Shown here in pieces: positions 1 through 62,427 of a stretch of 62,427 bases of DNA. Position 1 is the stretch's first letter; each line of letters opens with the position of its first letter. A program made the position numbers and the translations under genes. Location of the stretch: NCBI GenBank assembly GCA_031287575.1, contig JAITSV010000024.1, positions 1 to 62,427 on the forward strand, in the 5' to 3' direction. The stretch comes from Desulfovibrio sp. Its GTDB lineage: Bacteria; Desulfobacterota; Desulfovibrionia; Desulfovibrionales; Desulfovibrionaceae. Under the pieces are notes generated by a model. The model was not told where the DNA came from and ran no database searches. It saw only the letters and a program-made list of their open reading frames with translations.

Positions 1-810
1 GTCGCGCAGGTCCAGGCTGAAATCGTTCACGAAGGTGCGGATGTGGCTGTTGGTGACCTCGTCGGACATTTCCTGGGCGTGTTCGCGTATCCACCCGCGC
101 GAGACCGCCGGGTTGGCGTTGGCATATTCCAGGCTGCGCCGGATGGCGTCCTGCACGGCAAGGATGGTGGCCTCGCCCAGATCGCGCCGCGCGGCAATGG
201 CCCCCAGCGGCAGGGGCAGCCCGTAGGCGGATTCCCACCACTGGCCCAGGTCCAGCACGCAATGCAGGCCATGGACGCCGTAGGTGAAGCGCCCCTCGTG
301 GATGACCAGCCCGCAGTCCGCCCTGCCGGAGGCCACGGCGGGCATGACCTGGTCGAACACCATTTCCTCGCGCGGGCCGTGCAGCACGCCGTGCAGGGAA
401 AGCAGCAGGTTGGCCGTGGTCATGCGGCCCGGAATGGCCACCCGCGCCCCGGCCAGGTCGGCGGGCGACAGCGGCTCGCGCGCCACCAGCAGCGGCCCGC
501 AGCCGCGCCCCAGCGCCGCCCCGGCATTGAGCAGCACGTACTCGTCCAGCACGTGGGCCATGGCCGCCAGCGACAGCTTGGTCACGTCCAGCGACCCCTC
601 GCGCGCGCGGCCATTGAGCACCTCCACGTCGGCCATGAACAGGTCGAACCCGCAGGGCAGCGGAATGCACCCCTTGGCCAGGGCGTGGAAGATGAAGGTG
701 TCGTTGGGGCAGGGCGAAATACCCAGCGACAAGGTGCGCACCGGGGTACGCGATGGGATGCGCGATGGGGACAGGGTACCTGCCGGAGCGTGCTGGTTCT
801 GGGAAGACAT
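1..810 (-). CDS. mqnD: MqnD, 1,4-dihydroxy-6-naphthoate synthase (3' end cut by window)
   Basis: This gene catalyses a late step of the futalosine menaquinone route, conversion of cyclic dehypoxanthine futalosine to 1,4-dihydroxy-6-naphthoate. Reading the minus strand from ATG at 810 gives 270 codons still open at base 1. The start of the mature fold reads LSLGISPCPNDTFIFHALAKG, the typical MqnD opening with the SPCPNDTF signature. Later come LDVTKLSLAA and GLVIHEGRFTY, also typical of this periplasmic-binding-protein-like family. About 25 variable residues precede the fold. It diverges from mqnE and completes, with mqnE, mqnC and mqnA, all but the mqnB step. The C-terminus lies outside the window. 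Confidence 0.93.
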   Translation of the reverse strand, partial: MSSQNQHAPAGTLSPSRIPSRTPVRTLSLGISPCPNDTFIFHALAKGCIPLPCGFDLFMADVEVLNGRAREGSLDVTKLSLAAMAHVLDEYVLLNAGAALGRGCGPLLVAREPLSPADLAGARVAIPGRMTTANLLLSLHGVLHGPREEMVFDQVMPAVASGRADCGLVIHEGRFTYGVHGLHCVLDLGQWWESAYGLPLPLGAIAARRDLGEATILAVQDAIRRSLEYANANPAVSRGWIREHAQEMSDEVTNSHIRTFVNDFSLDLRD

Positions 811-973
811 GGAAGCGACCTTGCTGCGCCGCCCGGATGCCGGACGGGTGGAAATGAGGGGGAATGCCGGTGGGGCGGATGTGCTGCATGACGGGGCGAA
901 ATGGCCGGGCGCACTGCGCGGAAAAATGGGCCACGGCGGTGCGACGGGCAGTCGCCCTGTCTCGCGGGCGGTG

Positions 974-1002
974 TTGACACGGGGGCACGGCGGGTCGATA
1001 CT
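974..1002 (+). promoter_or_regulatory. Sigma70-type promoter for mqnE-mqnC-mqnA
   Basis: TTGACA (974-979), a 17-base spacer and GATACT (997-1002) lie about 147 bases before the mqnE start in the mqnD-mqnE divergent region. The -35 is a consensus match and the -10 matches at four of six positions. The rest of 811-1148 shows nothing else that I recognise. Confidence 0.6.
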
Positions 1003-1148
1003 CCGCCTTCCGTCAGCGGGACGCAAGCCCCCATCGGGTCCTGTCCGACCAGATCCGACCAGTTCAGGCCCTCTCAGGCTCGACCAGCCCGAAAACGCCG
1101 TCCCGCGCCATCCGCAAGACATTTCAGTCCCGCCACACCGGAGGACAC

Positions 1149-2336
1149 ATGCTCGACGCTGCCCATTACGCCCGCCTGGGCCTTGGGACCGCCTATGAAA
1201 AAGTGATGCAGGGCGCGCGCCTTTCGCCAGAAGAAGGCCTGGCGCTGTTCCACTGCCCGGACATCACCGCCGTGGGGGCCCTGGCCCACCACGCGCGCAC
1301 CCGCCTGCACGGCGACAGAACCTATTACGTGCTCAACCGGCACGTCAATTACACCAACATCTGCGTCAACGGCTGCCTGTTCTGCGCCTTTCAGCGCGAA
1401 CGCGGGCAGGCCGGTTCCTTCGCCCTGACGCCCGACGACATCCTGCACCGCGTGCTGGACGACCGGGGCACCCCGTTCTCCGAGGTGCACATCGTGGGCG
1501 GCTGCCACCCGGACCTTGGCCTGGCCTGGTTCGAGGACGTCATCCGGCGCATTCGCGCAGCCCGTCCCCAGAGCATCGTCAAGGCGTTCACCGGCGTGGA
1601 AATCGCCCACTTCGCCGCCATGGAAGGCATCTCCACGCTGGATGTGCTGCGCCGCCTGCAGGACGCGGGCCTGGCCATGATGCCCGGCGGCGGCGCCGAA
1701 ATCTTCGCGCCGGAAGTGCGCGCCAGAATCTGCCCGCGCAAGGCCACGGCGGACGAATGGCTGCGCGTGGCGGGCGAGGCGCATTCCCTCGGCATCCGCA
1801 CCAACTGTTCCATGCTGTACGGGCACATCGAAACCTTCGAGCACCGCGTGGACCATCTGTGCCGCCTGCGCGAACAGCAGGACAGGTCCGGCGGGTTCAC
1901 CTGCTTCATCCCCCTGCCCTTCCTGACGGAAAACAGCCTGCTCAAGCTGCCGCCCGAACGGGTGGGCGAGCACGTGGGCCTGGACCGGCTGCGCACCGTG
2001 GCCGTCAGCCGCCTGATGCTGGACAACATCCCCCACGTGAAGGCCTACTGGGTGATGATGGGCGTGAAAATGGCCCAGACCGCCCTGTACTTCGGGGCCG
2101 ACGACCTGGACGGCACCATCGTCGAGGAACGCATCGGGCACGACGCCGGGGCCGATTCCGCCCAGTCGCTCACCGTGCCCGAACTGGAACTGATGATCCG
2201 CCGCTCCGGCTTCACCCCGGTGCGCCGCGACTCGCACTTCAACCCCGTGGCCGACCCCGACGCCATCCGGAACGATGCCGGGCATGCCTCCGAATGCGAT
2301 ACGAACCACGCCGACTCACCGGAGGTCCGGGCATGA
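1149..2336 (+). CDS. mqnE: MqnE, aminofutalosine synthase (radical SAM)
   Basis: MqnE condenses SAM with the chorismate-derived enolpyruvyl benzoate to give aminofutalosine, the first committed step of futalosine menaquinone synthesis. The 395-residue product carries the radical SAM motif CVNGCLFC at residues 72-79, the three cysteines that bind the 4Fe-4S cluster. The family blocks VGGCHPDLG and PGGGAEIFAPEVR follow. The ATG at 1149 sits five bases after GGAGG. The stop overlaps the mqnC start by four bases (ATGA), so the two are probably translationally coupled. A good promoter lies at 974-1002. Assignment to MqnE rather than MqnC rests on gene order and the ICVNGCLFCAF and CHPDLGLAWFEDV blocks. 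Confidence 0.94.
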   Translation: MLDAAHYARLGLGTAYEKVMQGARLSPEEGLALFHCPDITAVGALAHHARTRLHGDRTYYVLNRHVNYTNICVNGCLFCAFQRERGQAGSFALTPDDILHRVLDDRGTPFSEVHIVGGCHPDLGLAWFEDVIRRIRAARPQSIVKAFTGVEIAHFAAMEGISTLDVLRRLQDAGLAMMPGGGAEIFAPEVRARICPRKATADEWLRVAGEAHSLGIRTNCSMLYGHIETFEHRVDHLCRLREQQDRSGGFTCFIPLPFLTENSLLKLPPERVGEHVGLDRLRTVAVSRLMLDNIPHVKAYWVMMGVKMAQTALYFGADDLDGTIVEERIGHDAGADSAQSLTVPELELMIRRSGFTPVRRDSHFNPVADPDAIRNDAGHASECDTNHADSPEVRA

Positions 2337-3496
2337 GCGCCGCCGCTTCCACCGCCACCAACGCCCCCATCATGCCGGGCGGCTCGTCCCTTGGTGAACC
2401 CGCCGACGTGCGCGCCGTGGCAGCCAAGGTTCTGGAAGGCCAGCGCCTTACCCGTGCCGACGCCGACCTGCTGTACGACCGCGCCGGGTTGCACACCCTG
2501 GGGCATCTGGCCCACGCCGTGCGCCTGCGCAAGCATCCGCGGCCCGTGGTCACCTACGTGGCCGACCGCAACATCAACTATTCCAACGTCTGCGTGTGCG
2601 CCTGCCGCTTCTGCGCCTTTTTCCGCGCCCCCGGCCACCCCGAGGGCTACGTGCTGACCCGCGAGGAACTGGGTAAAAAGATAGAAGAAACCCTGGCCCT
2701 TGGCGGCACCCAGATCCTGCTGCAAGGCGGCCACCACCCCGACCTGCCCCTGTCGTTCTACGAGGGCATGATCGGCTGGATTCGCGACACCTACCCCGCC
2801 ATCCACATCCACGCCTTTTCGCCGCCTGAAATCGTCTTTTTCGCGGAGCTTGAAAAGATCACCGTGGCCGAGGTCATCACCCGGCTGCGCGCCGCCGGGC
2901 TGCATTCCATCCCCGGCGGCGGCGCGGAAATCCTGGTGGACGAGGTGCGCACCCAGGTTTCGCCCAACAAGTGTTCCGCCGCACGCTGGCTGGGGGTCAT
3001 GGAAGAAGCCCACACCCAGGGGCTGCGCACCACCGCCACCATGATGTTCGGCCACGAGGAACAGCCCCGCCACCGCCTGGACCACCTGTTCGCCGTGCGC
3101 GAGGTGCAGGACCGCACCGGCGGGTTCACCGCGTTCATCCCGTGGACCTTCCAGCCCGCGCACACCAATATTCACCGCGACCCGGAACCCGCGCCCGCCT
3201 ACCTGCGCCTGCTGGCCCTGTCGCGCCTGGTGCTGGACAACGTGGACAACGTGCAGGCCTCGTGGGTGACCATGGGGCCGCAGGTGGCCCAGCTGGCCCT
3301 GTACTTCGGCGCCAACGACTTCGGCTCGCTGATGATCGAGGAAAACGTGGTGGCCGCCGCAGGCGTCAGCTTCAGCCTTTCGCGCCGCGAAATCCACAAC
3401 TGCATCCGCGCCGCCGGGTTCACCCCCGTGCAGCGCACCATGAACTACACCCCCGTGTCGCCCCAGCCCGTGGTGGAAGGGGAAATACAGGGATAA
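2333..3496 (+). CDS. mqnC: MqnC, cyclic dehypoxanthinyl futalosine synthase (radical SAM)
   Basis: MqnC cyclises dehypoxanthine futalosine by radical chemistry. The 387-residue product has the CxxxCxxC cluster motif CVCACRFC at residues 87-94, followed by LLQGGHHPDLPLSFYEG and PGGGAEILVDEVR, both typical of MqnC. It ends NYTPV, also typical. The start ATG overlaps the mqnE stop (ATGA), which fixes the start and argues for coupling. MqnE and MqnC are visibly paralogous through the barrel. Immediately after the stop lies a run of strong hairpins (3516-3667) before mqnA, so mqnA expression may be set by partial readthrough. Confidence 0.94.
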   Translation: MSAAASTATNAPIMPGGSSLGEPADVRAVAAKVLEGQRLTRADADLLYDRAGLHTLGHLAHAVRLRKHPRPVVTYVADRNINYSNVCVCACRFCAFFRAPGHPEGYVLTREELGKKIEETLALGGTQILLQGGHHPDLPLSFYEGMIGWIRDTYPAIHIHAFSPPEIVFFAELEKITVAEVITRLRAAGLHSIPGGGAEILVDEVRTQVSPNKCSAARWLGVMEEAHTQGLRTTATMMFGHEEQPRHRLDHLFAVREVQDRTGGFTAFIPWTFQPAHTNIHRDPEPAPAYLRLLALSRLVLDNVDNVQASWVTMGPQVAQLALYFGANDFGSLMIEENVVAAAGVSFSLSRREIHNCIRAAGFTPVQRTMNYTPVSPQPVVEGEIQG

Positions 3497-3515
3497 GAAA
3501 TTACATAAGAAAATC

Positions 3516-3667
3516 GGGGGAAGGGACCCTTTGGAAAGGGTCTCCTTCCCCCGTACCCCCATCCCCCCAAACTTTTTAATCTGGGGGATGGGGGTACGGA
3601 ACCACCTCTTTATCAAAAAATGCCCCAAGCCCCCCAATATGGGGGTGCAGGGGGCAAAGCCCCCTGC
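3516..3667 (+). repeat. Array of three strong hairpins between mqnC and mqnA
   Basis: Three inverted repeats follow the mqnC stop. The first (3516-3552) pairs a GGGGGAAGG arm with CCTTCCCCC. The second has a perfect 17-base stem (3551-3567 with 3583-3599) and a T-rich loop. The third (3647-3655 with 3659-3667) has a nine-base stem and an AAA loop. The G/C-run style differs from the flanking codons and looks like an intergenic repeat. It could act as an attenuator or an RNA 3'-end stabiliser within the mqn operon. Confidence 0.7.
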
Positions 3668-3711
3668 CCGCCGGAGGCACAAGAACAACCGAACCGGCAG
3701 GGGATACAAAC

Positions 3712-4584
3712 GTGATACATGCCATGAACAACGCCACCACCACACCATCGTCATGCGCGCGCCCGCTGCGTCTGGGCCGCATCGGGTATCTGAACGTGCT
3801 GCCCATCTACCACCCGCTGGAGTCGGGCATCATCCCGCACGAGTACGAACTGGTGGCCGGGCCGCCTGCCGTGCTGAACAACATGATGGCCCGCGGCGAC
3901 CTGCACGTGTCGGCCAATTCGTCGGTGGAGTACGCGCACCGCTGGAAGAACTACCTGCTGGTGCCCGATCTCGCCATCGGCAGCCGGGGGCCGGTGCAGA
4001 GCGTGCTGCTGCTGTCGCGCCGTCCGGTGGAAGACCTGGCCGACCAGCCGGTACTGGTCAGCGCCGAGACGCACACCTCTGCCGCGCTGCTGCGCCTGCT
4101 GTTCAGCGACTACTACAAGTTTCCGGTGCGTTACGAGGTGGGGTCGGCCACCGGGCGCATCGCGTCGGGCAACCCGCCAGAGGCGTTCCTGGCCATCGGC
4201 GACGAGGCCCTGCGCCTGCGCAACCACCCGGAGTTCCCCTACCGGCTGGACCTGGGCGAGGCGTGGCGGCAGTGGACCGGCCTGCCCTTCGTGTTCGGGG
4301 TGTGGGTGGTCAGCCGGGCGGCGGCGGCTTCGGGATGCTTCACCAGCGACCCGTGCGAGCTGTTGCAGCGCGCCCGCAACTGGGGCGAACGGCACATGGA
4401 CGTGATCCTTGACCTGACCTTGCAGGGCTGCCCCCTGACCCGCGAGGAACTGCGCCAGTACTATCAGGGCCTGGTCTTCCACATGGGCTTTCCGGAAATG
4501 GAAGGCCTGCGCCTGTTCTACCACCGGCTGGCCGAGGCGGGCGAAATCCCCGCCGCGCCGGAACTGGAATTCTTCAGCATGTAG
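3712..4584 (+). CDS. mqnA: MqnA, chorismate dehydratase
   Basis: MqnA dehydrates chorismate to 3-enolpyruvyl benzoate, the entry reaction of the futalosine pathway. The product begins (after about 20 residues) LRLGRIGYLNVLPIYHPLE, the classic MqnA start, and includes VSANSSVEYA and an LAIGDEALRL motif that fits the family. The fold is a two-lobed binding-protein type. I chose the GTG at 3712 because AGGGG at 3698-3702 is well spaced for it; ATG at 3724 is the alternative and removes four residues. A perfect 15-base-stem hairpin follows the stop and ends the operon. Confidence 0.92.
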   Translation: MIHAMNNATTTPSSCARPLRLGRIGYLNVLPIYHPLESGIIPHEYELVAGPPAVLNNMMARGDLHVSANSSVEYAHRWKNYLLVPDLAIGSRGPVQSVLLLSRRPVEDLADQPVLVSAETHTSAALLRLLFSDYYKFPVRYEVGSATGRIASGNPPEAFLAIGDEALRLRNHPEFPYRLDLGEAWRQWTGLPFVFGVWVVSRAAAASGCFTSDPCELLQRARNWGERHMDVILDLTLQGCPLTREELRQYYQGLVFHMGFPEMEGLRLFYHRLAEAGEIPAAPELEFFSM

Positions 4585-4585
4585 C

Positions 4586-4624
4586 GCAAGGCGGCCCCGC
4601 GAACAGGATGCGGGGCCGCCTTGC
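4586..4624 (+). terminator. Terminator after mqnA
   Basis: A perfect 15-base inverted repeat (4586-4600 with 4610-4624) with a nine-base loop starts two bases after the mqnA stop. There is no clear T-run after it. Confidence 0.7.
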
Positions 4625-4638
4625 ATTTGCGACCAGCC

Positions 4639-5799
4639 ATGCACACCCGCGAAAACCCCGCACCTCCCGACAGCCACGGCGCGCCCGCAGCGGCGGCCAG
4701 CCAGAGCGCTCCAACAGCGCCCGACAGCCAAGACGCGCCCGCAGCGCTGCACCAGGCCCGCACCTTGCCGGTGCGGATACTGGGCCTGGACGTCACGGCC
4801 ACGCCCGGCCCGCGCAAGCCGCTGACCCTGGCGGTATGCGACCTTGCGCCGGGGGAAGGGTGCGCGTCTGACAGCGACACGGCTGGCGCACCACCCGTGC
4901 TCACCCTGCACGAACTGCGTGAACTGCACACCCTGGACGACCTGGACCGGCTGTTCGGCGGGCAGTTGGATGCGGGATTCGCGGGGGGCCATATGGCGCC
5001 CGACGCGGGCTGGGTGCTGGGCATCGACGCCGCGCTGGCCCAGCCGCTGGAACTGGTGGAGCAACTGGCTGAACAAGTGAGCTGGCCGCGCGACTGGGCC
5101 GGATATGCCACCCTGTGCGGCGCCATGGACCGCGCCACGTTCCGCGAACTGCTGCGTGGCGTGTCCGCCGCCCGGCCCGCCGGGCAGAAATACCTGTACC
5201 GCGCCTGCTGCCGCAGCGCCGGGGCCGCCAGCCCCATGAACACGGTGCGCCCGCCCGTGGCCCTGATGTTCCACGCCGTGGCACCCCGTCTGGCCGCGCA
5301 TGCTGTGCACATTCCCCTCTTGCGCCCATTGCCGCGCGCGGGCCGCGTGGCGCTGGAAACCTACCCCGGCTGGCTGGCCCGCCAGTTGATCGGGCGCGCC
5401 CCCTACAAGGGCGGTGGCGCAACGGACCGGGCCGCCCGGCGCGCCATGCGCGCCAGCCTGTTGCGCGGACTGGCGGAACTGGCCAACCCGACGAGTCCAA
5501 CCTGCCCGTCGAACCCCGCCTGCACGGCGCCCCCCACCGGCCTGTCCGCCCACCCGTCATCCGCCCTGCCCGGCCTCCTGCCCACCCTGACCATCCGCTG
5601 GAACGCGGAACATGCCGCCCGCATGCTGGACGACCCGGAAGCGGACCTGCTGGATGCGCTGCTGTGCGCCGTGCTGGCCGCCACTTCCGCCCTGCGGCCC
5701 GGCTACGGCCTGCCGGAGCGGGCGGCCCCGCCGCGCGGCATCACCGCCGCGCGACTGGACGTGGAGGGCTGGATCGCCGGATTGCCGCCGGAGGAATAG
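4639..5799 (+). CDS. DUF429-family protein (RNase H-like fold)
   Basis: The function is not known. The product (386 residues from ATG 4639) resembles the DUF429 family in several blocks: ILGLDVTA near the N-terminus, VLGIDAALAQPLEL, then RACCRSAG, VALETYPGWLAR, and near the end DLLDALLCAVLAA. These acidic positions are the ones expected of an RNase H-like metal site. The N-terminal 35 residues are Ala/Pro-rich and probably disordered. An upstream TTG at 4621 lies inside the mqnA terminator, so ATG 4639 is the better start. No convincing ribosome site precedes it. It lies just downstream of mqnA on the same strand but is probably a separate unit. Confidence 0.6.
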   Translation: MHTRENPAPPDSHGAPAAAASQSAPTAPDSQDAPAALHQARTLPVRILGLDVTATPGPRKPLTLAVCDLAPGEGCASDSDTAGAPPVLTLHELRELHTLDDLDRLFGGQLDAGFAGGHMAPDAGWVLGIDAALAQPLELVEQLAEQVSWPRDWAGYATLCGAMDRATFRELLRGVSAARPAGQKYLYRACCRSAGAASPMNTVRPPVALMFHAVAPRLAAHAVHIPLLRPLPRAGRVALETYPGWLARQLIGRAPYKGGGATDRAARRAMRASLLRGLAELANPTSPTCPSNPACTAPPTGLSAHPSSALPGLLPTLTIRWNAEHAARMLDDPEADLLDALLCAVLAATSALRPGYGLPERAAPPRGITAARLDVEGWIAGLPPEE

Positions 5800-5895
5800 C
5801 CGCTCCGCCCCCGCCCCCCTCAATCCGGCCAAGCATGCACCCGGCTCCTGCCGCCTCCAGCTTGCCTTCCGCCCGCAGCCAGCCTGGCAAACGAA

Positions 5896-5927
5896 ACGGC
5901 GCGCGACGGTCATCCGTCACGCGCCGT
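5896..5927. repeat. Hairpin between convergent genes
   Basis: An imperfect inverted repeat (ACGGCGCGCGACGG with CCGTCACGCGCCGT, TCAT loop) lies between the convergent DUF429 gene and the small membrane protein gene. It is a possible bidirectional terminator without a T-run. Nothing else is apparent in 5800-6024. Confidence 0.4.
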
Positions 5928-6024
5928 ACCTGCGCACTGCATGAGCTGCTTTCGCTGGCGACGTCAGCCGCCAGTCTCCCCTGACGCGGCCTGCCGCCGT
6001 CTCACCGACGGCAGCCTGCGTCCG

Positions 6025-6210
6025 CTACCAGCCCGCCCCGCCGGTGAACAGAAAGGACAGCATGGACCACGTGGCCCCCAGCAGGGCCAGCAACAGCAGG
6101 CCCAGAAACAGGCGCAGCACGCACCCGGCGGCGGCCAGCAGCCCGCGCAGCAACAGCCAGCCGATCACCCCGGCCACGGCGGCCACGAATATCAGGCCCA
6201 ATATCTTCAT
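6025..6210 (-). CDS. Small two-helix membrane protein, function unknown
   Basis: This 61-residue protein is almost entirely hydrophobic, with two predicted membrane helices (about residues 4-25 and 29-55) and a short glycine-rich tail ending FTGGAGW. I chose ATG 6210 because a run of six Gs (6217-6222) lies six bases upstream; ATG 6216 is possible and adds two residues. It starts 52 bases after the EamA-family gene on the same strand and may be co-transcribed with it. I recognise no family. Confidence 0.6.
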   Translation of the reverse strand: MKILGLIFVAAVAGVIGWLLLRGLLAAAGCVLRLFLGLLLLALLGATWSMLSFLFTGGAGW

Positions 6211-6262
6211 CGTCATCCCCCCGTCCGGTTGCGGCGCCGTGCGCCCTGATTGTCGTCCATCC

Positions 6263-7360
6263 TCATGCGGCGCCGGAATCCCTGTCCGAGCCGCCATGGC
6301 CTTGTTGTCCGGCCGGTCTCGCATCCGGGCTCGCATCCGGGACCATGGCATCGGAAACCGCCATGTCCGACGGTGCCCCGCCAGGGGCGTTCTCCACCTC
6401 GCCCGGACGGCATACCCGCGCGCCCGAACCGCCCGACGCGCCCGACGCGCCCGACAGGCCCATCCAGATGGCGAACAGCGAAACTCCGGCCCCGGCCATG
6501 CCCCAGCCGTCCGTGGGCCGGTCGAACAGCAGGATGTCCCACACGAACGCCAGCGCGGGCTGCACCACCATCACCAGACCAGCCAGCGAGGCGGGCAGGC
6601 GCGGCAGCCCGGTGGACAGCAACACCCACCCTGCCGCCTGGCACAGCACTCCGTAGACGGCGAGATAGCCGAAGCTGGGCATGTCGCCGATGCCGAAGCC
6701 ATCGCCCCGCGCCAGGATGCCCGCCCCGATCACCACCGCGCAGACCAGCGAGATGAGGGCCATGTTGGGCACTGGCGTGAGCATGCCGCCCATGCCCTGC
6801 GAATGCCGCAGCAGCAGGATGAATCCGGTATAGAACAGCGCCGTGGCGAAGCCGTAGGCCACCCCGGCCAGTGCGTCGCCGACCATCAGCCCTCCGTCCG
6901 CGGCCACGGGCAGCAGGTCGGACGGGCGCACGCCCAACAGCAGCCACAGCCCGCCCAGTGCCAGCGGAATGGCCATCATGTGCCGGGCGGAAAGCCGTTC
7001 GCGCAGCAGCAGCGCCCCGGCAATGGCGATGAAGAATACCTGGAAGTTTCCGATGATGGTGGCCAGCCCCGGCCCGATGAGCAGGATGCTGCGGTGCCAG
7101 CATTCCAGGTCCAGCGCGAAGAACACGGCAGCCGCCACCATCACCGCCCACACGCCGCGCCGGGCCCGCAGCCGCTCGCGCCGGGCCAGGGCCACGCACA
7201 ACAGCGTAACCCCGCCGAAGAACATGCGGTAGAAGGCCGACTGGCTGGGCCCCACGTGCGCCAGCTTCACGAACAGGCCGGAAAAGCTGATCAGCACGCC
7301 GCCCCCGGCGACGCGCAGCAGCCCTCCCACATCCAGACAGGAGGTGCGGTGTGTACTCAT
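6263..7360 (-). CDS. EamA/DMT-family inner-membrane transporter
   Basis: This is a drug/metabolite transporter of the ten-helix EamA type, probably an exporter of small metabolites; the substrate is unknown. The 365-residue product shows two repeats of about five helices: GGVLISFSGLFVKLAHVGPS opens the first, and a YGFATALFYTGFILL segment opens the second. The charged DLECWHRSI and PALAFVWDILLFDRP segments match EamA repeats. The start ATG 7360 has a six-G run just upstream. The C-terminal 60 residues are low-complexity and hydrophilic, beginning with SGASGASGGSG encoded by short tandem repeats. Confidence 0.85.
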   Translation of the reverse strand: MSTHRTSCLDVGGLLRVAGGGVLISFSGLFVKLAHVGPSQSAFYRMFFGGVTLLCVALARRERLRARRGVWAVMVAAAVFFALDLECWHRSILLIGPGLATIIGNFQVFFIAIAGALLLRERLSARHMMAIPLALGGLWLLLGVRPSDLLPVAADGGLMVGDALAGVAYGFATALFYTGFILLLRHSQGMGGMLTPVPNMALISLVCAVVIGAGILARGDGFGIGDMPSFGYLAVYGVLCQAAGWVLLSTGLPRLPASLAGLVMVVQPALAFVWDILLFDRPTDGWGMAGAGVSLFAIWMGLSGASGASGGSGARVCRPGEVENAPGGAPSDMAVSDAMVPDASPDARPAGQQGHGGSDRDSGAA

Positions 7361-7494
7361 GCGGCCCCCCATACTGCGAAGCCGCGGGAAGCGCAAATGA
7401 TGCCGGCCTGCGGACACGTCTCCGCACAGGCCACCGAATCGCTTCCGAACCGCGACCGGACCATGCCCAGGCCGCAGTTGGGCCGCATCCGAAC

Positions 7495-7530
7495 CGCGAC
7501 CGGGCCGCGACCGGGCCGCGACCGGGCCGC
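7495..7530. repeat. 11-base tandem repeat
   Basis: CGCGACCGGGC is repeated about three times in tandem between the EamA gene and grpE. Related CCGAACCGCGACCGG copies lie just before it. Function is unknown; it could be replication slippage. Confidence 0.6.
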
Positions 7531-7549
7531 ATCCGGCCAACAACGCGAA

Positions 7550-7580
7550 GGCGGCGCGCCCCGCCGGGGGACGCGCCGCC
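7550..7580 (-). terminator. Terminator-like hairpin after grpE
   Basis: GGCGGCGCG (7550-7558) pairs with CGCGCCGCC (7572-7580), about 25 bases beyond the grpE stop on the minus strand. The T-run is weak. Confidence 0.5.
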
Positions 7581-7604
7581 TGATGTCCGCGCAACGTGTC
7601 GCCG

Positions 7605-8195
7605 CTATTCCGGACGGCTTACCGTGACCTTGGCGGGCCGCAGCAGGCGTTCCTTCAACCGGTAGCCGCGCTGCATCAGCGCGCACACGGTATTTTCCGG
7701 CAGGTCGGGGCGTACTTCGGCGCCGATGGCCTCGTGGATTTCCGGGCTGAACGGTTCGCCCGCCTCGCCCACGGGTTCCAGGCCGTGGCGCTTCAGCGCG
7801 TCCAGCAAGAGCTTCTGGGTCATTTCCACGCCGATCAGCATGTCCTTGCAGGCCGCGTTGCCGCGCCCGTATTGCAGGGCCAGATCCAGATTGTCCAGGG
7901 TGGGCAGCAGGTCCGCCAGCACCACTTCCGCGGCGTAGCGCACCTGGTCGTCCTTTTCGCGCTGCAACCGCTTCTTGAAGTTGTCCATTTCCGCCAGGGC
8001 GCGCAGGCGCTGCTCGTCGGCCTCGGCCCGTTCGGGACATTCCGGACACAGCCGGGCGGCGCACTGCTCGCGCAGGGCGTCATCGTCAATCACCACGACG
8101 GAACCCGCACCGGCGGCCTGATTGGCCTCGGTACGCAGGGCCTCTGCCTCGGGGCTGATCTCCACATTGTCCTTGAACACATTGCTGGGGGGCAT
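7605..8195 (-). CDS. grpE: GrpE, nucleotide exchange factor for DnaK
   Basis: GrpE releases ADP from DnaK in the Hsp70 cycle. The 196-residue product has the family order: an acidic variable N-terminus, a long coiled helix with LAEMDNFKKRLQREKD, then VVLADLLPTLDNLDLALQYG and the C-terminal beta domain EPFSPEIHEAIGAEVRPDLP. The ATG at 8195 follows AGGAG at 8206-8210. It lies 100 bases downstream of hrcA, so hrcA-grpE form a heat-shock operon; dnaK is not in the window. The segment ARLCPECPERAEAD inserts two cysteines in the N-terminal region, which is unusual for GrpE. Confidence 0.95.
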   Translation of the reverse strand: MPPSNVFKDNVEISPEAEALRTEANQAAGAGSVVVIDDDALREQCAARLCPECPERAEADEQRLRALAEMDNFKKRLQREKDDQVRYAAEVVLADLLPTLDNLDLALQYGRGNAACKDMLIGVEMTQKLLLDALKRHGLEPVGEAGEPFSPEIHEAIGAEVRPDLPENTVCALMQRGYRLKERLLRPAKVTVSRPE

Positions 8196-8295
8196 GTTCC
8201 TGAATCTCCTTGAAATCCTGAAGCGTGACGTCGTCGTTGAAATATCCCGCCGGGGCGGGTCGCATGTATCCTGCAATGACCGGAAAATGGCCGGA

Positions 8296-9363
8296 TTACG
8301 GCAGCCGGGAAGGCGCGGCGGCAAACCGTTCGCGGAACAGCTGGGTAAGCGCCCGCGAAACGCACTGCACCACCGGAACGATCTTGGCGTAGTCCATGCG
8401 CAGCGGACCCACCACGCTGACCACGCCGCGCGGCGCGTCCCCTCCGTACGAGGCGCTGATCACGCTGCACCCGCGCAGCCCGTCGGGCGCGCCATCGGTC
8501 ACGTCCTGACAGAAGGTGATGCGCACGTCGCGCTCGGACAGGGTGCGATCCAGCAGTTCCAGCAGGCGCGAGCGTTCCTCTATGGCGGCCAGCAGGTCGC
8601 GCATGCGGCCCACGTCGGTGAATTCGGCGTGGTCCAGCATGTTCAGCGTGCCGTTGACGATAAGTTCACGGTCGTCGCCCATGTGTTCGACGGCGCGGCG
8701 CGACAGGGCCAGGGCACGCATGCACATCTCTTCCAGCCGCGACCCCGCGCGGGCCAGTTCGTGGCCGATGCGGTCGCGTGCCTCGGACAGGGACAGGCCC
8801 CGGAAATGGTCGTTGAGATAGTTGCCGAAGCGCACCAGTTCGTCCTGCCCGTAGCGCTCGTCCACGCGCACGGTGCGGGTGCGCACCAGGCCGCCTTCCA
8901 GCATCAGCACGGCCAGCACCAGCCCCTCGGCGGCCGGGGCGAATTCGATGCTGCGCCAGCGGGCCTCGTCCTCGCTGGGGGCCACCACCATGCCCAGTTG
9001 CCGGGCATGCCCGGACAACAGGTTGGCGGCGCGGCGCAGGATGCCGGAAATCTCCAGTTCCTGCCGCGAAAGCTCGTCGGAGATGGCCTCCCGCTCGGCA
9101 CTGCCCAGCGGCAACGGCCGCAGCAGGCTGTCCACGTACAGCCGGAAGGCGCGCGCCGTAGGCACCCTGCCCGCGGACGTGTGCGGCTGCTCCAGGTAAC
9201 CGAGGTCGGTCAGGTCGGACATGGTGGCGCGCATGCTGGCCGGGGAGAGGTGCAAGCCCGAATGCTCGGCCACGGCGCGAGACCCCACGGGCGAGGCCGA
9301 GGCGATGTAGCTTTCGATGATGGTGGCGAGCACCTGGGTTTCGCGCTGTCCGAGGCTGGGCAT
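8296..9363 (-). CDS. hrcA: HrcA, heat-inducible transcription repressor
   Basis: HrcA represses chaperone operons, usually by binding CIRCE operators. The 355-residue product starts with a winged-helix domain (RETQVLATIIESYIASASPVG, then SPASMRATMSDLTDLGYLEQ and HTSAGRVPT), followed by the GAF-like HrcA domain ending near SYGGDAPRGVVSVVGPLRMDY. All are family signatures. ATG 9363 is placed after GGAG; further upstream codons lack family similarity. I found no CIRCE element in the 900 bases upstream, so the regulon target is not evident here. Confidence 0.95.
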   Translation of the reverse strand: MPSLGQRETQVLATIIESYIASASPVGSRAVAEHSGLHLSPASMRATMSDLTDLGYLEQPHTSAGRVPTARAFRLYVDSLLRPLPLGSAEREAISDELSRQELEISGILRRAANLLSGHARQLGMVVAPSEDEARWRSIEFAPAAEGLVLAVLMLEGGLVRTRTVRVDERYGQDELVRFGNYLNDHFRGLSLSEARDRIGHELARAGSRLEEMCMRALALSRRAVEHMGDDRELIVNGTLNMLDHAEFTDVGRMRDLLAAIEERSRLLELLDRTLSERDVRITFCQDVTDGAPDGLRGCSVISASYGGDAPRGVVSVVGPLRMDYAKIVPVVQCVSRALTQLFRERFAAAPSRLP

Positions 9364-9561
9364 GAAGGCTCCGGCATCATGAGGATGCAGTTCTTGCAGT
9401 AGCACAAACGGGTAACAACGGGGGTGGGGGCTGTCAAGGTTGACGGGGATATGCCTGATCTGTTGCACCAAATGGGGTACCGCACGGGCTCGCCGGAACG
9501 GGCGGCTCCCGTGTGCCAGACGCGCTGCATGCGCCCTTTCGGATCGAAACGGTCAACCATT

Positions 9562-9577
9562 TGTGATTAAACTCACA
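9562..9577. promoter_or_regulatory. CRP/FNR-type palindrome TGTGA-N6-TCACA
   Basis: A perfect TGTGA(N6)TCACA palindrome lies in the long hrcA-dsrC intergenic region, about 200 bases before hrcA and 700 before dsrC. It matches the half-sites bound by CRP-family regulators. The surrounding sequence is unusually AT-rich for this window. Confidence 0.5.
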
Positions 9578-9735
9578 TACACTTCGGGGAAGAGTCCACA
9601 AAATAACATAAAACCGTGTAATTTCGGTGCACTGGCAAAAACAACCGGCCGCGCCCATTTTCCGCTTTCCGCGCAACACCCCACTGTATGCGGCATGTTG
9701 TGCCCACTCACACTTAGTGCATTATTTCACATGCA

Positions 9736-9764
9736 TTGACACACCTCCGACAACACACTACAGT
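9736..9764 (+). promoter_or_regulatory. Sigma70-type promoter in front of a possible short peptide gene
   Basis: TTGACA (9736-9741), 17 bases, then TACAGT (9759-9764). The -35 is a consensus match and the -10 matches at four of six positions. It would start an RNA near 9771, about 20 bases before the 12-codon reading frame at 9790. Confidence 0.5.
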
Positions 9765-9789
9765 ACCTCCAGTCATTGAGGGAGTGGAA

Positions 9790-9828
9790 ATGCATTACTG
9801 CATGCATCACGCCCCTTGCCCCACATAG
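9790..9828 (+). CDS. Possible 12-residue Cys/His-rich leader peptide
   Basis: ATG at 9790 opens the frame MHYCMHHAPCPT and stops at TAG. GAGGGAG at 9778-9784 is placed five bases before the ATG, and a good promoter lies at 9736-9764. The peptide contains three His and two Cys in 12 residues. A small hairpin (GTGAGC with GCTCAC) follows around 9880-9905. It could be a regulatory leader, a small RNA with a chance frame, or part of a long dsrC leader. No homologue is known to me. Confidence 0.35.
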   Translation: MHYCMHHAPCPT

Positions 9829-10099
9829 CACCCCCCATACGGCCCGTAGTGCGCCCATTCTGCCGGGCACGTTGCGGCTGGTGAGCAACTGTTTACACGC
9901 TCACTCGTAGGGGGCTGTAATGCTTGCCGAAAAAACACCCACGCCTGCCTTGAATTTTTCATGACATTGTGGCATCTTGTGCCTCGTCCGCATGTCTGGA
10001 ACCCGGAAAAACCCGCGCGATTCGGTTCTCCGGTACCCGTGGCCGCACCCTTCGGGCGCGTACGGGTTCACCGGCGAAGGCCCCTGCAAGAGGTCCTCG

Positions 10100-10128
10100 T
10101 TGACACGCCGGGTGGCTGCGGTTTATCC
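10100..10128 (+). promoter_or_regulatory. Proximal promoter of dsrC
   Basis: TTGACA (10100-10105), a 17-base spacer and a weak -10 TTATCC (10123-10128) lie about 150 bases before the dsrC start. Confidence 0.45.
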
Positions 10129-10280
10129 AGCGGGCAGAATCTGCCCTGGGGCGACCATCATTCGGATAGAGGCAGCGGATCGCTGCTTATCATCGGCCGG
10201 CGCATCGCCGCACGATGCGAAGGTCAGGCGTTTGTCGTGCATCCCTTTCACTGCCAAGAACCTGTCCAAGGAGGACACGC

Positions 10281-10598
10281 ATGGCTGAAGTCACTTACAA
10301 GGGCAAGAGCTTCGAAGTCGATGAAGACGGCTTCCTTCTTCGCTTTGATGACTGGAGCACCGAGTGGGTTGAATTCGTGAAGGAATCCGAAGGTATCGCG
10401 GACATCACCCCCGATCACCAGAAGATCATCGACTTCCTGCAGGACTACTACAAGAAGAACGGCATCGCCCCGATGGTTCGTATCCTCTCCAAGAACACCG
10501 GCTTCAAGCTGAAGGAGATCTACGAACTGTTCCCCTCCGGCCCCGGCAAGGGCGCCTGCAAGATGGCCGGCCTGCCCAAGCCCACCGGCTGCGTGTAG
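10281..10598 (+). CDS. dsrC: DsrC, sulfur carrier of dissimilatory sulfite reduction
   Basis: DsrC is the physiological partner of dissimilatory sulfite reductase DsrAB; its two C-terminal cysteines carry sulfur as a trisulfide that is then reduced by the DsrMKJOP membrane complex. The 105-residue product is full length and ends CKMAGLPKPTGCV, with Cys93 and the penultimate Cys104 spaced eleven apart as required. The body includes WVEFVKESEGIADITPDHQ and YKKNGIAPMVR. AAGGAGG at 10268-10274 is a near-ideal ribosome site, and codon choice looks optimised, as for a highly expressed gene. It is monocistronic: a promoter precedes it and an excellent terminator follows. No dsrAB lie nearby. Confidence 0.97.
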   Translation: MAEVTYKGKSFEVDEDGFLLRFDDWSTEWVEFVKESEGIADITPDHQKIIDFLQDYYKKNGIAPMVRILSKNTGFKLKEIYELFPSGPGKGACKMAGLPKPTGCV

Positions 10599-10621
10599 TC
10601 CATACGGCCCATTGTTCACGA

Positions 10622-10654
10622 AAGGGCGGGAGCGCAAGCTCCCGCCCTTCTCTT
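10622..10654 (+). terminator. Rho-independent terminator of dsrC
   Basis: AAGGGCGGGAGC (10622-10633) pairs perfectly with GCTCCCGCCCTT (10638-10649) across a GCAA loop, followed by CTCTTTTT. Confidence 0.93.
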
Positions 10655-10681
10655 TTTCCGCCATCGGCAGGCCGATGCAGC

Positions 10682-10881
10682 CACGCCGCAAAGGGCGGAA
10701 GCTTGCGCTCCCGAACCTTGTGCAGGATGGCCCCGATGCGGGGCAAAGACACGCCGACACCGGAGCTGGTCAGCGGCAGTCAATGCCGCTGGCTCCGGCG
10801 CCGCGGCATGTCGCACCGCCTGTCGGCGATTGCGCCACGCCGCAAAGGGCGGGAGCTTGCGCTCCCGCCCCTTGCGGTTTT
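10682..10881 (+). repeat. Two further copies of the dsrC terminator palindrome
   Basis: The 32-base unit beginning CACGCCGCAAAGGGCGG occurs at 10682-10713 and 10836-10867. Both contain the same hairpin core as the dsrC terminator. The last copy (10840-10877) has a 17-base-arm stem with a TTGC loop and is followed by TTTT. There is no gene between 10599 and 10966. Confidence 0.75.
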
Positions 10882-10966
10882 CAATGGCACGCCCGGCCAG
10901 TTCAGGCGCGCCGGTTGCGGGCTTCGTTCTGCGAAGCGTGGTTGCTGATGGGAAGGACGACCGGAA

Positions 10967-11239
10967 TCAATGCTCCGTGCCGTCCTCAGCGGCGTCGAAC
11001 AACGTGTTCAACGCCTCTTCGCGGCACAGGACGCTCGACGCCATGGCGATGCTGAACGTCGAGTGGGCCTTCCTCCACAGGGAAAGTATCTGCTGCACGG
11101 AATGAACCATGGACAGCAGCACCGATGCGGGTACGATGTACGCGCCATCCGGCGTGCGTTCCAGCCCGTCCAGCGATACGGAAAGGCCCGTCAGTTCCTT
11201 GCCCACGTTACCCAGTAGGCCGTCGATGTCATGCTTCAC
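10967..11239 (-). CDS. Hypothetical 90-residue protein
   Basis: I do not recognise a family. From GTG 11239 the product starts VKHDIDGLLGNVGKELTGL and continues with LERTPDGAYIVPASVLLSMV and a helical stretch with QQILSLWRKAHSTF. It looks like a small soluble helical protein. GGGG eight bases before the GTG supports the start; the frame is open upstream but the extra residues look non-coding. It is divergent from the small gene at 11412. Confidence 0.55.
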   Translation of the reverse strand: MKHDIDGLLGNVGKELTGLSVSLDGLERTPDGAYIVPASVLLSMVHSVQQILSLWRKAHSTFSIAMASSVLCREEALNTLFDAAEDGTEH

Positions 11240-11411
11240 GTTGCGAACCCCATTCTGCGAACTTGGCGCCGTGCGCGGCTGGCATCGGCACCCATACTGG
11301 TCTAGCAGGGGCGCCCCGGGCCGGTCATTTATATTTTCCCCCGTGGCGCACGGTGCGCGGCCGCACATGCTTGACGCGGTCCATACCGCACAATACACCG
11401 GGGAATACGCC

Positions 11412-11717
11412 ATGTTCGATTACACCAACGCCACCACCGATGCCATGTCCTGGCTTGCCTCCCTCTCGCCCCTGAGCGAGCAGGACCTGTGCGACCTGTG
11501 CCTGGCCTTGCGCACGCGCGGCCCCGGCCAGCGTTTTTGCTGTACCCAGGACGCCAGCCTGCTGCTGCTCGAGGCGCAGGGAGCGGACACCCCCCTGCTG
11601 CTGCTGTCGGACAGGGCGGCGCGCAACCTGCTGGACTATCTGGTGACGGGCTACCTGCGCGACAAGCCGCGCGGGCTGCGCGCCTGGCATGCGCGCGAGT
11701 ACGGCGGACACGACTAG
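11412..11717 (+). CDS. Hypothetical 101-residue protein
   Basis: I do not recognise a family. The product is acidic to neutral, begins MFDYTNATTDAMSWLASL and contains a leucine-rich centre (SLLLLEAQG, TPLLLLSDRAARNLL) with a basic C-terminus. Three cysteines occur in the first half. A GGGGAA lies about 12 bases before the ATG. The neighbour is the divergent gene at 10967-11239. The following 11718-12025 is C-rich and holds only a terminator for the opposite strand. Confidence 0.55.
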   Translation: MFDYTNATTDAMSWLASLSPLSEQDLCDLCLALRTRGPGQRFCCTQDASLLLLEAQGADTPLLLLSDRAARNLLDYLVTGYLRDKPRGLRAWHAREYGGHD

Positions 11718-11938
11718 GCCCCCTTCCCACCGTCCTCCCAGCCTCTCCCGTTCGCGGGGGTCTCCCCAGCTCCCGCCAGCCTCCCATCGACCTTGCCCCG
11801 GTCTCATCCGGCCCTATTCGGCCTGGCGCGACATGACGCGACATGACGTGGCAGGGCGCGCCCCCAACCAGCCTGCCTTTTCCCATCCTTCAGCGCATCC
11901 GCCTCCACGCACTCCGTGCAGCCCACGGCCCCGTATGC

Positions 11939-11968
11939 AAAAGGGCCGCCTCCCTTCGGAAGCGGCCC
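11939..11968 (-). terminator. Terminator of the YnjB-like gene
   Basis: On the minus strand GGGCCGCTTCC and GGAGGCGGCCC pair across a four-base loop and are followed by TTTT. Confidence 0.85.
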
Positions 11969-12025
11969 CCGCATTGCGTCATGTCGGCACCATCCGGCCC
12001 CGAAGCCGGGGCCGGAACCGGCGGG

Positions 12026-13327
12026 CTACCTGCGCAGCACCTCGGCGTCCCAGCCGCGTTCCAGGGCCTCCAGCCAGTCGGCGGGAATCTCGGGCACGGC
12101 CCGCCTGGCCAGCGCGTCGGGCGGCAGGGTGGCCTCGCCCATCTTCATGGCGGCGAAGCGCGCGCGCCATTCTTCGGGCAGCCGCCCCACCTCGATGGCC
12201 GGAAAGTCGCCCCACCAGGCCGGGTCCATCTTGGCCAGCTGCGCCTCGGGCGACAGCAGGAAGTTGGCGACCACCATGGCCCCCGCCTTGTTGGGCGCGT
12301 TGAAGGGAATGGCCACGAAATGTGTGTTGAAGATGGACCCGTCGTCCATGGCCACGGTGCGCACCGTGGCCGGGTAGGTGCCGTCATCGATCAGCGCCTG
12401 GGCGTGGGCCGGGTGGTACGAGACGGAAAAATCCACCTCGCCCCGCGCGAACAGCGCATCCAGCGCGGCGGCGTCGCGTGGGTAGGCGCGCCCGGCCTGC
12501 CACAGGTGCGGGGCGAGATCGCGCAGCCAGGCCCACAGGGCCGGAGCGTTGCGGCCCAGCAGGTTCCTGTCCAGCGGGCGCATGTACTGCGCGTGGCCCC
12601 CGGTAAGGGCGTAGAAGGCCTGCCGGATGAAGGCCGACCCGGTGAAGTCCGGCGGCTGGGGATAGGTGAACCGGCCCGGATGGGCCTTCACCCACTGGCC
12701 CAGTTGCGCCATGGTGCGCGGAGGTTCGGGGGTGCGGGCGGTGTCGTACTCCAGCACCAGCTGCGCGCGCCCGTAGGGCGATTCATAGCCGTCCACGGGA
12801 TAGCCGAAGTCGGTGGCGCCCTGCACCGGGTCGGTCAGGACCATGTTGGGCAGGGCCGGGGCATACGGCCCCCACAGCACGCCCCCCAGCCGGGCATTGC
12901 GAAAGTTTTCGCCGTTGATCCACAACAGGTCCATGCTGCCCGTGGCTCGGTCCGCCGACTTTTCCGCCAGCAGCCGGTTGACGAATACCGGAGCCTCCAT
13001 GGGCACGCGCACCAACGTGATGCCGTGACGGCGCGCCAGTTCCGGCGCCACGAAGCCGTCCACGTAGCGGTTGGCCGTGGCCATGCCGCCGTACATGTGA
13101 AAACGCACCGTGGTGCCGCGCGCGGCGGCTTCCACCTCTGCCCACGGTTGCGACGCGGGCTTGGGCAAGGCCGCCTCTTCGGCCACGGCTGGCCGCCCCG
13201 GGCACAGCACCGCCAGCAGCATCAGCAGGGACAGCAGGGGCAGGGGCGCCATGCGGAACAGATTGACGGAAGGGAACGGGCAACGTGGGGTGGCCGGACG
13301 AACAGAAGGCAAACGGAACGGATGCAT
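12026..13327 (-). CDS. YnjB-type ABC transporter substrate-binding protein
   Basis: The product (433 residues) is a periplasmic solute-binding protein of the YnjB family. It has a signal peptide core MAPLPLLSLLMLLAVLCPG with a cleavage site near AVAEE. The mature part contains FHMYGGMATANRYVDGFVAP, WINGENFRNAR and PNKAGAMVVANFLLSPEAQ, as in YnjB. ATG 13327 is chosen because AGGGAGGG is well placed; ATG 13252 lacks a ribosome site but would give a more normal signal peptide. The permease and ATPase (ynjC, ynjD) that normally accompany it are absent here; the upstream gene encodes a TRAP-type binding protein. The ligand is unknown. Confidence 0.82.
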   Translation of the reverse strand: MHPFRLPSVRPATPRCPFPSVNLFRMAPLPLLSLLMLLAVLCPGRPAVAEEAALPKPASQPWAEVEAAARGTTVRFHMYGGMATANRYVDGFVAPELARRHGITLVRVPMEAPVFVNRLLAEKSADRATGSMDLLWINGENFRNARLGGVLWGPYAPALPNMVLTDPVQGATDFGYPVDGYESPYGRAQLVLEYDTARTPEPPRTMAQLGQWVKAHPGRFTYPQPPDFTGSAFIRQAFYALTGGHAQYMRPLDRNLLGRNAPALWAWLRDLAPHLWQAGRAYPRDAAALDALFARGEVDFSVSYHPAHAQALIDDGTYPATVRTVAMDDGSIFNTHFVAIPFNAPNKAGAMVVANFLLSPEAQLAKMDPAWWGDFPAIEVGRLPEEWRARFAAMKMGEATLPPDALARRAVPEIPADWLEALERGWDAEVLRR

Positions 13328-13505
13328 GTACCCTCCCTGTGGGTGGCCGACGGTGTCTTGCTATCGTGCGGAAGGCAAGCAGTAAGGCGGGGTTGGCGCC
13401 CCGGCGCCGGGCAACTGGCGTGTACATTGGCTTGCGGTGTGGCGGCATGGCCTGTCCGCACCCCGTCCGACACCGTGTCCGGTTCCATGCCGGGCCCGAA
13501 GCACC

Positions 13506-14729
13506 CTACTTCGGCGGGCTCTGCTCCGCCTGCCACGCCGCCGTCCTGGCGATTTCGTACAGCGTGGGGTCCACCCCCACGAAATCCACCACCTCGCGTT
13601 CGCCAAGGCGCAGCCGTTCGCGCCAACGGCGCAGCACGGCATCGTCGGGCACGGCGAACACCAGCCCCTGGGTGCGCAGCGCCTCGCGGGCCTCGGTCTG
13701 GGCCTCGGCGGCCTGGGCGCGCGCCTCGTCCACGTGGTCTTCCCAGGCATCGCGCAGCACGTCGCGCATGTCCTCGGGCAGGCGCTCCCAGAACGTCCGG
13801 CTGACCAGCGGCACGTACATGGCGAAGTAGGCGCGGTCCTCGAACACGTGGGTCACCCCGTAGCGCCACAACTGGCCGGACACCGCCGTCTCGTGGGTGG
13901 TCATCAGCCCGTCCAGGTTGCCGCCCTGCAGCCAGTGCGGCAGGTCGGGCCAGGGCACCACCAGGGGTCGTGCGCCCATGGCCGCCAGGCGCAACTCGTT
14001 GGTCGGGCCGCCCGCCACGCGAATGCGCAGGCCCGCGAGGTCCTCGTGCCGCCGCACGGCGTGGTCCACCAGATACAGGTTGGCGTGGCCCAGTTCCAGC
14101 CAGCGGCCCAGCACGGTGACGCGCAGGTTGCGCTCGATGCGCGAATCGATGATGCGCCCCGGCGGGCCGTCGGCCACGGCCAGGCTGGCGCGGGCCGGGG
14201 CACCGTAGAAGGCGGGCAGCATGAACACGCCGCAGTCGGGCACCACGGAATGCAACACCCATGTACCCGGCAGGGCCATTTCCACCCGGCCAAGGTTCAG
14301 CGCCTGCAACACGTCGCGGTCGCGGTACAGGCTGGCGCTGTCGTACACCTCCACCCGCAGCCGCCCGGCCAGGCGTTGCCGGACGTCCTCCGCGAAGCGG
14401 CGCAGGGCCTTGACCTGAAAGTGCGTGGGGCCGTTGTCCACGGAAATGCGCAGCACCGGCACACCGGCCTCGGGACGGGCGGCTGACGGTGATTCGTCGG
14501 ATGGATCGGCCCCGGGGGCCTCGGAACCCGGCGATTCGGCGGCTGCCGTGGCAGCCTGCGCCCGTGCATGCGGCACGGCGGCAACCAGCAGCGCGCACAG
14601 GGCCGCAACGGCCAGCCAAACGGACGGCACCGCGCCGCGCCGCGCGGACAAGCGATACGCGGGCAAAAGGTGCCCGGAACGCGCCGGGTACCGGCGGCCC
14701 GGCGGGATTCGCGGAACAAGGTCGGTCAT
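13506..14729 (-). CDS. DctP-type TRAP transporter substrate-binding protein
   Basis: The 407-residue product resembles DctP solute receptors: PTHFQVKALRRFAEDVRQRLAGR is followed by VEVYDSASLYRDRDVLQAL, AGLRIRVAGGPTNELRLAAMGA and MTTHETAVSGQLWRYG. The RxR arginine of the carboxylate clamp is present in LRIRVAG. The N-terminus has a long basic stretch, one hydrophobic helix (WLAVAALCALLVAAVPHARA) and then an acidic linker. GGGGGAGG precedes ATG 14729. No DctQ or DctM permease gene is present on either side, and the next gene downstream is another orphan binding protein. The ligand is probably an organic acid, by family only. Confidence 0.82.
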   Translation of the reverse strand: MTDLVPRIPPGRRYPARSGHLLPAYRLSARRGAVPSVWLAVAALCALLVAAVPHARAQAATAAAESPGSEAPGADPSDESPSAARPEAGVPVLRISVDNGPTHFQVKALRRFAEDVRQRLAGRLRVEVYDSASLYRDRDVLQALNLGRVEMALPGTWVLHSVVPDCGVFMLPAFYGAPARASLAVADGPPGRIIDSRIERNLRVTVLGRWLELGHANLYLVDHAVRRHEDLAGLRIRVAGGPTNELRLAAMGARPLVVPWPDLPHWLQGGNLDGLMTTHETAVSGQLWRYGVTHVFEDRAYFAMYVPLVSRTFWERLPEDMRDVLRDAWEDHVDEARAQAAEAQTEAREALRTQGLVFAVPDDAVLRRWRERLRLGEREVVDFVGVDPTLYEIARTAAWQAEQSPPK

Positions 14730-14796
14730 GCAGCCTCCCCCAAGGCGATGTCGAAACGATGCTGGCGTGTCGGCGAGTATGCCACAACAGACTGTG

Positions 14797-15660
14797 TCAG
14801 TACACCTTTCTGCGGGCAAACTGGCCGCCGAGCACGGTGAAGGTGTTTTCCACGATGAACAGCGCCTCGGGGTCCACGGTGAACACCAGTTCCTCCATGC
14901 GTTTCAGCTGCACGTTGTTGGTCACGGTCATGACGATTTCCCGGTCGTCGCCGGAATACCCGCCCCGCCCCTGCAGAAAGGTGGCCCCCTGCCCCAGTTC
15001 CGAAACCAGGTCGTGCCCGATGCGCCTGCTGTGCTCGGAGATGATGAACACCACCTTGCGCTGGTTGAACAGGGCCAGCACGTATTCCAGCGTCACCGCC
15101 GCGATGAACACCTGGATCAGCGAGGCGATCACCGTATCCACGGGCATGGAGACAAGGCTGGCGGTGAACAGCACCGCGTTGAAACCGAAGCCGAACCGCC
15201 CGATGCCGAGGCCGGAGCGCTTGTGCAGGATGATGGCCGCCACGTCCAGCCCGCCGCCGGACCCCAGCGAGCGCAGCATGATGCCGCCGCCCGCCCCGCA
15301 GATGACCCCGGAGGCCACGGCGGCGTACAACTGGTCGTGCACGCCGAGGTCCACGTTCCGGAACACCTCCGCGAACAGCGAGGTGGCCAGCATGCCGTAC
15401 AGGCTGTAGAGCAGGAACCGCCGCCCCACGTGCAGCCAGCCCAGCGCGAACAGCGGGATGTTGCACAGCAGGTACCACGCCGCCGGCGTCAGCAGATGGG
15501 TGTGGTACCACGCAAGCAGCGCGATGCCGTAGATGCCGCCGGTGAGAAACCCGTGCCTGGCCACGATGCCCTGCGCCCCAAGGGCGAACAGCGCCGAGCC
15601 CACGGTGAGCAGCAGCAGGTTCCAGCGGACGGAATAGGCCAGTTCCTTGCGGGTGGACAT
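14797..15660 (-). CDS. YitT-family membrane protein (DUF161 plus DUF2179)
   Basis: The 287-residue product has about five membrane helices followed by a soluble C-terminal domain. GSALFALGAQGIVARHGFLTG and the GGGLDVAAIILHKRSG segment are typical of YitT proteins, and the C-terminal domain (FIISEHSRRIGHDLVSEL, GATFLQGRGGYSG) is the DUF2179 module. The biochemical role of this family is not established. ATG 15660 follows GGGAGG. It stands alone; 15661-16109 upstream contains no gene, only a near-palindrome at 16017-16034 and a G-run near 16070. Confidence 0.85.
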   Translation of the reverse strand: MSTRKELAYSVRWNLLLLTVGSALFALGAQGIVARHGFLTGGIYGIALLAWYHTHLLTPAAWYLLCNIPLFALGWLHVGRRFLLYSLYGMLATSLFAEVFRNVDLGVHDQLYAAVASGVICGAGGGIMLRSLGSGGGLDVAAIILHKRSGLGIGRFGFGFNAVLFTASLVSMPVDTVIASLIQVFIAAVTLEYVLALFNQRKVVFIISEHSRRIGHDLVSELGQGATFLQGRGGYSGDDREIVMTVTNNVQLKRMEELVFTVDPEALFIVENTFTVLGGQFARRKVY

Positions 15661-16109
15661 GCAAACCTCCCTGCCTGGCCCGGTGCCCGGACACCCGTGG
15701 CCGACATGAAAAAAAACGGGGGCCCGCCCCGCCATGCGGCAGGCGCGTCCAGCCCCGCCCGAATCACCGCGTCCCGCCGTTGCCGTGAAGCCGGGGGCGC
15801 GTTGGCCGTGCCTCTACCCCGGATGCGGCGCGCGGGCAAGGGCAACGGCGGGGCGGAATGCGGCGGACACGCAGCCCGCGACCACGGACCGCGCATCACG
15901 CATCGCAATAAACGCGGATGGATTCAGCATGTTGCGGCACAAGAGCGCCCCGACGGCAGCCGCCGCCCTGGCACGGGAAGATCATGGGCGCACTGGCACG
16001 GGCGAAAGATATAACTCCCGATGCTGCATCGGGAAACGGAGATGCAACGCCGGGAAGACGGAAAACAGGGAGGGGGGGGGGAGTCCGGGTGAATCGGCGT
16101 GACCGGATA

Positions 16110-16766
16110 TCAGGGCCGGTCGCAGTCGGGCCAGACCAGGCCGGGCACTTCGGTGCGCAGGGTGCGGCACAGGGTGCGGCCATGCTCGGCCATGAACAGC
16201 GCCTCGTTTTCCAGGCGCAGGCGAAAGCCCGTGGAGTCGATGCGGGCGTCACCCCCCTGGCGGCATATGGCCCCGGTGCCGTCCAGGGCATGTTCCAGCC
16301 GCGAGGCGGATTCGTTGGCCCGGCGGAACGCACTGCGCAGCATTTCCTGCTTGGGATCGTTTTCCACCAGCAGCAGCCGCTTCATGGCCGCCTCGGACCC
16401 CATGCGCGCGCCCTTCACCGTGTCCATGTCCCGGTCGATGCGACTGCACACGGGACCTGCGCCATAGGCATCGGCAAGCTGCGCGCCGGTGCGGATGAAC
16501 TGCTGTACGGCGTCGGCATCCTGCCCCAGGGTACTGCCCGCCGCGCGGACCGCGGGGCCGGGCAGCAGCAGGCACGCGGCCAATGCGCACGCGGCCAGCA
16601 GGCTCGCGCCCGAAACATGCGGCACAGGCACCTGCGGGGGGAGCACGTGCAGGCCAGGCAACTGCGTCGCCCTGCCGCGCCCCCCTGCCAAGCCGGGAGC
16701 CATGCCGGACACACGACCCGTACCATCACGGGACGAATGTAAAGTTTTGTAAGGATGCGTGGGCAT
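16110..16766 (-). CDS. Hypothetical exported protein
   Basis: I do not recognise a family. A hydrophobic stretch (SLLAACALAACLLLPGPAV) is followed by a mature part of about 145 residues rich in charged helices, with MKRLLLVENDPKQEMLRSAF and four cysteines (VCSRID, ICRQGG, LCRTLR, DCDRP) that could form disulfides in the periplasm. The start is uncertain: ATG 16766 has GAGGGG nearby, but gives a 50-residue segment before the signal; ATG 16703 is the alternative. It stands between YitT and the TauE operon. Confidence 0.55.
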   Translation of the reverse strand: MPTHPYKTLHSSRDGTGRVSGMAPGLAGGRGRATQLPGLHVLPPQVPVPHVSGASLLAACALAACLLLPGPAVRAAGSTLGQDADAVQQFIRTGAQLADAYGAGPVCSRIDRDMDTVKGARMGSEAAMKRLLLVENDPKQEMLRSAFRRANESASRLEHALDGTGAICRQGGDARIDSTGFRLRLENEALFMAEHGRTLCRTLRTEVPGLVWPDCDRP

Positions 16767-16933
16767 TCAGCCCCTCTATATGCCCCGCCCGGCGAATGCA
16801 ACCCCCCGCTCCGCCAGTCCCGCCTGCTTCGCCCGTTCCGCCCCATTCCGCCCCATTCCGTCAGTCCCGCCAGCTTCGCCTGCCCGCCGTATGGAAACAC
16901 GCGGCGGAAGGACCGGGGGCCGCAAACGCAGCA

Positions 16934-16959
16934 GCCCCCGGCGTAGGGGCGCCGGGGGC
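16934..16959 (-). terminator. Terminator-like hairpin after the TauE gene
   Basis: GCCCCCGGCG (16934-16943) pairs perfectly with CGCCGGGGGC (16950-16959); it lies about 40 bases past the stop of the minus-strand gene. Confidence 0.6.
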
Positions 16960-16996
16960 CGTGCGTGAGAAGACCTTCGGTAGGGGAGAGAACCGT

Positions 16997-17794
16997 CTAC
17001 AAGAGGCCTGTCAGCATTTTCGTTGCCATGACGATGAGCAGCACGGCGAAGATGCGCTTGAGCTTGGTCACCGGCAGGCTGTGCGCCAGCCGGGCGCCAA
17101 GGGGGGCCGTGAGCACGCTGGCGCAGACGATGCCGACCAGGGCGGGGAGGTAAACGAATCCGAAGGTGTTCGCGGGCAGGCCCTGGGTAGCCAGCCCGTT
17201 AACTATGTACCCCACGGTGCCGGACACCGCGATGGGAAAGCCGATGGCGGCGGAGGTGCCGATGGCCGTGTGCATGGCCACGTTGCACCACGCCATGAAC
17301 GGCACCGACAGCGAGCCGCCGCCGATGCCCACCAGGCTGGACACCACGCCGATGACGTTGCCCATGCCGAACATGCCTGCGGTACCGGGCAGCTCGCGCG
17401 AGGGCTTGGGCTTGAGGTTCAGCAGCATCTGCGCCGCCACCCAGTACAGGAAGCAGACGAAGAAGCCCTTGAGAAAATTGGTGGAAAGCTGGGCCACCAC
17501 CCACGTGCCGACGAGCGTGCCGGTGATGATGCCGGGGGTGATGCGCCACACCACGCTCCACAGTACCGCCCCGCGCTTGTGGTGCGCCCGGAAGCTGGAG
17601 ATGGAGGTGAACATGATGCTGGCCATGGACGTGCCCAGCGCCAAGTGCTGCAGGTATTCGCCCGGAATGGCCTGCAACGCGAAGGCGAAGTTGAGCATGG
17701 GCACGATGACCAGCCCGCCGCCCACGCCGAGCAGCCCGGCCAGGATGCCCGCGATGGTGCCGACGAGAAGGTAGAGCGCGAGGGTGAGAATCAT
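16997..17794 (-). CDS. TauE/SafE-family membrane permease
   Basis: The 265-residue product has eight or so membrane helices in two repeats. The motif GILAGLLGVGGGLVIVPMLNF in the first repeat and SLVGIGGGSLSVPFMAW in the second are diagnostic of TauE/SafE (UPF0721). These carry organosulfur or organic acid anions; here the operon context with an alpha-hydroxyacid oxidoreductase suggests a hydroxycarboxylate or related anion. ATG 17794 follows GGAGAG. It is the third gene after the FadR-type regulator and the oxidoreductase, separated from the latter by long hairpins (17910-18017) that may lower its expression. Confidence 0.85.
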   Translation of the reverse strand: MILTLALYLLVGTIAGILAGLLGVGGGLVIVPMLNFAFALQAIPGEYLQHLALGTSMASIMFTSISSFRAHHKRGAVLWSVVWRITPGIITGTLVGTWVVAQLSTNFLKGFFVCFLYWVAAQMLLNLKPKPSRELPGTAGMFGMGNVIGVVSSLVGIGGGSLSVPFMAWCNVAMHTAIGTSAAIGFPIAVSGTVGYIVNGLATQGLPANTFGFVYLPALVGIVCASVLTAPLGARLAHSLPVTKLKRIFAVLLIVMATKMLTGLL

Positions 17795-17959
17795 GAAAGG
17801 CTCTCCGCGTTGCGGGCGGTGCGCGGCCCGCGTGGTTCCGGCCATGGCGCGCGGCGTGCCGCCGGGCACCGGGTTGCCGGGCATCGGGTTGCCGAACACC
17901 GGGGTTGATGGACCGGCGGCCGCCTGCGCGGGCAGCCGCCGGACCGGATATCCGTCACG

Positions 17960-18017
17960 TTGCAAATGCGGATTTTCTCCTGCTGGCGCGGCCAGCAGGC
18001 GAAACGGCCATTTGCAA
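17960..18017 (-). repeat. Long stop-codon-abutting hairpin (copy E)
   Basis: A 28-base arm (17960-17987) pairs with 17991-18017; both ends read TTGCAAATG and both inner ends CCTGCTGGC, with a three-base loop. It begins directly at the stop codon of the hydroxyacid oxidoreductase gene. A second hairpin (CCGGCGGC with GCCGCCGG, about 17912-17941) follows. It belongs to the family described at 20198, 38011, 50354 and 56738. Confidence 0.75.
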
Positions 18018-19037
18018 TCACATGCGCAGGGCGTGGCGGCCTATGGACGCCACATCGGCGCTGCCGGTCAGCACCATGGCCTGCACCAGCTGGCCCTTGA
18101 TGGCATCCACCAGCATGGTCACCCCGTCCTTCAGGCCGCCCACGGCGGCGATGGAGAAGGGGCGGCCCAGCAGCACGGCGTCGGCCCCCAGGGCCAGCAT
18201 CTTGAACACGTCCACGCCGTCGCGCACGCCGCCGTCGGCCAGGATGGCGATGCGCCCCTTCACCGCGTCGGCGATTTCGGGCAGCACCTCGGCGGTGCCG
18301 GGGGCATGGTCGAGCACGCGGCCCCCGTGGTTGGACACCACGATGCCGTCGGCGCCCACCTCGACCGCCAGGCTGGCGTCGATGGTGGTCATGATGCCCT
18401 TGAGGATGAACGCCATGCCCCTGGCCTTGACCTTGGACACGATGCGCGAAAGTTCCGCCGGGGTCTTGGGGCCCACGGGGCGGCCCATCTTGCGCAGGGT
18501 GACGAGGCCGGCGGCGTCGATGTCCATGCCGATGGCCGGGCAGCCCAGTTCCAGCGCGCGGTCCAGCTTTTCGTCCAGTTCCGCGCCGTCCCACGGCTTG
18601 ATGAACGGGATGCCCCGCCCGCCCGCGCCGGTGATGGCCGCGAAGCCCGCGTCGATGATGAACGGGGGCACGCCGTCGCCGGTGCAGCCGATGATGCCGC
18701 GCTCGGCGCAGCCGCCCACCACGGCGGCCGCGTAGTCTTCCTCGCTCACGCCGCCGCCCATGTTGAAGGACACGCCGCCGATGGGCGCCGCCAGCACGGG
18801 CATGTCCAGGGCGATGCCGCACACGGTGGTGGAGGTATCGGGCTCCTTCACGTCGTGCACCAGGCGCATGTTCAGGCGCACGGCGGCCAGGGCGTCAAGG
18901 TTGGCGCCGAAGGTGGCGCCGGTGCCCAGGCCGCCCATGCCGGGCACCTCGCCCGAGCAGGCCTTGCCGTTGCACACCGGACAGACCCGACAGTAGCCCT
19001 TCATCAGCTGACGTGCCTTGTCGCGAACTTCCTTCAT
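18018..19037 (-). CDS. Anaerobic-type alpha-hydroxyacid oxidoreductase (FMN) with N-terminal Cys cluster
   Basis: This is an FMN-dependent alpha-hydroxyacid dehydrogenase of the lactate/glycolate oxidase fold. The barrel contains PVLAAPIGGVSFN, GADGIVVSNHGGRVLDHAPG with the active-site His and an RIAILADGGVRDGVDVFKML phosphate loop, then GADAVLLGRPFSIAA. Unlike aerobic members it starts with CRVCPVCNGKACSGEVPG, a four-Cys block seen in anaerobes that may bind Fe-S. The 339-residue frame starts at the second of two adjacent ATGs, five bases from GGAGGG; 19040 is equally open. It probably oxidises lactate or a related hydroxyacid. The regulator upstream and TauE permease downstream form one operon with it. 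Confidence 0.82.
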   Translation of the reverse strand: MKEVRDKARQLMKGYCRVCPVCNGKACSGEVPGMGGLGTGATFGANLDALAAVRLNMRLVHDVKEPDTSTTVCGIALDMPVLAAPIGGVSFNMGGGVSEEDYAAAVVGGCAERGIIGCTGDGVPPFIIDAGFAAITGAGGRGIPFIKPWDGAELDEKLDRALELGCPAIGMDIDAAGLVTLRKMGRPVGPKTPAELSRIVSKVKARGMAFILKGIMTTIDASLAVEVGADGIVVSNHGGRVLDHAPGTAEVLPEIADAVKGRIAILADGGVRDGVDVFKMLALGADAVLLGRPFSIAAVGGLKDGVTMLVDAIKGQLVQAMVLTGSADVASIGRHALRM

Positions 19038-19215
19038 CATGTCCCTCCGTTGCCAGGCGAACATGGGCGGCGCGGGCCGTGCCCGCACCGGGCGTGGATC
19101 GCCCTGGGCGTCGTTGGCGTGGGGCGCTCCGGGCATTCCGGCGGTGCCGGATGCGCCGGGGCGCGCGGTGAGTGGTCTTGCCGCCTGAGTGGTCATGCGT
19201 GGTTGCCCATGGGGG

Positions 19216-19932
19216 TCATTCCCCCGACCATTCGAGGGCTATTTCCTCGACGTGCAGAATATGTTCGTGCATGGCGCGAAAGGCCGCCTGGGGGTCGCGC
19301 GCCTCCATGGCGGCGAGGATGTTGGCGTGGGTCTCGACGGCCCACTGGCGGCGGTCTTCGGTCTGCAAGGTGAAATCGCGGCTGTCGGTAAGAATGTCGT
19401 GCAGGCGGGTCAGCACTTCCTGCACCACCGTGTTGCGGGTGGCGCGGGCGATGATCATGTGGAATTCCACGTCGGCGTCGGACCCGGTGTTGCCACCGCC
19501 GATCTCGGCGATCTGGGCATCCAGGGCGCGGCGCAGGGCCGCGAGGTCGCCGTCGCTGACGTGGGCCGCCGCCAGCGCGGCGATTTGCGGTTCAAGCAGA
19601 CGGCGGAATTCCAGCACCTCGCGCAGTTTGGCGCGGCGCTGCTCGATGATGGCGGCCAGCGGCTCGATGAGCGTTTCTTCCGTGTCGTCCAGCACGTAGG
19701 TGCCGTCGCCAAGGCGGCTGGTGACGATGCGCTGCTGCTCCAGCGAGCGGATGGCCTCGCGCACGCAATGGCGCGAAACCCCGAACAACTCGGCCAGGCG
19801 GCGTTCGGGGGGCAGCTTGTCGCCGGATTTCAGTTCGCCCTTCTCGATGAGGTCGCGGATCTGCCCCACGATTTCCTCGTGCAGGCGGATGCGGCGCGCG
19901 GGCTTGAAGGCGGGGGTCATCTGCGCTTTCAC
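19216..19932 (-). CDS. FadR/LldR-type GntR-family regulator
   Basis: A DNA-binding regulator of the FadR subgroup: an N-terminal winged helix (LHEEIVGQIRDLIEKGELKSG, PPERRLAELFGVSRHCVREAI) and a C-terminal helical FCD ligand domain with FRRLLEPQIAALAA, DVEFHMIIARATRN and AMHEHILHVEEIA, whose Asp and His residues bind metal and carboxylate ligand. I chose GTG 19932 because GGGAGGG lies seven bases before it; ATG 19920 is the alternative. Two operator palindromes lie just upstream (19978-20004). The neighbours suggest it senses a hydroxyacid such as lactate. Confidence 0.85.
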   Translation of the reverse strand: MKAQMTPAFKPARRIRLHEEIVGQIRDLIEKGELKSGDKLPPERRLAELFGVSRHCVREAIRSLEQQRIVTSRLGDGTYVLDDTEETLIEPLAAIIEQRRAKLREVLEFRRLLEPQIAALAAAHVSDGDLAALRRALDAQIAEIGGGNTGSDADVEFHMIIARATRNTVVQEVLTRLHDILTDSRDFTLQTEDRRQWAVETHANILAAMEARDPQAAFRAMHEHILHVEEIALEWSGE

Positions 19933-19977
19933 GCAACGGCCCTCCCAGGCAGTGGGATGTGCGAACGGGTGCAGAAT

Positions 19978-20004
19978 TGGTACAACCATTCACTGGTTGA
20001 ACCA
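19978..20004 (-). promoter_or_regulatory. Double FadR-type operator
   Basis: TGGT-ACA-ACCA (19978-19988) and TGGT-TGA-ACCA (19994-20004) are two perfect TGGT-N3-ACCA palindromes, centres 16 bases apart. They fit the TNGTNNNACNA pattern bound by FadR-subfamily GntR proteins and lie about 46 bases before the regulator start, so autoregulation is likely. Confidence 0.75.
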
Positions 20005-20197
20005 ATTCACCCGAACACCCTCCCCCTGTCAACGAAAATCCGCGCCGGATGTGGTCCGGCGGGCAATTCCGCCGGTCGGGCAATGCAACCGGTCGGGCGC
20101 CATGAGCGGACAAAAAAACGCGCGGCCCCGAAGGACCGCGCGTCACCCAATACATAGTTCCTGTTTCAGACACAAAAATGCAAAAGAGCACCCCGCG

Positions 20198-20380
20198 GCG
20201 CAAGAGGGATTTTTGCTCTCTGGCAAGGAAAAACGATTTTTTCATGAAGGGAACGCGGCAGCCGTTACATGAGCGCGCAGCGCGAATGTTACGGCTGGCG
20301 ACAGCAACGCGTACTCTTTGGTACGTGACTGGAAGGAAAAGACGTTTTGAAGAAACCAGAAGCAAAAAGCCCCTTGCGAC
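20198..20380 (-). repeat. Long stop-codon-abutting hairpin (copy C)
   Basis: GCGCAAGAGGGATTTTTGCT and its imperfect complement CAAAAAGCCCCTTGCG form the base of a hairpin of about 180 bases that ends six bases from the DUF3124 stop codon. It also contains the block GGCAAGGAAAA and a second hairpin near GCCGTTACATG. The same block occurs at 38049 and 56773. Confidence 0.7.
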
Positions 20381-20385
20381 GCCCG

Positions 20386-21012
20386 CTACTTCGCGCCGCC
20401 AATGACCCGCCCTTCGGTAATGAACGAAATGCCCTGCGACGACACGGTACCGATCATCACCCCTTGGGCCAGAGGCTGCGATACCTGCGCCGCCGCGCGC
20501 CACACCACGATGAACGCGGGGCCGGAACCGCCCAGGGTGTCCGATTCCTCCACCACGAACTGGGCGGAACCCAACGGCGGCAACTGGCGCGGCTCTTCCA
20601 GATAGCTGCGCACCGTCTTGCCGTGCTCGTCCACGTAGCGCACCTCCATGAGGGTGATGGGCAGACGCTGGTCGGTGTTGCGCACCGAGAGCATGGTGGT
20701 GATGTTCAGGGTGCGGCCCCGGTTGCCGTAGACCACCGAGGAATACACCGGCACGTAGATGGTCTGGCCCACGGGCATTTCCGCGCGGGCCTCGCCAGGC
20801 AGGACGGACAGCACGGACAGCACGGGCAGAGCAGGCAAAAGCGACGGGGCGGACGCCGCCCTGTACTGCGTGGGTACGGGCAGCGCGGCAAGGCCGCAGC
20901 ACAGCGCAAGGCAGGCGGCCATGCGCAGGGCAATCCCGCGCGCGCGAGCGGCCATGGGCCGGGACAGGCGAGACAGGCGGGACAGGCGAGACAGGCGAGA
21001 CAGGCGAGACAT
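20386..21012 (-). CDS. DUF3124-family exported protein
   Basis: The 208-residue product has a signal peptide after a basic N-terminus made of LSR repeats (five copies of a nine-base unit), a hydrophobic segment MAACLALCCGLAALPV and a mature domain beginning near GQTIYVPVYSSVVYGNRG. The mature part matches DUF3124: LNITTMLSVRNTDQRLPITL and VRYVDEHGKTVRSYLEEP. Its role is unknown. AAGGAG precedes ATG 21012. It lies 23 bases after the ArsR-family gene, so the two are probably one operon and the protein may respond to metal. Confidence 0.75.
   Translation of the reverse strand: MSRLSRLSRLSRLSRLSRPMAARARGIALRMAACLALCCGLAALPVPTQYRAASAPSLLPALPVLSVLSVLPGEARAEMPVGQTIYVPVYSSVVYGNRGRTLNITTMLSVRNTDQRLPITLMEVRYVDEHGKTVRSYLEEPRQLPPLGSAQFVVEESDTLGGSGPAFIVVWRAAAQVSQPLAQGVMIGTVSSQGISFITEGRVIGGAK
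20950..21011 (-). repeat. In-frame nine-base tandem repeat (LSR) in DUF3124 gene
   Basis: GACAGGCGA and close variants repeat about six times at the very start of the coding region and encode the basic tract LSRLSRLSR before the signal peptide. Confidence 0.85.
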
Positions 21013-21035
21013 GGAAACGCTCCTTGCGCCGCCGG

Positions 21036-21530
21036 TCAGCGGCTTTCCTGCACGTGGTCCAGCGCCTGGCGGAACAGGTGCCGCACGTGGTCGTCGTCCA
21101 GGGAGTAGAAGGCGTTCTTGCCGTCGCGGCGCACCCGCACCAGCTTGGCCGCGCGCAGCAGGCGCAACTGGTGCGAAACGGCGGACTGGCTGTGCCCCAC
21201 CACGGCGGCCAGGTCGCACACGCACAGTTCGTCACCGGCCAACGCCTCGAGAATGCGCACCCTGGTACGGTCGCCCAGCAGCCGGAAGGTGGCGGCCAGT
21301 TCGGCCATGTCCTCGTCCGGGGCCATGCGGGCGCGCACCCGCGCGATGACGTCGGCATCTTCGCAATGCTGCTGGCACACCGGGGCCTCGGCAAGGTCAA
21401 GGCCACCCCTGGCCGGCGCGCATTCGGCCTTGCGGGCACGGGCGCGCCCGGAATGGGGTGCGGCGCCGGGGCTGGCGGATTGCATGGCGTCTGTGGTGCC
21501 TGGGGCGTCTGGGGCGTCTGGGGCGCTCAC
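21036..21530 (-). CDS. ArsR/SmtB-family metal-sensing repressor
   Basis: The 164-residue product has the winged helix of ArsR/SmtB: LGDRTRVRILEALAGDELCVCDLAAVVGHSQSAVSHQ is split across helices alpha2 to alpha4, followed by the wing VRRDGKNAFYSLDDDH. It shows both an alpha3 thiolate motif (ELCVCDL) and a full alpha5 site D-x-H...H-x2-E (DDDHVRHLFRQALDHVQES), as in zinc sensors of the SmtB/ZiaR type, plus N-terminal CQQHCE. GTG 21530 is chosen because AGGAG precedes it; ATG 21485 is possible. No metal exporter is adjacent; the only operon partner is DUF3124. The N-terminal tail contains short Asp-Ala-Pro repeats. Confidence 0.85.
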   Translation of the reverse strand: MSAPDAPDAPGTTDAMQSASPGAAPHSGRARARKAECAPARGGLDLAEAPVCQQHCEDADVIARVRARMAPDEDMAELAATFRLLGDRTRVRILEALAGDELCVCDLAAVVGHSQSAVSHQLRLLRAAKLVRVRRDGKNAFYSLDDDHVRHLFRQALDHVQESR

Positions 21531-21667
21531 CGGTTGCGGACTCCTGCGGCGGCATGCCGCCCGTTGCGGGCCGGGTCCGCAGCGCAAGAAATCGCGGCAG
21601 GCAACGGCCAGTGTGCGCAAGGCTACCCCGGAACACCGGGGCGATGCAAGGCCCGGCGGCACGGCGC

Positions 21668-21699
21668 GAAAACGGGCCGGACGCATGCGCCCGGCCCGT
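21668..21699 (-). terminator. Terminator of the chemoreceptor-cheW operon
   Basis: ACGGGCCGG (21672-21680) pairs with CCGGCCCGT (21691-21699); on the minus strand it is followed by TTTT. Confidence 0.85.
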
Positions 21700-21740
21700 T
21701 GCGGATGTTGTGTATGCTGCATACGCGGCGTGCCCGCGTG

Positions 21741-22280
21741 TTACGCGGGCGAGCCTTCGCCGCCAGCCAGCGCGGCGGCGGGCATGCCGCCGTCGCCCGC
21801 CAGGGGCACGCTGCCGATGGCGGCCCCGGTGGCCGCCAGTTCTTCCACCGAGAAGATGCGGTTGCCGTCCAGGATGATCACGAAGCCGTCGTTGCGGTGG
21901 CCCATGCCCTTGATGAAGTCCTGCCGCACGGCGGTACCCATGCGCGGGGCGGGTTCTATGGCGTCGGACGGAATCTCGATGACCTCGCGCACCGAATCCA
22001 CCAACGTGCCGATGACGGCGGCCTCGCCCTCGAGTTCGGCTTCCACGATGATGATGCAGGTGTTCACGGTGTCGGTCGTCGGGTCCATGCCGAACTTGCG
22101 GCGCAACTCCAGCACGGGCACGGCGCGCCCGCGCAGGTTGATGACCCCGCGCATGAACTCCGGCGTGCGGGGAATGCGCGTGATGGCGGTCAGTTCAAGC
22201 ACCTCGCGCACGGTGCCGATGTCCAGCGCGAACACCTCTTCGCCCAGGGTGAAGGTCAGATACTGGCTGGTTTCGTACAT
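21741..22280 (-). CDS. cheW: CheW chemotaxis adaptor
   Basis: CheW links chemoreceptors to the kinase CheA. The 179-residue product is a single CheW domain: YLTFTLGEEVFALDIGTVREV, then EFMRGVINLRGRAVPVLELRRKFGM and a C-terminal IILDGNRIFSVEEL. About 25 Ala/Gly-rich residues extend beyond the domain. GGGAGG precedes ATG 22280. It starts 24 bases after the stop of the chemoreceptor gene, so the two form an operon and CheW may be dedicated to that receptor. No cheA is in the window. Confidence 0.92.
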   Translation of the reverse strand: MYETSQYLTFTLGEEVFALDIGTVREVLELTAITRIPRTPEFMRGVINLRGRAVPVLELRRKFGMDPTTDTVNTCIIIVEAELEGEAAVIGTLVDSVREVIEIPSDAIEPAPRMGTAVRQDFIKGMGHRNDGFVIILDGNRIFSVEELAATGAAIGSVPLAGDGGMPAAALAGGEGSPA

Positions 22281-22304
22281 GCTGCCTCCCGAAGCTGGCC
22301 GACG

Positions 22305-24284
22305 CTAGAAGCGTTCGAACTCACTGTCATCCGCATCGCCATCCATGTCCAGCGCGATGTTGCCGCCCTTGCCGGTCACCGCCTTGCGCGGGGCCTGGCC
22401 CGCAACGGCGCGGGGCGCCGCCTTGGGCTGTGCCCGGCGTGGGGTACGCGCCAGGCCGTCGTCCAGCGCCGCCACGCGGAAGCGCGAGACGGTGGCCTGC
22501 AACTGTTCGGCCTGGCTGGACAGTTCTTCGGACGTGGACGCCATTTCCTCCGAGGCGGAGGCATTCTGCTGGATGACCTGGTCGAGTTGGGCAATGGCCT
22601 TGTTGACCTGTTCCGCGCCCACGTTCTGCTCGTTGCTGGCGGCGGCGATTTCCTGCACCAGTTCGGCGGTGCGGCGGATGCCCGGCACCATCTTGGTCAG
22701 CATTTCACCGGCATGCTCGGCCACGGCCACGCTGGACGACGACAGTTCGCTGATCTCGGCGGCGGCCTGGCCGCTGCGTTCCGCCAGCTTGCGCACTTCC
22801 GCCGCCACCACGGCAAACCCCTTGCCGTGTTCACCGGCGCGGGCCGCCTCGATGGCCGCGTTCAGGGCCAGCAGGTTGGTCTGGCGGGCGATTTCCTCGA
22901 TGATGGAAATCTTGGCCGCGATTTCGCGCATGGCGCCCACGGTGTCGCCCACGGCCTTGCCGCCGCCTTCCGCGTCCGTGGCGGCCTGCATGGCGATGGT
23001 TTCCGTCTGGCGGGCGTTTTCCATGTTCTGGCGAATGTTGGCCGCCATTTCTTCCATGGAAGAGGATATCTCTTCAATGGACGCCGCCTGTTCGGTGGCC
23101 CCCTGCGACAGGGTTTCGGCCGAGGCGGAAAGCTCCTCGCTGCCGGAGGCCACGTTTTCGGCACCGGAGCGCACCTCGGTGATCACCGAGACAAGGCCGT
23201 CCGTCATGTCCTTCATGTCGGCGTACACGCCGCGCAGTTTGCCGCTGGCCGCGTTGAACGACACGTCCAGGTCGCCCGCGGCGATGCGCCGGGTGATGGC
23301 GGCAAGGGCCGCCGGGTCGGCGCCCAACTGGGCCATGACCACCCGGATCAGCAGCCAGGCGATGGCAACGCCCGCCAGCACCGCCGCAAGGGCAATGGCC
23401 CCGGTCAGCATCTGGGCCTGATCGTTGGCTGCCTGCACGCGCGGCCCGATCTCGCGCTGTTCCGCCTCGTAGCTGTTCTGGATGGCGTCGCAGGCCTGGC
23501 CGATGGCCGGGCCGAGCTTGCTCAGGCGCTCGTTGAACACCGCGTCGCGCTTCAGGGCCGCGGCGGACATGCGCTCGAACGCGGAAAAATAGTCGGTGCG
23601 CTGCTGGTACAACTCCCTCGCCCGGTCACGTAGCGCGGGGTTGCGCACGTCCGCCACCAGCCGGTTGAAGGCCTCGCCCACCAGCACCGCGTCCTGCTTG
23701 GCCTGTTCCAGCCATTTCACGTCGGTGTCGGCCATCATCTTGACCACGGCCAGGCGCAGTTCCAGCATGGCACGGATGACCGCTTCGGCCCGGGCGGCCC
23801 CCACCACATCGCCTTCGCGCTGGGCCGCATCCGCCAATTGGGCGATGGCCTGAATGCGTTGCGGGCCCATGGTGTTCAGGCCGTTGATTTCGGCCAGGCG
23901 CGCCTGATCGTGCTTGCGCAGTTCGACCACGCCGTCGGTGTACTGGGTGAGCGCATCGGCCACCGTGGCCAGATGCTTGCGGCGGTCGGGGTTCTTGATG
24001 TTCTTGTCGGCCTCGTCCAGCCCCTTGGCCAGTTCCGCGCGGGCTTCCTCATAGGTGCGCAACGCGGCCTCGGACGAGGTATTCATGTAGCTGAGCACAC
24101 CCAGGCGCATCCGCAGCATGTCCGCCAGAATGCCCCCGCTCATGAGCGAGCCGCGCGCCGTGCGCCGGTAGTCCGCGAAACCGAACGTGGCGTCCGACAA
24201 GGCCTTGTAGGAAATGCCTCCCATTGCAACCAGCAGTACGAGCACAAGGCCGAAACCCAGAATCAGTTTTTTGGCGAGCGTCAT
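22305..24284 (-). CDS. Methyl-accepting chemotaxis protein with large helical sensor
   Basis: The 659-residue product has a membrane helix at residues 7-28, a periplasmic helical domain of about 260 residues, a second helix near residues 290-312, HAMP and then the cytoplasmic signalling coil. The hairpin tip is intact: [20 protein letters not shown] followed by [20 protein letters not shown]. The length and pattern of the sensor suggest a helical bimodular type domain that binds small ligands; this is inference. The last 70 residues are basic then acidic and may tether adaptors. GGGAG precedes ATG 24284. CheW follows in the same operon. Confidence 0.9.
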
Positions 24285-24567
24285 GTGTTTCTCCCGTCCG
24301 GAACGTTGACGTCACGACATCGTGGGGTGGCCGTACCACCGCCCGGAACGCCGTCGGGCCGGGATCGCCCGAACGCACCCGCCCGAATGCATCAGCGGGT
24401 GCCCCGTGGGGACGCACCCGGCAAACGCCTTAGGCAAACGCCTTCGAACACGGCGATCCCCCATCCGGCCCCTTGTCCAACCCAACCCCGCTCTGGTCAG
24501 GCGGCACCATGCTGCCCGACCAGCCTAGTCATGCCCCCGCATGCGCGACATGATTTTCATGTTGCCG

Positions 24568-24876
24568 TCAGGCCGGCGTGGTGCCGCACAACCTGACCGC
24601 AAGCCGCACTGCCCGTTCATCGTCGGGCGTTGCCAGCAGTTCTTCGAACAGTTCACCCGGCAGCACCGCCGGATCGTAGTCCAGCGTGAGCGTGGAGGTG
24701 AACACGTCAAACCGCGTCCCGCGCAGCCCCGGCCACGTTTCCGGCGTCAGGGCGCGCAATTGCGCGGCGGCCGGGTGCCGCAGCACGGCAAGGTCCACCT
24801 TGAGGCGCAACCGGCCGGGAATATGATCGGCAACTTTCAGAAATTTCCTAAGGTCCGCAAGTACACGAGGGTTCAT
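24568..24876 (-). CDS. HMA-like small protein
   Basis: The 102-residue product resembles HMA-2 type modules: IPGRLRLKVDLAVLRHP, then a strand RFDVFTSTLTLDYDP and ELFEELLATPDDE. The order GRLRLKV ... LTLDYDP matches heavy-metal-associated domains, but the CxxC metal motif is absent. Such single-domain proteins sit beside P-type ATPases in other species; none is present here. ATG 24876 is chosen because family similarity begins there; the GGAG is 12 bases away. The flanking regions 24285-24567 and 24877-25159 contain no gene I can support. Confidence 0.55.
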   Translation of the reverse strand: MNPRVLADLRKFLKVADHIPGRLRLKVDLAVLRHPAAAQLRALTPETWPGLRGTRFDVFTSTLTLDYDPAVLPGELFEELLATPDDERAVRLAVRLCGTTPA

Positions 24877-25159
24877 ATTTCGTTGCGTTCTCCTGTGCTG
24901 CACGGCGATACGGGGCACCACACCCTACGCCGCGGACTTCGCAGATGCAAGCAAATGCAAGAGAACATGTATGCCCGCCGCCATTTGCAAGCCTATACCC
25001 TCGTGCGACGCAGTGCCATCCGTGCGGCAACGCATCGGCATCCGGACCGCACACCACAACAGGCCGGTGCGGCTGCGTCCTGCCATGGCAGCATCGCACC
25101 AGCATGCCCCTGCAAGCCTTCACGGTGCCGGAGCGGCATGGTCGGCGCACATCGTACTG

Positions 25160-25591
25160 TCAGGACGCATCCCGCGAACCGGGCGCGCCACGCTCCGCCA
25201 ACGGCGACGCCAGGGGAGCCAGGCGGCGGCGCTGTGCCACGGAGGCCACCTTGCGCAACATGGAATCCATGTCGAAGGGGATCAGGATGTCATCATCGAT
25301 ACCGCGCTTCATGCATTGAATGGACAGCCGCACCTGGTCGGGGCGGACCATCAGGATCATCCCCATGTGCGGGGCCAGCCGCCGCGCCGAATCCAGCAAC
25401 CCCAGCGGACAGGGCGGGCCTTCGGCGCAGCCGAACAGGAACACGCTGAAGCCGCCGGTGGCCAGCAGGCGGCGGGCGTCGTCGGGCTCCGCCGCCACCA
25501 CGCAGGCGCTGCCGCCGCCGCCCAGCAGTTCGGCCACGTGCCGGGCGAAGGACGTATCGGTATCGAACACCAGCACCGAGGTCATCCACAT
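25160..25591 (-). CDS. Degenerate receiver-domain protein
   Basis: The 143-residue product has the length and secondary-structure pattern of a lone CheY-like receiver: VLVFDTDTSFARHVAELL at the first strand and helix, MGMILMVRPDQVRLSIQCMKRG in the middle and ILIPFDMDSMLRKVASVAQ at the end. The phosphoacceptor position on strand 3 reads VFLFGCAEG with no Asp, and the usual KP before the last helix is IP, so both the acceptor Asp and the conserved Lys are missing. It cannot be phosphorylated in the usual way. The first strand keeps two Asp. The role is unknown; it has no kinase neighbour. Confidence 0.6.
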   Translation of the reverse strand: MWMTSVLVFDTDTSFARHVAELLGGGGSACVVAAEPDDARRLLATGGFSVFLFGCAEGPPCPLGLLDSARRLAPHMGMILMVRPDQVRLSIQCMKRGIDDDILIPFDMDSMLRKVASVAQRRRLAPLASPLAERGAPGSRDAS

Positions 25592-26200
25592 GATGCACCG
25601 GCCCCTGTCTCGTTAACCCGTTGGTATGTTGACTGTTGTCGCGCCGGCCCGTTGCCGCGCCGAGCTGTCCCGTCCGGAATGCAGGCTTCGGGCGTCCCGT
25701 TCAGGCCCGTTCAGGCGGTTCAGACCCATTCAGGCCTGTTCGCCGTTCTGGCCTGTTCTGGCCTGTTCAGACCGGACGATGTCCGTACCGGGTGGAGAGG
25801 GACGCCCGAGGACAGTACTCACCCACGCTGACGGCAGCATTTCGTGAAATTCATAGCAATGTCCGTTCCAGCAATAGTTGCCTCATGGTTGCGGCATGTT
25901 GACGAATGGGCGCACCGAAGCCTCTTGCCCAAGAACAATCGTGGGATGTGACGATGCATACCCCATGCACCATAATGGAACATTTTGCATCGCAATAACG
26001 GGCCGTAGCGAAGGGATTTGAAACGGGCAAAGGCGCCCGCCACGGCCGACGCCCGCCGGACACCGGGCAGCAATGCAGCCACCGTGCTGAGGAAAGGCGG
26101 GAAAGAACAGGCAGACAGGCGACAGCGCGGAAAAGAATAAAACCAGCGCCCGCCCCACCTGCGCCCCACCGGCAAGCGAGGTCTGGCGGGACGCAGGCCG
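25592..26200. other. 600-base region without a supported gene
   Basis: The stretch between the degenerate receiver gene and the NifX-like gene holds imperfect direct repeats of GTTCAGGC around 25690-25775 and an AT-richer part (25850-26010). No reading frame shows a recognisable protein or good start. Confidence 0.5.
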
Positions 26201-26596
26201 CTACACCCCACCCAGCACGGCATCGGCCTTCAGGGTACCGGCCAGCAGCGCCCCGATGACCGCATCACGCCCCCCCACCACGCCATCCAGCACGGTGATG
26301 CGCTTCCAGGTGAGGTAGTCGTAGAATTCCTGCTCGATGCCGCAACAGACCACCACGGCGACGTTCTCCGTCAGGATGATCCGGCACAGTTCCTCCGCGG
26401 AGGCGTTGGCCAGCACCATGGTGCGCGACCGTGCCAGGCCGCCCTCGCTGTCGATGCGGCCCAGCCACGCCTCGGTGGCCCGGTCGAAGCGGGGTGCCAC
26501 CGCATCGCGGTGCAGGGCCACCAGCACGTTGCCGCGCGTACCCCCACCGGACCTGCCCGTCCTGGACGCCACCATGCCGTTGTCGTTGCTGCTCAT
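26201..26596 (-). CDS. NifX/NifB-C-terminal-like (dinitrogenase iron-molybdenum cofactor family) protein
   Basis: The 131-residue product shows the small cofactor-binding fold of this family: NVLVALHRDAVAPRFDRATE, then ELCRIILTENVAVVVCCGIE, ending VVGGRDAVIGALLAGTLKAD. In desulfovibrios such proteins accompany sigma54 regulators and bind metal-sulfur clusters (as in Orp). The start ATG 26596 overlaps the stop of the sigma54 regulator gene by four bases (ATGA), so the two are coupled. The first 20 residues are polar and variable. It may act as a cluster-binding partner or co-sensor for the regulator. Confidence 0.78.
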   Translation of the reverse strand: MSSNDNGMVASRTGRSGGGTRGNVLVALHRDAVAPRFDRATEAWLGRIDSEGGLARSRTMVLANASAEELCRIILTENVAVVVCCGIEQEFYDYLTWKRITVLDGVVGGRDAVIGALLAGTLKADAVLGGV

Positions 26597-28317
26597 CGAT
26601 CCAACCCGTACTGGCGCATCTTGCGCCACAATGTCGTTCGCGCCCAGCCCAGCGCCATGGCCGCCGCGCCGCGCCGCCCGCGTGCCCGCACCAACGCCTC
26701 CATGATCAGGCGGCGTTCCGCCTCGGCCCACGTGGCATCACCCTGGGGCGCCCCGGCGGGGGGCACGCCTTGACCGGAATGACCAGAATGACCGGAATGA
26801 CCGGAATGGCCAGACCGGCCCGCGCCCGCGCCCGCGACGCCTGCATCCGCTCCGGCCGCACCGGCCTCAGGCCATTCCGCACCCGCCGGTCCGGGGACGC
26901 CAGCCCCGGCGCCAGTCCCCCAGCCAGTCCTGCCCGGCATTCCACCGGACACCGACATGCGGACAGGTCCGACGGGGCCATCCGCCGTCCCCACGCCGCC
27001 GCCCGGCGGGGCCTGCGCCCCGGCTGCCGCCCCGCCCTGCCCCGTCCCCGGGCCGACGCTCGGGCCGCCCCTCCCATCGTGCGCCTCCGCCTCTCCGCTT
27101 TCCTCCAGCAGATAGCGGGGCAGGTGCGGCAGGTCCACGTGGGTGTCCTGGCACACGTTGACGCAATACTCCACGATGTTGCGCAATTCCCGTACGTTGC
27201 CGGGGTAGGCGTGGTGCAGCAGCACACGTTCCGCCGCCGGGGTGAACCCCGCCAGCCGCTTGCCGAACATGCCCGCATACACCTTGAGGTAGTGCGCCAG
27301 AAACAGGGACACGTCGTCACCGCGCTCGCGCAGGGGCGGCAGGTGAAAGCGCACCACGTTCAGGCGGTACAGCAGATCCTCGCGAAAGCGCCCCTCGCGC
27401 ACCATGCGCCGCAGGTCGCGGTGGGTGGCGGCCATGATGCGCACGTCCACGTGCACCCCGCGCGTGGAACCCAGCGGATGGATGATCTTATCGTCCAGGA
27501 AGGTCAGCAGCTTGACCTGCAACGGCAGGGGCAGGTCGCCCACCTCGGTGAGAAACAGCGTGCCGTTGTGGGCCAGCCGGAAGCGGCCCGGCTTGTTTTC
27601 CGACGCCCCGGTAAAGGCGCCCTTCTGATGGCCGAACAGCTCCGATTCCAGCAGGCTTTCCGGCAGGGCGCCGCAATTCACCTTGACGAACGGCCCCTTG
27701 GCACGGTTGGAGGCATTGTGCAGCGCCTCGGCCAACAGATCCTTGCCGGTGCCCGTTTCTCCGGTGACCAGCACGGAGGAGTCCGTCTGGGCGATGCCCG
27801 GCAGCAGCCGGAACACCCGCTCCATCTCCGGGCTGTGCCCCAGCATGTCGCCGAAGCCCTGCGGCCACTCGGGCCGGGCCTCCGCCGGGCGGAACAGGCG
27901 CAGATCCTCCAGCGTTTCGAAGTAGCCCACCCGGCTGCCGTCGGGGGCCGTCAGCGCGCCGCAGGTGACCCGCACGGGAATGCGCGCCCGGTCGGCGTTG
28001 ACGATGTCCGCCTCGCGCGCCACGGGGGCCATGGCCGCCGTGGGCGACTTGTCCACCACCTCCAGCGGACAGCCGCCGGTGCACAGGCTGCATCGGAACA
28101 CGTAGCGGCACGGCAGGTTCTGGGCTCGCTCGCGTGACATGGCCGTGAGGGCGCAGGCCGCCTGGTTCAGGAACACCACCCGCCGCTCGGCGGAAACCAG
28201 CGCCAGCGGCAGGGGGATGCGGTCCAGCAGGGTGCGCGCCACCACCGGCTGTTCGAACAGCCCTTGCAGCAGCGGCCCCAGGGCCGTGTCCATGTCCCGT
28301 GTCGTCCCTTCGGCCAT
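26593..28317 (-). CDS. Sigma54-dependent activator with PAS-like sensor
   Basis: A 574-residue enhancer-binding protein: a PAS-like domain (RTLLDRIPLPLALVSAERRVVFLNQ) carrying a Cys-rich RYVFRCSLCTGGCPLE insert, an AAA domain with Walker A GETGTGKD and the sigma54-contacting GAFTGA loop, a long Gly/Ala-rich linker with GHSGHSGHSGHSG repeats, and a C-terminal Fis-type helix-turn-helix (AAMALGWARTTLWRKMRQYG). The Walker B strand reads LFLTEVGD where most family members have LFLDEIGD. GGGGGGAG precedes ATG 28317. It overlaps the NifX-like gene. The PAS cysteines suggest redox or Fe-S sensing; target promoters are unknown. Confidence 0.88.
   Translation of the reverse strand: MAEGTTRDMDTALGPLLQGLFEQPVVARTLLDRIPLPLALVSAERRVVFLNQAACALTAMSRERAQNLPCRYVFRCSLCTGGCPLEVVDKSPTAAMAPVAREADIVNADRARIPVRVTCGALTAPDGSRVGYFETLEDLRLFRPAEARPEWPQGFGDMLGHSPEMERVFRLLPGIAQTDSSVLVTGETGTGKDLLAEALHNASNRAKGPFVKVNCGALPESLLESELFGHQKGAFTGASENKPGRFRLAHNGTLFLTEVGDLPLPLQVKLLTFLDDKIIHPLGSTRGVHVDVRIMAATHRDLRRMVREGRFREDLLYRLNVVRFHLPPLRERGDDVSLFLAHYLKVYAGMFGKRLAGFTPAAERVLLHHAYPGNVRELRNIVEYCVNVCQDTHVDLPHLPRYLLEESGEAEAHDGRGGPSVGPGTGQGGAAAGAQAPPGGGVGTADGPVGPVRMSVSGGMPGRTGWGTGAGAGVPGPAGAEWPEAGAAGADAGVAGAGAGRSGHSGHSGHSGHSGQGVPPAGAPQGDATWAEAERRLIMEALVRARGRRGAAAMALGWARTTLWRKMRQYGLDR
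26771..26815 (-). repeat. In-frame nine-base tandem repeat in the sigma54 activator
   Basis: Nine-base units near GACCGGAAT repeat five times and encode GHSGHSG in the linker between the AAA and DNA-binding domains. Confidence 0.8.
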
Positions 28318-28683
28318 GCTCTCCCCCCTGCCCGGCGTGTCCGGCGTGGCCGACATCTCCGGCATGTCCGGTTTGCCGGGCACGCACGGGGGCTGCCCCG
28401 CCGCCCTGCCCGGTTGCGGTCCGCTCAGCGCACCGTGCGACAGTGCGCAACACGTACGATGCAAAACGTTGCAAAACTTTTCACAAGGCTATCCCATTCC
28501 CCGGCCCGGAGCAAGCAACCCCTCGTACATGTCAAATAACATGTTGAAGCAACAGGAAATAAATATCATGTGAATTATGGAACGAAGCTTGCTGATTCCA
28601 TGAACCTGAACCGGCGCAGCGCGAGCGCACACCACAGGGGACCGTGTCACCGCCGCCGTCGTTTCCCAAAGGGGAGCATCTTC

Positions 28684-30336
28684 ATGGGGATCAAAACCAG
28701 ACTGTATCTGCTGCTCGCTTCCGTTCTCGTGGCCCTGGCCGCCATCGTGACCGCCAGTTGGGTGGGTTCGGCCAAGGTCGAACGGGCCCTGGAACTGCGC
28801 GCCCTGGCCGTGGACGCCAACACGGAGTTGTTGCAGGCCCGCCGCCAGGAAAAGAACTTTCTCATGCGCAAGGAACAGCAGTGGGCCGACAAGACCCGCA
28901 AGCACATCGGCACCGTGGATGCGCTGCTGCAACGCATCGCGGCGGCGGACCCCGGCAATGCCGCCATGTGCGACAAGGGCCGCTCCACCCTTTCCCGCTA
29001 CAACGCCTCGCTGGACGAGGTGTTCCGCACGGTGGCCGAAACCGACGCCATGATCCAGGCGGGCCGCGCCGTGGAACCGGCGCTGGCCGAGGTCCGCAAG
29101 GCGTATGAAGACAAGGCCGATGAAATCTCGGACCTGGTCAAGACGGTGAATACGGTCATTGAGATGGGCATGGGCGTGCTGATCACCCTGTTCGTGCTGG
29201 CCGTTATTTCGGGCATCACCCGTTCGCTGGCCGCGTTGCAGGCCTTCTCGCGCGAGGTGGCGGCAGGCAGGCTGGACGCCACGGCCAGCGGCAGCATGGC
29301 GGGCGAATTCGGCCTGCTGCGCGACGACCTGACGGCCATGGTCGGCAGGCTGAAGGAAACCCTGACCGATTGCTCCACCAAGGGCGACGAGGCCCGCCAC
29401 CAGGCCGAACAGGCCAGCGCCGCCATGCAGGCGGCCACCACGCGCGAGCAGGAAGTGAACGCACTGGTGGAAACCATGCGCCGCGTGGCCGCCGATGCCG
29501 CCGCCATCGTGGGCGACCTTACCGACGCCTCGCAGGAACTGGCCGCCCAGACCCAGCAGGTCAGCGCCGGGGCCGAGGTGCAGCGCGCCCGCATGGCCGA
29601 GACGGCCACCGCCATGGACCAGATGAACGCCACGGTCATGGAGATCGCCCGCAACGCCACCCTGGCCGCAGACGCATCCAGGTCCACCCGTGAAGAAGCC
29701 CAGAAGGGGGCGCAGGTGGTGGAGAACGCCGGGCAATCCATCTCGCGGGTGCACGAAATCGCCACCCGCCTGCGCACCGACATGCAGTCGCTGGGGCGCG
29801 ACGCCGAATCCATCGGCGAGGTCATCAACGTCATCAACGAAATAGCCGACCAGACCAACCTGCTGGCGCTGAACGCCGCCATCGAGGCGGCCCGTGCCGG
29901 CGACGCCGGGCGCGGCTTCGCCGTGGTGGCCGACGAGGTGCGCAAGCTGGCCGAAAAGACCACCAACGCCACCAAGGAAGTGGAAACGCGCATCTCGGCC
30001 ATCCAGACGGCGGCCCAGCGCAACGTGAACAACATGGATACGGCAACCCAGGCCGTGGCCGACGCCACGGGCCTTGCCGACGAATCCGGCGGGGCGCTGC
30101 GGCGCATCGTGCAGTTCGCGGACAACACCGCCGGGCAGGTGCAGTCCATCGCCGCCGCCAGCGAAGAACAGTCGGCAGCGTCGGACCAGATCAGCCGGGC
30201 CGTCACCGAGGTCAACGACGTGGCCGCCGAATCGGCACGGGGCATGGAGGCGGCCAGCGATGCCGTGCGGGCCCTGGCGCAGATGGCCCAGCGGCTGCGG
30301 TCGATCATCCAGCAGATGGACGGCGGCAAGCGCTGA
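28684..30336 (+). CDS. Methyl-accepting chemotaxis protein
   Basis: The 550-residue product has membrane helices at residues 7-28 and about 160-182 flanking a periplasmic four-helix domain of about 130 residues. The sensor contains [20 protein letters not shown], a pattern seen in 4HB/HBM type sensors. HAMP follows, then the signalling coil with an intact tip [20 protein letters not shown] and [24 protein letters not shown] lies seven bases before ATG 28684. It is monocistronic and divergent from the sigma54 regulator gene; the ligand is unknown. It does not carry a C-terminal pentapeptide for CheR. Confidence 0.9.
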
Positions 30337-30367
30337 CCGCCACGGTTTCGCGCCTTTTGCATGCGCT

Positions 30368-30408
30368 CGGGGCATGGCCGGAAACGCCCGGCCATGCCCC
30401 GTTCATTT
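30368..30408 (+). terminator. Terminator of the chemoreceptor gene
   Basis: CGGGGCATGGCCGG (30368-30381) pairs perfectly with 30388-30401, followed by TTCATTTT. Confidence 0.88.
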
Positions 30409-30489
30409 TGCGGCGTACGCGCCTGCCGCATACGCCCCGCGTACCCGCAGGTTCGCCGTCATCCCCCCGCGTTCCCGCCCTTGCGGCCC

Positions 30490-31476
30490 CTACCCCACGG
30501 GCAGGGAGGCATACGGGGCGGGAAGCCAGGAATACCCCCCGTCCCTGGCCCGCACCCGCCCGATGCCCGGAAACGGCAGGTGCGCCCCGGCCACCCAGTG
30601 CCGCTCACGGGCGGCGCGGGCCAGAACCTTTTCCCGCGCGGGAAAGGCCTTGCCCTGGTCCGCGTCGAAGTCGATGGTCACCCCCGGGCGGGGAAGCTGC
30701 ACATCCATGCAGTGCACCACGTCGCCCCAGCACAGCAGGCTGGCGCCGCCCGAATCGACGCGGAACCCGTAGTGTCCCGGCGTGTGCCCGAGGATGGGTT
30801 CCGCCGCCACGCCGGGCACCGTTTCCTCGCCAGCCTTGAAGGGGCGCAGCGACCCGGCGGCGCGGTACGGCTCCACGGCGGCGCGCAACGCGGGCAACAC
30901 GGCGCGCTGCCCTTCGGTGACGCGGTTCTCCGCGCCGGGGCCGAGCCAGTAGGCCACTTCCGCCTCGTGCACGCGCACCTCGGCCCCGGTGAACAGCGGC
31001 GTGCCCGCCCCGTCCACCAATCCCAGGGCATGGTCGGAATGCAGGTGGGTGAGCAGCACGGTGTCCACCTGTTCGAGGCGGTACCCGGCCTCGGCCAGGC
31101 TCTGCGGCAGCAGCCCGGCCTTGTCGCCGAAGTAGGTGCCCACCCCGGTATCGACAAGGATCAGGTTACGCCCGGTGTTGACGAGAAACGCGTTGATGGA
31201 CGTGGGGATACCCGCCTGCGGATCGGCGTACGCGTCATCCAGCAGCCGGTTCACCTCGGTCTCCGGCGCGCCGTGCAGCAGCCTGGGAGAAATGGGCACC
31301 CCGCCGTCGTACAGCGCGGTAACCTCCACGTCGCCCAGCAGCATGCGGAAATAGCCGGGGGCCTGCCGCCCCACCCTGGGCACGGGCGCCGCCGTGGCCG
31401 GGGGCACGGCCTTGCCCAGCACCGTACCCGCCACCGCCAGCATCGCCCCCTGCATGAACCTGCGTCTGCCCAGCAT
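30490..31476 (-). CDS. Tat-exported metallo-beta-lactamase-fold hydrolase
   Basis: The 328-residue product starts MLGRRRFMQGAMLAVAGTVL, a twin-arginine signal, so it is probably exported folded. The MBL fold is clear: ILVDTGVGTYFGD, the zinc motif HLHSDHALGLVDG, then GHTPGHYGFRV and LLCWGDVVHCMDVQ. This set resembles AHL-lactonase/quorum-quenching-like and related lactone hydrolases, but the substrate cannot be read from the sequence. AGGAGG lies well before ATG 31476. Terminal residues SWLPAPYASLPVG match exported MBL proteins of this group. Confidence 0.85.
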   Translation of the reverse strand: MLGRRRFMQGAMLAVAGTVLGKAVPPATAAPVPRVGRQAPGYFRMLLGDVEVTALYDGGVPISPRLLHGAPETEVNRLLDDAYADPQAGIPTSINAFLVNTGRNLILVDTGVGTYFGDKAGLLPQSLAEAGYRLEQVDTVLLTHLHSDHALGLVDGAGTPLFTGAEVRVHEAEVAYWLGPGAENRVTEGQRAVLPALRAAVEPYRAAGSLRPFKAGEETVPGVAAEPILGHTPGHYGFRVDSGGASLLCWGDVVHCMDVQLPRPGVTIDFDADQGKAFPAREKVLARAARERHWVAGAHLPFPGIGRVRARDGGYSWLPAPYASLPVG

Positions 31477-32471
31477 TTCCCTGCCTCCTGTTCGCCATGG
31501 TTGCCCTGCCCGGAACGGGCGCCGCCGGGCCGTCGCGTGGCGATGACGCGGGCCGACGGGCATGTACAGGACGAAATAGCAGCTGACGCATTCCACTCAA
31601 GTACGCACAATTTTGTTTCATTGTATGCAGAAGGATACCAAGGCACCTGATCCATACCGCCACCGCCGCACCGCGTGCCGACCGGAAACGAATGCGGGGC
31701 GGCATGGAGAGCGGCGGCACGCGGTACCGCAAGGGGCCTGATGCAACCGGATGACGCCGGATGGGGACAATGTCGGAAGTCTGGGAAGGGAACGGGGGGA
31801 CAGGAAAAGGCAACAGGCCCGGTGCACGGGGCACCGGGCCTGTCCTGCGTCGTCTCGCCTGTTCCGCCGGGGCGGAACCGGGAAGCGGCGGACGCGCACC
31901 GCCTGTCGCGTTTCGGACCGGGACTGCCGACATACCGGACCGTGCGAGGGCGGATTCGCCGTGTGGAGGCAGGCGATGTGGAAATTCGCGCCGCTCACGA
32001 AAGGGACGGCGGGGAGGAGAGGGTGGGGCCAGGGGTGTGGGCGTCCCTGGCCCCGCAGGGCAAGAGGGAGAACCGAACAGGCATGATCGGCGGGGCCGGG
32101 AGCATTGGCCCCGTTGTTCTCGTCTCTCAAATCGCCCCCGGCAGGGCGGCGGCCCGCCGTTGGGGACGTGGGTACTCTCGTCTCTCCATCATGGGACGCC
32201 GTGGCGGCAATGCCCATGTCGTGGTCACCGTGGCGCCACCCGCCCCGGCTCGCGGCCAAGTATGGGGGCGGGACCGTCGCGGCGGCGTGCATCCGGCCGG
32301 CTCGCAAACTGAGCAACCAACCAGACACAATTCCTGCTTAGTCGAGTTCCCGGCAGGAGTCCAGCATTTCGCCCCAGGTTTTTGTGATTTTTTTAGCGAA
32401 CGATCATGCACCATTAGAGCACATAAGCCACTGCCCTGCACAAGAGTGGCCACATGCTTTTCCGCCAATTC
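31477..32471. other. One-kilobase region without a supported gene
   Basis: Between the MBL-fold gene and mobB lie about 995 bases in which no frame has a recognisable protein or ribosome site. A perfect 12-base hairpin (31814-31825 with 31831-31842) is present with a weak T-rich tract on the minus strand. The AT-rich end (32370-32420) could hold a promoter. It may be a decayed gene or encode an RNA. Confidence 0.5.
31814..31842 (-). terminator. Orphan terminator-like hairpin
   Basis: CAGGCCCGGTGC pairs perfectly with GCACCGGGCCTG across five bases; on the minus strand TTGCCTTTTCC follows. No gene is recognised on its 5' side. Confidence 0.55.
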
Positions 32472-33182
32472 CTACTCCGCAAGGCGGATGACCACTTCCG
32501 CCCCCGGCGAATAGCCCTTCAGTTCCGCCAGCATGCCCTTCAGCGCGCCGGAAACGATGCGCGCCACGAAGGGATTCAGTCCCAGCTGATGCCCGTTCAC
32601 CGCCACCGAAAGCGGCCCGCCCACGGAGCAACAGTCGCCCGGCACGGCCTGATGGGCCACCACCATGCGGGCGAACCCGGCACAGTCCTGCTGCCCGCAG
32701 GCGCCGCAGTCCAGCCCCGGCAGCACGAAGCCGCGCTCCGCCACCAGTTCCGCCAACGCGTCCACGCTGGACGCATCGAACCGGGGCAATCCTTCCGCGC
32801 CCACCGCGCCGAAGGTGGCCAGCGCCAACCCCCGGTCCAGGGCCTGGGCCTCGCCCGCCTCGCGCAGGCACAGCACGCGCGGCAGCCAGCCCAGGCTCTT
32901 GCCGCCCTCCACCAGCAGCACGTCGGCGCGCACCAGCGGCAGCAGGTCGGCCAGATGCCGCCGGGTGGACCAGAACACCGCGCACTCGCCCTCGGCAATG
33001 CCGATCACCGTGCGGCCCGGCTTCATCAGCCGGGCGGTGTCCGTTTCCGCCTTGTCCAGGTTGTGGTGGGTATGCTTGGCCACGGCCACGGTCAGGCCGC
33101 GCGCCTCCAGCGCGTCGGCCAGCAGCGCGGTGCAGGTGGTCTTGCCCGAATTCTTGAACCCGATGATGCTCACTGCCTTCAC
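32472..33182 (-). CDS. mobB: MobB with C-terminal Fe-S-type domain
   Basis: MobB is the GTP-binding accessory protein for making the guanine dinucleotide form of molybdopterin. The 236-residue product begins VKAVSIIGFKNSGKTTC, a P-loop, followed by VAVAKHTHHNLDKAETDTAR and a switch region IAEGECAVFWS, all MobB. A C-terminal extension of about 85 residues contains GLDCGACGQQDCAGFAR and GDCCSVGGP, like the four-Cys Fe-S domain of corrinoid and redox proteins (PF04060 type); this fusion is unusual. GTG 33182 is placed six bases after GGAGGA; it lies 370 bases downstream of fdhB, so it may be a separate unit in the fdh cluster. Confidence 0.85.
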   Translation of the reverse strand: MKAVSIIGFKNSGKTTCTALLADALEARGLTVAVAKHTHHNLDKAETDTARLMKPGRTVIGIAEGECAVFWSTRRHLADLLPLVRADVLLVEGGKSLGWLPRVLCLREAGEAQALDRGLALATFGAVGAEGLPRFDASSVDALAELVAERGFVLPGLDCGACGQQDCAGFARMVVAHQAVPGDCCSVGGPLSVAVNGHQLGLNPFVARIVSGALKGMLAELKGYSPGAEVVIRLAE

Positions 33183-33554
33183 GGCGTCCTCCGTATGGCT
33201 GGTGCGGCATGTGCGCACGCTCTCGCGCGCTGTCCGCGTGGCGTCCCTTTGCGTTCCATCCTAGCGTCGCCCCGGTTCCGGCACAAGCCGGGGCGGGAAA
33301 AAGGAGCGCCGCCCGCGCGCGCCTTTCCCGACACGGGAACGCGGACGCACGGACGGCGCGGGGTACCGCCTTGCGCGCTGCCCGGCACCCTGTACATGGC
33401 CGATCGCCACATGCACGGTGACCGCGGGCATCGCTGGCACGGAGCAGGCGGGAAACCGCCCCGCGCCCAAGGAGGCAGGGATGATGGGAAAACACCGGCC
33501 CACCGCGCGCTGTCGAAAACGCGGCGCGGCGGGCCGGGTTGCATTGTGCCTGCG

Positions 33555-34262
33555 CTACGCGCGCGCCCGGAACAGCCTGGCGAACAGCTGCTTGCGGGTA
33601 AGCGGGCCGGATTCCAGTTCCGCCACCGCGTGCGTGAAGTAGCTCTTGGGGTCGCGCTGGAACAGATACACCACGCGCACGTCGTTGGGGTCGCCCAGGA
33701 CGGCGTTGGGGTGCTTCTTCTTCACCTCGGCCAGGCGCTTTTCCGCCATGGCCGTGATGTCCGCCTCGTCGCCGAAGTTCATGCACCCGGTGGGGCAGGT
33801 CTTCACGCAGGCGGGCAGCAGGCCGTTCTGCACGCGGTCGTTGCACATGTCGCACTTGGACAGCAGGCCGGTGGCCTCGTCCTTGCGCGGGATGTCGTAC
33901 GGACAGGCGGAACGCACCATCTCGCCGTCCACCTTGGCGGTGAGTTCGGTGAAGATGACCGCCCCGGTCGCCTCGTCCTTCAGCACCGCGCCTTCCAGGT
34001 CCACGTCCGCCTGGCCCTTGCAGGGGGGCTCGACGCAATGGCGGCACTGTTCCGGAAAGAACAGCCAGTCCATCTTCTTGTCGAACACGCCTTCCTCGAA
34101 GCGCACCGTCTTCAGGGTGACGTACGAGAGGTCCGGCGGATTCTGGTGCGATCCGGTGTTGCGGGTTTCCTCGGCGGGCAGATTCTTCCACTGCTTGCAG
34201 GCTATCTGGCAGCCACGGCAGCCGGTGCACCGGGTAAGGTCGATGAAGAACATCTTTCCCAT
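33555..34262 (-). CDS. fdhB: Formate dehydrogenase, iron-sulfur subunit
   Basis: FdhB passes electrons from the catalytic subunit to periplasmic cytochrome c3. The 235-residue product contains cysteine groups CTGCRGCQIAC, CRHCVEPPC, then a SACPYDIPRKD and CDMCNDRVQNGLLPACVKTCPTGC, enough for several 4Fe-4S clusters (three expected in the desulfovibrio enzyme). It has no signal peptide of its own; as in other members it is carried across with FdhA by the Tat pathway. It starts two bases after the fdhA stop, with close spacing that implies coupling. Full length for the family. Confidence 0.94.
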   Translation of the reverse strand: MGKMFFIDLTRCTGCRGCQIACKQWKNLPAEETRNTGSHQNPPDLSYVTLKTVRFEEGVFDKKMDWLFFPEQCRHCVEPPCKGQADVDLEGAVLKDEATGAVIFTELTAKVDGEMVRSACPYDIPRKDEATGLLSKCDMCNDRVQNGLLPACVKTCPTGCMNFGDEADITAMAEKRLAEVKKKHPNAVLGDPNDVRVVYLFQRDPKSYFTHAVAELESGPLTRKQLFARLFRARA

Positions 34263-34264
34263 GG

Positions 34265-37200
34265 CTACTTACCTCCCACCTTGCGGATATCGACCATGAA
34301 CGCCTTGGTCTCGGGGATGCCGGTGTTCGGGTCACCCGCCGACGGCGTGAGCAGGTTGGCCGTGTCGCCGCCGTTCCTGGGCACCATCCAGCCGTAATGC
34401 CAGGGCAGGCCCACCATGTGGATTTCCGCGCCCATGACCTTGTACGGCTTGATGCGCTCGGTGACGATGGCCACGGCTTCCAGCGAGCCGCGCAGGCTCG
34501 AAACCTTGACACGGTCGCCGTTCTTGATGCCGCGCAGCTTGGCCAGTTCCTTGCTGACTTCCGCGAAGATCTCGGGCTCCGCCTCCACCAGCCAGGCACA
34601 GCGGCGGGTCATCAGGCCGGTCTGCCAGTGTTCGGTGACGCGGTAGGTGGTGCCGATGAAGGGGAACTTCGGATCGCACACCGCCGCCTTTTCGCCCTCG
34701 ATCTTGAAGGCCACCGGGTTGTGCAGCTGCTTCGAGAACGGGTTCTTGGAAACCGGGCACTCCAGCGGTTCGTAGTGCTCGGGGAAGGGACCTTCCTCGC
34801 GCCCCGGCCCGTACAGCGCGCCGAAGCCGTGCGTCTGCATGATGAACGGGTGCTTGGTGCCGGGGTCGCCGCCGCCGTCCACCACGTCGCCCACCCACTT
34901 GCCGTCCTTCCATTCGATGACGGCCTTGTCGGGGTTCCAGGGCTTGCCGGTCTTGTCCACCGAGGCGCGGTTGTAGATGATGCGCCGGTTCACCGGCCAG
35001 CAGAACGACCAGTTGGGATACAGGCCGATGCGCGCCTGTTCCGGGGTCTGCGCGGTGTCGCGGCGGGCCATCATGTTGCCTGCGTCGGTGAACGACCCGG
35101 CATGCAGCCAGTTGCCGGAACAGGTGGAGCCGTCCGCCGTCAGGAAGGCGAACGAGGGCACCTGCTGCCCGGCCTTGAACTGCTTGCCGCCCACTTCCAC
35201 GTCTTTCAGGAAGTAGCCGTTCATCAGCTTGGCGGTCTTGGCCGGGGAGAACTCGTTGTGTTCTTCCCAGTCCTTGACGTTCAGCTTCAGGATGGGGTCG
35301 GCGTGCACGCCGCCTTCCTTGGCGTACAGGTCGCGGATCTTGTGCATCATTTCCAGCATGATGTCGCCGTCGGGCTTGGTCTGACCCCACGGCTTCGGCC
35401 CGCGATAGCGCCACTGCATCCAGCGGCCGGAGTTGGCGACGGAACCTTCCTTCTCGATGGACACGGCGCACGGCAGGAAGAACACTTCCGTGCCGATTTC
35501 CTCCGGCTTCATGCCGGGACCCTTCCAGAACGACGAGGTTTCGTTCTCGAAGATGTTGACGTTGACCAGCCAGTCCAGCTTGCCCAGCGCACGCCGGTTC
35601 TTGTTGGCGTTGGCGCCGCCGCAGGCCGGGTTCATGCCCCACGCGAAGCAGCCCTTCACGTCGCCCTTGTCCATCTTGTCGAAGATGTTCAGCCAGAAGT
35701 AGTAGGTGGCGGGCTTGGACGCATCGAGCCTGGGCATGATGTCGTAGGCATCAGCCGGGGCCATGTCCGGGTACAGGGCTTTCAGGTAGCTGGCCATGTA
35801 CTTGGGCCGGTTCTGCCACCAGTTCACGCTCATGGGGTCCTTGGACTGCGGGGTGGCCGCATTGTAGGCGTCGAGCGTGGTCTGCTTGCTGTTGGGCGTC
35901 GGGTTGTAGGCGGGCCAGATGTGGGCCAGCAGGCCCTGGTCGGTGGAACCCTGCACGTTGGATTCGCCGCGCAGCGCGTTGACGCCGCCGCCCGCCACGC
36001 CGATGTTGCCCAGCAGAAGCTGGATCATGCACATGGCGCGGATGTTCTGTACGCCCACGGAATGCTGCGTCCAGCCCATGGCGTACATGATGGTGCCCGC
36101 CTTGTCCGGCTTGCCCGTGGCCGCGTAGGCCTTGTAGACCTTCAGGATGAGGTCCTTGGGCGTGCCGGTGATGTCGGCCACCTTGTCCACGGTGTAGCGC
36201 TCGTAGTGCTTCTTCAGCAGGTTGAGCACGCACCGGGGGTGCTGCAACGAGGGGTCGCGCTTCGGTACGCCGTTCTCGTCAAGCTCGAAGGCCCACTGCG
36301 ACTTGTCGTACTTGCGCTTGTCCGCGTCGTAGCCGCTGAACAGGCCGTCCTTGAACGCAAACTTTTCGCCCACGATGCACGCGGCGTTGGTGTATTCGCG
36401 CACGTACTCGTCAAAATACAGCTTGTTTTCCAGGATGTACTTGATGAGGCCGCCAAGGAAGGGGATGTCCGCGCCCGACCGGATGGGGGCGTAGATGTCG
36501 CACTTGGCGGAAGTACGCGTGAAGCGCGGGTCCACGTGAATCAGCGTGGCGCCCTTGTCCTGCGCGCGCAGCACCCACTTGAAGGAAATGGGGTGGTTTT
36601 CGGCAGCGTTGCTGCCCATGATCAGCACACAATCACTGTTCGCAAGATCGTTCCAGTGATTCGTCATCGCACCTCGACCGAACGACTCTGCCAGAGCCGG
36701 TACAGTGGGGCTGTGTCAGATCCGCGCCTGGTGTTCGATGAACACCAGGCCGAGGCTTCTGAGGATGACCTGGTAGGCCCAGCATTCCTCGTTATCCATG
36801 GCGGCGGAACCGAAGGAGGCGATGGCTTCCGTCCGGTTCACCTTCTCACCGGCGGCGTTGGCCAGTTGGAAGGATTCGTCGCGGGTCTTCTTGACGCGCC
36901 TGGCGATTTCGGTCAGCGCCCAGTCCCATTCCACTTCCTTCCACTCGCCGCTGTTGGGCGCGCGGTACAGGGGCTTGGGCGAACGGGCGTTGTTTTCGCC
37001 CAGCTGGAAGATGGACGCGCCCTTGGGACACAGGGAGCCTTCGTTGATGGGATGGTCCGGGTCGCCTTCCACGTTGACGGCACGGCCTTCGCCATTCTTG
37101 GCGGTGTGGACGATGAGCCCGCAGCCCACCGCGCAGTAGCAGCAGACCGAGGTGGTCTGCTTTGCCCACTGAAGTTTCTGGAGTTCGGCCCGCGCCACCG

Positions 37201-37291
37201 AGGGCGCAAGGCTGATCCCCAGCCCGCCGAACGCGCTTGCCAGGGTGGCCCCCGCGCTCAGCTTGAGAAATTGCCTGCGATTGACAGTCAT
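34265..37291 (-). CDS. fdhA: Formate dehydrogenase catalytic subunit, selenocysteine-containing
   Basis: FdhA oxidises formate or reduces CO2 at a tungsten or molybdenum bis-pterin site in the periplasm. Both halves join through an in-frame TGA at 36716-36718, read as selenocysteine at residue 192 in the motif ARI-Sec-HSPTVPALAESFGRG, so the frame totals 1008 residues. The N-terminus MTVNRRQFLKLSAG is a Tat signal, CCYCAVGCG with GSLCPKG binds one 4Fe-4S cluster, and the long C-terminus is the pterin-binding domain. Length and Sec position match the desulfovibrio FdhAB type. The start is ATG 37291, five bases after GGAGG; 37294 is also ATG. A SECIS-like stem follows the Sec codon. Confidence 0.95.
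36675..36718 (-). promoter_or_regulatory. UGA selenocysteine codon and SECIS-like stem loop
   Basis: After the TGA (36716-36718) the minus-strand RNA can form a stem CGGCUC with GAGUCG (one G-U pair, loop UGGCA) starting 16 bases after the codon. This spacing and an apical loop with G and U fit bacterial SECIS hairpins bound by SelB. Confidence 0.8.
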
Positions 37292-37365
37292 CATGCCTCC
37301 TTGCGTACCGGTTGCACCGTTGCCGCAGGGCGCCGTGATGCGGATGCGCCGGTGGCGCCCCGCCG

Positions 37366-37602
37366 TCAGCGCCCCCTGATTTCCCGTCCCTGTTCCACCA
37401 GCAGCGCGTAGCCCGCGCGGCGAGCCGCGCGATCCACGTCGCGCCGCCACGCCGCAAGCGGCCGGACATCGCGCGGCCGCCGCACGGGAATCCATGCCAG
37501 CAGTCGGGCGCGCGACGCCACGGGCGCCAGGTTGTGTCCCAGGCCCGAGAACGGCAACGGGGTTTCCCCCGGCACATCATGTGTTGCAGGGTATGCGAAC
37601 AT
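37366..37602 (-). CDS. Small basic protein upstream of fdhA
   Basis: This 78-residue frame begins MFAYPATHDVPGETPLPFSG and ends with a basic helix AARRAGYALLVEQGREIRGR. GGGGA lies six bases before ATG 37602 and the gene stops 75 bases before fdhA, so it is probably the first gene of the fdh operon. I recognise no domain and no signal peptide. It could be an fdh-specific chaperone or regulator, or a spurious frame. Confidence 0.5.
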   Translation of the reverse strand: MFAYPATHDVPGETPLPFSGLGHNLAPVASRARLLAWIPVRRPRDVRPLAAWRRDVDRAARRAGYALLVEQGREIRGR

Positions 37603-37806
37603 GGTCGTCCCCTTTCCCTGTAAAGGTCCGGCGGCATGCCGGGCCCCTGCCCCCTCCGCGCCGTTCCCGGCGGCGCAAACGAGACATCTTTCCTGTTACG
37701 GCAGGGTGTTAGACGTGACCACGCAAGGCGGCAACGGGTGTTTTCCTGCGCACGGTCCTGCACTGGTGCCGGTTTTTTTGTGCCATCATTCGCACCCGTT
37801 ACATGA

Positions 37807-37836
37807 TGTCAAAAAGCATATAATTACGCTTTGACA
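37807..37836. promoter_or_regulatory. Inverted repeat upstream of the fdh operon
   Basis: TGTCAAAAAGC (37807-37817) and GCTTTGACA (37828-37836) form an imperfect palindrome around an AT-rich ten-base centre. It lies about 205 bases before the first fdh-operon gene and could be an operator. A second GC-rich hairpin with a T6 loop occurs near 37899-37928. Confidence 0.45.
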
Positions 37837-38010
37837 CCAAGCCGCACCGCTCCCGGCAACAGTAACACTCTCGCAACATGCCGGAATACAAAAGAGAAGG
37901 CCCGCCCCCGAAAAAACGGGCACGGGCCGAATAATCACGAACCGGGTGTAAAACAGTGACGAATTGTCAGAGGAGGGATCCGCGAGGGAAAGCTCAGTCC
38001 AAGCATTTCC

Positions 38011-38160
38011 GGGGGGGGGTGTTTCTGGATTAGGATTTTCGTTCATTGGCAAGGAAAACGAGCCTGCCATGAGGGAGTATACTCTTATCGTATTCGACCG
38101 ATATGGCAGGCGAAGTTTGACGAAGCCAATGGACGAAAAGACAATCCAGAAACACCCCCC
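38011..38160 (-). repeat. Long stop-codon-abutting hairpin (copy A)
   Basis: Two arms pair along most of 150 bases: GTGTTTCTGGATT at the left with AATCCAGAAACAC at the right, then TTTTCGTTCATTGGC with GCCAATGGACGAAAA, and GCCTGCCAT with ATGGCAGGC near the tip. The right end meets the stop codon of the transposase-like gene. A run of nine Gs opens the element. Confidence 0.85.
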
Positions 38161-39176
38161 TACGGGCGGGATTCATCCAACTCCGGCACATCGGGCACCA
38201 TGTCGCACAGGTAGCGCACCAGCGTGGCGAACAGGTTCTCGCGCCGGTGGTTGAAGCGGAACTCCAGTTCCTTGAGGTACAGCGGAAAGCGCTGGGGCGA
38301 CACGCCCTTGAAGGCGCGCAGCCGCCCCCCGGCGAACTTCCAGAACTCGCTTTTCGGTTCCGCCTGGCCGTCGGCCCGCCGCCGGATGTATTCGTAGGGC
38401 AGCGAATCGTCGCCGCACAGCACCAGCGCGTCGTAGTGGCGGTAGGGCGCGGTGTGCACCAGGTTGCCCGACCGCTCGATGCGCAGGTGGAAATTGTGGT
38501 TGAAGTGGAACACCGTCTCGGCGGACAGGCCGGAAACAAGGTCGATGAACACCCACCCGTTGCGCTCCAGGATGCCGAACACGGGAATGGGCACCTGCCC
38601 TCCCCCGCCCCTGGGTTCGCCGGTCAGCTTCTTGCCCTTCAGATAGCTGCCAAGGCCGGTTTCCGGCCCCAGCAACTGGCGGGCGTCGGGGGCGTGGGCC
38701 AGGATGGCGAAGCGCGCCGTGGTTACCGCCTTGTAGGCGGCGTTGTACGAAAGGCCCAGTTCGGCGGCCAGGGTGTGCACGGTGGCCTCGCCCGCATACA
38801 TGTGCAGCAGGCGCAGCCAGGTCAGCGGCGTAAGATTGCCGTTGTTGATCCAGCGCCCGGAAAAGGGATGGAAGGTATACTTGCACCCCGCGCAGCGCCA
38901 GCGCCCGGCGGACAGTTCGTACAGCCGCCCGCCGCCGCAACGGGGGCAAAAGCTGCGCCCGCCCGGCCAGCAGTGTTCCAGCAGGTGGGCCAGGGCCGCC
39001 TCTTCCGAGGCAAGGCACGGCTCTTCGGGGGCAAGATGCGGCTCTTCGGGCAACGATTCCATGTCGTTCTGGTAGCCCAAGTCACCCCGTGCACGCAATG
39101 CGCCTTCTCCCCGTTCAACCCGGCTCACCTTGTCGCGCACCTTGTCGCGCAGCCTGTCCCGTCCCACATTGCTCAT
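38160..39176 (-). CDS. IS1595/ISXO2-type transposase-like protein, probably domesticated
   Basis: The 338-residue product has a four-Cys zinc ribbon (FCPRCGGGRLY and RWRCAGCKYTFHPFSG), a helical region with LHMYAGEATVHTLAAELGLSY and a C-terminal domain ending LEFRFNHRRENLFATLVRYL, the signature of ISXO2-like DDE transposases. Acidic residues lie at VFIDLVSG and CGDDSLPYEY. About 60 extra N-terminal residues are charged. There are no flanking terminal inverted repeats that I can place, and the start overlaps the stop of the upstream thioredoxin-like gene (ATGA). That coupling is not expected of a mobile insertion, so a host role is likely. Confidence 0.75.
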   Translation of the reverse strand: MSNVGRDRLRDKVRDKVSRVERGEGALRARGDLGYQNDMESLPEEPHLAPEEPCLASEEAALAHLLEHCWPGGRSFCPRCGGGRLYELSAGRWRCAGCKYTFHPFSGRWINNGNLTPLTWLRLLHMYAGEATVHTLAAELGLSYNAAYKAVTTARFAILAHAPDARQLLGPETGLGSYLKGKKLTGEPRGGGGQVPIPVFGILERNGWVFIDLVSGLSAETVFHFNHNFHLRIERSGNLVHTAPYRHYDALVLCGDDSLPYEYIRRRADGQAEPKSEFWKFAGGRLRAFKGVSPQRFPLYLKELEFRFNHRRENLFATLVRYLCDMVPDVPELDESRP

Positions 39177-40012
39177 TGCAGCGGCCCCGCCGCCGCCAGC
39201 ACACGGTCCAGGAATGCCGACGGAGTGCCGGAAAGCGCCCCGGCATGGGTGAACAGCACCCGGAACCCGTCGGACTCGCGCCGCAACACCCAGGTGAACG
39301 GCACCGGCAGGCCGCCAAGCTGGCCGTGCAGCGTCAGTTCCGGATCGGCGAACAGGGGAAAGGCCAGCCCGTGCCGCTGGCGAAAGGCCTGCACCAGATT
39401 CCAGTCGTCACCGACGGCAATGCCCACCAGCCGCACCCGTCCGGCCAATTCGGCCAGTTCGCCCTGCCCGCCCGATGCACCATGACCGCCTGATTCACCG
39501 CGACCGCCTGACACGATCCGCGCGTGCAGGGCGCGCAGGGCCGGGGCTTCTTCCTGGCAGGGGGCACAGAACCAGCTGTACAGATTCACGATGAACACCT
39601 GTCCGTGCAGGTCGGAAAGGCGGGCGGGCGGCCCTTCGCGGTCACCGGGCGCGCGGGCGGGCATGGCCACGTCCGGGCCGCCTTCCGGGCCACCAGTCCA
39701 ACCGGAATCCGGCGAAGGAGCGCCGAGGGCGATGTCCGGAAAGCATGCGCCCGCCGGCCAGGCGGCCGATGCATCGCCCGCAACCGCCCCGGCCTGCCCC
39801 ATCGGCACGGCAGACTGCCCCGCCTGGGCCACGGGGACCGAAGGCACGGCAAGCGCCAGCAGGCACGCAACCATCAATACGCCGCAACGCAACAGCCCGA
39901 ACAGCGGGACAGGTCCCGCCTCGGGCATGGCGCACCGCCGGGCCCCACCGTACGTGTACAGTCCGCGTTTCCCATGCACCCGCAGGACGTTGCGCGAAAA
40001 AACCGATGCCAT
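39173..40012 (-). CDS. Thioredoxin-fold (TlpA/ResA-like) exported protein
   Basis: The 279-residue product has a long basic N-terminus, a hydrophobic export segment LFGLLRCGVLMVACLLALAVP and a periplasmic thioredoxin-like domain: RLSDLHGQVFIVNLYSWFCAPCQEEAPALRAL is split by the redox motif WFCAPC, then RVRLVGIAVGDDWNLVQAFRQ and LTLHGQLGGLPVPFTWVLR with the cis-proline. A Gly-rich repeat (GGRGESGGHGASGGQG) is inserted after the first helix. ATG 40012 follows GGGAG; ATG 39928 gives a shorter signal. It overlaps the transposase-like gene and is the first gene of that pair. Probably a disulfide reductant. Confidence 0.8.
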   Translation of the reverse strand: MASVFSRNVLRVHGKRGLYTYGGARRCAMPEAGPVPLFGLLRCGVLMVACLLALAVPSVPVAQAGQSAVPMGQAGAVAGDASAAWPAGACFPDIALGAPSPDSGWTGGPEGGPDVAMPARAPGDREGPPARLSDLHGQVFIVNLYSWFCAPCQEEAPALRALHARIVSGGRGESGGHGASGGQGELAELAGRVRLVGIAVGDDWNLVQAFRQRHGLAFPLFADPELTLHGQLGGLPVPFTWVLRRESDGFRVLFTHAGALSGTPSAFLDRVLAAAGPLQ

Positions 40013-40344
40013 CAGCACTCCCGTATACGACGCGGCAGATGGTGCGTGGTGCCGGGCCGCGTTTCGTGGCACCGTCAAAAAGTGTAGCCACGCTCCAGGA
40101 TTCTGACAACAGGGCAGCGCGGTGCAGCGCCCGCCAACCGGCCAGCCGCGCCGTTTCCCAGCCATTCCCGAAGGTTCCGCGTCGCACGGCGTGGCTGCGC
40201 GGGCTCCTTTCCGGGGTTCGCGCACCCTTGAACTTTCCGCCATCGTCAGGCTACAGTCCGCACGGCGCGGCACCGTCGCGCGCATCCGCCCCGGATTCCA
40301 CCCCGGACTCCGCCGGGCAACGCCCGAGAGCAGGGAGAGCAAGT

Positions 40345-42096
40345 GTGACCACGCGCACCGCAGCATCGCGCGCCGCCGCCCGGCATCCGGCCCCCTCGGG
40401 CCGGGCCTGGGGGATTTGCCGGTCCGGCGCGTCCGGCGCGTCCGGCACATCTGGCGCGTCCGGCGCATCCGGCGCGTCTGGCGCGTCTGGCGCTTCCGCC
40501 CCTGCCGCGCCACAACGCCTCGTACCGAAGCCCGCGCCGTCACGCGCCTCCCGCCGCGTCCAGTGTCATGCCGCCCGAAGCCGCCAGTTGGCGCTGTTCC
40601 CCCTGTTCCCCCTGTTCCCCCTGTTCCCTTTGTTCCCTTTGTTCCCCCTGCTGCTTCTGCTGGCGTTATCCCCCCTGCTGGCCGCCTGCAACGCGGACAG
40701 CCCCCGCCATCAGGAAGACGCCGCCGCGCCGGGCGTCACCGACGACGCCATCCACCTTGCCTCGTCCCTGGCCCTTACCGGGCATGCCAGCTACCTTGGC
40801 GTGCAGACCCTGCGCGGCGCGCTGTCGTACATCCACCACGTCAACGACACCGGCGGGGTGCACGGGCGGCGCATCCTGCTCACCGCCGTGGACGACGGCT
40901 ACGACCCGCCCCGCTGCCTGGCCAACACCCAGCGTTTTCTCATCGAGGGCGACGTGTTCGCCCTGTTCAGCTACGTGGGCACGCCCACCACCATGCGGGT
41001 GCTGCCGCTGGTGGAAGAGGCGCGCATCCCGCTGGTGGGCATGTTCACCGGGGCCAACGGCCTGCGCGAGCCGTTCAACCGCTACGTGTTCAACGTGCGC
41101 GCCTCGTACTACCAGGAAACCAAGGCCGCCGTGCGCCATCTGGTGCGCGACCTGGGGCTGACGCGCATCGCCGTGTTCTACCAGTACGACGCCTACGGCT
41201 TCGACGGGCTGACCGGCACGGAAATAGCCCTGCGCGAACTGGGCCTGGCCCCGGTGGCGCGCGGCTCGTACGTGCGCGGCACCACCAAGGTGGAGGAAGG
41301 ACTGCGCCGCATCCTGGCCGCCGACGCCCAGGCCGTGGTCATGGTGGGCACCTACGAGCCCTCGGCCCGGTTCATCCGCCTGGCGGAACAGGCGGGCCTG
41401 CGCGCGGTGTTCCACTGCCTGTCGTTCACCGGGGCGGAAGAACTGGCCCGGTTGCTGGGCAATGCGCCGGTGAACCCGGTGACCATGTCGCAGGTGGTGC
41501 CGCCCCCGCGCGCCAAGGAAACCCCCGACCTGCTGGCCGCCGCCGCCGACTACGTGCAGCTGCTGCGCCGCTACTTTCCCGACGAGACGCCCAACACCAT
41601 CGGGCTTGAAGGCTACGTCAACGCGCGCATCCTGGTGGAGGGGCTGCGCCGCGCGGGCCGCGACCTGACCCGCGCAAGCTTCGTGCAGGCCCTGGAATCG
41701 CTGCGCGACTACCCGCTGGGCGGCAGCACCTACGTGTCCTTTTCGCCGGAAAGCAGGCAGGGCATGAACCAGGTGTACTTCACCCGGCTGCACGACGGGC
41801 AGTTCGAGCTGATCCGCGACTTCCGCGAGGTACACCCCCTGCCCGCACCAGCCCCCGTGGCCGGGCAGGCTGCCCCGACCGGACAGGACAGCACGGCTGG
41901 GCAGGACAGCGTGCCGGGGCCATCCCCGGAGTCGGCCCCGGATTCCGCGTCCGCCCCGAACCCCGGGCGGACGCCCACGCTCTCCGGGGCGGAGCAGTCC
42001 CCCCGGACCGATGCCACTCCCGCGTTGTCGCCCGCATTTCCCGCATTCCCCTCCGCATCTTCCCCCACCCCCGGCAGCGCGGAGGCACGGTCATGA
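40345..42096 (+). CDS. Peripla_BP_6-type substrate-binding lipoprotein
   Basis: The 583-residue product is a binding-protein of the branched-chain amino acid/amide (LivJ, UrtA) type. Its lipobox LLAAC gives a mature Cys near residue 115, and the mature domain runs IHLASSLALTGHASYLGVQ, then GGVHGRRILLTAVDDGYDP, GMFTGANGLREPF and AVVMVGTYEPSARFIRL. The N-region before the lipobox is exceptionally long and holds repeats SGASGASG and LFPLFPLFP coded by nine-base units. GTG 40345 is chosen for GGGAG upstream; no later in-frame ATG precedes the lipobox. The C-terminus is a Pro/Ser-rich tail. The kinase gene starts inside its stop codon, and no transporter genes are present. Confidence 0.82.
   Translation: MTTRTAASRAAARHPAPSGRAWGICRSGASGASGTSGASGASGASGASGASAPAAPQRLVPKPAPSRASRRVQCHAARSRQLALFPLFPLFPLFPLFPLFPLLLLLALSPLLAACNADSPRHQEDAAAPGVTDDAIHLASSLALTGHASYLGVQTLRGALSYIHHVNDTGGVHGRRILLTAVDDGYDPPRCLANTQRFLIEGDVFALFSYVGTPTTMRVLPLVEEARIPLVGMFTGANGLREPFNRYVFNVRASYYQETKAAVRHLVRDLGLTRIAVFYQYDAYGFDGLTGTEIALRELGLAPVARGSYVRGTTKVEEGLRRILAADAQAVVMVGTYEPSARFIRLAEQAGLRAVFHCLSFTGAEELARLLGNAPVNPVTMSQVVPPPRAKETPDLLAAAADYVQLLRRYFPDETPNTIGLEGYVNARILVEGLRRAGRDLTRASFVQALESLRDYPLGGSTYVSFSPESRQGMNQVYFTRLHDGQFELIRDFREVHPLPAPAPVAGQAAPTGQDSTAGQDSVPGPSPESAPDSASAPNPGRTPTLSGAEQSPRTDATPALSPAFPAFPSASSPTPGSAEARS
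40423..40650 (+). repeat. Two in-frame nine-base tandem arrays in the lipoprotein gene
   Basis: Units of TCCGGCGCG (40423-40498, about eight copies) encode SGA repeats; units of CTGTTCCCC (40594-40650, about six copies) encode LFP repeats that form part of the signal-peptide hydrophobic core. Confidence 0.85.
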
Positions 42097-44165
42097 TCCT
42101 GCGCCGCTTCCAGCGCCTGGGGCTGCAACAGAAGTTCTTCATCACCATCCTGTTGGTGATCATGGCCATCAGCGGCACCATCGCCCTGCTGGCCCGGTGG
42201 ATCCTGGTGTCCGGCCTGACGGCGGAACTGGAACTGCGCGGCGCGGCCATCGCCCACAGCGTGGCCGCGCGCGGGGCGGGCTACATCCTGGACAACGACG
42301 TGCCGCAACTGGTGGGGCTGATCTTCGACGAGGCCCAACTGCGCGAGCGGCACCAGTTCATCGCCTACATCTTCGTCACCGACCCGCAGGGCACCGTGCT
42401 GGCCCACACCTTCATCAAGCCCTTTCCCGAATACCTGCGCATGGCCAACCCCCTGCCCGACGGCGCGGCCAAGAGCGTGGAACTGGTGGACGTGATGGGC
42501 ATGTCGGCCTACGACATCGCCGTGCCGGTGAAGGAGGGGCTGTACCGCATCGGCGACGTGCACGTGGGCCTCAGCAAGGACCACATGGACAGCCTGGTGG
42601 GCAAGTTGCGGGTGACCTTTCTGGGGTTCATCACGGCGGTGGTGGTGATCACCTTCTTCATCAGCCACTACCTCGCCCGGTACATCACCGCGCCTGTGAC
42701 GCGCCTGACGCGCATTTCCGACGATCTTTCGCGCGGCAACTTCAACACCGCCGTGGACCTCGACGTGCCCGACGCGGGGTGGGACATCCACGACTGCCCC
42801 GCCTACAGCAACACCGACCTGCCCTGCTGGCACTTCGACGAGCAGCGCCGGGGGCCGCGCCAGGCGCCGGAAAGGCTGCACAGCTGCCCCACCTGCGTGT
42901 TCTACCGCAAGCGCGGCGGCGACGAGGTGATCCAGCTGGCCGACTCGTTCCGCAACATGGTGTGGTCCATCCGGCTGTACCGCAAGCGGTTGCAGGAATC
43001 GGAGGGCAAGTACCGCTCGCTGTTCGACAGCGGGCCGGACCCCATCTTCGTGGTGGACTGCACCGACCTGCGCATTCTGGACGCCAACCCGCGCGCCGTG
43101 GAGATGTACGGCTACACCCGCGAGGAACTGCACGGCCTGCCGCTCACCGCGCTGGGCGGCGACGTGATGCGCGAATGCAGCGCCGTGTTCGACACCGTGT
43201 TCGACCCCACATCCGAAGGGGGCGACGCGGCGGGCGGCTGCCTGAACATCCCCAAGGCCATGCAGGTGCGCAAGGACGGCAGCGTGTTCCACGTCAACCT
43301 GCACGCCTGCCCCATCAGCTATCGCGGGCGGCCCGCCATCATCGTGTCCACCACCGACATCTCCGAAATGATGGACAAGGACGCCCAGATCATCCAGGCG
43401 GCCAAGATGAAGTCGCTGGGCGAAATGTCCGCCGGGGTGGCCCACGAACTGAACCAGCCGCTCAACGCCATCCGCATGGGCAGCGACTTTCTGTCGCTGG
43501 TCATCGAGCAGGGGCTGCCGGTGCCGCAGTCGCGCCTGCACGAGGTGGCGCGCGACATCTGCACCCAGGTGGACCGCGCCACGGAAATCATCAACACCCT
43601 GCGTTCGTTCGGCCGCAAGTCCGATGCGGTCATCGAGCCGCTGGACATCAACCGGCCCACCCGCGCCGTGCTGCCGCTGGTGGAGCGCCAGTTCCTGCTC
43701 CAGAACGTGGAGGTGAAGCTGGACCTGGCCGAGGGCCTGCCCCCGGTGCGCGCCCACGAAAACCGCTTGCAGCAGGTGTTCTTCAACCTGGTGACCAACG
43801 CCCGCGACGCCATCCTGGACCGCGCCCGCACCGACGGCGGCCTGCGCGGGGTGATCACCATCGCCACGCGGGCCGAGGCCGACGGCAACACCGTGGTGGC
43901 CACCGTGACCGACAACGGCGCCGGCATTCCCGAGACGCTGCGCGAGCAGATCTTCCAGCCGTTCTTCACCACCAAGGTCACGGGCCAGGGCATGGGCCTT
44001 GGGCTGTCCATCGTGTACGGCATCGTGCGCGACTACGGCGGCGACATCCGCATCGAAAGTACGGAAGGCAAGGGCACCGCGTTCCACGTGCGCCTGCCCG
44101 CCCACCGCGATACCCCGCCCCACGGCGGCAAAAAGGACGACAGCCATGCGCATCCTGGTGATTGA
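42093..44165 (+). CDS. Membrane sensor histidine kinase with Cys-rich insert and PAS domain
   Basis: The 690-residue product has membrane helices at residues 17-38 and about 175-197, with an intervening periplasmic sensor of about 135 residues, then HAMP. After HAMP comes a Cys-rich block (DIHDCPAYSNTDLPCWHF and LHSCPTCVFYRKRG), like the two-CW modules of deltaproteobacterial sensors, possibly a metal or redox site. A PAS domain follows (SLFDSGPDPIFVVDCTDLRI). The kinase core is complete: phospho-acceptor His451 in GVAHELNQPL, N-box FNLVTNARDA, G1 TDNGAGIP, G2 GQGMGLGLS. Its ATGA overlap with the binding lipoprotein gene and the 20-base overlap with the receiver gene indicate one unit. Confidence 0.88.
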   Translation: MILRRFQRLGLQQKFFITILLVIMAISGTIALLARWILVSGLTAELELRGAAIAHSVAARGAGYILDNDVPQLVGLIFDEAQLRERHQFIAYIFVTDPQGTVLAHTFIKPFPEYLRMANPLPDGAAKSVELVDVMGMSAYDIAVPVKEGLYRIGDVHVGLSKDHMDSLVGKLRVTFLGFITAVVVITFFISHYLARYITAPVTRLTRISDDLSRGNFNTAVDLDVPDAGWDIHDCPAYSNTDLPCWHFDEQRRGPRQAPERLHSCPTCVFYRKRGGDEVIQLADSFRNMVWSIRLYRKRLQESEGKYRSLFDSGPDPIFVVDCTDLRILDANPRAVEMYGYTREELHGLPLTALGGDVMRECSAVFDTVFDPTSEGGDAAGGCLNIPKAMQVRKDGSVFHVNLHACPISYRGRPAIIVSTTDISEMMDKDAQIIQAAKMKSLGEMSAGVAHELNQPLNAIRMGSDFLSLVIEQGLPVPQSRLHEVARDICTQVDRATEIINTLRSFGRKSDAVIEPLDINRPTRAVLPLVERQFLLQNVEVKLDLAEGLPPVRAHENRLQQVFFNLVTNARDAILDRARTDGGLRGVITIATRAEADGNTVVATVTDNGAGIPETLREQIFQPFFTTKVTGQGMGLGLSIVYGIVRDYGGDIRIESTEGKGTAFHVRLPAHRDTPPHGGKKDDSHAHPGD

Positions 44166-44889
44166 CGACGAGGTGCCCACCCTGAAGATGTTCGGCCTGC
44201 TGCTGGAAGCGCTGGGGCACGAGCCGCTGGCGGCGGAATCGGGCGAGGAGGGGCTGATCCGCTTCGACCGCGAACGCCCGGACGTGGTGCTGACCGACAT
44301 CAAGATGCCCGGCATCGACGGCATGGACGTGCTGCGCGCCCTGAAGGAGGCCGACCCGCGCAGCGAGGTCATCGTCATCACCGGCCACGGCGACACGGAA
44401 CTGGCCATCGAGGCGCTGCACCTGGACGCCACCGACTTCATCAACAAGCCGGTGCGGCGCGAGGCGCTGGAACACGCCCTTGCCCGGGCCGAGGAACGCA
44501 TCCGCCTGAAGCGCGCCAAGGAAGAGGAAATCCGCCTGGTGGCCGGGCCGGGGGTGGCGCAAACCGGCACTACCGAGACGGACGCGACGCACGACGGCGC
44601 CGCCGTGGTGCGCATACGCGGCACGGTGAACAGCCCGGCGGAACCGGTGCTGCGCCACGTGTTCGAAGAGGCGCTGCTGACCGGCGCGCCCACCGTGGTG
44701 CTGGACTTCGAGCCGTCCGTTTCGGTGAACGGCGCGGGTATCGCCGTGCTGGCGGAACTGGTGCGCCATGCCCGTGGCCTGGGCCGCGCGGTGCGCATCA
44801 GCGGGGTGTCGCCCAACCTTTCCACCGTGTTCGACGTGGTGGGCATTGCCCACAACGCCACGGTGGAGGTGGCGGCGACGGCGGAATAG
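44146..44889 (+). CDS. Response regulator with C-terminal STAS-like domain
   Basis: The 247-residue product starts with a canonical receiver (ILVIDDEVPTLKMFG; phospho-acceptor Asp51 in VVLTDIKMPG; Lys101 in FINKPVR). After a linker with a helical segment the rest resembles a STAS fold: VVRIRGTVNSPAEPVLRH, VVLDFEPSVSVNGAGIAVL, GLGRAVRISGVSPNLSTVF. The position that normally carries the phosphorylatable Ser/Thr (VDSAG in relatives) reads VNGAG, so the usual anti-anti-sigma phosphorylation cannot occur. Such an output suggests protein-protein signalling rather than DNA binding. It lies at the end of the binding-protein, kinase, receiver unit; the start overlaps the kinase end. Confidence 0.8.
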   Translation: MRILVIDDEVPTLKMFGLLLEALGHEPLAAESGEEGLIRFDRERPDVVLTDIKMPGIDGMDVLRALKEADPRSEVIVITGHGDTELAIEALHLDATDFINKPVRREALEHALARAEERIRLKRAKEEEIRLVAGPGVAQTGTTETDATHDGAAVVRIRGTVNSPAEPVLRHVFEEALLTGAPTVVLDFEPSVSVNGAGIAVLAELVRHARGLGRAVRISGVSPNLSTVFDVVGIAHNATVEVAATAE

Positions 44890-44924
44890 GCGCAGCCCGC
44901 CACCGCCACAAACACATCTTTTTC

Positions 44925-44951
44925 CGCGCGGGCCGCTCTGGCTCGCGCGGC
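44925..44951 (+). terminator. Terminator-like hairpin after the receiver-STAS gene
   Basis: CCGCGCG and CGCGCGG pair across about 13 bases shortly after the stop. The rest of 44890-45191 contains short direct repeats of GGGTACTG near 45066-45095. Confidence 0.45.
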
Positions 44952-45191
44952 CTGCTTTCAGGCCCTGCCCGCCCCTCTGGACAACGCACCCCGCCCCCAC
45001 TGGACAGGCCCCCTGCCCGGCGCTAGATAGGCGCAAGGGGCTGCCGCCAGCGCGCCGCGCGCACTGTCGGGTACTGCCGGGTACTGGCGGGTACTGGCGT
45101 TGCGTACGGCACGGCCTGATGGGCCAGCACGCCCCACACGCCCCAGTGGTCCTCTTTCAGGAACAGCCCGTCCCCACGGAAAGGCACTTCC

Positions 45192-45980
45192 ATGACCATC
45201 CGCGCCCTCATCGTCGATGACGAACGCCCCGCCAGGGACGAACTGGCCTACCTGCTCTCGGCCTATCCGGACGTGGAGGCCGCCGAGGCGGCATCGGCCA
45301 GCGAAGCGTTGCGCAAGCTGGCGGACGAAAAGTTCGACCTGGTTTTCCAGGACATCCAGATGCCGGGGCACGACGGCTTCCACGTACAGCGAGAGGCGCA
45401 GACGCAGGCCCAGGCCCAGTCAGGCGAAGCCGGGCCGCTGTTCGTTTTCGTCACCGCCTTCGACGAGCACGCCATCCGCGCCTTCGAGGAAAACGCCCTC
45501 GACTACCTACTGAAACCCGTGGCCCCGGCCCGGCTGGCCCGCTGCCTGGACCGGGTGCGCGGCCGACTGGCCACCGACGGGACGCGGCCCTTTCAGAACG
45601 CCATGGCCACCCTGCTGGGCGCGCTGGGGCACTCCAAGCCGGTGGAACGCCTGGCCATTGAGCACGGCGGGCGCATCAGCCTCATCCCCACGCGCGACGT
45701 GGTGATGATAGAGGCCGAGGAAAAGCGCATCGTGGCCGTCACCAACGAAGGGCGCCTGCCCTGCCACAACATGAACACCCTGGCCCGGGCGGAAGAACGC
45801 CTGGCCGGGCTGTCGTTCTTTCGGGTGAACCGCGCCGTGCTGGTGAACCTGGAGCGCATTGCCGAATTTTCACCGTGGATCAACGGCAAGTACCACCTGG
45901 TCATGAACGATCCGGAACGCACCGAGGTCACCGTCAGCCGCAACCGGGCGCGCGACTTTCGCGCCCGGCTGGGCGTCTAG
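45192..45980 (+). CDS. LytTR-family response regulator
   Basis: The 262-residue product has a receiver (IRALIVDDERPARDELAYL; Asp54 in VFQDIQMPG; YLLKPVAP) and a C-terminal LytTR DNA-binding domain (HGGRISLIPTRDVVMIEAEE, FRVNRAVLVNLERIAEF, VTVSRNRARDFRARLGV). It binds direct repeats. In context with a LytS kinase and a CstA-type carrier it resembles BtsR of the pyruvate-sensing BtsSR system. It lies 136 bases before the kinase gene. GGAAAGG lies close to the ATG. Confidence 0.9.
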   Translation: MTIRALIVDDERPARDELAYLLSAYPDVEAAEAASASEALRKLADEKFDLVFQDIQMPGHDGFHVQREAQTQAQAQSGEAGPLFVFVTAFDEHAIRAFEENALDYLLKPVAPARLARCLDRVRGRLATDGTRPFQNAMATLLGALGHSKPVERLAIEHGGRISLIPTRDVVMIEAEEKRIVAVTNEGRLPCHNMNTLARAEERLAGLSFFRVNRAVLVNLERIAEFSPWINGKYHLVMNDPERTEVTVSRNRARDFRARLGV

Positions 45981-46116
45981 GGCATCGCAGCGGCAAAGGC
46001 CGCGCAATGCCGCAAGGTTTTGCCTGAAAGACCTTGCCGCGCCGCAACCGCCGCAGGCCGCCCTGCCCGCCGTGCCGCGGCGAATGCACGCGTAACATGT
46101 TCCAAGAGAGGGCCGC

Positions 46117-47916
46117 ATGGACCCGATACTTTCCCCCCACGTTCCCGAACTGTTCATCACCCTGACCCAGCGCTTCGGCCTGCTGCTGGCCGGGGGGTTC
46201 GCCATCATGACCTTCGCCCCGCTGGACAAGGTGGGGCCGGGCCGCTCGCGCCCGTTGTGGGCCACGGCCCTGCTGGTGGTCATGTTCGGCCTGTTCGGCA
46301 TTCTCGGCACCTACACCGGCAACTTCGTGTTCCAGTCCTTCGCCAACCTGCGGGCCATGGGCGTGATCACCGCCGGGCTGTTCGGCGGGCCGGTGGTGGG
46401 CGCGGGGGCGGGCCTTATCGCCGCCGGGCACCGCTACCTCATCGACGTGGGCGGGTTCAGCGCGCTGCCGTGCGGCCTTGCCACGCTCAGCGAGGGGATA
46501 CTGGCCGGGCTGGTGGCGTGGCGCTTTCCGGAACGGCGGCTGGACTGGGCCACGGCCCTGACCCTGGGTCTGGTGGGCGAAACCTACCACATGGGCCTCG
46601 TGCTGTGGCTGGCCGAACCGTTCACCGAGGCCGTGGAACTGGTGCGGGTGATCAGCCTGCCCATGATCCTCATCAATGCCATGGGCGCGGCGCTGTTCGT
46701 GCAGGCCCTGCGCCTGCAACTGCACTTCCGCGACCTGCGCGACTCCACCCAGGCCCGGCAGATCCTGTCCATCGCCAACCGGACGCTGTCGCACCTGCGC
46801 TCCGGCCTGACGCGCGCATCCGCCCAGGCCACGGCGGAAATCATCCTGGACGAGACCCACGTGGCCGCCGTGGCCCTGACCGGGGGCAACCTGGTGCTGG
46901 CCCACGTGGGCGCCGGTGACGACCACCACCTGCCCGGATTTCAGGTGTGCACCATGGCCACCCGCAAGGTGGCGGAAACGGGCGAGCCGCTGTTCGTGCG
47001 CGACCGCGATTCCATCGGCTGCCGCCAGCCCGGTTGCCCGCTGACCGACGCCATCATCGTGCCGCTGCGCAAGGGCGGCCAGATTCTGGGGTGCCTCAAG
47101 CTGTACGGAACCAAGAACCGCCCGCTGGACCAGACCCGCTTCGAACTGGCCAAGGGGCTGGCCGACCTGTTCTCCACCCAGATCGAACTGGAGGAGATCG
47201 GCATCAAGAACCAGCTCATCGCCCGCGCCGAAATCCGGCGCCTGCAGGCACAGATCAACCCGCACTTCCTGTTCAACTCGCTGAACACGGTGGCTTCGTT
47301 CTGCCGCACCGCCCCGGGCCAGGCCCGCGACCTGCTCCTGGACCTGGCCCGGTACATGCGCCGCAACCTCGATTCCAGCCGGGGGGCCATCCGCCTGTCC
47401 GAGGAACTGGAGCAGGTGCGCTCGTACCTGGTCATCGAGCAGGCCCGCTTCGGCGACCGCATCCGCGCCGACATCGACCTGGCCCCCGGCACCGCCGACT
47501 GGCTGATCCCCCCGCTGCTCATCCAGCCGCTGGTGGAGAACAGCGTGCGCCACGGCATCCTGGCCCGCGAGGAAGGAGGACTGGTGCGCCTGTCCGCCCA
47601 CGCCGACGGCGACCATCTGCTGGTGACCGTGGAGGACGACGGCGCGGGCATGGACGACGACACCCGCAACGCCATCCTGGCCCCGGACGCCAGCGACCTT
47701 TCGCCCCACCTGGTCTCCGACATCCAGCCAGACCCGCACGCCAGCCAGACCTGCGCCGACACCATGGGCGAAAGCCTGAACGACGGCATCGGCGCGCGCA
47801 ACTGCAACCAGAGGCTGATGCAGATGTACGGCCCCTCGTATGCCATGCGCATAGACAGCGAACCCGGCCGGGGCACGCGCGTCTCGTTCCGCATCCCCCG
47901 CCAGCAGTTGCAGTAG
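46117..47916 (+). CDS. LytS/BtsS-type sensor kinase
   Basis: The 599-residue product has a 5TM-5TMR_LYT membrane sensor (TYTGNFVFQSFANLRAMGVI, FGGPVVGAGAGLIAAGHRYL), a GAF domain, and a His_kinase/HATPase core with IRRLQAQINPHFLFNSLNT as the phosphoacceptor, LIQPLVENSVRHGIL as the N-box and DDGAGMDDD as G1. This combination is the LytS/BtsS class. BtsS senses extracellular pyruvate in Escherichia coli; a like role is inferred here because a CstA carrier follows. The ATG 46117 follows a weakly spaced GAGAGGG. Confidence 0.9.
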   Translation: MDPILSPHVPELFITLTQRFGLLLAGGFAIMTFAPLDKVGPGRSRPLWATALLVVMFGLFGILGTYTGNFVFQSFANLRAMGVITAGLFGGPVVGAGAGLIAAGHRYLIDVGGFSALPCGLATLSEGILAGLVAWRFPERRLDWATALTLGLVGETYHMGLVLWLAEPFTEAVELVRVISLPMILINAMGAALFVQALRLQLHFRDLRDSTQARQILSIANRTLSHLRSGLTRASAQATAEIILDETHVAAVALTGGNLVLAHVGAGDDHHLPGFQVCTMATRKVAETGEPLFVRDRDSIGCRQPGCPLTDAIIVPLRKGGQILGCLKLYGTKNRPLDQTRFELAKGLADLFSTQIELEEIGIKNQLIARAEIRRLQAQINPHFLFNSLNTVASFCRTAPGQARDLLLDLARYMRRNLDSSRGAIRLSEELEQVRSYLVIEQARFGDRIRADIDLAPGTADWLIPPLLIQPLVENSVRHGILAREEGGLVRLSAHADGDHLLVTVEDDGAGMDDDTRNAILAPDASDLSPHLVSDIQPDPHASQTCADTMGESLNDGIGARNCNQRLMQMYGPSYAMRIDSEPGRGTRVSFRIPRQQLQ

Positions 47917-47959
47917 CCCCCATCCTTCGCCGCCATCCGCCCTGAAAGCGCGGAAACGT

Positions 47960-48002
47960 CTGCCCGCTTCACGCATATCGCCTGGAGCGGGCAGGCTCTT
48001 TT
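47960..48002 (+). terminator. Terminator after the LytS kinase gene
   Basis: CTGCCCGCT (47960-47968) pairs with AGCGGGCAG (47986-47994), followed by GCTCTTTT. Confidence 0.7.
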
Positions 48003-48080
48003 GCGCGCCACGATGCCCCCGCGTGCGTGCGCTTCGACCCTCCGGCCAGCATCCTGTCCGGCCTCCTGCCCGGCTTCCAC

Positions 48081-48122
48081 CCGGCATCCTGTCCGGCATC
48101 CTGTCCGGCATCCGCCCGGCAT
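48081..48122. repeat. 12-base tandem repeat upstream of the CstA gene
   Basis: CCGGCATCCTGT is repeated about three and a half times, with further degenerate copies from 48045. It lies about 240 bases before the carrier start; it could serve as LytTR binding sites or be slippage. Confidence 0.6.
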
Positions 48123-48351
48123 CGCCGCGCCCCGGTCCGGCACCCTGTCCGCCCGCCCTGCATTTCGGAACCGTTTTCCTACCGCTCGCTCCGCAAAAGG
48201 TACCCGTTGCCGCAACCCGCATTGCAACACGCCGGTTTTCTCCGAATATGGGGCCAGGCGCGGGGACTGCGCGCCCGACAACACCACGGGATATCAGCCA
48301 CGGGCGCCACGGGCGCCTCAGGCAAACCAACCGCATCACACGGAGGAACTG

Positions 48352-50163
48352 ATGAACGCTTTGACGCTGGTCTTCGCGGCTCTATGCGTCTTCGCCATCG
48401 CCTACCGCTTCTACGGGCTGTTCCTGACCCGTACGGTCCTGGGCGTTAAGCCCGGCCGGCCGACCCCGGCGGTACGCATGGCCGATGGCCACGACTACGT
48501 GGAAACCAACAAGTACGTGCTCTTCGGACACCATTTCGCGGCCATCGCGGCGGCAGGCCCGCTGCTTGGCCCGGTGCTGGCCGCGCAGTTCGGCTATCTG
48601 CCCGGCACCCTGTGGATCCTCGTCGGCTGCGTGGTGGCGGGTGCGGTGCATGACACCGTGGTGCTGTTCGCCTCGGTGCGCCACAAGGGCCAGAGCCTCG
48701 CCTACATCGCCTCCAAGGAAATCGACAAGTTCACCGGCTCGGTGGCCTCGTTCGCGGTGCTGTTCATCCTCATCCTGACCCTGGCGGGCCTGTCCATCGC
48801 CGTGGTCAACGCCATGCACGACAGCGCCTGGGGCACCTTCACCGTGTTCGCCACCATCCCCATCGCGCTGCTGATGGGCGTGTACCTGCATGTGTGGCGC
48901 GACGGCGACGTGAAGGGCGCCTCCATCATCGGCGTGGTGCTGCTGGCCCTGGCCATCCTGGCCGGTCCGTACGTGGTGGAACACCCGGTGTTGTCGTCGT
49001 GGTTCAACATGTCGCGCCACACCATCGCGCTGTCCATCCCGGTGTACGGCTTCGCCGCGTCGGTGCTGCCGGTGTGGCTGCTGCTGTGCCCGCGCGACTA
49101 CCTGTCCACCTATCTGAAGATCGGCACCATCGCGGCGCTGGCCATCGGCATCTTCTGGGTGCACCCCACCCTGCAGATGGAAGCCATCACCCCGTTCGTG
49201 AACGGCGGCGGCCCCATCATCCCCGGCGCGGTGTTCCCGTTCCTGTTCATCACCATCGCCTGTGGCGCGCTGTCCGGCTTCCATGCCATCATCGCCACCG
49301 GCACCACCCCCAAGATGATCGGCAGTGAACGCGACCTGCTGTTCGTGGGCTACGGCGCCATGCTCACCGAAGGCTTCGTGGCCATCATGGCCCTGATCGC
49401 CGCCTGCGTGCTGGTGCCCGCCGACTACTTCGCCATCAACTCCGCCCCGGCCGTGTACGCCAAGCTGGGCATGACCCCCGTGGACCTGCCCCACCTGGCC
49501 CAGGCCGTGGGTGAAAACATCCAGGGCCGCCCCGGCGGCGCGGTGTCGCTGGCCGTGGGCATGGCGCACATCTTCTCGTCCATCCCGTTCATGGAACACC
49601 TGATGTCGTACTGGTACCACTTCGCCATCATGTTCGAAGCGGTGTTCATCCTCACCGCCGTGGACACCGGCACCCGCGTGGGCCGCTTCTTCCTGCAGGA
49701 AATGATCGGCGTGGTGGTTCCCAAGTTCGCCGAAAAGCGCTGGATGCCCGGCATCCTGATCACCAGCGGCATCTTCACCGCATCGTGGGGCTATCTGGTG
49801 TACACCGGGGACATCTCGACCATCTGGCCCCTGTTCGGCATGTCCAACCAGTTGCTGGCCGCCGTGGGCCTGCTGATCGGCACCACCATGATCATCCGCA
49901 TGAACAAGGCCAAGTACGCGTGGATGACCGCCGTGCCCGGCCTGTCCATGGTGGGCATCACCTTCTGGGCCGGATACCTGAACGTGATGAACAACTACCT
50001 GCCCAAGGGGCTGTACCTGCTCTCCTCGCTGGCCATCATCGTCATGTGCCTGATGGCCGTGGTCATCGTGGGCACGGTGAAGCGCTGGATGCAACTGCTG
50101 GCCATCCAGAAGACCGTCACAGATGAAGACGGCGACGAGGTGCTGGAAGTGGTGACGGAATAA
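48352..50163 (+). CDS. CstA/BtsT-type pyruvate or peptide carrier
   Basis: The 603-residue product is a CstA-family transporter with about 16 membrane helices. The N-terminus YRFYGLFLTRTVLGVKPG and DGHDYVETNKYVLFGHHFAAIAAAGPL are family landmarks, as is GGPIIPGAVFPFLFITIACGA near the middle. BtsT and CstA take up pyruvate (and possibly peptides). Its position after the LytTR regulator and LytS kinase suggests it is the main target of that system. GGAGG lies six bases before ATG 48352. The tail VTDEDGDEVLEV is acidic and cytoplasmic. Confidence 0.93.
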   Translation: MNALTLVFAALCVFAIAYRFYGLFLTRTVLGVKPGRPTPAVRMADGHDYVETNKYVLFGHHFAAIAAAGPLLGPVLAAQFGYLPGTLWILVGCVVAGAVHDTVVLFASVRHKGQSLAYIASKEIDKFTGSVASFAVLFILILTLAGLSIAVVNAMHDSAWGTFTVFATIPIALLMGVYLHVWRDGDVKGASIIGVVLLALAILAGPYVVEHPVLSSWFNMSRHTIALSIPVYGFAASVLPVWLLLCPRDYLSTYLKIGTIAALAIGIFWVHPTLQMEAITPFVNGGGPIIPGAVFPFLFITIACGALSGFHAIIATGTTPKMIGSERDLLFVGYGAMLTEGFVAIMALIAACVLVPADYFAINSAPAVYAKLGMTPVDLPHLAQAVGENIQGRPGGAVSLAVGMAHIFSSIPFMEHLMSYWYHFAIMFEAVFILTAVDTGTRVGRFFLQEMIGVVVPKFAEKRWMPGILITSGIFTASWGYLVYTGDISTIWPLFGMSNQLLAAVGLLIGTTMIIRMNKAKYAWMTAVPGLSMVGITFWAGYLNVMNNYLPKGLYLLSSLAIIVMCLMAVVIVGTVKRWMQLLAIQKTVTDEDGDEVLEVVTE

Positions 50164-50266
50164 TTGCCCGAACGGAGCGGCGCGCGGGACCACCCGCGCT
50201 CCGTGCCCCGCCCCGGCCCGCACCCGCCGGGGCGGAAGGGGACCGGAAACGGTCCGACGACGAGAA

Positions 50267-50299
50267 GAGGCCGGAACCCTGCTGGTTCCGGCCTCGCTT
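50267..50299 (+). terminator. Terminator of the CstA gene
   Basis: GAGGCCGGAACC (50267-50278) pairs perfectly with GGTTCCGGCCTC (50284-50295); the T-tract (GCTTCG) is weak. Confidence 0.75.
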
Positions 50300-50353
50300 C
50301 GTTGCGGCGGAAAACGATGACGCCCAAAAGAAGATACGCTCCGGCAGCGCCTG

Positions 50354-50451
50354 GAGCCTGTTTCCACCACGAGTTTTTTGTTCTCCGCCAAGAAAGAATG
50401 TTTTTTTCTGGCGCAGGCAGAGGGCAAAAGGACCGTGGTGGGAGCAGGCTC
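50354..50451 (-). repeat. Long stop-codon-abutting hairpin (copy D)
   Basis: GAGCCTGTTTCCACCACG (50354-50371) pairs with CGTGGTGGGAGCAGGCTC (50434-50451) with two mismatches; T-rich and A-rich inner segments extend the pairing. It starts inside the moaA stop codon. Confidence 0.8.
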
Positions 50452-51611
50452 TACCCCCCGATGGCGCTCATGCGGCGGTTAGCCACGGCGGTGCCGCCCT
50501 CGCACGGGGCGTTGGGCAGCGCCTGTCCCGCGCCCCGCAATTCGGCCAGTTGGCCCGCGCGCACCCTGGCCAGCAACTGGTAGCCCAGGGGCTTGCGGCG
50601 GTTGGCCAGGCGCAGCACCTTGCGCACCGCGTCCATGCCCAGTTTCGGATGGCGCAGCAGCGGGCGCAGCCGGTATTCGCGGTCGGAGAACAGGCAGGTG
50701 CGCAGCCGCCCGTCGGGGGTCACGCGCAGACGGTTGCAGTCGCCGCAGAAGTGGTCGGACAGGGGGGTGATGAGCCCGAAGCGGCCCAGCCCCCCGGCGA
50801 TGCCCCACAGCTTGGCCGGGCCCTTGCGCCGTTCGCCGGGGGCCAGGGGGACGAGTTCCGCCAGCCGTTCCGCCGCCGCCAGGATGTCCGGCGCGCCCCA
50901 GAACTGGTCTTCCGTCCAGCTGGTGCCGCCGCCCATGGGCATGAATTCGATGAAGCGCACGTCCACAGGATGGGTTCGTGCAAAATCGAGAAAGGTGGCC
51001 AGTTCGTCGTCGTTGACGCCCTTCAGGGCCACGGCGTTGATCTTCACGGCCAGGCCCGCGTCCAGCGCGGCGTGGATGCCGTCCAGCACCTGGGGCAGCA
51101 TGTCGCGCCCGGTGGTGGCGGCAAAACGGTCGCGCCGGAAGGTATCCAGCGAGATGTTCACCGTGCTCACGCCAAGGCCGCGCAACGCGGCAACGTGCGG
51201 GGCCAGCAGGGTGCCGTTGGTGGTGATGCGGATGTCCAGCGCCGGATGGCGCCGGTGCAGCATGTCCAGAAAACCGGTCAGTCCCTTGCGCACGAAGGGC
51301 TCGCCCCCGGTCAGGCGTACCTTTTCCACGCCCTCTTCCACGGCCACGTCCACGATGCGCGCCATTTCCTCGTAGCGCAGCACGTCGTCGTGGGGGATGA
51401 AGCGCATTTCCGTGCAGCCCCAACAGTACGAACAGCGCAGGTTGCAGCGGTCGGTGACGGACAGGCGCAGGTAGCGCACCTTGCGGCCGTGGGCGTCGGT
51501 CAGGGTGGCTCCGTCGGGCGCGGTGCCCGCTGCCATGCCGGGCACCGCACGGGTTCCGGCATCCCCTTCCGGGGCAACTCCATCTCTGGCAAGGACGACG
51601 GTTCTGGTCAT
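50451..51611 (-). CDS. moaA: MoaA, GTP 3',8-cyclase (radical SAM)
   Basis: MoaA makes the first molybdopterin intermediate from GTP. The 386-residue product contains the SAM cluster motif CNLRCSYC, KVRLTGGEPFVRKG, and a C-terminal second cluster region DHFCGDCNRLRVTPDGRLRTC. It ends GG, as required for function in MoaA. An extension of about 35 residues precedes the core. The frame starts at ATG 51611; the ribosome site is weak. It is the last gene of the fdhE-fdhD-mobA-moaA operon, 50 bases after mobA, and ends in the long hairpin at 50354. Confidence 0.93.
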   Translation of the reverse strand: MTRTVVLARDGVAPEGDAGTRAVPGMAAGTAPDGATLTDAHGRKVRYLRLSVTDRCNLRCSYCWGCTEMRFIPHDDVLRYEEMARIVDVAVEEGVEKVRLTGGEPFVRKGLTGFLDMLHRRHPALDIRITTNGTLLAPHVAALRGLGVSTVNISLDTFRRDRFAATTGRDMLPQVLDGIHAALDAGLAVKINAVALKGVNDDELATFLDFARTHPVDVRFIEFMPMGGGTSWTEDQFWGAPDILAAAERLAELVPLAPGERRKGPAKLWGIAGGLGRFGLITPLSDHFCGDCNRLRVTPDGRLRTCLFSDREYRLRPLLRHPKLGMDAVRKVLRLANRRKPLGYQLLARVRAGQLAELRGAGQALPNAPCEGGTAVANRRMSAIGG

Positions 51612-51661
51612 GGCATTTCCGCGAAGCCGGTTCGGGGGCTTCTGCCCGTGCGGCGCGCCTG

Positions 51662-52426
51662 CTACAGCGCGCCGATGATCCGCCTGGCCATCTCGAGGTC
51701 GGCGGGATAGTTGATGTTGAAGAACGGCAGGGCTTCGCGCACCGTGTAGGGAATGTGCTCGCGCAGGTCCGGCGGCACCACCCGGCTCAGCTTGCGTTCT
51801 CCGTCCTCCAGCGCCTGCCAGAACAGCGGCAGGGCCTCGAATTCGTAGACGGCCACCAGCGATTCGATGAAGCCGGTCTCCACCTGCCGGAAGGTGGTCA
51901 TCACCGTGCCCGGCCCGCGTGCGGCCCGGTGGGCCAGCAGCCGTTCCAGCACGGCCTGTTCCATGAACGGCAGGTCGCACGACAGCACCAGCACCGGCCC
52001 CTGCGCCACGCGCAGGGCGGTGATCACCCCGCCGAACGGCCCCATGCCCTCCACCTCGTCGTTCAGGCGGTAGTAGGGTCCGTCAACGCCCGTCTCGGAC
52101 ACCGGACAGGGGCGATTGCCCCGGCAGGATATCCAGACCTCGCCGGTGACCGCGTGCAGCAGCGCCGCCGTGCGGGCCAGCATGCCCGGCGCGGCATCGC
52201 CGTGCAGGTGCAGCCGGGTCTTGTCCTGTCCCAGCCGGGTGGACAACCCGCCCGCCAGCACCACGCCGACGATGCCGTGCGCGTGGTCACGGCCCGGCGA
52301 GCCGTCAGGGACCGGCGAGCCTTCCGGCGCGGGGGCCACCGCCACGGCGGCATCAGCGCCGGGGCCGGTGTCCGCCCCGTCTTCGGGCATGCTTCCCGCG
52401 TGCTCCGTGCCCCGGCGACGGCTCAT
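51662..52426 (-). CDS. mobA: MobA, molybdopterin guanylyltransferase
   Basis: MobA attaches GMP to molybdopterin to give the guanine dinucleotide cofactor needed by formate dehydrogenase. The 254-residue product begins with a variable region, then GVVLAGGLSTRLGQDKTRLHL, the nucleotidyltransferase GG(x)SxRxGxDK motif, followed by EGMGPFGGVITALR and LVLSCDLPFMEQAVLERL with the metal-binding Asp. The C-terminus has the PFFNINYPADLEMAR block. The start ATG overlaps the fdhD stop by four bases. A second accessory gene, mobB, is in the fdhAB cluster. Confidence 0.9.
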   Translation of the reverse strand: MSRRRGTEHAGSMPEDGADTGPGADAAVAVAPAPEGSPVPDGSPGRDHAHGIVGVVLAGGLSTRLGQDKTRLHLHGDAAPGMLARTAALLHAVTGEVWISCRGNRPCPVSETGVDGPYYRLNDEVEGMGPFGGVITALRVAQGPVLVLSCDLPFMEQAVLERLLAHRAARGPGTVMTTFRQVETGFIESLVAVYEFEALPLFWQALEDGERKLSRVVPPDLREHIPYTVREALPFFNINYPADLEMARRIIGAL

Positions 52427-53256
52427 TCCAGTACCCTGCCCCCGGCATCGGCAAACACGGTAAAGCGTTCCTCGCGGTCCCGCGCGAAGCCCACCAGGGT
52501 CACGCCCTGTTCCGTGGCCATGTCCACCGAACCCGTGGTCACGGCGGAACGGCTGACGATAAACGAAAAACCCGCCCGGCGCGCCTTGGCGAACAGGCTG
52601 GCCGTCACCCGCGCGGAAACCAGCAGCAGCCGGGGGGCCAGATCCACCCCTTCGCGCGCGGCCCAACCGGCCAGACGGTCGATGCAGTTGTGGCGGCCAA
52701 TGTCCTCGGCCCGGCGCAGCAGGCGGCCCTGCACGGGGTCGTACACGCCCGCGCGGTGGAAGCAGCCGGTGCCGTCCCACAGCCCTTCCTCGCCCATGAA
52801 GGCGCGCATGGCGTCCAGCAGGACGGCGGCCCGCATGGGTGCGGGCGGTTGCGGCGCGCCCGTGCCCGGTGCTGCGCGCAGGCTCACGGCAAAGGCAAGG
52901 TTGTCGCCTTCGCCCGCGTCCCGGCTCATATCGGTCACCGTGCCCGCGTGGCGGATGCCCCACGCCCCCGGCTCCTGTCCGGTCACGGCGGGGTGCACCC
53001 GGTCCAGCAGCACGTGGCCAAGGGCCAGGTCGGCCAGGCCGTGCGGCCAGGCCCACAGCCGGGTGGCCCCGGCGACAATTCCCACTGTGCCCGCTGTGCC
53101 CGCGCCTCCGGGTTCCGGCCCCCACTCCACGCGCACCGGCACTTCGCGGCTCAGCACGTCGTCCACGTCGCCCCAGGCCGCGTCCTTGTAACGGCGCACG
53201 GAAACCGGGCGCGGGATGGCCCCTGCCGGCAATCCGGTCGTGTCCCGCCCGGCCAT
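52423..53256 (-). CDS. fdhD: FdhD-like formate dehydrogenase accessory protein
   Basis: FdhD delivers sulfur to the metal site of formate dehydrogenases. The 277-residue product matches FdhD from residue 20 to the end: the C-terminal block EDIGRHNCIDRLAGWAAREG, ARVTASLFAKARRAGFSFIV and SRSAVTTGSVDMATEQGVTL is unmistakable. In most FdhD proteins a CGxCG motif precedes the GGxHxA block; here that region (MRAFMGEEGLWDGTGCFHRAGVY) has one Cys, in TGCFH, and no CxxC pair. The start overlaps the fdhE stop by one base and the end overlaps mobA. The missing motif is unusual and should be checked. Confidence 0.83.
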   Translation of the reverse strand: MAGRDTTGLPAGAIPRPVSVRRYKDAAWGDVDDVLSREVPVRVEWGPEPGGAGTAGTVGIVAGATRLWAWPHGLADLALGHVLLDRVHPAVTGQEPGAWGIRHAGTVTDMSRDAGEGDNLAFAVSLRAAPGTGAPQPPAPMRAAVLLDAMRAFMGEEGLWDGTGCFHRAGVYDPVQGRLLRRAEDIGRHNCIDRLAGWAAREGVDLAPRLLLVSARVTASLFAKARRAGFSFIVSRSAVTTGSVDMATEQGVTLVGFARDREERFTVFADAGGRVLE

Positions 53257-54167
53257 CAGAACCCCCAGGCCGACGGAGTGGGCCGCGCGTAGCCTTGCTG
53301 GCGCGCCACGATATCCAGCGCCAGCGACTCCAGGTCGTCCAGCACCGGGATGGAGATACGGTCGAATTCGCGGAAATCCGCCACCTTGATGTACCCCTTG
53401 CACGACGTGCAGACGTGCACCTGGAAGCCGGGCTCGCCGTCGGCGGTGAAGTATTCGAGGTTCTTCGATTCTCCTTCCAGGCAGAACGGGCACTGCAACC
53501 GCTTGGCGCGGTATTCGTGGCGGCAGAACGAACAGGTATGATGCAGCGCCCCTTCCTTGCCCACCAGGCGGCCCACCAGCGGCGCGCTGCCGCACACCGG
53601 ACAGTGGCCGTGCTGCCAGACCACCGGAGTGGCGCCCGGCTGGTCCGCGCCGGTGCGGCGGGCGTGTTCCGCCGCCACCGCCTGGGCCAGCACCTCCACA
53701 GAGGGCACCACGCTGCCCATGGCCAGAAAGCGCACCAGGCTGGGGGCGTCGTTCAGACGCAGGGCCCAGGCGTCGAACCAGGCCGCATCGTCGCGCAGGG
53801 CCGCGTCGCAGGCGTCCTCCACGGCAAGCTCGCCCTTTTCCATGGCTTCTCGCACCACCTCGGCGGCGGCGCCAAGGCTGCCGCCTGCGGCGCGCATCAT
53901 GGCCAGCAGCCGACCGAAGGTGGCCGCCGTGCGCGCCCGGTCATAGGTGAAGGCATCGCGCGGGAGCAGCGGCGCGCCCTGGGCGTGGGCCTCGGGCGTG
54001 GCCAGTTCCGGCAGCGGGACCGCTGGCTCGGCGGCACGCGCCTCCAGTTGAATGGCGGCGGTGCGCGCCACGATTTCCAGCAGGGCGTCGGGAATGTATT
54101 CCTTGCTGCGCAGGGCTTTCAGTTTGCCTTCAAGGCGTTGCAGCTCGCGTTCGGAATCGAAGGTCAT
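53256..54167 (-). CDS. fdhE: FdhE-like formate dehydrogenase assembly protein
   Basis: FdhE binds zinc or iron and assists formate dehydrogenase assembly. The 303-residue product has a helical N-terminal half and four CxxC motifs: HCPVCGSAP, TCSFCRHEY, QCPFCLEGE and VCTSCKGYI, the pairs expected of FdhE rubredoxin-like domains. ATG 54167 follows AGGAG. It is the first gene of the maturation operon and overlaps fdhD by one base (TGATG). The partner enzyme is FdhAB at 33555-37291. Confidence 0.92.
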   Translation of the reverse strand: MTFDSERELQRLEGKLKALRSKEYIPDALLEIVARTAAIQLEARAAEPAVPLPELATPEAHAQGAPLLPRDAFTYDRARTAATFGRLLAMMRAAGGSLGAAAEVVREAMEKGELAVEDACDAALRDDAAWFDAWALRLNDAPSLVRFLAMGSVVPSVEVLAQAVAAEHARRTGADQPGATPVVWQHGHCPVCGSAPLVGRLVGKEGALHHTCSFCRHEYRAKRLQCPFCLEGESKNLEYFTADGEPGFQVHVCTSCKGYIKVADFREFDRISIPVLDDLESLALDIVARQQGYARPTPSAWGF

Positions 54168-54629
54168 GCGTTCTCCTGAGTGGAACGTGGATGGGATGCG
54201 GCCTTGGCAGGCGAACGTGCCGGTCACGGATTTCCGCCAGACCGTGCCTGCCGAAGGCACACCCTGACAAATACCCTACAGCCCTTGGCGGACCCGTTCA
54301 ATGGCGGGGGCTCCTGCGCAAGGTCTTGCACCGGAACGGCTCCGCATCGGGCGGTTCGTCTCCGGTCCGGGATGTTACGGTAACCATGTTCCGCGCTCCT
54401 GTGAACCATGCTGACGCATTTCCCTCCCGGCCAGCCGCCGGTCTGGCCCGCCCCGTCTGGCCGTCCACTTCGCCGCCCTGCCTGACGCGAGCGCCCGCCT
54501 TGACACAGCCCCCACAGGCTCTACCTGTTTCGAAGAGGCCCGCCCCGTTCGGAAATGCCCCGGCAAAACGCGTGGGACCGGGGCAGGGACCAGGGCCGGG
54601 CGGCGCAGAAACGCCGCCGGGAGGCACCC

Positions 54630-55475
54630 ATGTATGATGCACACGCCACGGCACGTTCCGCCCGCCGTTATCCTGGTGTTCTACCGCGCCTGTTCTCGCG
54701 CGTTGCCGCCCGCCTGCCGCGCGCCCCGCGCCATCGCCCCGGCCGGGAACCGGCGGACGCCGCCGCGTCTCGCCCCGCCCTTCGTCGTATCCGCATGCGA
54801 GAAGGGCTGCCCGACCTGCTCTGGCTGTTGCTGGCCGTATTGCTGTTCGCCCTGCTGGCCGGTCAGCCGGGCGTGGCGGCGCAACAGCCCCCATCGGCAT
54901 CGGGCATGGCCGCATCCGATGCCGCCCCCCTTCCGACACGCCCCCCGAACGTCACGCATGACGTCACTCGTGACGCCGTGCAGGACGCGTCCGGGGCCAA
55001 GGGAGACATTCCCATGACCACACCCGCACCATGGCAGCGCTTTTCCAAGCCCACGGACAAGGAGCTGCGCACCCGCCTCACCCCCCTGCAATACGAGGTC
55101 ACCCAGAAGGAAGGCACCGAACGTGCCTTCCACAACGAATACTGGGACGAGAAACGCCAGGGCATCTACGTGGACGTGGTGTCGGGCGAACCGCTGTTCC
55201 TTTCGTCCGACAAGTACGATTCGGGCACCGGCTGGCCCAGCTTCACCCGGCCCGTGGCATCCGATGCGGTGACCGAGCACGTGGACCGCACCCTGTGGAT
55301 GGTGCGCACCGAGGTGCGCAGCCGCATTGCCGGGTCGCATCTGGGGCACGTGTTCCCCGACGGACCGGCCCCCACGGGCCTGCGCTACTGCATGAACTCG
55401 GCCGCGCTACGCTTTGTCCCGCGAGAGGCCATGCAGGCCGAAGGATACGGGGATTTCCTCGGGATGCTGCCGTAA
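54630..55475 (+). CDS. msrB: MsrB, peptide-methionine (R)-S-oxide reductase, membrane-anchored
   Basis: MsrB reduces oxidised methionine in proteins. The N-terminal 125 residues carry a basic stretch, a single membrane helix ([17 protein letters not shown]) and a Pro/Ala linker, so the enzyme probably faces the periplasm. The MsrB domain has [30 protein letters not shown] and [15 protein letters not shown] with the catalytic Cys. The zinc-binding CxxC pairs of some members are absent. GGGAGG precedes ATG 54630. A weak promoter-like TTGACA lies at 54500. No msrA is present next to it. Confidence 0.9.
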
Positions 55476-55530
55476 TCACCCGGCAAAATACACACTTGCC
55501 GCACTCTTCCGGCTCTGCTACACGGGCCGG

Positions 55531-55842
55531 ATGAAGCACACCATCCGTCCGCTCGTCCGTCCGTTCGTCCGTCCGTTCGCCTTGGCCGCGCTGCTGTCCC
55601 TGACCCTGCCCTGCGCCGCCATGGCGTGGGACGGCTTCGACACCGAATCGGGCCATCTCGTGGAAGTCGACGTGGATGCCGTGCCCATGCGCGGCGAGAT
55701 CGTCGACGTGTTCGACTGCGACACCAAGGAGACGGCCACACTGATGGTGGACGCCGTGAAGAACAACGCCCGCACCGTGGAGATCACCGTGCGCGAGTCC
55801 GACACCGGACGCACGCGCATCCTGGTGATGGAAGCCCGCTAG
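55531..55842 (+). CDS. Small exported protein (DUF5334-like)
   Basis: The 103-residue product has a cleavable signal ending AAMA and a mature part WDGFDTESGHLVEVDVDAV, then RGEIVDVFDCDTKETATLMVD. It resembles DUF5334-type exported proteins; I give this with moderate confidence. The N-region contains RPLVRPFVRPF coded by a short tandem repeat. Its only Cys in the mature part is single. It starts 55 bases after msrB on the same strand and may be co-transcribed. Function unknown. Confidence 0.6.
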   Translation: MKHTIRPLVRPFVRPFALAALLSLTLPCAAMAWDGFDTESGHLVEVDVDAVPMRGEIVDVFDCDTKETATLMVDAVKNNARTVEITVRESDTGRTRILVMEAR

Positions 55843-55984
55843 GGCCTTTTCCGGCTGCATGGCCGGACCGCCCGTGCGTTCAAGAGGCTGGGTGCCCGTG
55901 CCCGGCCTTTGGTGTCGTATCGTCCCGCATGGGTTGCCCCCTTCCCCGCCAATCCGCTCCGTTACCCACTTTCCCCGAACGATG

Positions 55985-56018
55985 AAAAGGCCCGCCGCTT
56001 GCGCGACGGGCCTTTTTT
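55985..56018. terminator. Bidirectional terminator between the small exported gene and creA
   Basis: AAAAGGCCCG (55985-55994) pairs with CGGGCCTTTT (56007-56016), with TTTTTT on the plus strand and AAAA before it, so it can serve both convergent genes. Confidence 0.85.
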
Positions 56019-56043
56019 GCTGCATCCGGGGCCGGACACGCGC

Positions 56044-56592
56044 CTACGGGCGCACGGGAACCGTGGACACGGAGTTGTAGGGCGATCCGTCAATGATCTT
56101 GCGGCTTACCGCCAGGTAGACCAGGGTGTTGCGGTTCTTGTCCCACAGCCGGGTGACCCGGGTGGCCTTGAAGAACACCGAGGTCGATTCCTTGAACACG
56201 TTTTCCTTGGCGGGCAGCTTGTCCGGAATGCTGATGGGACCGGTCTGGCTGCACGAGATCGAGAAGTTGGACGGGTCTTCGGCCAGCCCCAGGCTGCCGC
56301 TGATGCCGCCGGTCTTGGCCTGGCTGATGAAACACGACACGCCGGGAATGCGCGGGTCCTGGAAGGCGAAGACGCACACCTGGTGGTTGGCGCCCAGCAA
56401 CTTCCATTCGGTGGTCACGCAGCCCACCTCGCCGTCGTCGGCGCGCGCGGGCGTGGCCAAAGCCGACATGCCCAGCATGGCAAGCAGCAGAAGCAGGACG
56501 ACGGAGGCCAGCAGGACAGCGAAAAAGGTGTCGTCGCGAGTGGCGGCAAGGGCCACGGCGCGGGGGCGGGCGGTGCGGGTACGGGGATGCAT
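56044..56592 (-). CDS. creA: CreA-family periplasmic protein
   Basis: The 182-residue product has an N-terminal export segment (FFAVLLASVVLLLLLAMLG) and a CreA domain: VGCVTTEWKLLGANHQVCVF, then PGVSCFISQAKTGGISGSLGLAEDPSNFSISC and RNTLVYLAVSRKIIDGSPYNS. The family has no established biochemical function; three cysteines are conserved. AAGGAG lies before ATG 56592. The block KTGGISGSLGLAEDPS is diagnostic. It is monocistronic; the region 56593-56737 upstream contains nothing recognised. Confidence 0.9.
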   Translation of the reverse strand: MHPRTRTARPRAVALAATRDDTFFAVLLASVVLLLLLAMLGMSALATPARADDGEVGCVTTEWKLLGANHQVCVFAFQDPRIPGVSCFISQAKTGGISGSLGLAEDPSNFSISCSQTGPISIPDKLPAKENVFKESTSVFFKATRVTRLWDKNRNTLVYLAVSRKIIDGSPYNSVSTVPVRP

Positions 56593-56737
56593 GGCGAGGC
56601 TCCTTGGGCTTCGTGACGTCGGATGAACACAACCGGTTTTCAGGATAACGCATCGCGCGGACGATGCAAGGCCGGGGACATGGCTCGGCGGAAGTCACGA
56701 ACGCGCAGAGGCCGTTTCCGGACGGGAAATCATCTCC

Positions 56738-56930
56738 AGGGGCTGTTTCTAACTTAGGATTTTCGTTCGTTGGCAAGGAAAACAAGCCTGCCATGAGGGA
56801 GTGCGGCGGCCGTTATGCGAGTCTTCGAGCATTACGGATGGCGACCGCAGAGCGCCTCAGCCGTTGGGCGAGCTTGCGAGCCCTTCGGGTCGGACGCCAA
56901 CGGTCGAAAGGACGAGTTAGAAACAGCCCT
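56738..56930 (-). repeat. Long stop-codon-abutting hairpin (copy B)
   Basis: GGGCTGTTTCTAACT near 56740 pairs with AGTTAGAAACAGCCC at 56915-56929; the pairing continues through TTTCG-N2-CGTTGGC and its complement GCCAACG. The left arm shares the block TTGGCAAGGAAAAC and GCCTGCCATGAGGGAGT with copy A (38011). The right end abuts the stop codon at 56930. Confidence 0.85.
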
Positions 56931-58513
56931 TACCGCCAGCGCACCAGCCCCAGCGCATACCGCTCCACCGGGGCGAATTCATCGGTCAGCGGGGGCACGG
57001 CGCCGCTGGCCGGCAATTCCAGCCGATGGGCCAGCATCTCGCGCACCTCGGGCGGCAGGGCGGCGGCTGGTGTTTCCGACAGCCCCGTCACGGGCCGGGC
57101 CACCAGCATCAGGTTCTGCACGTAGTCCACGGAATCCGCGGTGGCCACGGCATACACCCGCACGTCCGCGAACGAGGCGGCGAACGCCGCGCGGATGGCC
57201 CGGAACAGCCGCCCGTCCTCGCCCCCGGCGGCGGAGATGATGTTCATGACCACGGCCCCGTCGTCGGCCAGCAGCGCGCGCATGCGGCGGGCCGCCTCCA
57301 CGGTGCCCACATGGAAGGGCACGGAATAGTACGAGTTGAAGATGTCGGTGAAGATCAGGTCGTAGCGGCCCGTCTCGTCCTCTCTCCCGGTGGTGCTGGC
57401 ATCGGCGGCGGCGACCGCACCGGCGCTCCCGGCACCCAGCGCCGCCTGCGCCTGCGCCCGCCGGTTCAGGAAGGCCCGCGCGTCCTCGTGAAAGATGCGC
57501 AGCCGCGCGTCGTCCGCCAGGCCGAAGTGGCGACGGGCCACCCCGGTCATGCCGGGGTCCAGTTCCACCACGTCCACCCGCAAGGTCTCCGCGTTCAGCC
57601 CGGCCCGTCCGGAAAGCAGCCACTTGGGCACGGAATACCCGCCGCCGCCCAGCATGAGCACCCGACGCGCGCCGGGCACCAGCGCCGGACCCAGGGCGTA
57701 GAAACGGGTGTACGGCAGGGCCAGCTCGGCCATGTCGTCGGGATAGGCGGCGGACTGGTAGCGGCCCGGATCGGTGGCCAGCAGACGCAGGGGCCGCCCG
57801 GCCTGGGTGGCGTCGTAGACCCGGATGTGGTTGTACGGCGTCTCGGTCACCCGCACCCCGTAGTAGCGTTCCGCAAAGGCGGCATAGGCGTGCGAGGCCC
57901 AGGCCAGCGCGCCCACCCCGGCCAGCAGGGCCAGCCGGGCCAGCGGCGCGCGGGGGTGCGCCAGCAGCGAGGCCCCCAGCAGGCAGGCCGCCACCCCGTG
58001 CAGGATCAGCGTGCTGCCGAACCACGAAACCAGCACCATGCCGCCCAGAAAGGTACCCAGGATGCTGCCCGTGGTGGACACGGCGTACAGCCGCCCCACC
58101 ACCGCGCCGGAGGTGTCCATGTCCGACAGGGCCAGACGCACCACGTAGGGCGACACCATGCCGCACAGCACGCCCGGCACGGCGAACAGCAGCACGGCGG
58201 CCACCACGGCGGCGAGGTAGAGCGAATCCAGCCCTCCGGCCACCCAGCCCACCACCCGGCCATGCGCCAGGGCCACGGCCAGCACGGACAGGGCGGCCCC
58301 GGCCAGGATGCGCGACAGGGTGCGCCGCGACAGGGTGCGGTCGGCCAGGCGTCCGCCCAGCCAGTAGCCCGCGCTCAGGCTGGCCAGCACCACGCCGATG
58401 AGGCTGGTCCAGACGATGACCGAGGTGCCCAGGTGCGGGGCCAGCAGGCGCGCCCCCACCATTTCGAGCACCATGACCATGGTGCCGGACAGGAACATGA
58501 TCGCGTCGAGCAT
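56930..58513 (-). CDS. Membrane-bound spermidine synthase-like protein
   Basis: The 527-residue product combines seven or so membrane helices (opening MLDAIMFLSGTMVMVLEMVG, then SLIGVVLASLSAGYWLGGRLAD, an MFS-like motif) with a C-terminal Rossmann methyltransferase-like domain of the spermidine synthase family: RVLMLGGGGYSVPKWLL, DVVELDPGMTGVARRHF, then FHEDARAFLNRR and LIFTDIFNSYYSVPFH. Related fused proteins are annotated as polyamine aminopropyltransferases, but the substrate is unproven. AGGAGG lies before ATG 58513. A Gly/Ala insert interrupts the catalytic domain (GAGSAGAVAAADAS). The long hairpin at 56738 follows. Confidence 0.85.
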   Translation of the reverse strand: MLDAIMFLSGTMVMVLEMVGARLLAPHLGTSVIVWTSLIGVVLASLSAGYWLGGRLADRTLSRRTLSRILAGAALSVLAVALAHGRVVGWVAGGLDSLYLAAVVAAVLLFAVPGVLCGMVSPYVVRLALSDMDTSGAVVGRLYAVSTTGSILGTFLGGMVLVSWFGSTLILHGVAACLLGASLLAHPRAPLARLALLAGVGALAWASHAYAAFAERYYGVRVTETPYNHIRVYDATQAGRPLRLLATDPGRYQSAAYPDDMAELALPYTRFYALGPALVPGARRVLMLGGGGYSVPKWLLSGRAGLNAETLRVDVVELDPGMTGVARRHFGLADDARLRIFHEDARAFLNRRAQAQAALGAGSAGAVAAADASTTGREDETGRYDLIFTDIFNSYYSVPFHVGTVEAARRMRALLADDGAVVMNIISAAGGEDGRLFRAIRAAFAASFADVRVYAVATADSVDYVQNLMLVARPVTGLSETPAAALPPEVREMLAHRLELPASGAVPPLTDEFAPVERYALGLVRWR

Positions 58514-58702
58514 GGGGCCTCCTGGATGAGCGGGGAATGGGGAGGGAGAAAATGCGCGGGAATGCCGTGTCGTTGCTGTAGCAGGGGGCGGGGCTGCGAG
58601 GCAACGGGAAGGCGGGTGAAAGGCCGGGACGGGGAGTGGGGGACGGGGGGCGAAATTCCGCGAAGCGCGAAAAAAGAGGGGCGTTGGGTGTTCCGCGCAC
58701 GC

Positions 58703-58730
58703 AAAAGGGGCTCCGCCACTGCGGAGCCCC
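58703..58730 (-). terminator. Terminator of the DksA-like gene
   Basis: GGGGCTCCGC (58707-58716) pairs perfectly with GCGGAGCCCC (58721-58730); TTTT follows on the minus strand. Confidence 0.9.
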
Positions 58731-58734
58731 CTTG

Positions 58735-59094
58735 TCAAAACACCATGGGCCGGGCCTGCGCCCCGCGCTCTTCGCGCGCGGACATGCAGTGCACGCAGCG
58801 GGTGGTGGTGGGCACGGCCAGCAGTCGCGCGGCGGGAATCTCGTTGCCGCAGTCGTCGCAGTAGCCGAAGTCCTCGTCGTCCAGCCGTTCCAGCGTGGCG
58901 CGCAGCACCTGCAAGCGGGCCTCGGTGCGCTGCTTCCACGAACGGTAGGTCATGCCTTCCACGTCGGGCAGTCCTTCGGGGTCGCCCGCGTCCTCCACGC
59001 CCTGCAGGCCGCGCCAGCGGTCCAGGGCCGCGCGCAGATCGCGGATTTCCTGCTTCAGTCGGCGCCGTACCACGGCAATGGTTTCTTCGCGCAT
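58735..59094 (-). CDS. DksA/TraR-family zinc-finger protein
   Basis: The 119-residue product has an N-terminal helical hairpin and a C-terminal four-Cys zinc finger: YCDDCGNEIPAARLLAVPTTTRCVHC is read as CxxC...CxxC. This is the DksA/TraR fold that enters the RNA polymerase secondary channel. The coiled-coil tip acidic DxxDA motif of DksA is not obvious; the tip region reads EDAGDPEGLPDVEG, so it may be a DksA paralogue. AGGAGG lies before ATG 59094. It has its own terminator. Confidence 0.85.
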   Translation of the reverse strand: MREETIAVVRRRLKQEIRDLRAALDRWRGLQGVEDAGDPEGLPDVEGMTYRSWKQRTEARLQVLRATLERLDDEDFGYCDDCGNEIPAARLLAVPTTTRCVHCMSAREERGAQARPMVF

Positions 59095-59200
59095 GTCGTT
59101 CCTCCTTCGGCGCGGCCTCGGCCCTGCCCGCGCGGTGCGCGGGGGGCGGCCAGGCGCCGGGTGCCCCTTGGGGCAAGTTTGTCGGGTGGGGTGAAAAGAA

Positions 59201-59233
59201 AAGGCCCCGTCTACCAGGGTGGTGGACGGGGCC
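59201..59233 (-). terminator. Terminator after the 33-residue frame
   Basis: GGCCCCGTC (59203-59211) pairs with GACGGGGCC (59225-59233); on the minus strand TTTTCTTTTC follows. It lies about 30 bases past the stop of the small frame at 59262, which supports a transcript there. Confidence 0.8.
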
Positions 59234-59261
59234 GCGTGTTGCGTGTGCCTGCGGAATGCCG

Positions 59262-59363
59262 CTATGCGCCCCCTCCCGTCCCGGTGGCGCGTTCACCACG
59301 GGCAAAGAACCGGTCGGAACCGGTGAATGCGGTGGCGCGGGCGGAAAGGGTAATGAAACGCAT
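59262..59363 (-). CDS. Possible 33-residue protein
   Basis: The frame MRFITLSARATAFTGSDRFF followed by about 13 residues is short and basic. AAGGA lies some eight bases before ATG 59363, and a strong terminator lies after its stop. I recognise no family. It may be a real small protein or part of a small RNA; the terminator is the main reason to list it. Confidence 0.4.
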   Translation of the reverse strand: MRFITLSARATAFTGSDRFFARGERATGTGGGA

Positions 59364-59712
59364 GGGAGATTCCTTGTTCGGCGGCTGCGGGTAAATCTGG
59401 CGTGCTTCACGAAAGAACTGTTTCGGACGCAACGGCCTTATCATACATCATCCTGCGGCCAATGCAAGCCCTGCTGCGTCACCTTTTCCGCGCCTTGCGC
59501 CGCGCTGCACACACACTGCACAACACCATGAATTATCTTGCGTTCGGCGCGGGCAGCACGTCGCCTGTGGAGCTCCCCCCGCATGTCCGGACGGACCGTC
59601 GGGGCGGACCTTATGTCGGGACGGGCCACGGCAGTAGTCGCCAGCATTCGGCGCGTTCGTGCTGGTGAAACGAGCCGCCGGGGAATTGGGGGCCGGATGC
59701 CCAAAAACGGAA

Positions 59713-59744
59713 CGCGCCGACCAGCCCGAAGACTGGTCGGCGCG
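59713..59744 (-). terminator. Terminator of the 41-residue gene
   Basis: CGCGCCGACCAG (59713-59724) pairs with CTGGTCGGCGCG (59733-59744); on the minus strand TTCCGTTTTT follows. It lies 28 bases past the gene at 59772. Confidence 0.85.
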
Positions 59745-59771
59745 CGCGTCCGGCGTGGAACGCCGATTGGA

Positions 59772-59897
59772 TCAGCGGTCCTGCGTTGCTTCAAGGGGCG
59801 CGGATGCTCCGGCATCGCGCGCGACCTCGTTCTGCGCATGGACGAAAGTGAACAGGGCCGAAGTGAGAATGATGATGGCCAGCAACAAGTACCTCAT
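59772..59897 (-). CDS. Small 41-residue membrane or exported protein
   Basis: The frame starts MRYLLLAIIILTSALFTFVH, a single hydrophobic helix with a small-residue region that could be a signal peptide (cleavage after VHA) or an anchor, followed by about 20 polar residues with Glu, Asp and Gln. AAGGA lies 11 bases before ATG 59897, and a terminator follows. I recognise no family. Region 59364-59771 upstream and downstream has no other gene. Confidence 0.55.
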   Translation of the reverse strand: MRYLLLAIIILTSALFTFVHAQNEVARDAGASAPLEATQDR

Positions 59898-60306
59898 CGA
59901 ACGGACATCCTTCTGCGACGGTTGAAGGTGGCGAGGTGCGGCGCTCTGGGCGCCTGCCAGCACAATGCGGTCCCCGTTGCATGCGCTATAGTCCGGGATG
60001 CTCCGTCGCGCAAGCCAAAATGTGTTTCTTTTCCGCACGGTGCAAAACATTGCGCAACTACGTGACACCCGCGCGTCACCCCGTTGCCGAATGCCCTGCC
60101 CCGTGCGGCGGGCGGGCACACCATGCCGCAATGAGTTCGGCACACCACCAGGCTGCCGCGTTGCTTCCGCGCCGCCATCCTGCTAGATTGCGAACATCGA
60201 AAAGCGTGCCCGTCCGGCAACGGCCACCAACGCGCGGCCGGCGCGCGGTTTCGCACCGCTTCACCCCATGTGACACCATCCGACGTAAAATGACGGGAGA
60301 ACGTTC

Positions 60307-61323
60307 ATGTCCGGCTACATGCTTTGGGGCGGCTTCAACCTTTTCGTGCTCGTCCTGCTGGCCTTCGACCTTGGCGTGCTGCACCGCAAGGACAAGGAGA
60401 TGTCCCTGTCCGGCGCGCTGTGGATGAGCCTTGCCTACTTCGTGCTGGCACTGGCCTTCGGCGGCGGCGTGTTCGTGTTCATGGGCGAGCAGAAGGGGCT
60501 GGAATACATCACCGGCTACCTCATCGAAAAAAGCCTCAGCGTGGACAACATCTTCGTGTTCGTGCTGGTGTTCACCCATTTCGCGGTGCCCGCCGCCTTG
60601 CAATACCGGGTGCTGTTCTGGGGCATTCTGGGGGCGCTGGCCATGCGCGCCGGGCTTATCCTGGCCGGGGCGGCCATCCTGAGCGCCTTCCACTGGGTGA
60701 TCTACGTGTTCGGCGGATTTCTGGTGGTCACCGGCATCAAGATGCTGCTGGCCGCCGACAGCGAGCCCGACCTTTCCGGCAACCGGGTGGTGCGGCTGTT
60801 CCGCCGCCACTTCCGGCTGACGGAAGGCTACGAGGACGGGCACTTCGTGGTGCGCAGGAACGGCCTGCTGCACGCCACCCCGCTGCTGGTGGTGCTGGTG
60901 ATCATCGAATTCTCCGACCTGGTCTTCGCGCTGGATTCCATTCCCGCCATCTTCGCCGTGTCCACCGACCCGTTCATCGTCTACACGTCCAACGTGTTCG
61001 CCATCCTGGGCCTGCGGGCGCTGTATTTCGCGCTGGCGGGGGTCATCCACCGCTTCCGCTACCTCAAGTACGGCCTGTCGCTGGTGCTGGTGTTCATCGG
61101 CGCCAAGATGATCGTCAACGCCGCCTTCGACGCCAAGATCATTTCCACCGGCGTGGCCTTGCTGGTGACCTTCGGCATCATCGCCGGGTCCATGCTGGTT
61201 TCGGTGGTGAAGACGCGCGGCGCGGGCGCGGATACACGGGCCGCCCCGCCCCTGGGCTGGGTGCCGGGCACCCCGCGCAAGGGCGAAGGCCCCACCGACG
61301 GCACCGGCAAGCCCCCGCGTTGA
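60307..61323 (+). CDS. TerC/Alx-family membrane protein
   Basis: The 338-residue product has about nine membrane helices with the TerC signature EKSLSVDNIFVFVLVFTHF, then IIEFSDLVFALDSIPAIFA; acidic residues in these segments probably bind manganese or another divalent metal. Members of this family export Mn or act in metal insertion into membrane proteins. The last 40 residues are Pro/Gly-rich and basic. GGGAG lies about six bases before ATG 60307. I searched the 160 bases upstream for a yybP-ykoY riboswitch and could not support one. Confidence 0.92.
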   Translation: MSGYMLWGGFNLFVLVLLAFDLGVLHRKDKEMSLSGALWMSLAYFVLALAFGGGVFVFMGEQKGLEYITGYLIEKSLSVDNIFVFVLVFTHFAVPAALQYRVLFWGILGALAMRAGLILAGAAILSAFHWVIYVFGGFLVVTGIKMLLAADSEPDLSGNRVVRLFRRHFRLTEGYEDGHFVVRRNGLLHATPLLVVLVIIEFSDLVFALDSIPAIFAVSTDPFIVYTSNVFAILGLRALYFALAGVIHRFRYLKYGLSLVLVFIGAKMIVNAAFDAKIISTGVALLVTFGIIAGSMLVSVVKTRGAGADTRAAPPLGWVPGTPRKGEGPTDGTGKPPR

Positions 61324-61384
61324 CACCCCTTGCGCCCCGGAATATCTTTTATCCGGAAACAACCGCTCTCCCGACTGCCCCCCC

Positions 61385-61512
61385 CAGTTGCGGACAGTTG
61401 GGCCAGTTGCACCCCGTTGCCCGCCAGTCGGCCCGCAACAGGTCTCGACTGACGGGGCAGCCGTGGCTGCCCGCAACGGGGCACGACTGATCGCAACTGG
61501 CCGCAACGGGCC
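61385..61512 (+). repeat. Nested inverted and direct repeats upstream of the PerR-like gene
   Basis: GGCCAGTTGC near 61398 has its complement GCAACTGGCC near 61492, and CCCGTTGC near 61411 its complement GCAACGGGG near 61474; CCGCAAC occurs repeatedly. The whole block could form a cruciform or leader fold about 50 bases before the gene. Confidence 0.55.
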
Positions 61513-61563
61513 ACGACGACGCCTCACCACAACCGCCCCGGCTCCGGAACGCACCGGCACCCC

Positions 61564-62085
61564 ATGGATACCCGCACCCGCCTCGCCACCCTGCTGGAAC
61601 GCCTGCGCGACAACGGGCACCGGCTCACCCCCCAGCGGGTGGCCATCGTCCGCGCCCTGGTCGAACACGACGGCCATCCCACGGTGGAACAACTGCACCA
61701 GTCCATCCTGCCGGACTTTCCCACCACCAGCCTGGCCACGGTGTACAAGACCATCGCCCTGCTGAAGGAAGACGGCGAGGTGCTGGAACTGGGCTTTGGC
61801 GAATTGGGCAGCCGCTACGACGGCAGGCACCCGGAACCGCACCCCCACCTTATCTGCACCCGCTGCGGGGCCATCGCCGACTATTCGTTGCAGGGCCTGG
61901 ACGAACTGGTGGCGCGCATGGCCGCCGAAACAGGCTTTGCCGTGGACAGCCACCGGTTCGACATGTTCGGGCTGTGCCCGGCCTGCCGGAAGGTGGCCCA
62001 AAGCCCCCAGGCTGGCGCCCAGGCCGACGCGCCTGCCGGCACACAATCCGCCCCCGCCCGCGGCACGGCGCACCGCAAGGACTGA
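61564..62085 (+). CDS. Fur-family peroxide regulator (PerR-like)
   Basis: The 173-residue product has the Fur winged helix (RLTPQRVAIVRALVEHDGHPT, TTSLATVYKTIALLKEDGEVL) and dimerisation domain with the metal residues DGRHPEPHPHLICTRCGAI, then GLCPACRKV, giving two CxxC zinc pairs. The PerR-type Asp and His pattern (H and D within RYDGRHPEPHPHL) fits a peroxide sensor. The last 25 residues are Ala/Gln-rich. The next gene is catalase, and its promoter carries a PerR-like box, so autoregulated peroxide defence is the inferred role. Weak ribosome site before ATG 61564. Confidence 0.85.
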   Translation: MDTRTRLATLLERLRDNGHRLTPQRVAIVRALVEHDGHPTVEQLHQSILPDFPTTSLATVYKTIALLKEDGEVLELGFGELGSRYDGRHPEPHPHLICTRCGAIADYSLQGLDELVARMAAETGFAVDSHRFDMFGLCPACRKVAQSPQAGAQADAPAGTQSAPARGTAHRKD

Positions 62086-62163
62086 TCGAATTGGCCGAAC
62101 TGGCCGCCCCCACACACAGCCGCATCGAACCACACAGTTTTACAGGATATATCTCCAGACGCC

Positions 62164-62190
62164 AGGCCCGGTCCCGCCGGGCCTTTTCCT
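62164..62190 (+). terminator. Terminator of the PerR-like gene
   Basis: AGGCCCGG (62164-62171) pairs with CCGGGCCT (62177-62184), followed by TTTCCTTTTTC. Confidence 0.88.
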
Positions 62191-62196
62191 TTTTCG

Positions 62197-62226
62197 TTGA
62201 CAGCTGTTCCTGTCTGTGGATAATAA
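62197..62226 (+). promoter_or_regulatory. Catalase promoter
   Basis: TTGACA (62197-62202) and a -10 region GATAATAAT around 62219-62227, 17-18 bases apart, lie about 100 bases before the catalase ATG. The PerR box at 62220-62230 covers the -10. Confidence 0.75.
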
Positions 62227-62230
62227 TTAT
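62220..62230. promoter_or_regulatory. PerR-box-like palindrome
   Basis: ATAATAATTAT matches the ATAAT-N-ATTAT core of the PerR box exactly; the outer bases of the 15-base consensus are mostly not matched. It overlaps the -10 of the catalase promoter, a position suited to repression. Confidence 0.65.
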
Positions 62231-62322
62231 TACAAAGGTATTTTTATCATCTGTTATAACGCCCGTCTCTCCAGGCTGGCCCCCGACCGACATCCAACTG
62301 TCACCCCCAACAGGAGGAACCC

Positions 62323-62427
62323 ATGACGAAGCACAAGCTCACCACCAACGCAGGCGCCCCGGTACCCGACAACCAGAACGCCATGACCGCCGGGCCGCGC
62401 GGCCCCATGTTGCTGCAGGACGTGTGG
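62323..62427 (+). CDS. katA: Catalase, N-terminal part (cut by window end)
   Basis: ATG 62323 follows AGGAGG at a good distance and gives 35 codons: [20 protein letters not shown], then [15 protein letters not shown]. This is the standard N-terminus of clade-3 type small-subunit haem catalases, which break down hydrogen peroxide. The rest lies outside the window. Expression is likely controlled by the PerR-like gene just upstream. The gene symbol is given for the family; the exact name in this species may differ. Confidence 0.9.

Follow-up and report, generated by a model that had tools for sequence, protein, structure and literature searches.

Five minus-strand genes in a stretch of 62,427 nucleotides of Desulfovibrio sp. 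(hereafter the window) run into long imperfect hairpins at their stop codons, which raises the question of what these hairpins are and why they are found precisely there. The original prediction, made from this stretch, had located each of them no more than about six bases from a stop codon and had pointed out sequence blocks which several of them share. Reading of the sequence finds all five at the predicted places, give or take a few bases, at a distance of 0 to ~6 bases from the stop codon. They are also recovered by a covariance model, termed R1, for which 12 minimal copies of 145 nt, one of them (38015-38159) from the window, were aligned and folded. R1 matches all five hairpins on the minus strand, those at 17956-18024 and 20204-20373 weakly on their own score, and no sixth match is found in the window at E values up to 10 with default filters. 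The shared blocks are parts of a core which is common to a whole family.

The copy at 56739-56930 (minus strand; predicted at 56738-56930; R1 76.4 bits, E 2.7e-15) follows an 826-aa gene and is bounded by outer arms at 56914-56930 and 56739-56755 (minus), between which lies one nested hairpin module (CTGCGGTCGCCATCCGTAA...AACGGCCGCCGCA, 56802-56850, minus), a module with similar counterparts in other copies. It starts directly after the TA of the TAA stop codon (56930-56932, minus), so that the first element base, A, also completes this codon; at the orthologous gene end, G003, G005 and G007 have TAG and G004 has TAA. As RNA, this copy folds at -81.3 kcal/mol (z = -5.15), which none of 200 shuffled sequences equals. 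The minimal form at 38015-38159 (minus, 145 nt, arm pairing 17/17) reaches 176 bits as a member of the model and adjoins the TAG (38160-38162, minus) of an IS1595-like gene. The remaining copies, all on the minus strand, are divergent: a short one after moaA (50354-50451, gene assigned by Pfam; 55.9 bits, E 1.3e-10), a very short one after an FMN-dependent dehydrogenase gene (17956-18024, again by Pfam; 26 bits, E 8e-4), which consists of the outer arms and the first core helices, and a long one (20204-20373, predicted at 20198-20380; 19.3 bits, E 0.026) with a core that can be aligned to R1, after the gene originally called DUF3124. The IS1595-like transposase gene itself (38160-39176, minus) encodes DDE_Tnp_IS1595 and a Zn ribbon and overlaps its upstream gene by four bases; it looks resident rather than a fresh insertion sequence (IS), since its 3' end is 94-96% identical across four congeners.

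A typical copy of the element reads TA-GGGGCTGTTTCTAAATT-GTCCTTTCGCCCGTTGGC-nnCGTCAAACTTCGCCTGCCAT-tip-CCCTCATGGCAGGCTnGTTTTCCTTGCCAACGAACGAAAATCCT-AATTTAGAAACAGCCCC and measures ~145 nt, or up to ~370 nt with nested modules. In 90 of the 103 copies that were analysed from the source genome of the window (G000), both core motifs are present with at least 9 of 14 positions; 57 of these 90 have a core of 109-112 nt and the others one of 76 to 340 nt, and extra nested hairpin modules, detected by a regular expression, occur in 25 of 90. In its general make-up the element is a MITE, short, dispersed in many copies and without a transposase gene. Element tips also contain a second family of hairpin modules, which are short (CTGCGGTCnnCATCCGTAA...AACGGCTGnnGC), as in the window at 56802-56850. 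Among the orthologs of G000 C65:9457, that of G004 (L219) has the module inside the loop of a GGGGGAAGGGAGGGG hairpin, where that of G003 (L207) has a plain loop, which amounts to a hairpin inserted into a hairpin loop.

The source genome (4.19 Mb, 84 contigs) contains about 100 copies, far more than chance would produce. BLAST with the copy at 56739-56930 gives at least 68 matches (best 40 of 195 candidates scored) and R1 at least 103 rows at E up to 0.1 (150 candidates scored), of which seven, being opposite-strand duplicates, were dropped and five weak ones omitted. The 103 copies analysed comprise the 89 rows that were kept and 14 copies with long inserts, two of which are also among the weak R1 rows. 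In the closed genome of a congener (G007), R1 yields at least 87 rows, some of them opposite-strand duplicates (150 candidates scored). Further copies in related genomes, which the original prediction had proposed to look for together with enrichment at stops and covarying stems, were recovered from 68 of 297 Desulfovibrionales genomes, and both the enrichment and the covariation are found as well. G125, of another genus, has 108 R1 matches at E up to 1e-6, and at least 21 among the matches listed share an identical score of 132.1 bits. Plasmid and phage collections gave no match to the element, the window holds no Rfam family at gathering score, the single Rfam match in four loci of other genera (E 0.66) lies far under its cut-off, at the level of chance, and we did not find the family described in the open-licence literature. 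A half-element search of the source genome for an autonomous copy (best 40 of 83 candidates scored) added one unlisted left end, which is truncated: only ~37 nt of it stand at a TAG, and unrelated DNA comes next (L239:1560-1596, G000 C83:75559). At two loci of genus g36 (L265 and L297), a second element of the family seemingly lies directly behind the first.

We consider it probable that these hairpins form a non-autonomous, MITE-like family of palindromes which is moved by IS427-type transposases of the IS5 family, and whose sense-strand fold would be selected as RNA. As a first step, which the sequences show, a 2-bp TA target is duplicated upon insertion of an element that typically has G...C ends. 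Filled and empty sites of related genomes show, at the level of sequence comparison, a mobile element with TA duplication, as in gtgTAG[GGGCTG..CAGCCCC]TGGCTTCC against gtcTAGCTTCC and cacTAG[TGGCTG..CAACCAC]TAGAC against cacTAGAC; the exact insertion junctions are visible at C40:40116 and C50:37281. The flanks of 25 young copies in G125 are TA on both sides in 22 cases, TA/TG in two and TC/TC in one. Of 30 young copies of the source genome, 24 have TA at their left edge, and at the right edge TG is seen in 14, TA in four, CA in four and other dinucleotides in eight. This prevalence of TG over TA weighs against the explanation preferred here; it looks as if the right copy of the TA decays while the stop is kept. 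Since the element typically starts with G, its insertion behind the TA of TAG or TAA yields TAG, and the gene stays intact. In three genes the filled stop is TAG and that of the congeners TAA (C37:1830 and C65:9457, four congeners each; C17:9244, three), which would follow from a G brought in by the element, the alternative being a later mutation; the TAA in front of the 56739-56930 copy counts against the preferred explanation. Several of the young insertions in G125 (L305, L307, L313, L315, L319, L320) adjoin another repeat, GAGCATTTTGCGCTTGAAATTATCGCTTAACGGCGAAGTAAAT or its complement.

The second step, likewise shown by the sequences for several arm types, the main type of the source genome excepted, is that the outer arms serve as terminal inverted repeats: at least four arm types match the termini of distinct IS from this bacterial family. 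TA-flanked insertion sequences occur in G007, G015, G062, G125 and G149. For five IS of other genera (823-854 bp), the ends match element arms at 15, 15, 16, 15 and 14 of 16 positions, where the mean shuffled maxima are 9.5-9.9 and none of 300 shuffles is as high; of the nine IS end pairs tested, one more is weak (13/16, reached by 1 of 300 shuffles) and three are near chance (the observed value being reached by 7, 22 and 60 of 300). Two pairs of IS reading frames were scanned against the NCBIfam model transpos_IS5_3: L322 passes, and the two parts of L324, which is split, score 105 and 102 at a cut-off of 110 each. Both loci have two overlapping ORFs and TA repeats, and they are assigned to the IS427 group by their length, ORF layout and TA, this group being described in a survey (PMC3281130) as elements of 832-865 bp with two overlapping ORFs and, in nearly every case, 2-bp repeats. 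For ISPsp10 of this group, PMC4133298 reports insertion at TAA with duplication of TA.

An IS427-type transposase is thus strongly supported, on the sequence side, as the mover of several arm types, and unproven for the main type of the source genome: no IS5_3 transposase is found in G000-G005, nor was an IS partner of the arm type GGGGCTGTTTCTAAATT found there. The arm-matching IS lack the core, so that one core travels on different ends; scanned with R1, eight IS loci give no match at E up to 1. The view of the element as an internal-deletion derivative of an IS427-type IS was rejected, its interior having no match in these loci. IS630 (PF13358) was also discarded as a partner, as it occurs in only one of five genomes (G149) and its ends, GAGCATTTCAACTTT, are unlike the arms. 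The IS427 group, with IS1248 and ISPsp10 as examples (PMC4133298 and PMC3281130), shares the 2-bp repeats (TA in ISPsp10) and resembles the IS found here in size and ORF layout, and is the likely source of transposase; its members differ from the element in that they have a transposase and no hairpin core, whereas the element has no gene.

The third step concerns the fold: paired changes keep the whole hairpin, beyond the ends, and some unpaired core bases are nearly invariant. This was assessed in an alignment (A2) of 49 distinct elements from six genera (g1, g9, g24, g36, g39, g41), hand-picked for diversity, with 19 rows from the 103 copies of the source genome and 30 from other genera. In A2, 93.4% of cells are paired in the model structure, compared with 70.7% after shuffling and 38.7-47.0% in slid controls, a percentage which is somewhat favoured because the structure derives from source-genome copies and R1 itself served to locate the elements. 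Less open to this selection bias are the changes on both sides, seen in 40 of 48 pairs (covariation score 0.617 versus 0.098-0.115 in slid controls), and the arm-swap test: the outer arms vary by locus yet pair, at 13.94 of 15 positions with their own partner and 7.70 of 15 with a swapped one, a difference reached in none of 2000 permutations (49 different left arms). Furthermore, the inner stem covaries among copies of the source genome (GTTGGC/GCCAAC, GCTGGC/GCCAGC, TCTGCC/GGCAGA, TCCGGC/GCCGGA), the unpaired core bases CGTC and TCCT are conserved at 0.96-1.0, as against 0.58 for the outer helix. The internal loop beside the arms reaches only 0.69, which weighs against the preferred explanation. 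That loop bases stay constant on one strand, inside stems that covary, is indicative of a fold of the sense RNA or of single-stranded DNA. Correction of palindromes by template switching could keep the arms paired, but should erase a constant internal loop.

In the fourth step, selection would act on the sense-strand fold as part of the mRNA, near its 3' end, and this brings us back to the stop codons. Copies were scored as sense at a stop where a coding frame on the sense strand ends between -12 and +8 from the element start, with gene ends from a simple codon model that was trained on 41 window ORFs and applied unchanged to other genera. Sense copies at a stop, antisense copies and copies at neither number 85, 1 and 17 of 103 in the source genome, 17, 0 and 2 of 19 in G007, 15, 1 and 14 of 30 in other genera and 10, 2 and 13 of 25 among the young copies of G125; pooled, this gives 127 sense and 4 antisense among 177 copies, with few antisense in each set. 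The set from other genera covers 30 of the 33 loci outside the young G125 set, L266 and L285 (near contig ends) and L300 (match off-centre) having been left out. For 12 of the 17 source-genome copies at neither, the model start lies inside a longer element and the stop 63-110 nt upstream; one has a stop 14 nt downstream and four are without a stop. A stricter count of 76 copies of this genome finds TAG at 65, TAA at seven and TGA at four, and the 41 window ORFs end in TAG (19), TGA (16) and TAA (6). A near-exclusive placement at stops is a trait of the window's genus, since only about half of the copies outside it sit there, a point against the preferred explanation. Cleavage of the RelE type was considered and dropped, as at least one copy (L269) follows a TAG which, as far as can be read, is apparently not a stop codon.

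Selection as RNA would explain both the sense orientation at stops and, in this genus, the preference for stops over other non-coding TA. From covariation, conservation and sense bias, some RNA-level role is likely, and we think it most likely that the mRNA end would be shielded or insulated by the hairpin, whereby insertion would be tolerated. A more far-reaching possibility, which we put forward tentatively and hold to be somewhat short of an even chance, is that the core is a selfish RNA domain which hitchhikes on the ends of several IS427-type elements, with their different inverted repeats, across the Desulfovibrionales; its fold would act in sense on the host mRNA behind the stop, for instance to insulate or process the 3' part, and would thereby make the insertion harmless or useful.

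The same facts can be read without any role as RNA. In that case the element would be a plain DNA MITE, which ends up at stops through TA targeting and the loss of in-gene insertions and whose palindrome is needed for transposition. This reading, which we regard as unlikely, draws on the TA duplication and the arm-matching IS ends, and the 13 of 25 young G125 copies away from stops imply a primary target wider than stops. However, by approximate gene calls the window offers 25 TA sites in stop codons and 213 in other non-coding DNA outside the elements, so that TA availability alone is insufficient for 85 of 103 copies at stops; a TA target is symmetric, yet sense copies outnumber antisense ones as given above; and one strand-asymmetric internal loop is conserved above the ends that a transposase should read. 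The placement at stops, which the original prediction had called hard to attribute to chance, is explained in part by TA targeting.

Alternatively, the hairpin could be a host-owned 3' element, a terminator or mRNA stabiliser, which is vertically inherited and immobile. Sense orientation at stops and covariation would both suit such an element. For 28 element-bearing genes of the source genome, the downstream DNA was compared with four congeners and scanned with R1 (112 cells, six of them without an ortholog). Of the 106 orthologous gene ends, 57 are filled, in some cases with arms that several species share, which also fits vertical inheritance; 43 are empty and six are remnants, on short contigs or unclear (L155, L168, L191, L213, L234, L236). 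Filled cells were called by R1 at E up to 0.1 in 54 cases and by sequence alone in three (L146, L162, L216), empty ones were counted by R1 and by eye, and G004 at C79:61883 was counted as filled. Five loci (C68:16834, C37:1830, C65:9457, C6:145577, C46:21589) are empty in all four congeners, which suggests movement after the species split. Furthermore, one and the same stop codon bears different arms in different species (orthologs of C28:42216, C59:26618, C75:685, C17:23450, C30:2067), so that insertion sites have been re-used or element versions replaced. The empty sites largely refute a host-owned element as the sole explanation, and the TA duplications and the G125 rows of identical score also speak against it.

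Nor does the element have the features of a terminator, as which it had originally also been proposed. Only 5 of 90 copies have a T-run behind the right arm. For 46 of the 90, a gene in the same direction begins at most 160 nt away, and no terminator lies in between. Terminator-like hairpins within 200 nt downstream are found for 20 of the 90 copies, a slight excess over the 13 of 90 that shuffled sequence yields. As judged from these features, the element is not an intrinsic terminator, and we consider a host-owned, immobile element very improbable; a stabilising effect after insertion would fit the preferred explanation of a transposase-moved palindrome. The prediction had also offered a mobile palindrome that targets gene ends, and it is this proposal which is borne out by the empty sites, the TA duplication, the arm-matching IS ends and the sense copies at stops. 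Least credible of all is a palindrome of the REP/BIME type for which a Y1 (RAYT) transposase would drive movement as single-stranded DNA. High copy number, extragenic position, a mismatched hairpin and a TAG at its foot would suit this reading; against it stand the arms that match the ends of DDE-type IS, the 2-bp duplications and a Y1_Tnp domain that is only partial, with one match each in two of eight genus genomes (51 and 87 of 121 profile positions, the second with an internal stop).

The hairpins of REP/BIME with RAYT likewise lie outside genes and number about a hundred or more; a REP, however, measures 20-40 bp (PMC3733652) as against ~145 here, and no intact RAYT was found in the eight genus genomes. 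RUP (with IS630-Spn1) and Correia/NEMIS, as outlined in PMC2229807, are also short, with inverted repeats, terminal TA and high copy number, whereas the element described here has variable ends, which match more than one type of IS, an interior that is conserved with covarying stems, and, in one genus, a near-exclusive placement in sense at stop codons. YPAL/RU-2 of Yersinia, which the same review describes, is also palindromic (~168 bp), reported with upstream genes and known from filled and empty sites; compared by description, it differs in its duplications of 3-26 bp and the lack of terminal TA, the element here having a 2-bp TA.

An interior kept by paired changes, while the ends are swapped for different transposases, would reverse the usual logic of a MITE. 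The sense copies at stops also provide many natural tests of a long hairpin directly behind a stop on the mRNA, and the element affects gene annotation and 3'-end mapping in much-studied sulfate reducers. At L213 of G004, the ortholog of G000 C30:2067, a coreless perfect hairpin (GGGCTTGTTTTCC GGCA GGAAAACAAGCCC) directly follows the stop where congeners have the element, and in the window several GC-rich inverted repeats of the GGGCGGGAGCGCAAGCTCCCGCCC type lie inside 250 bases at 10621-10873.
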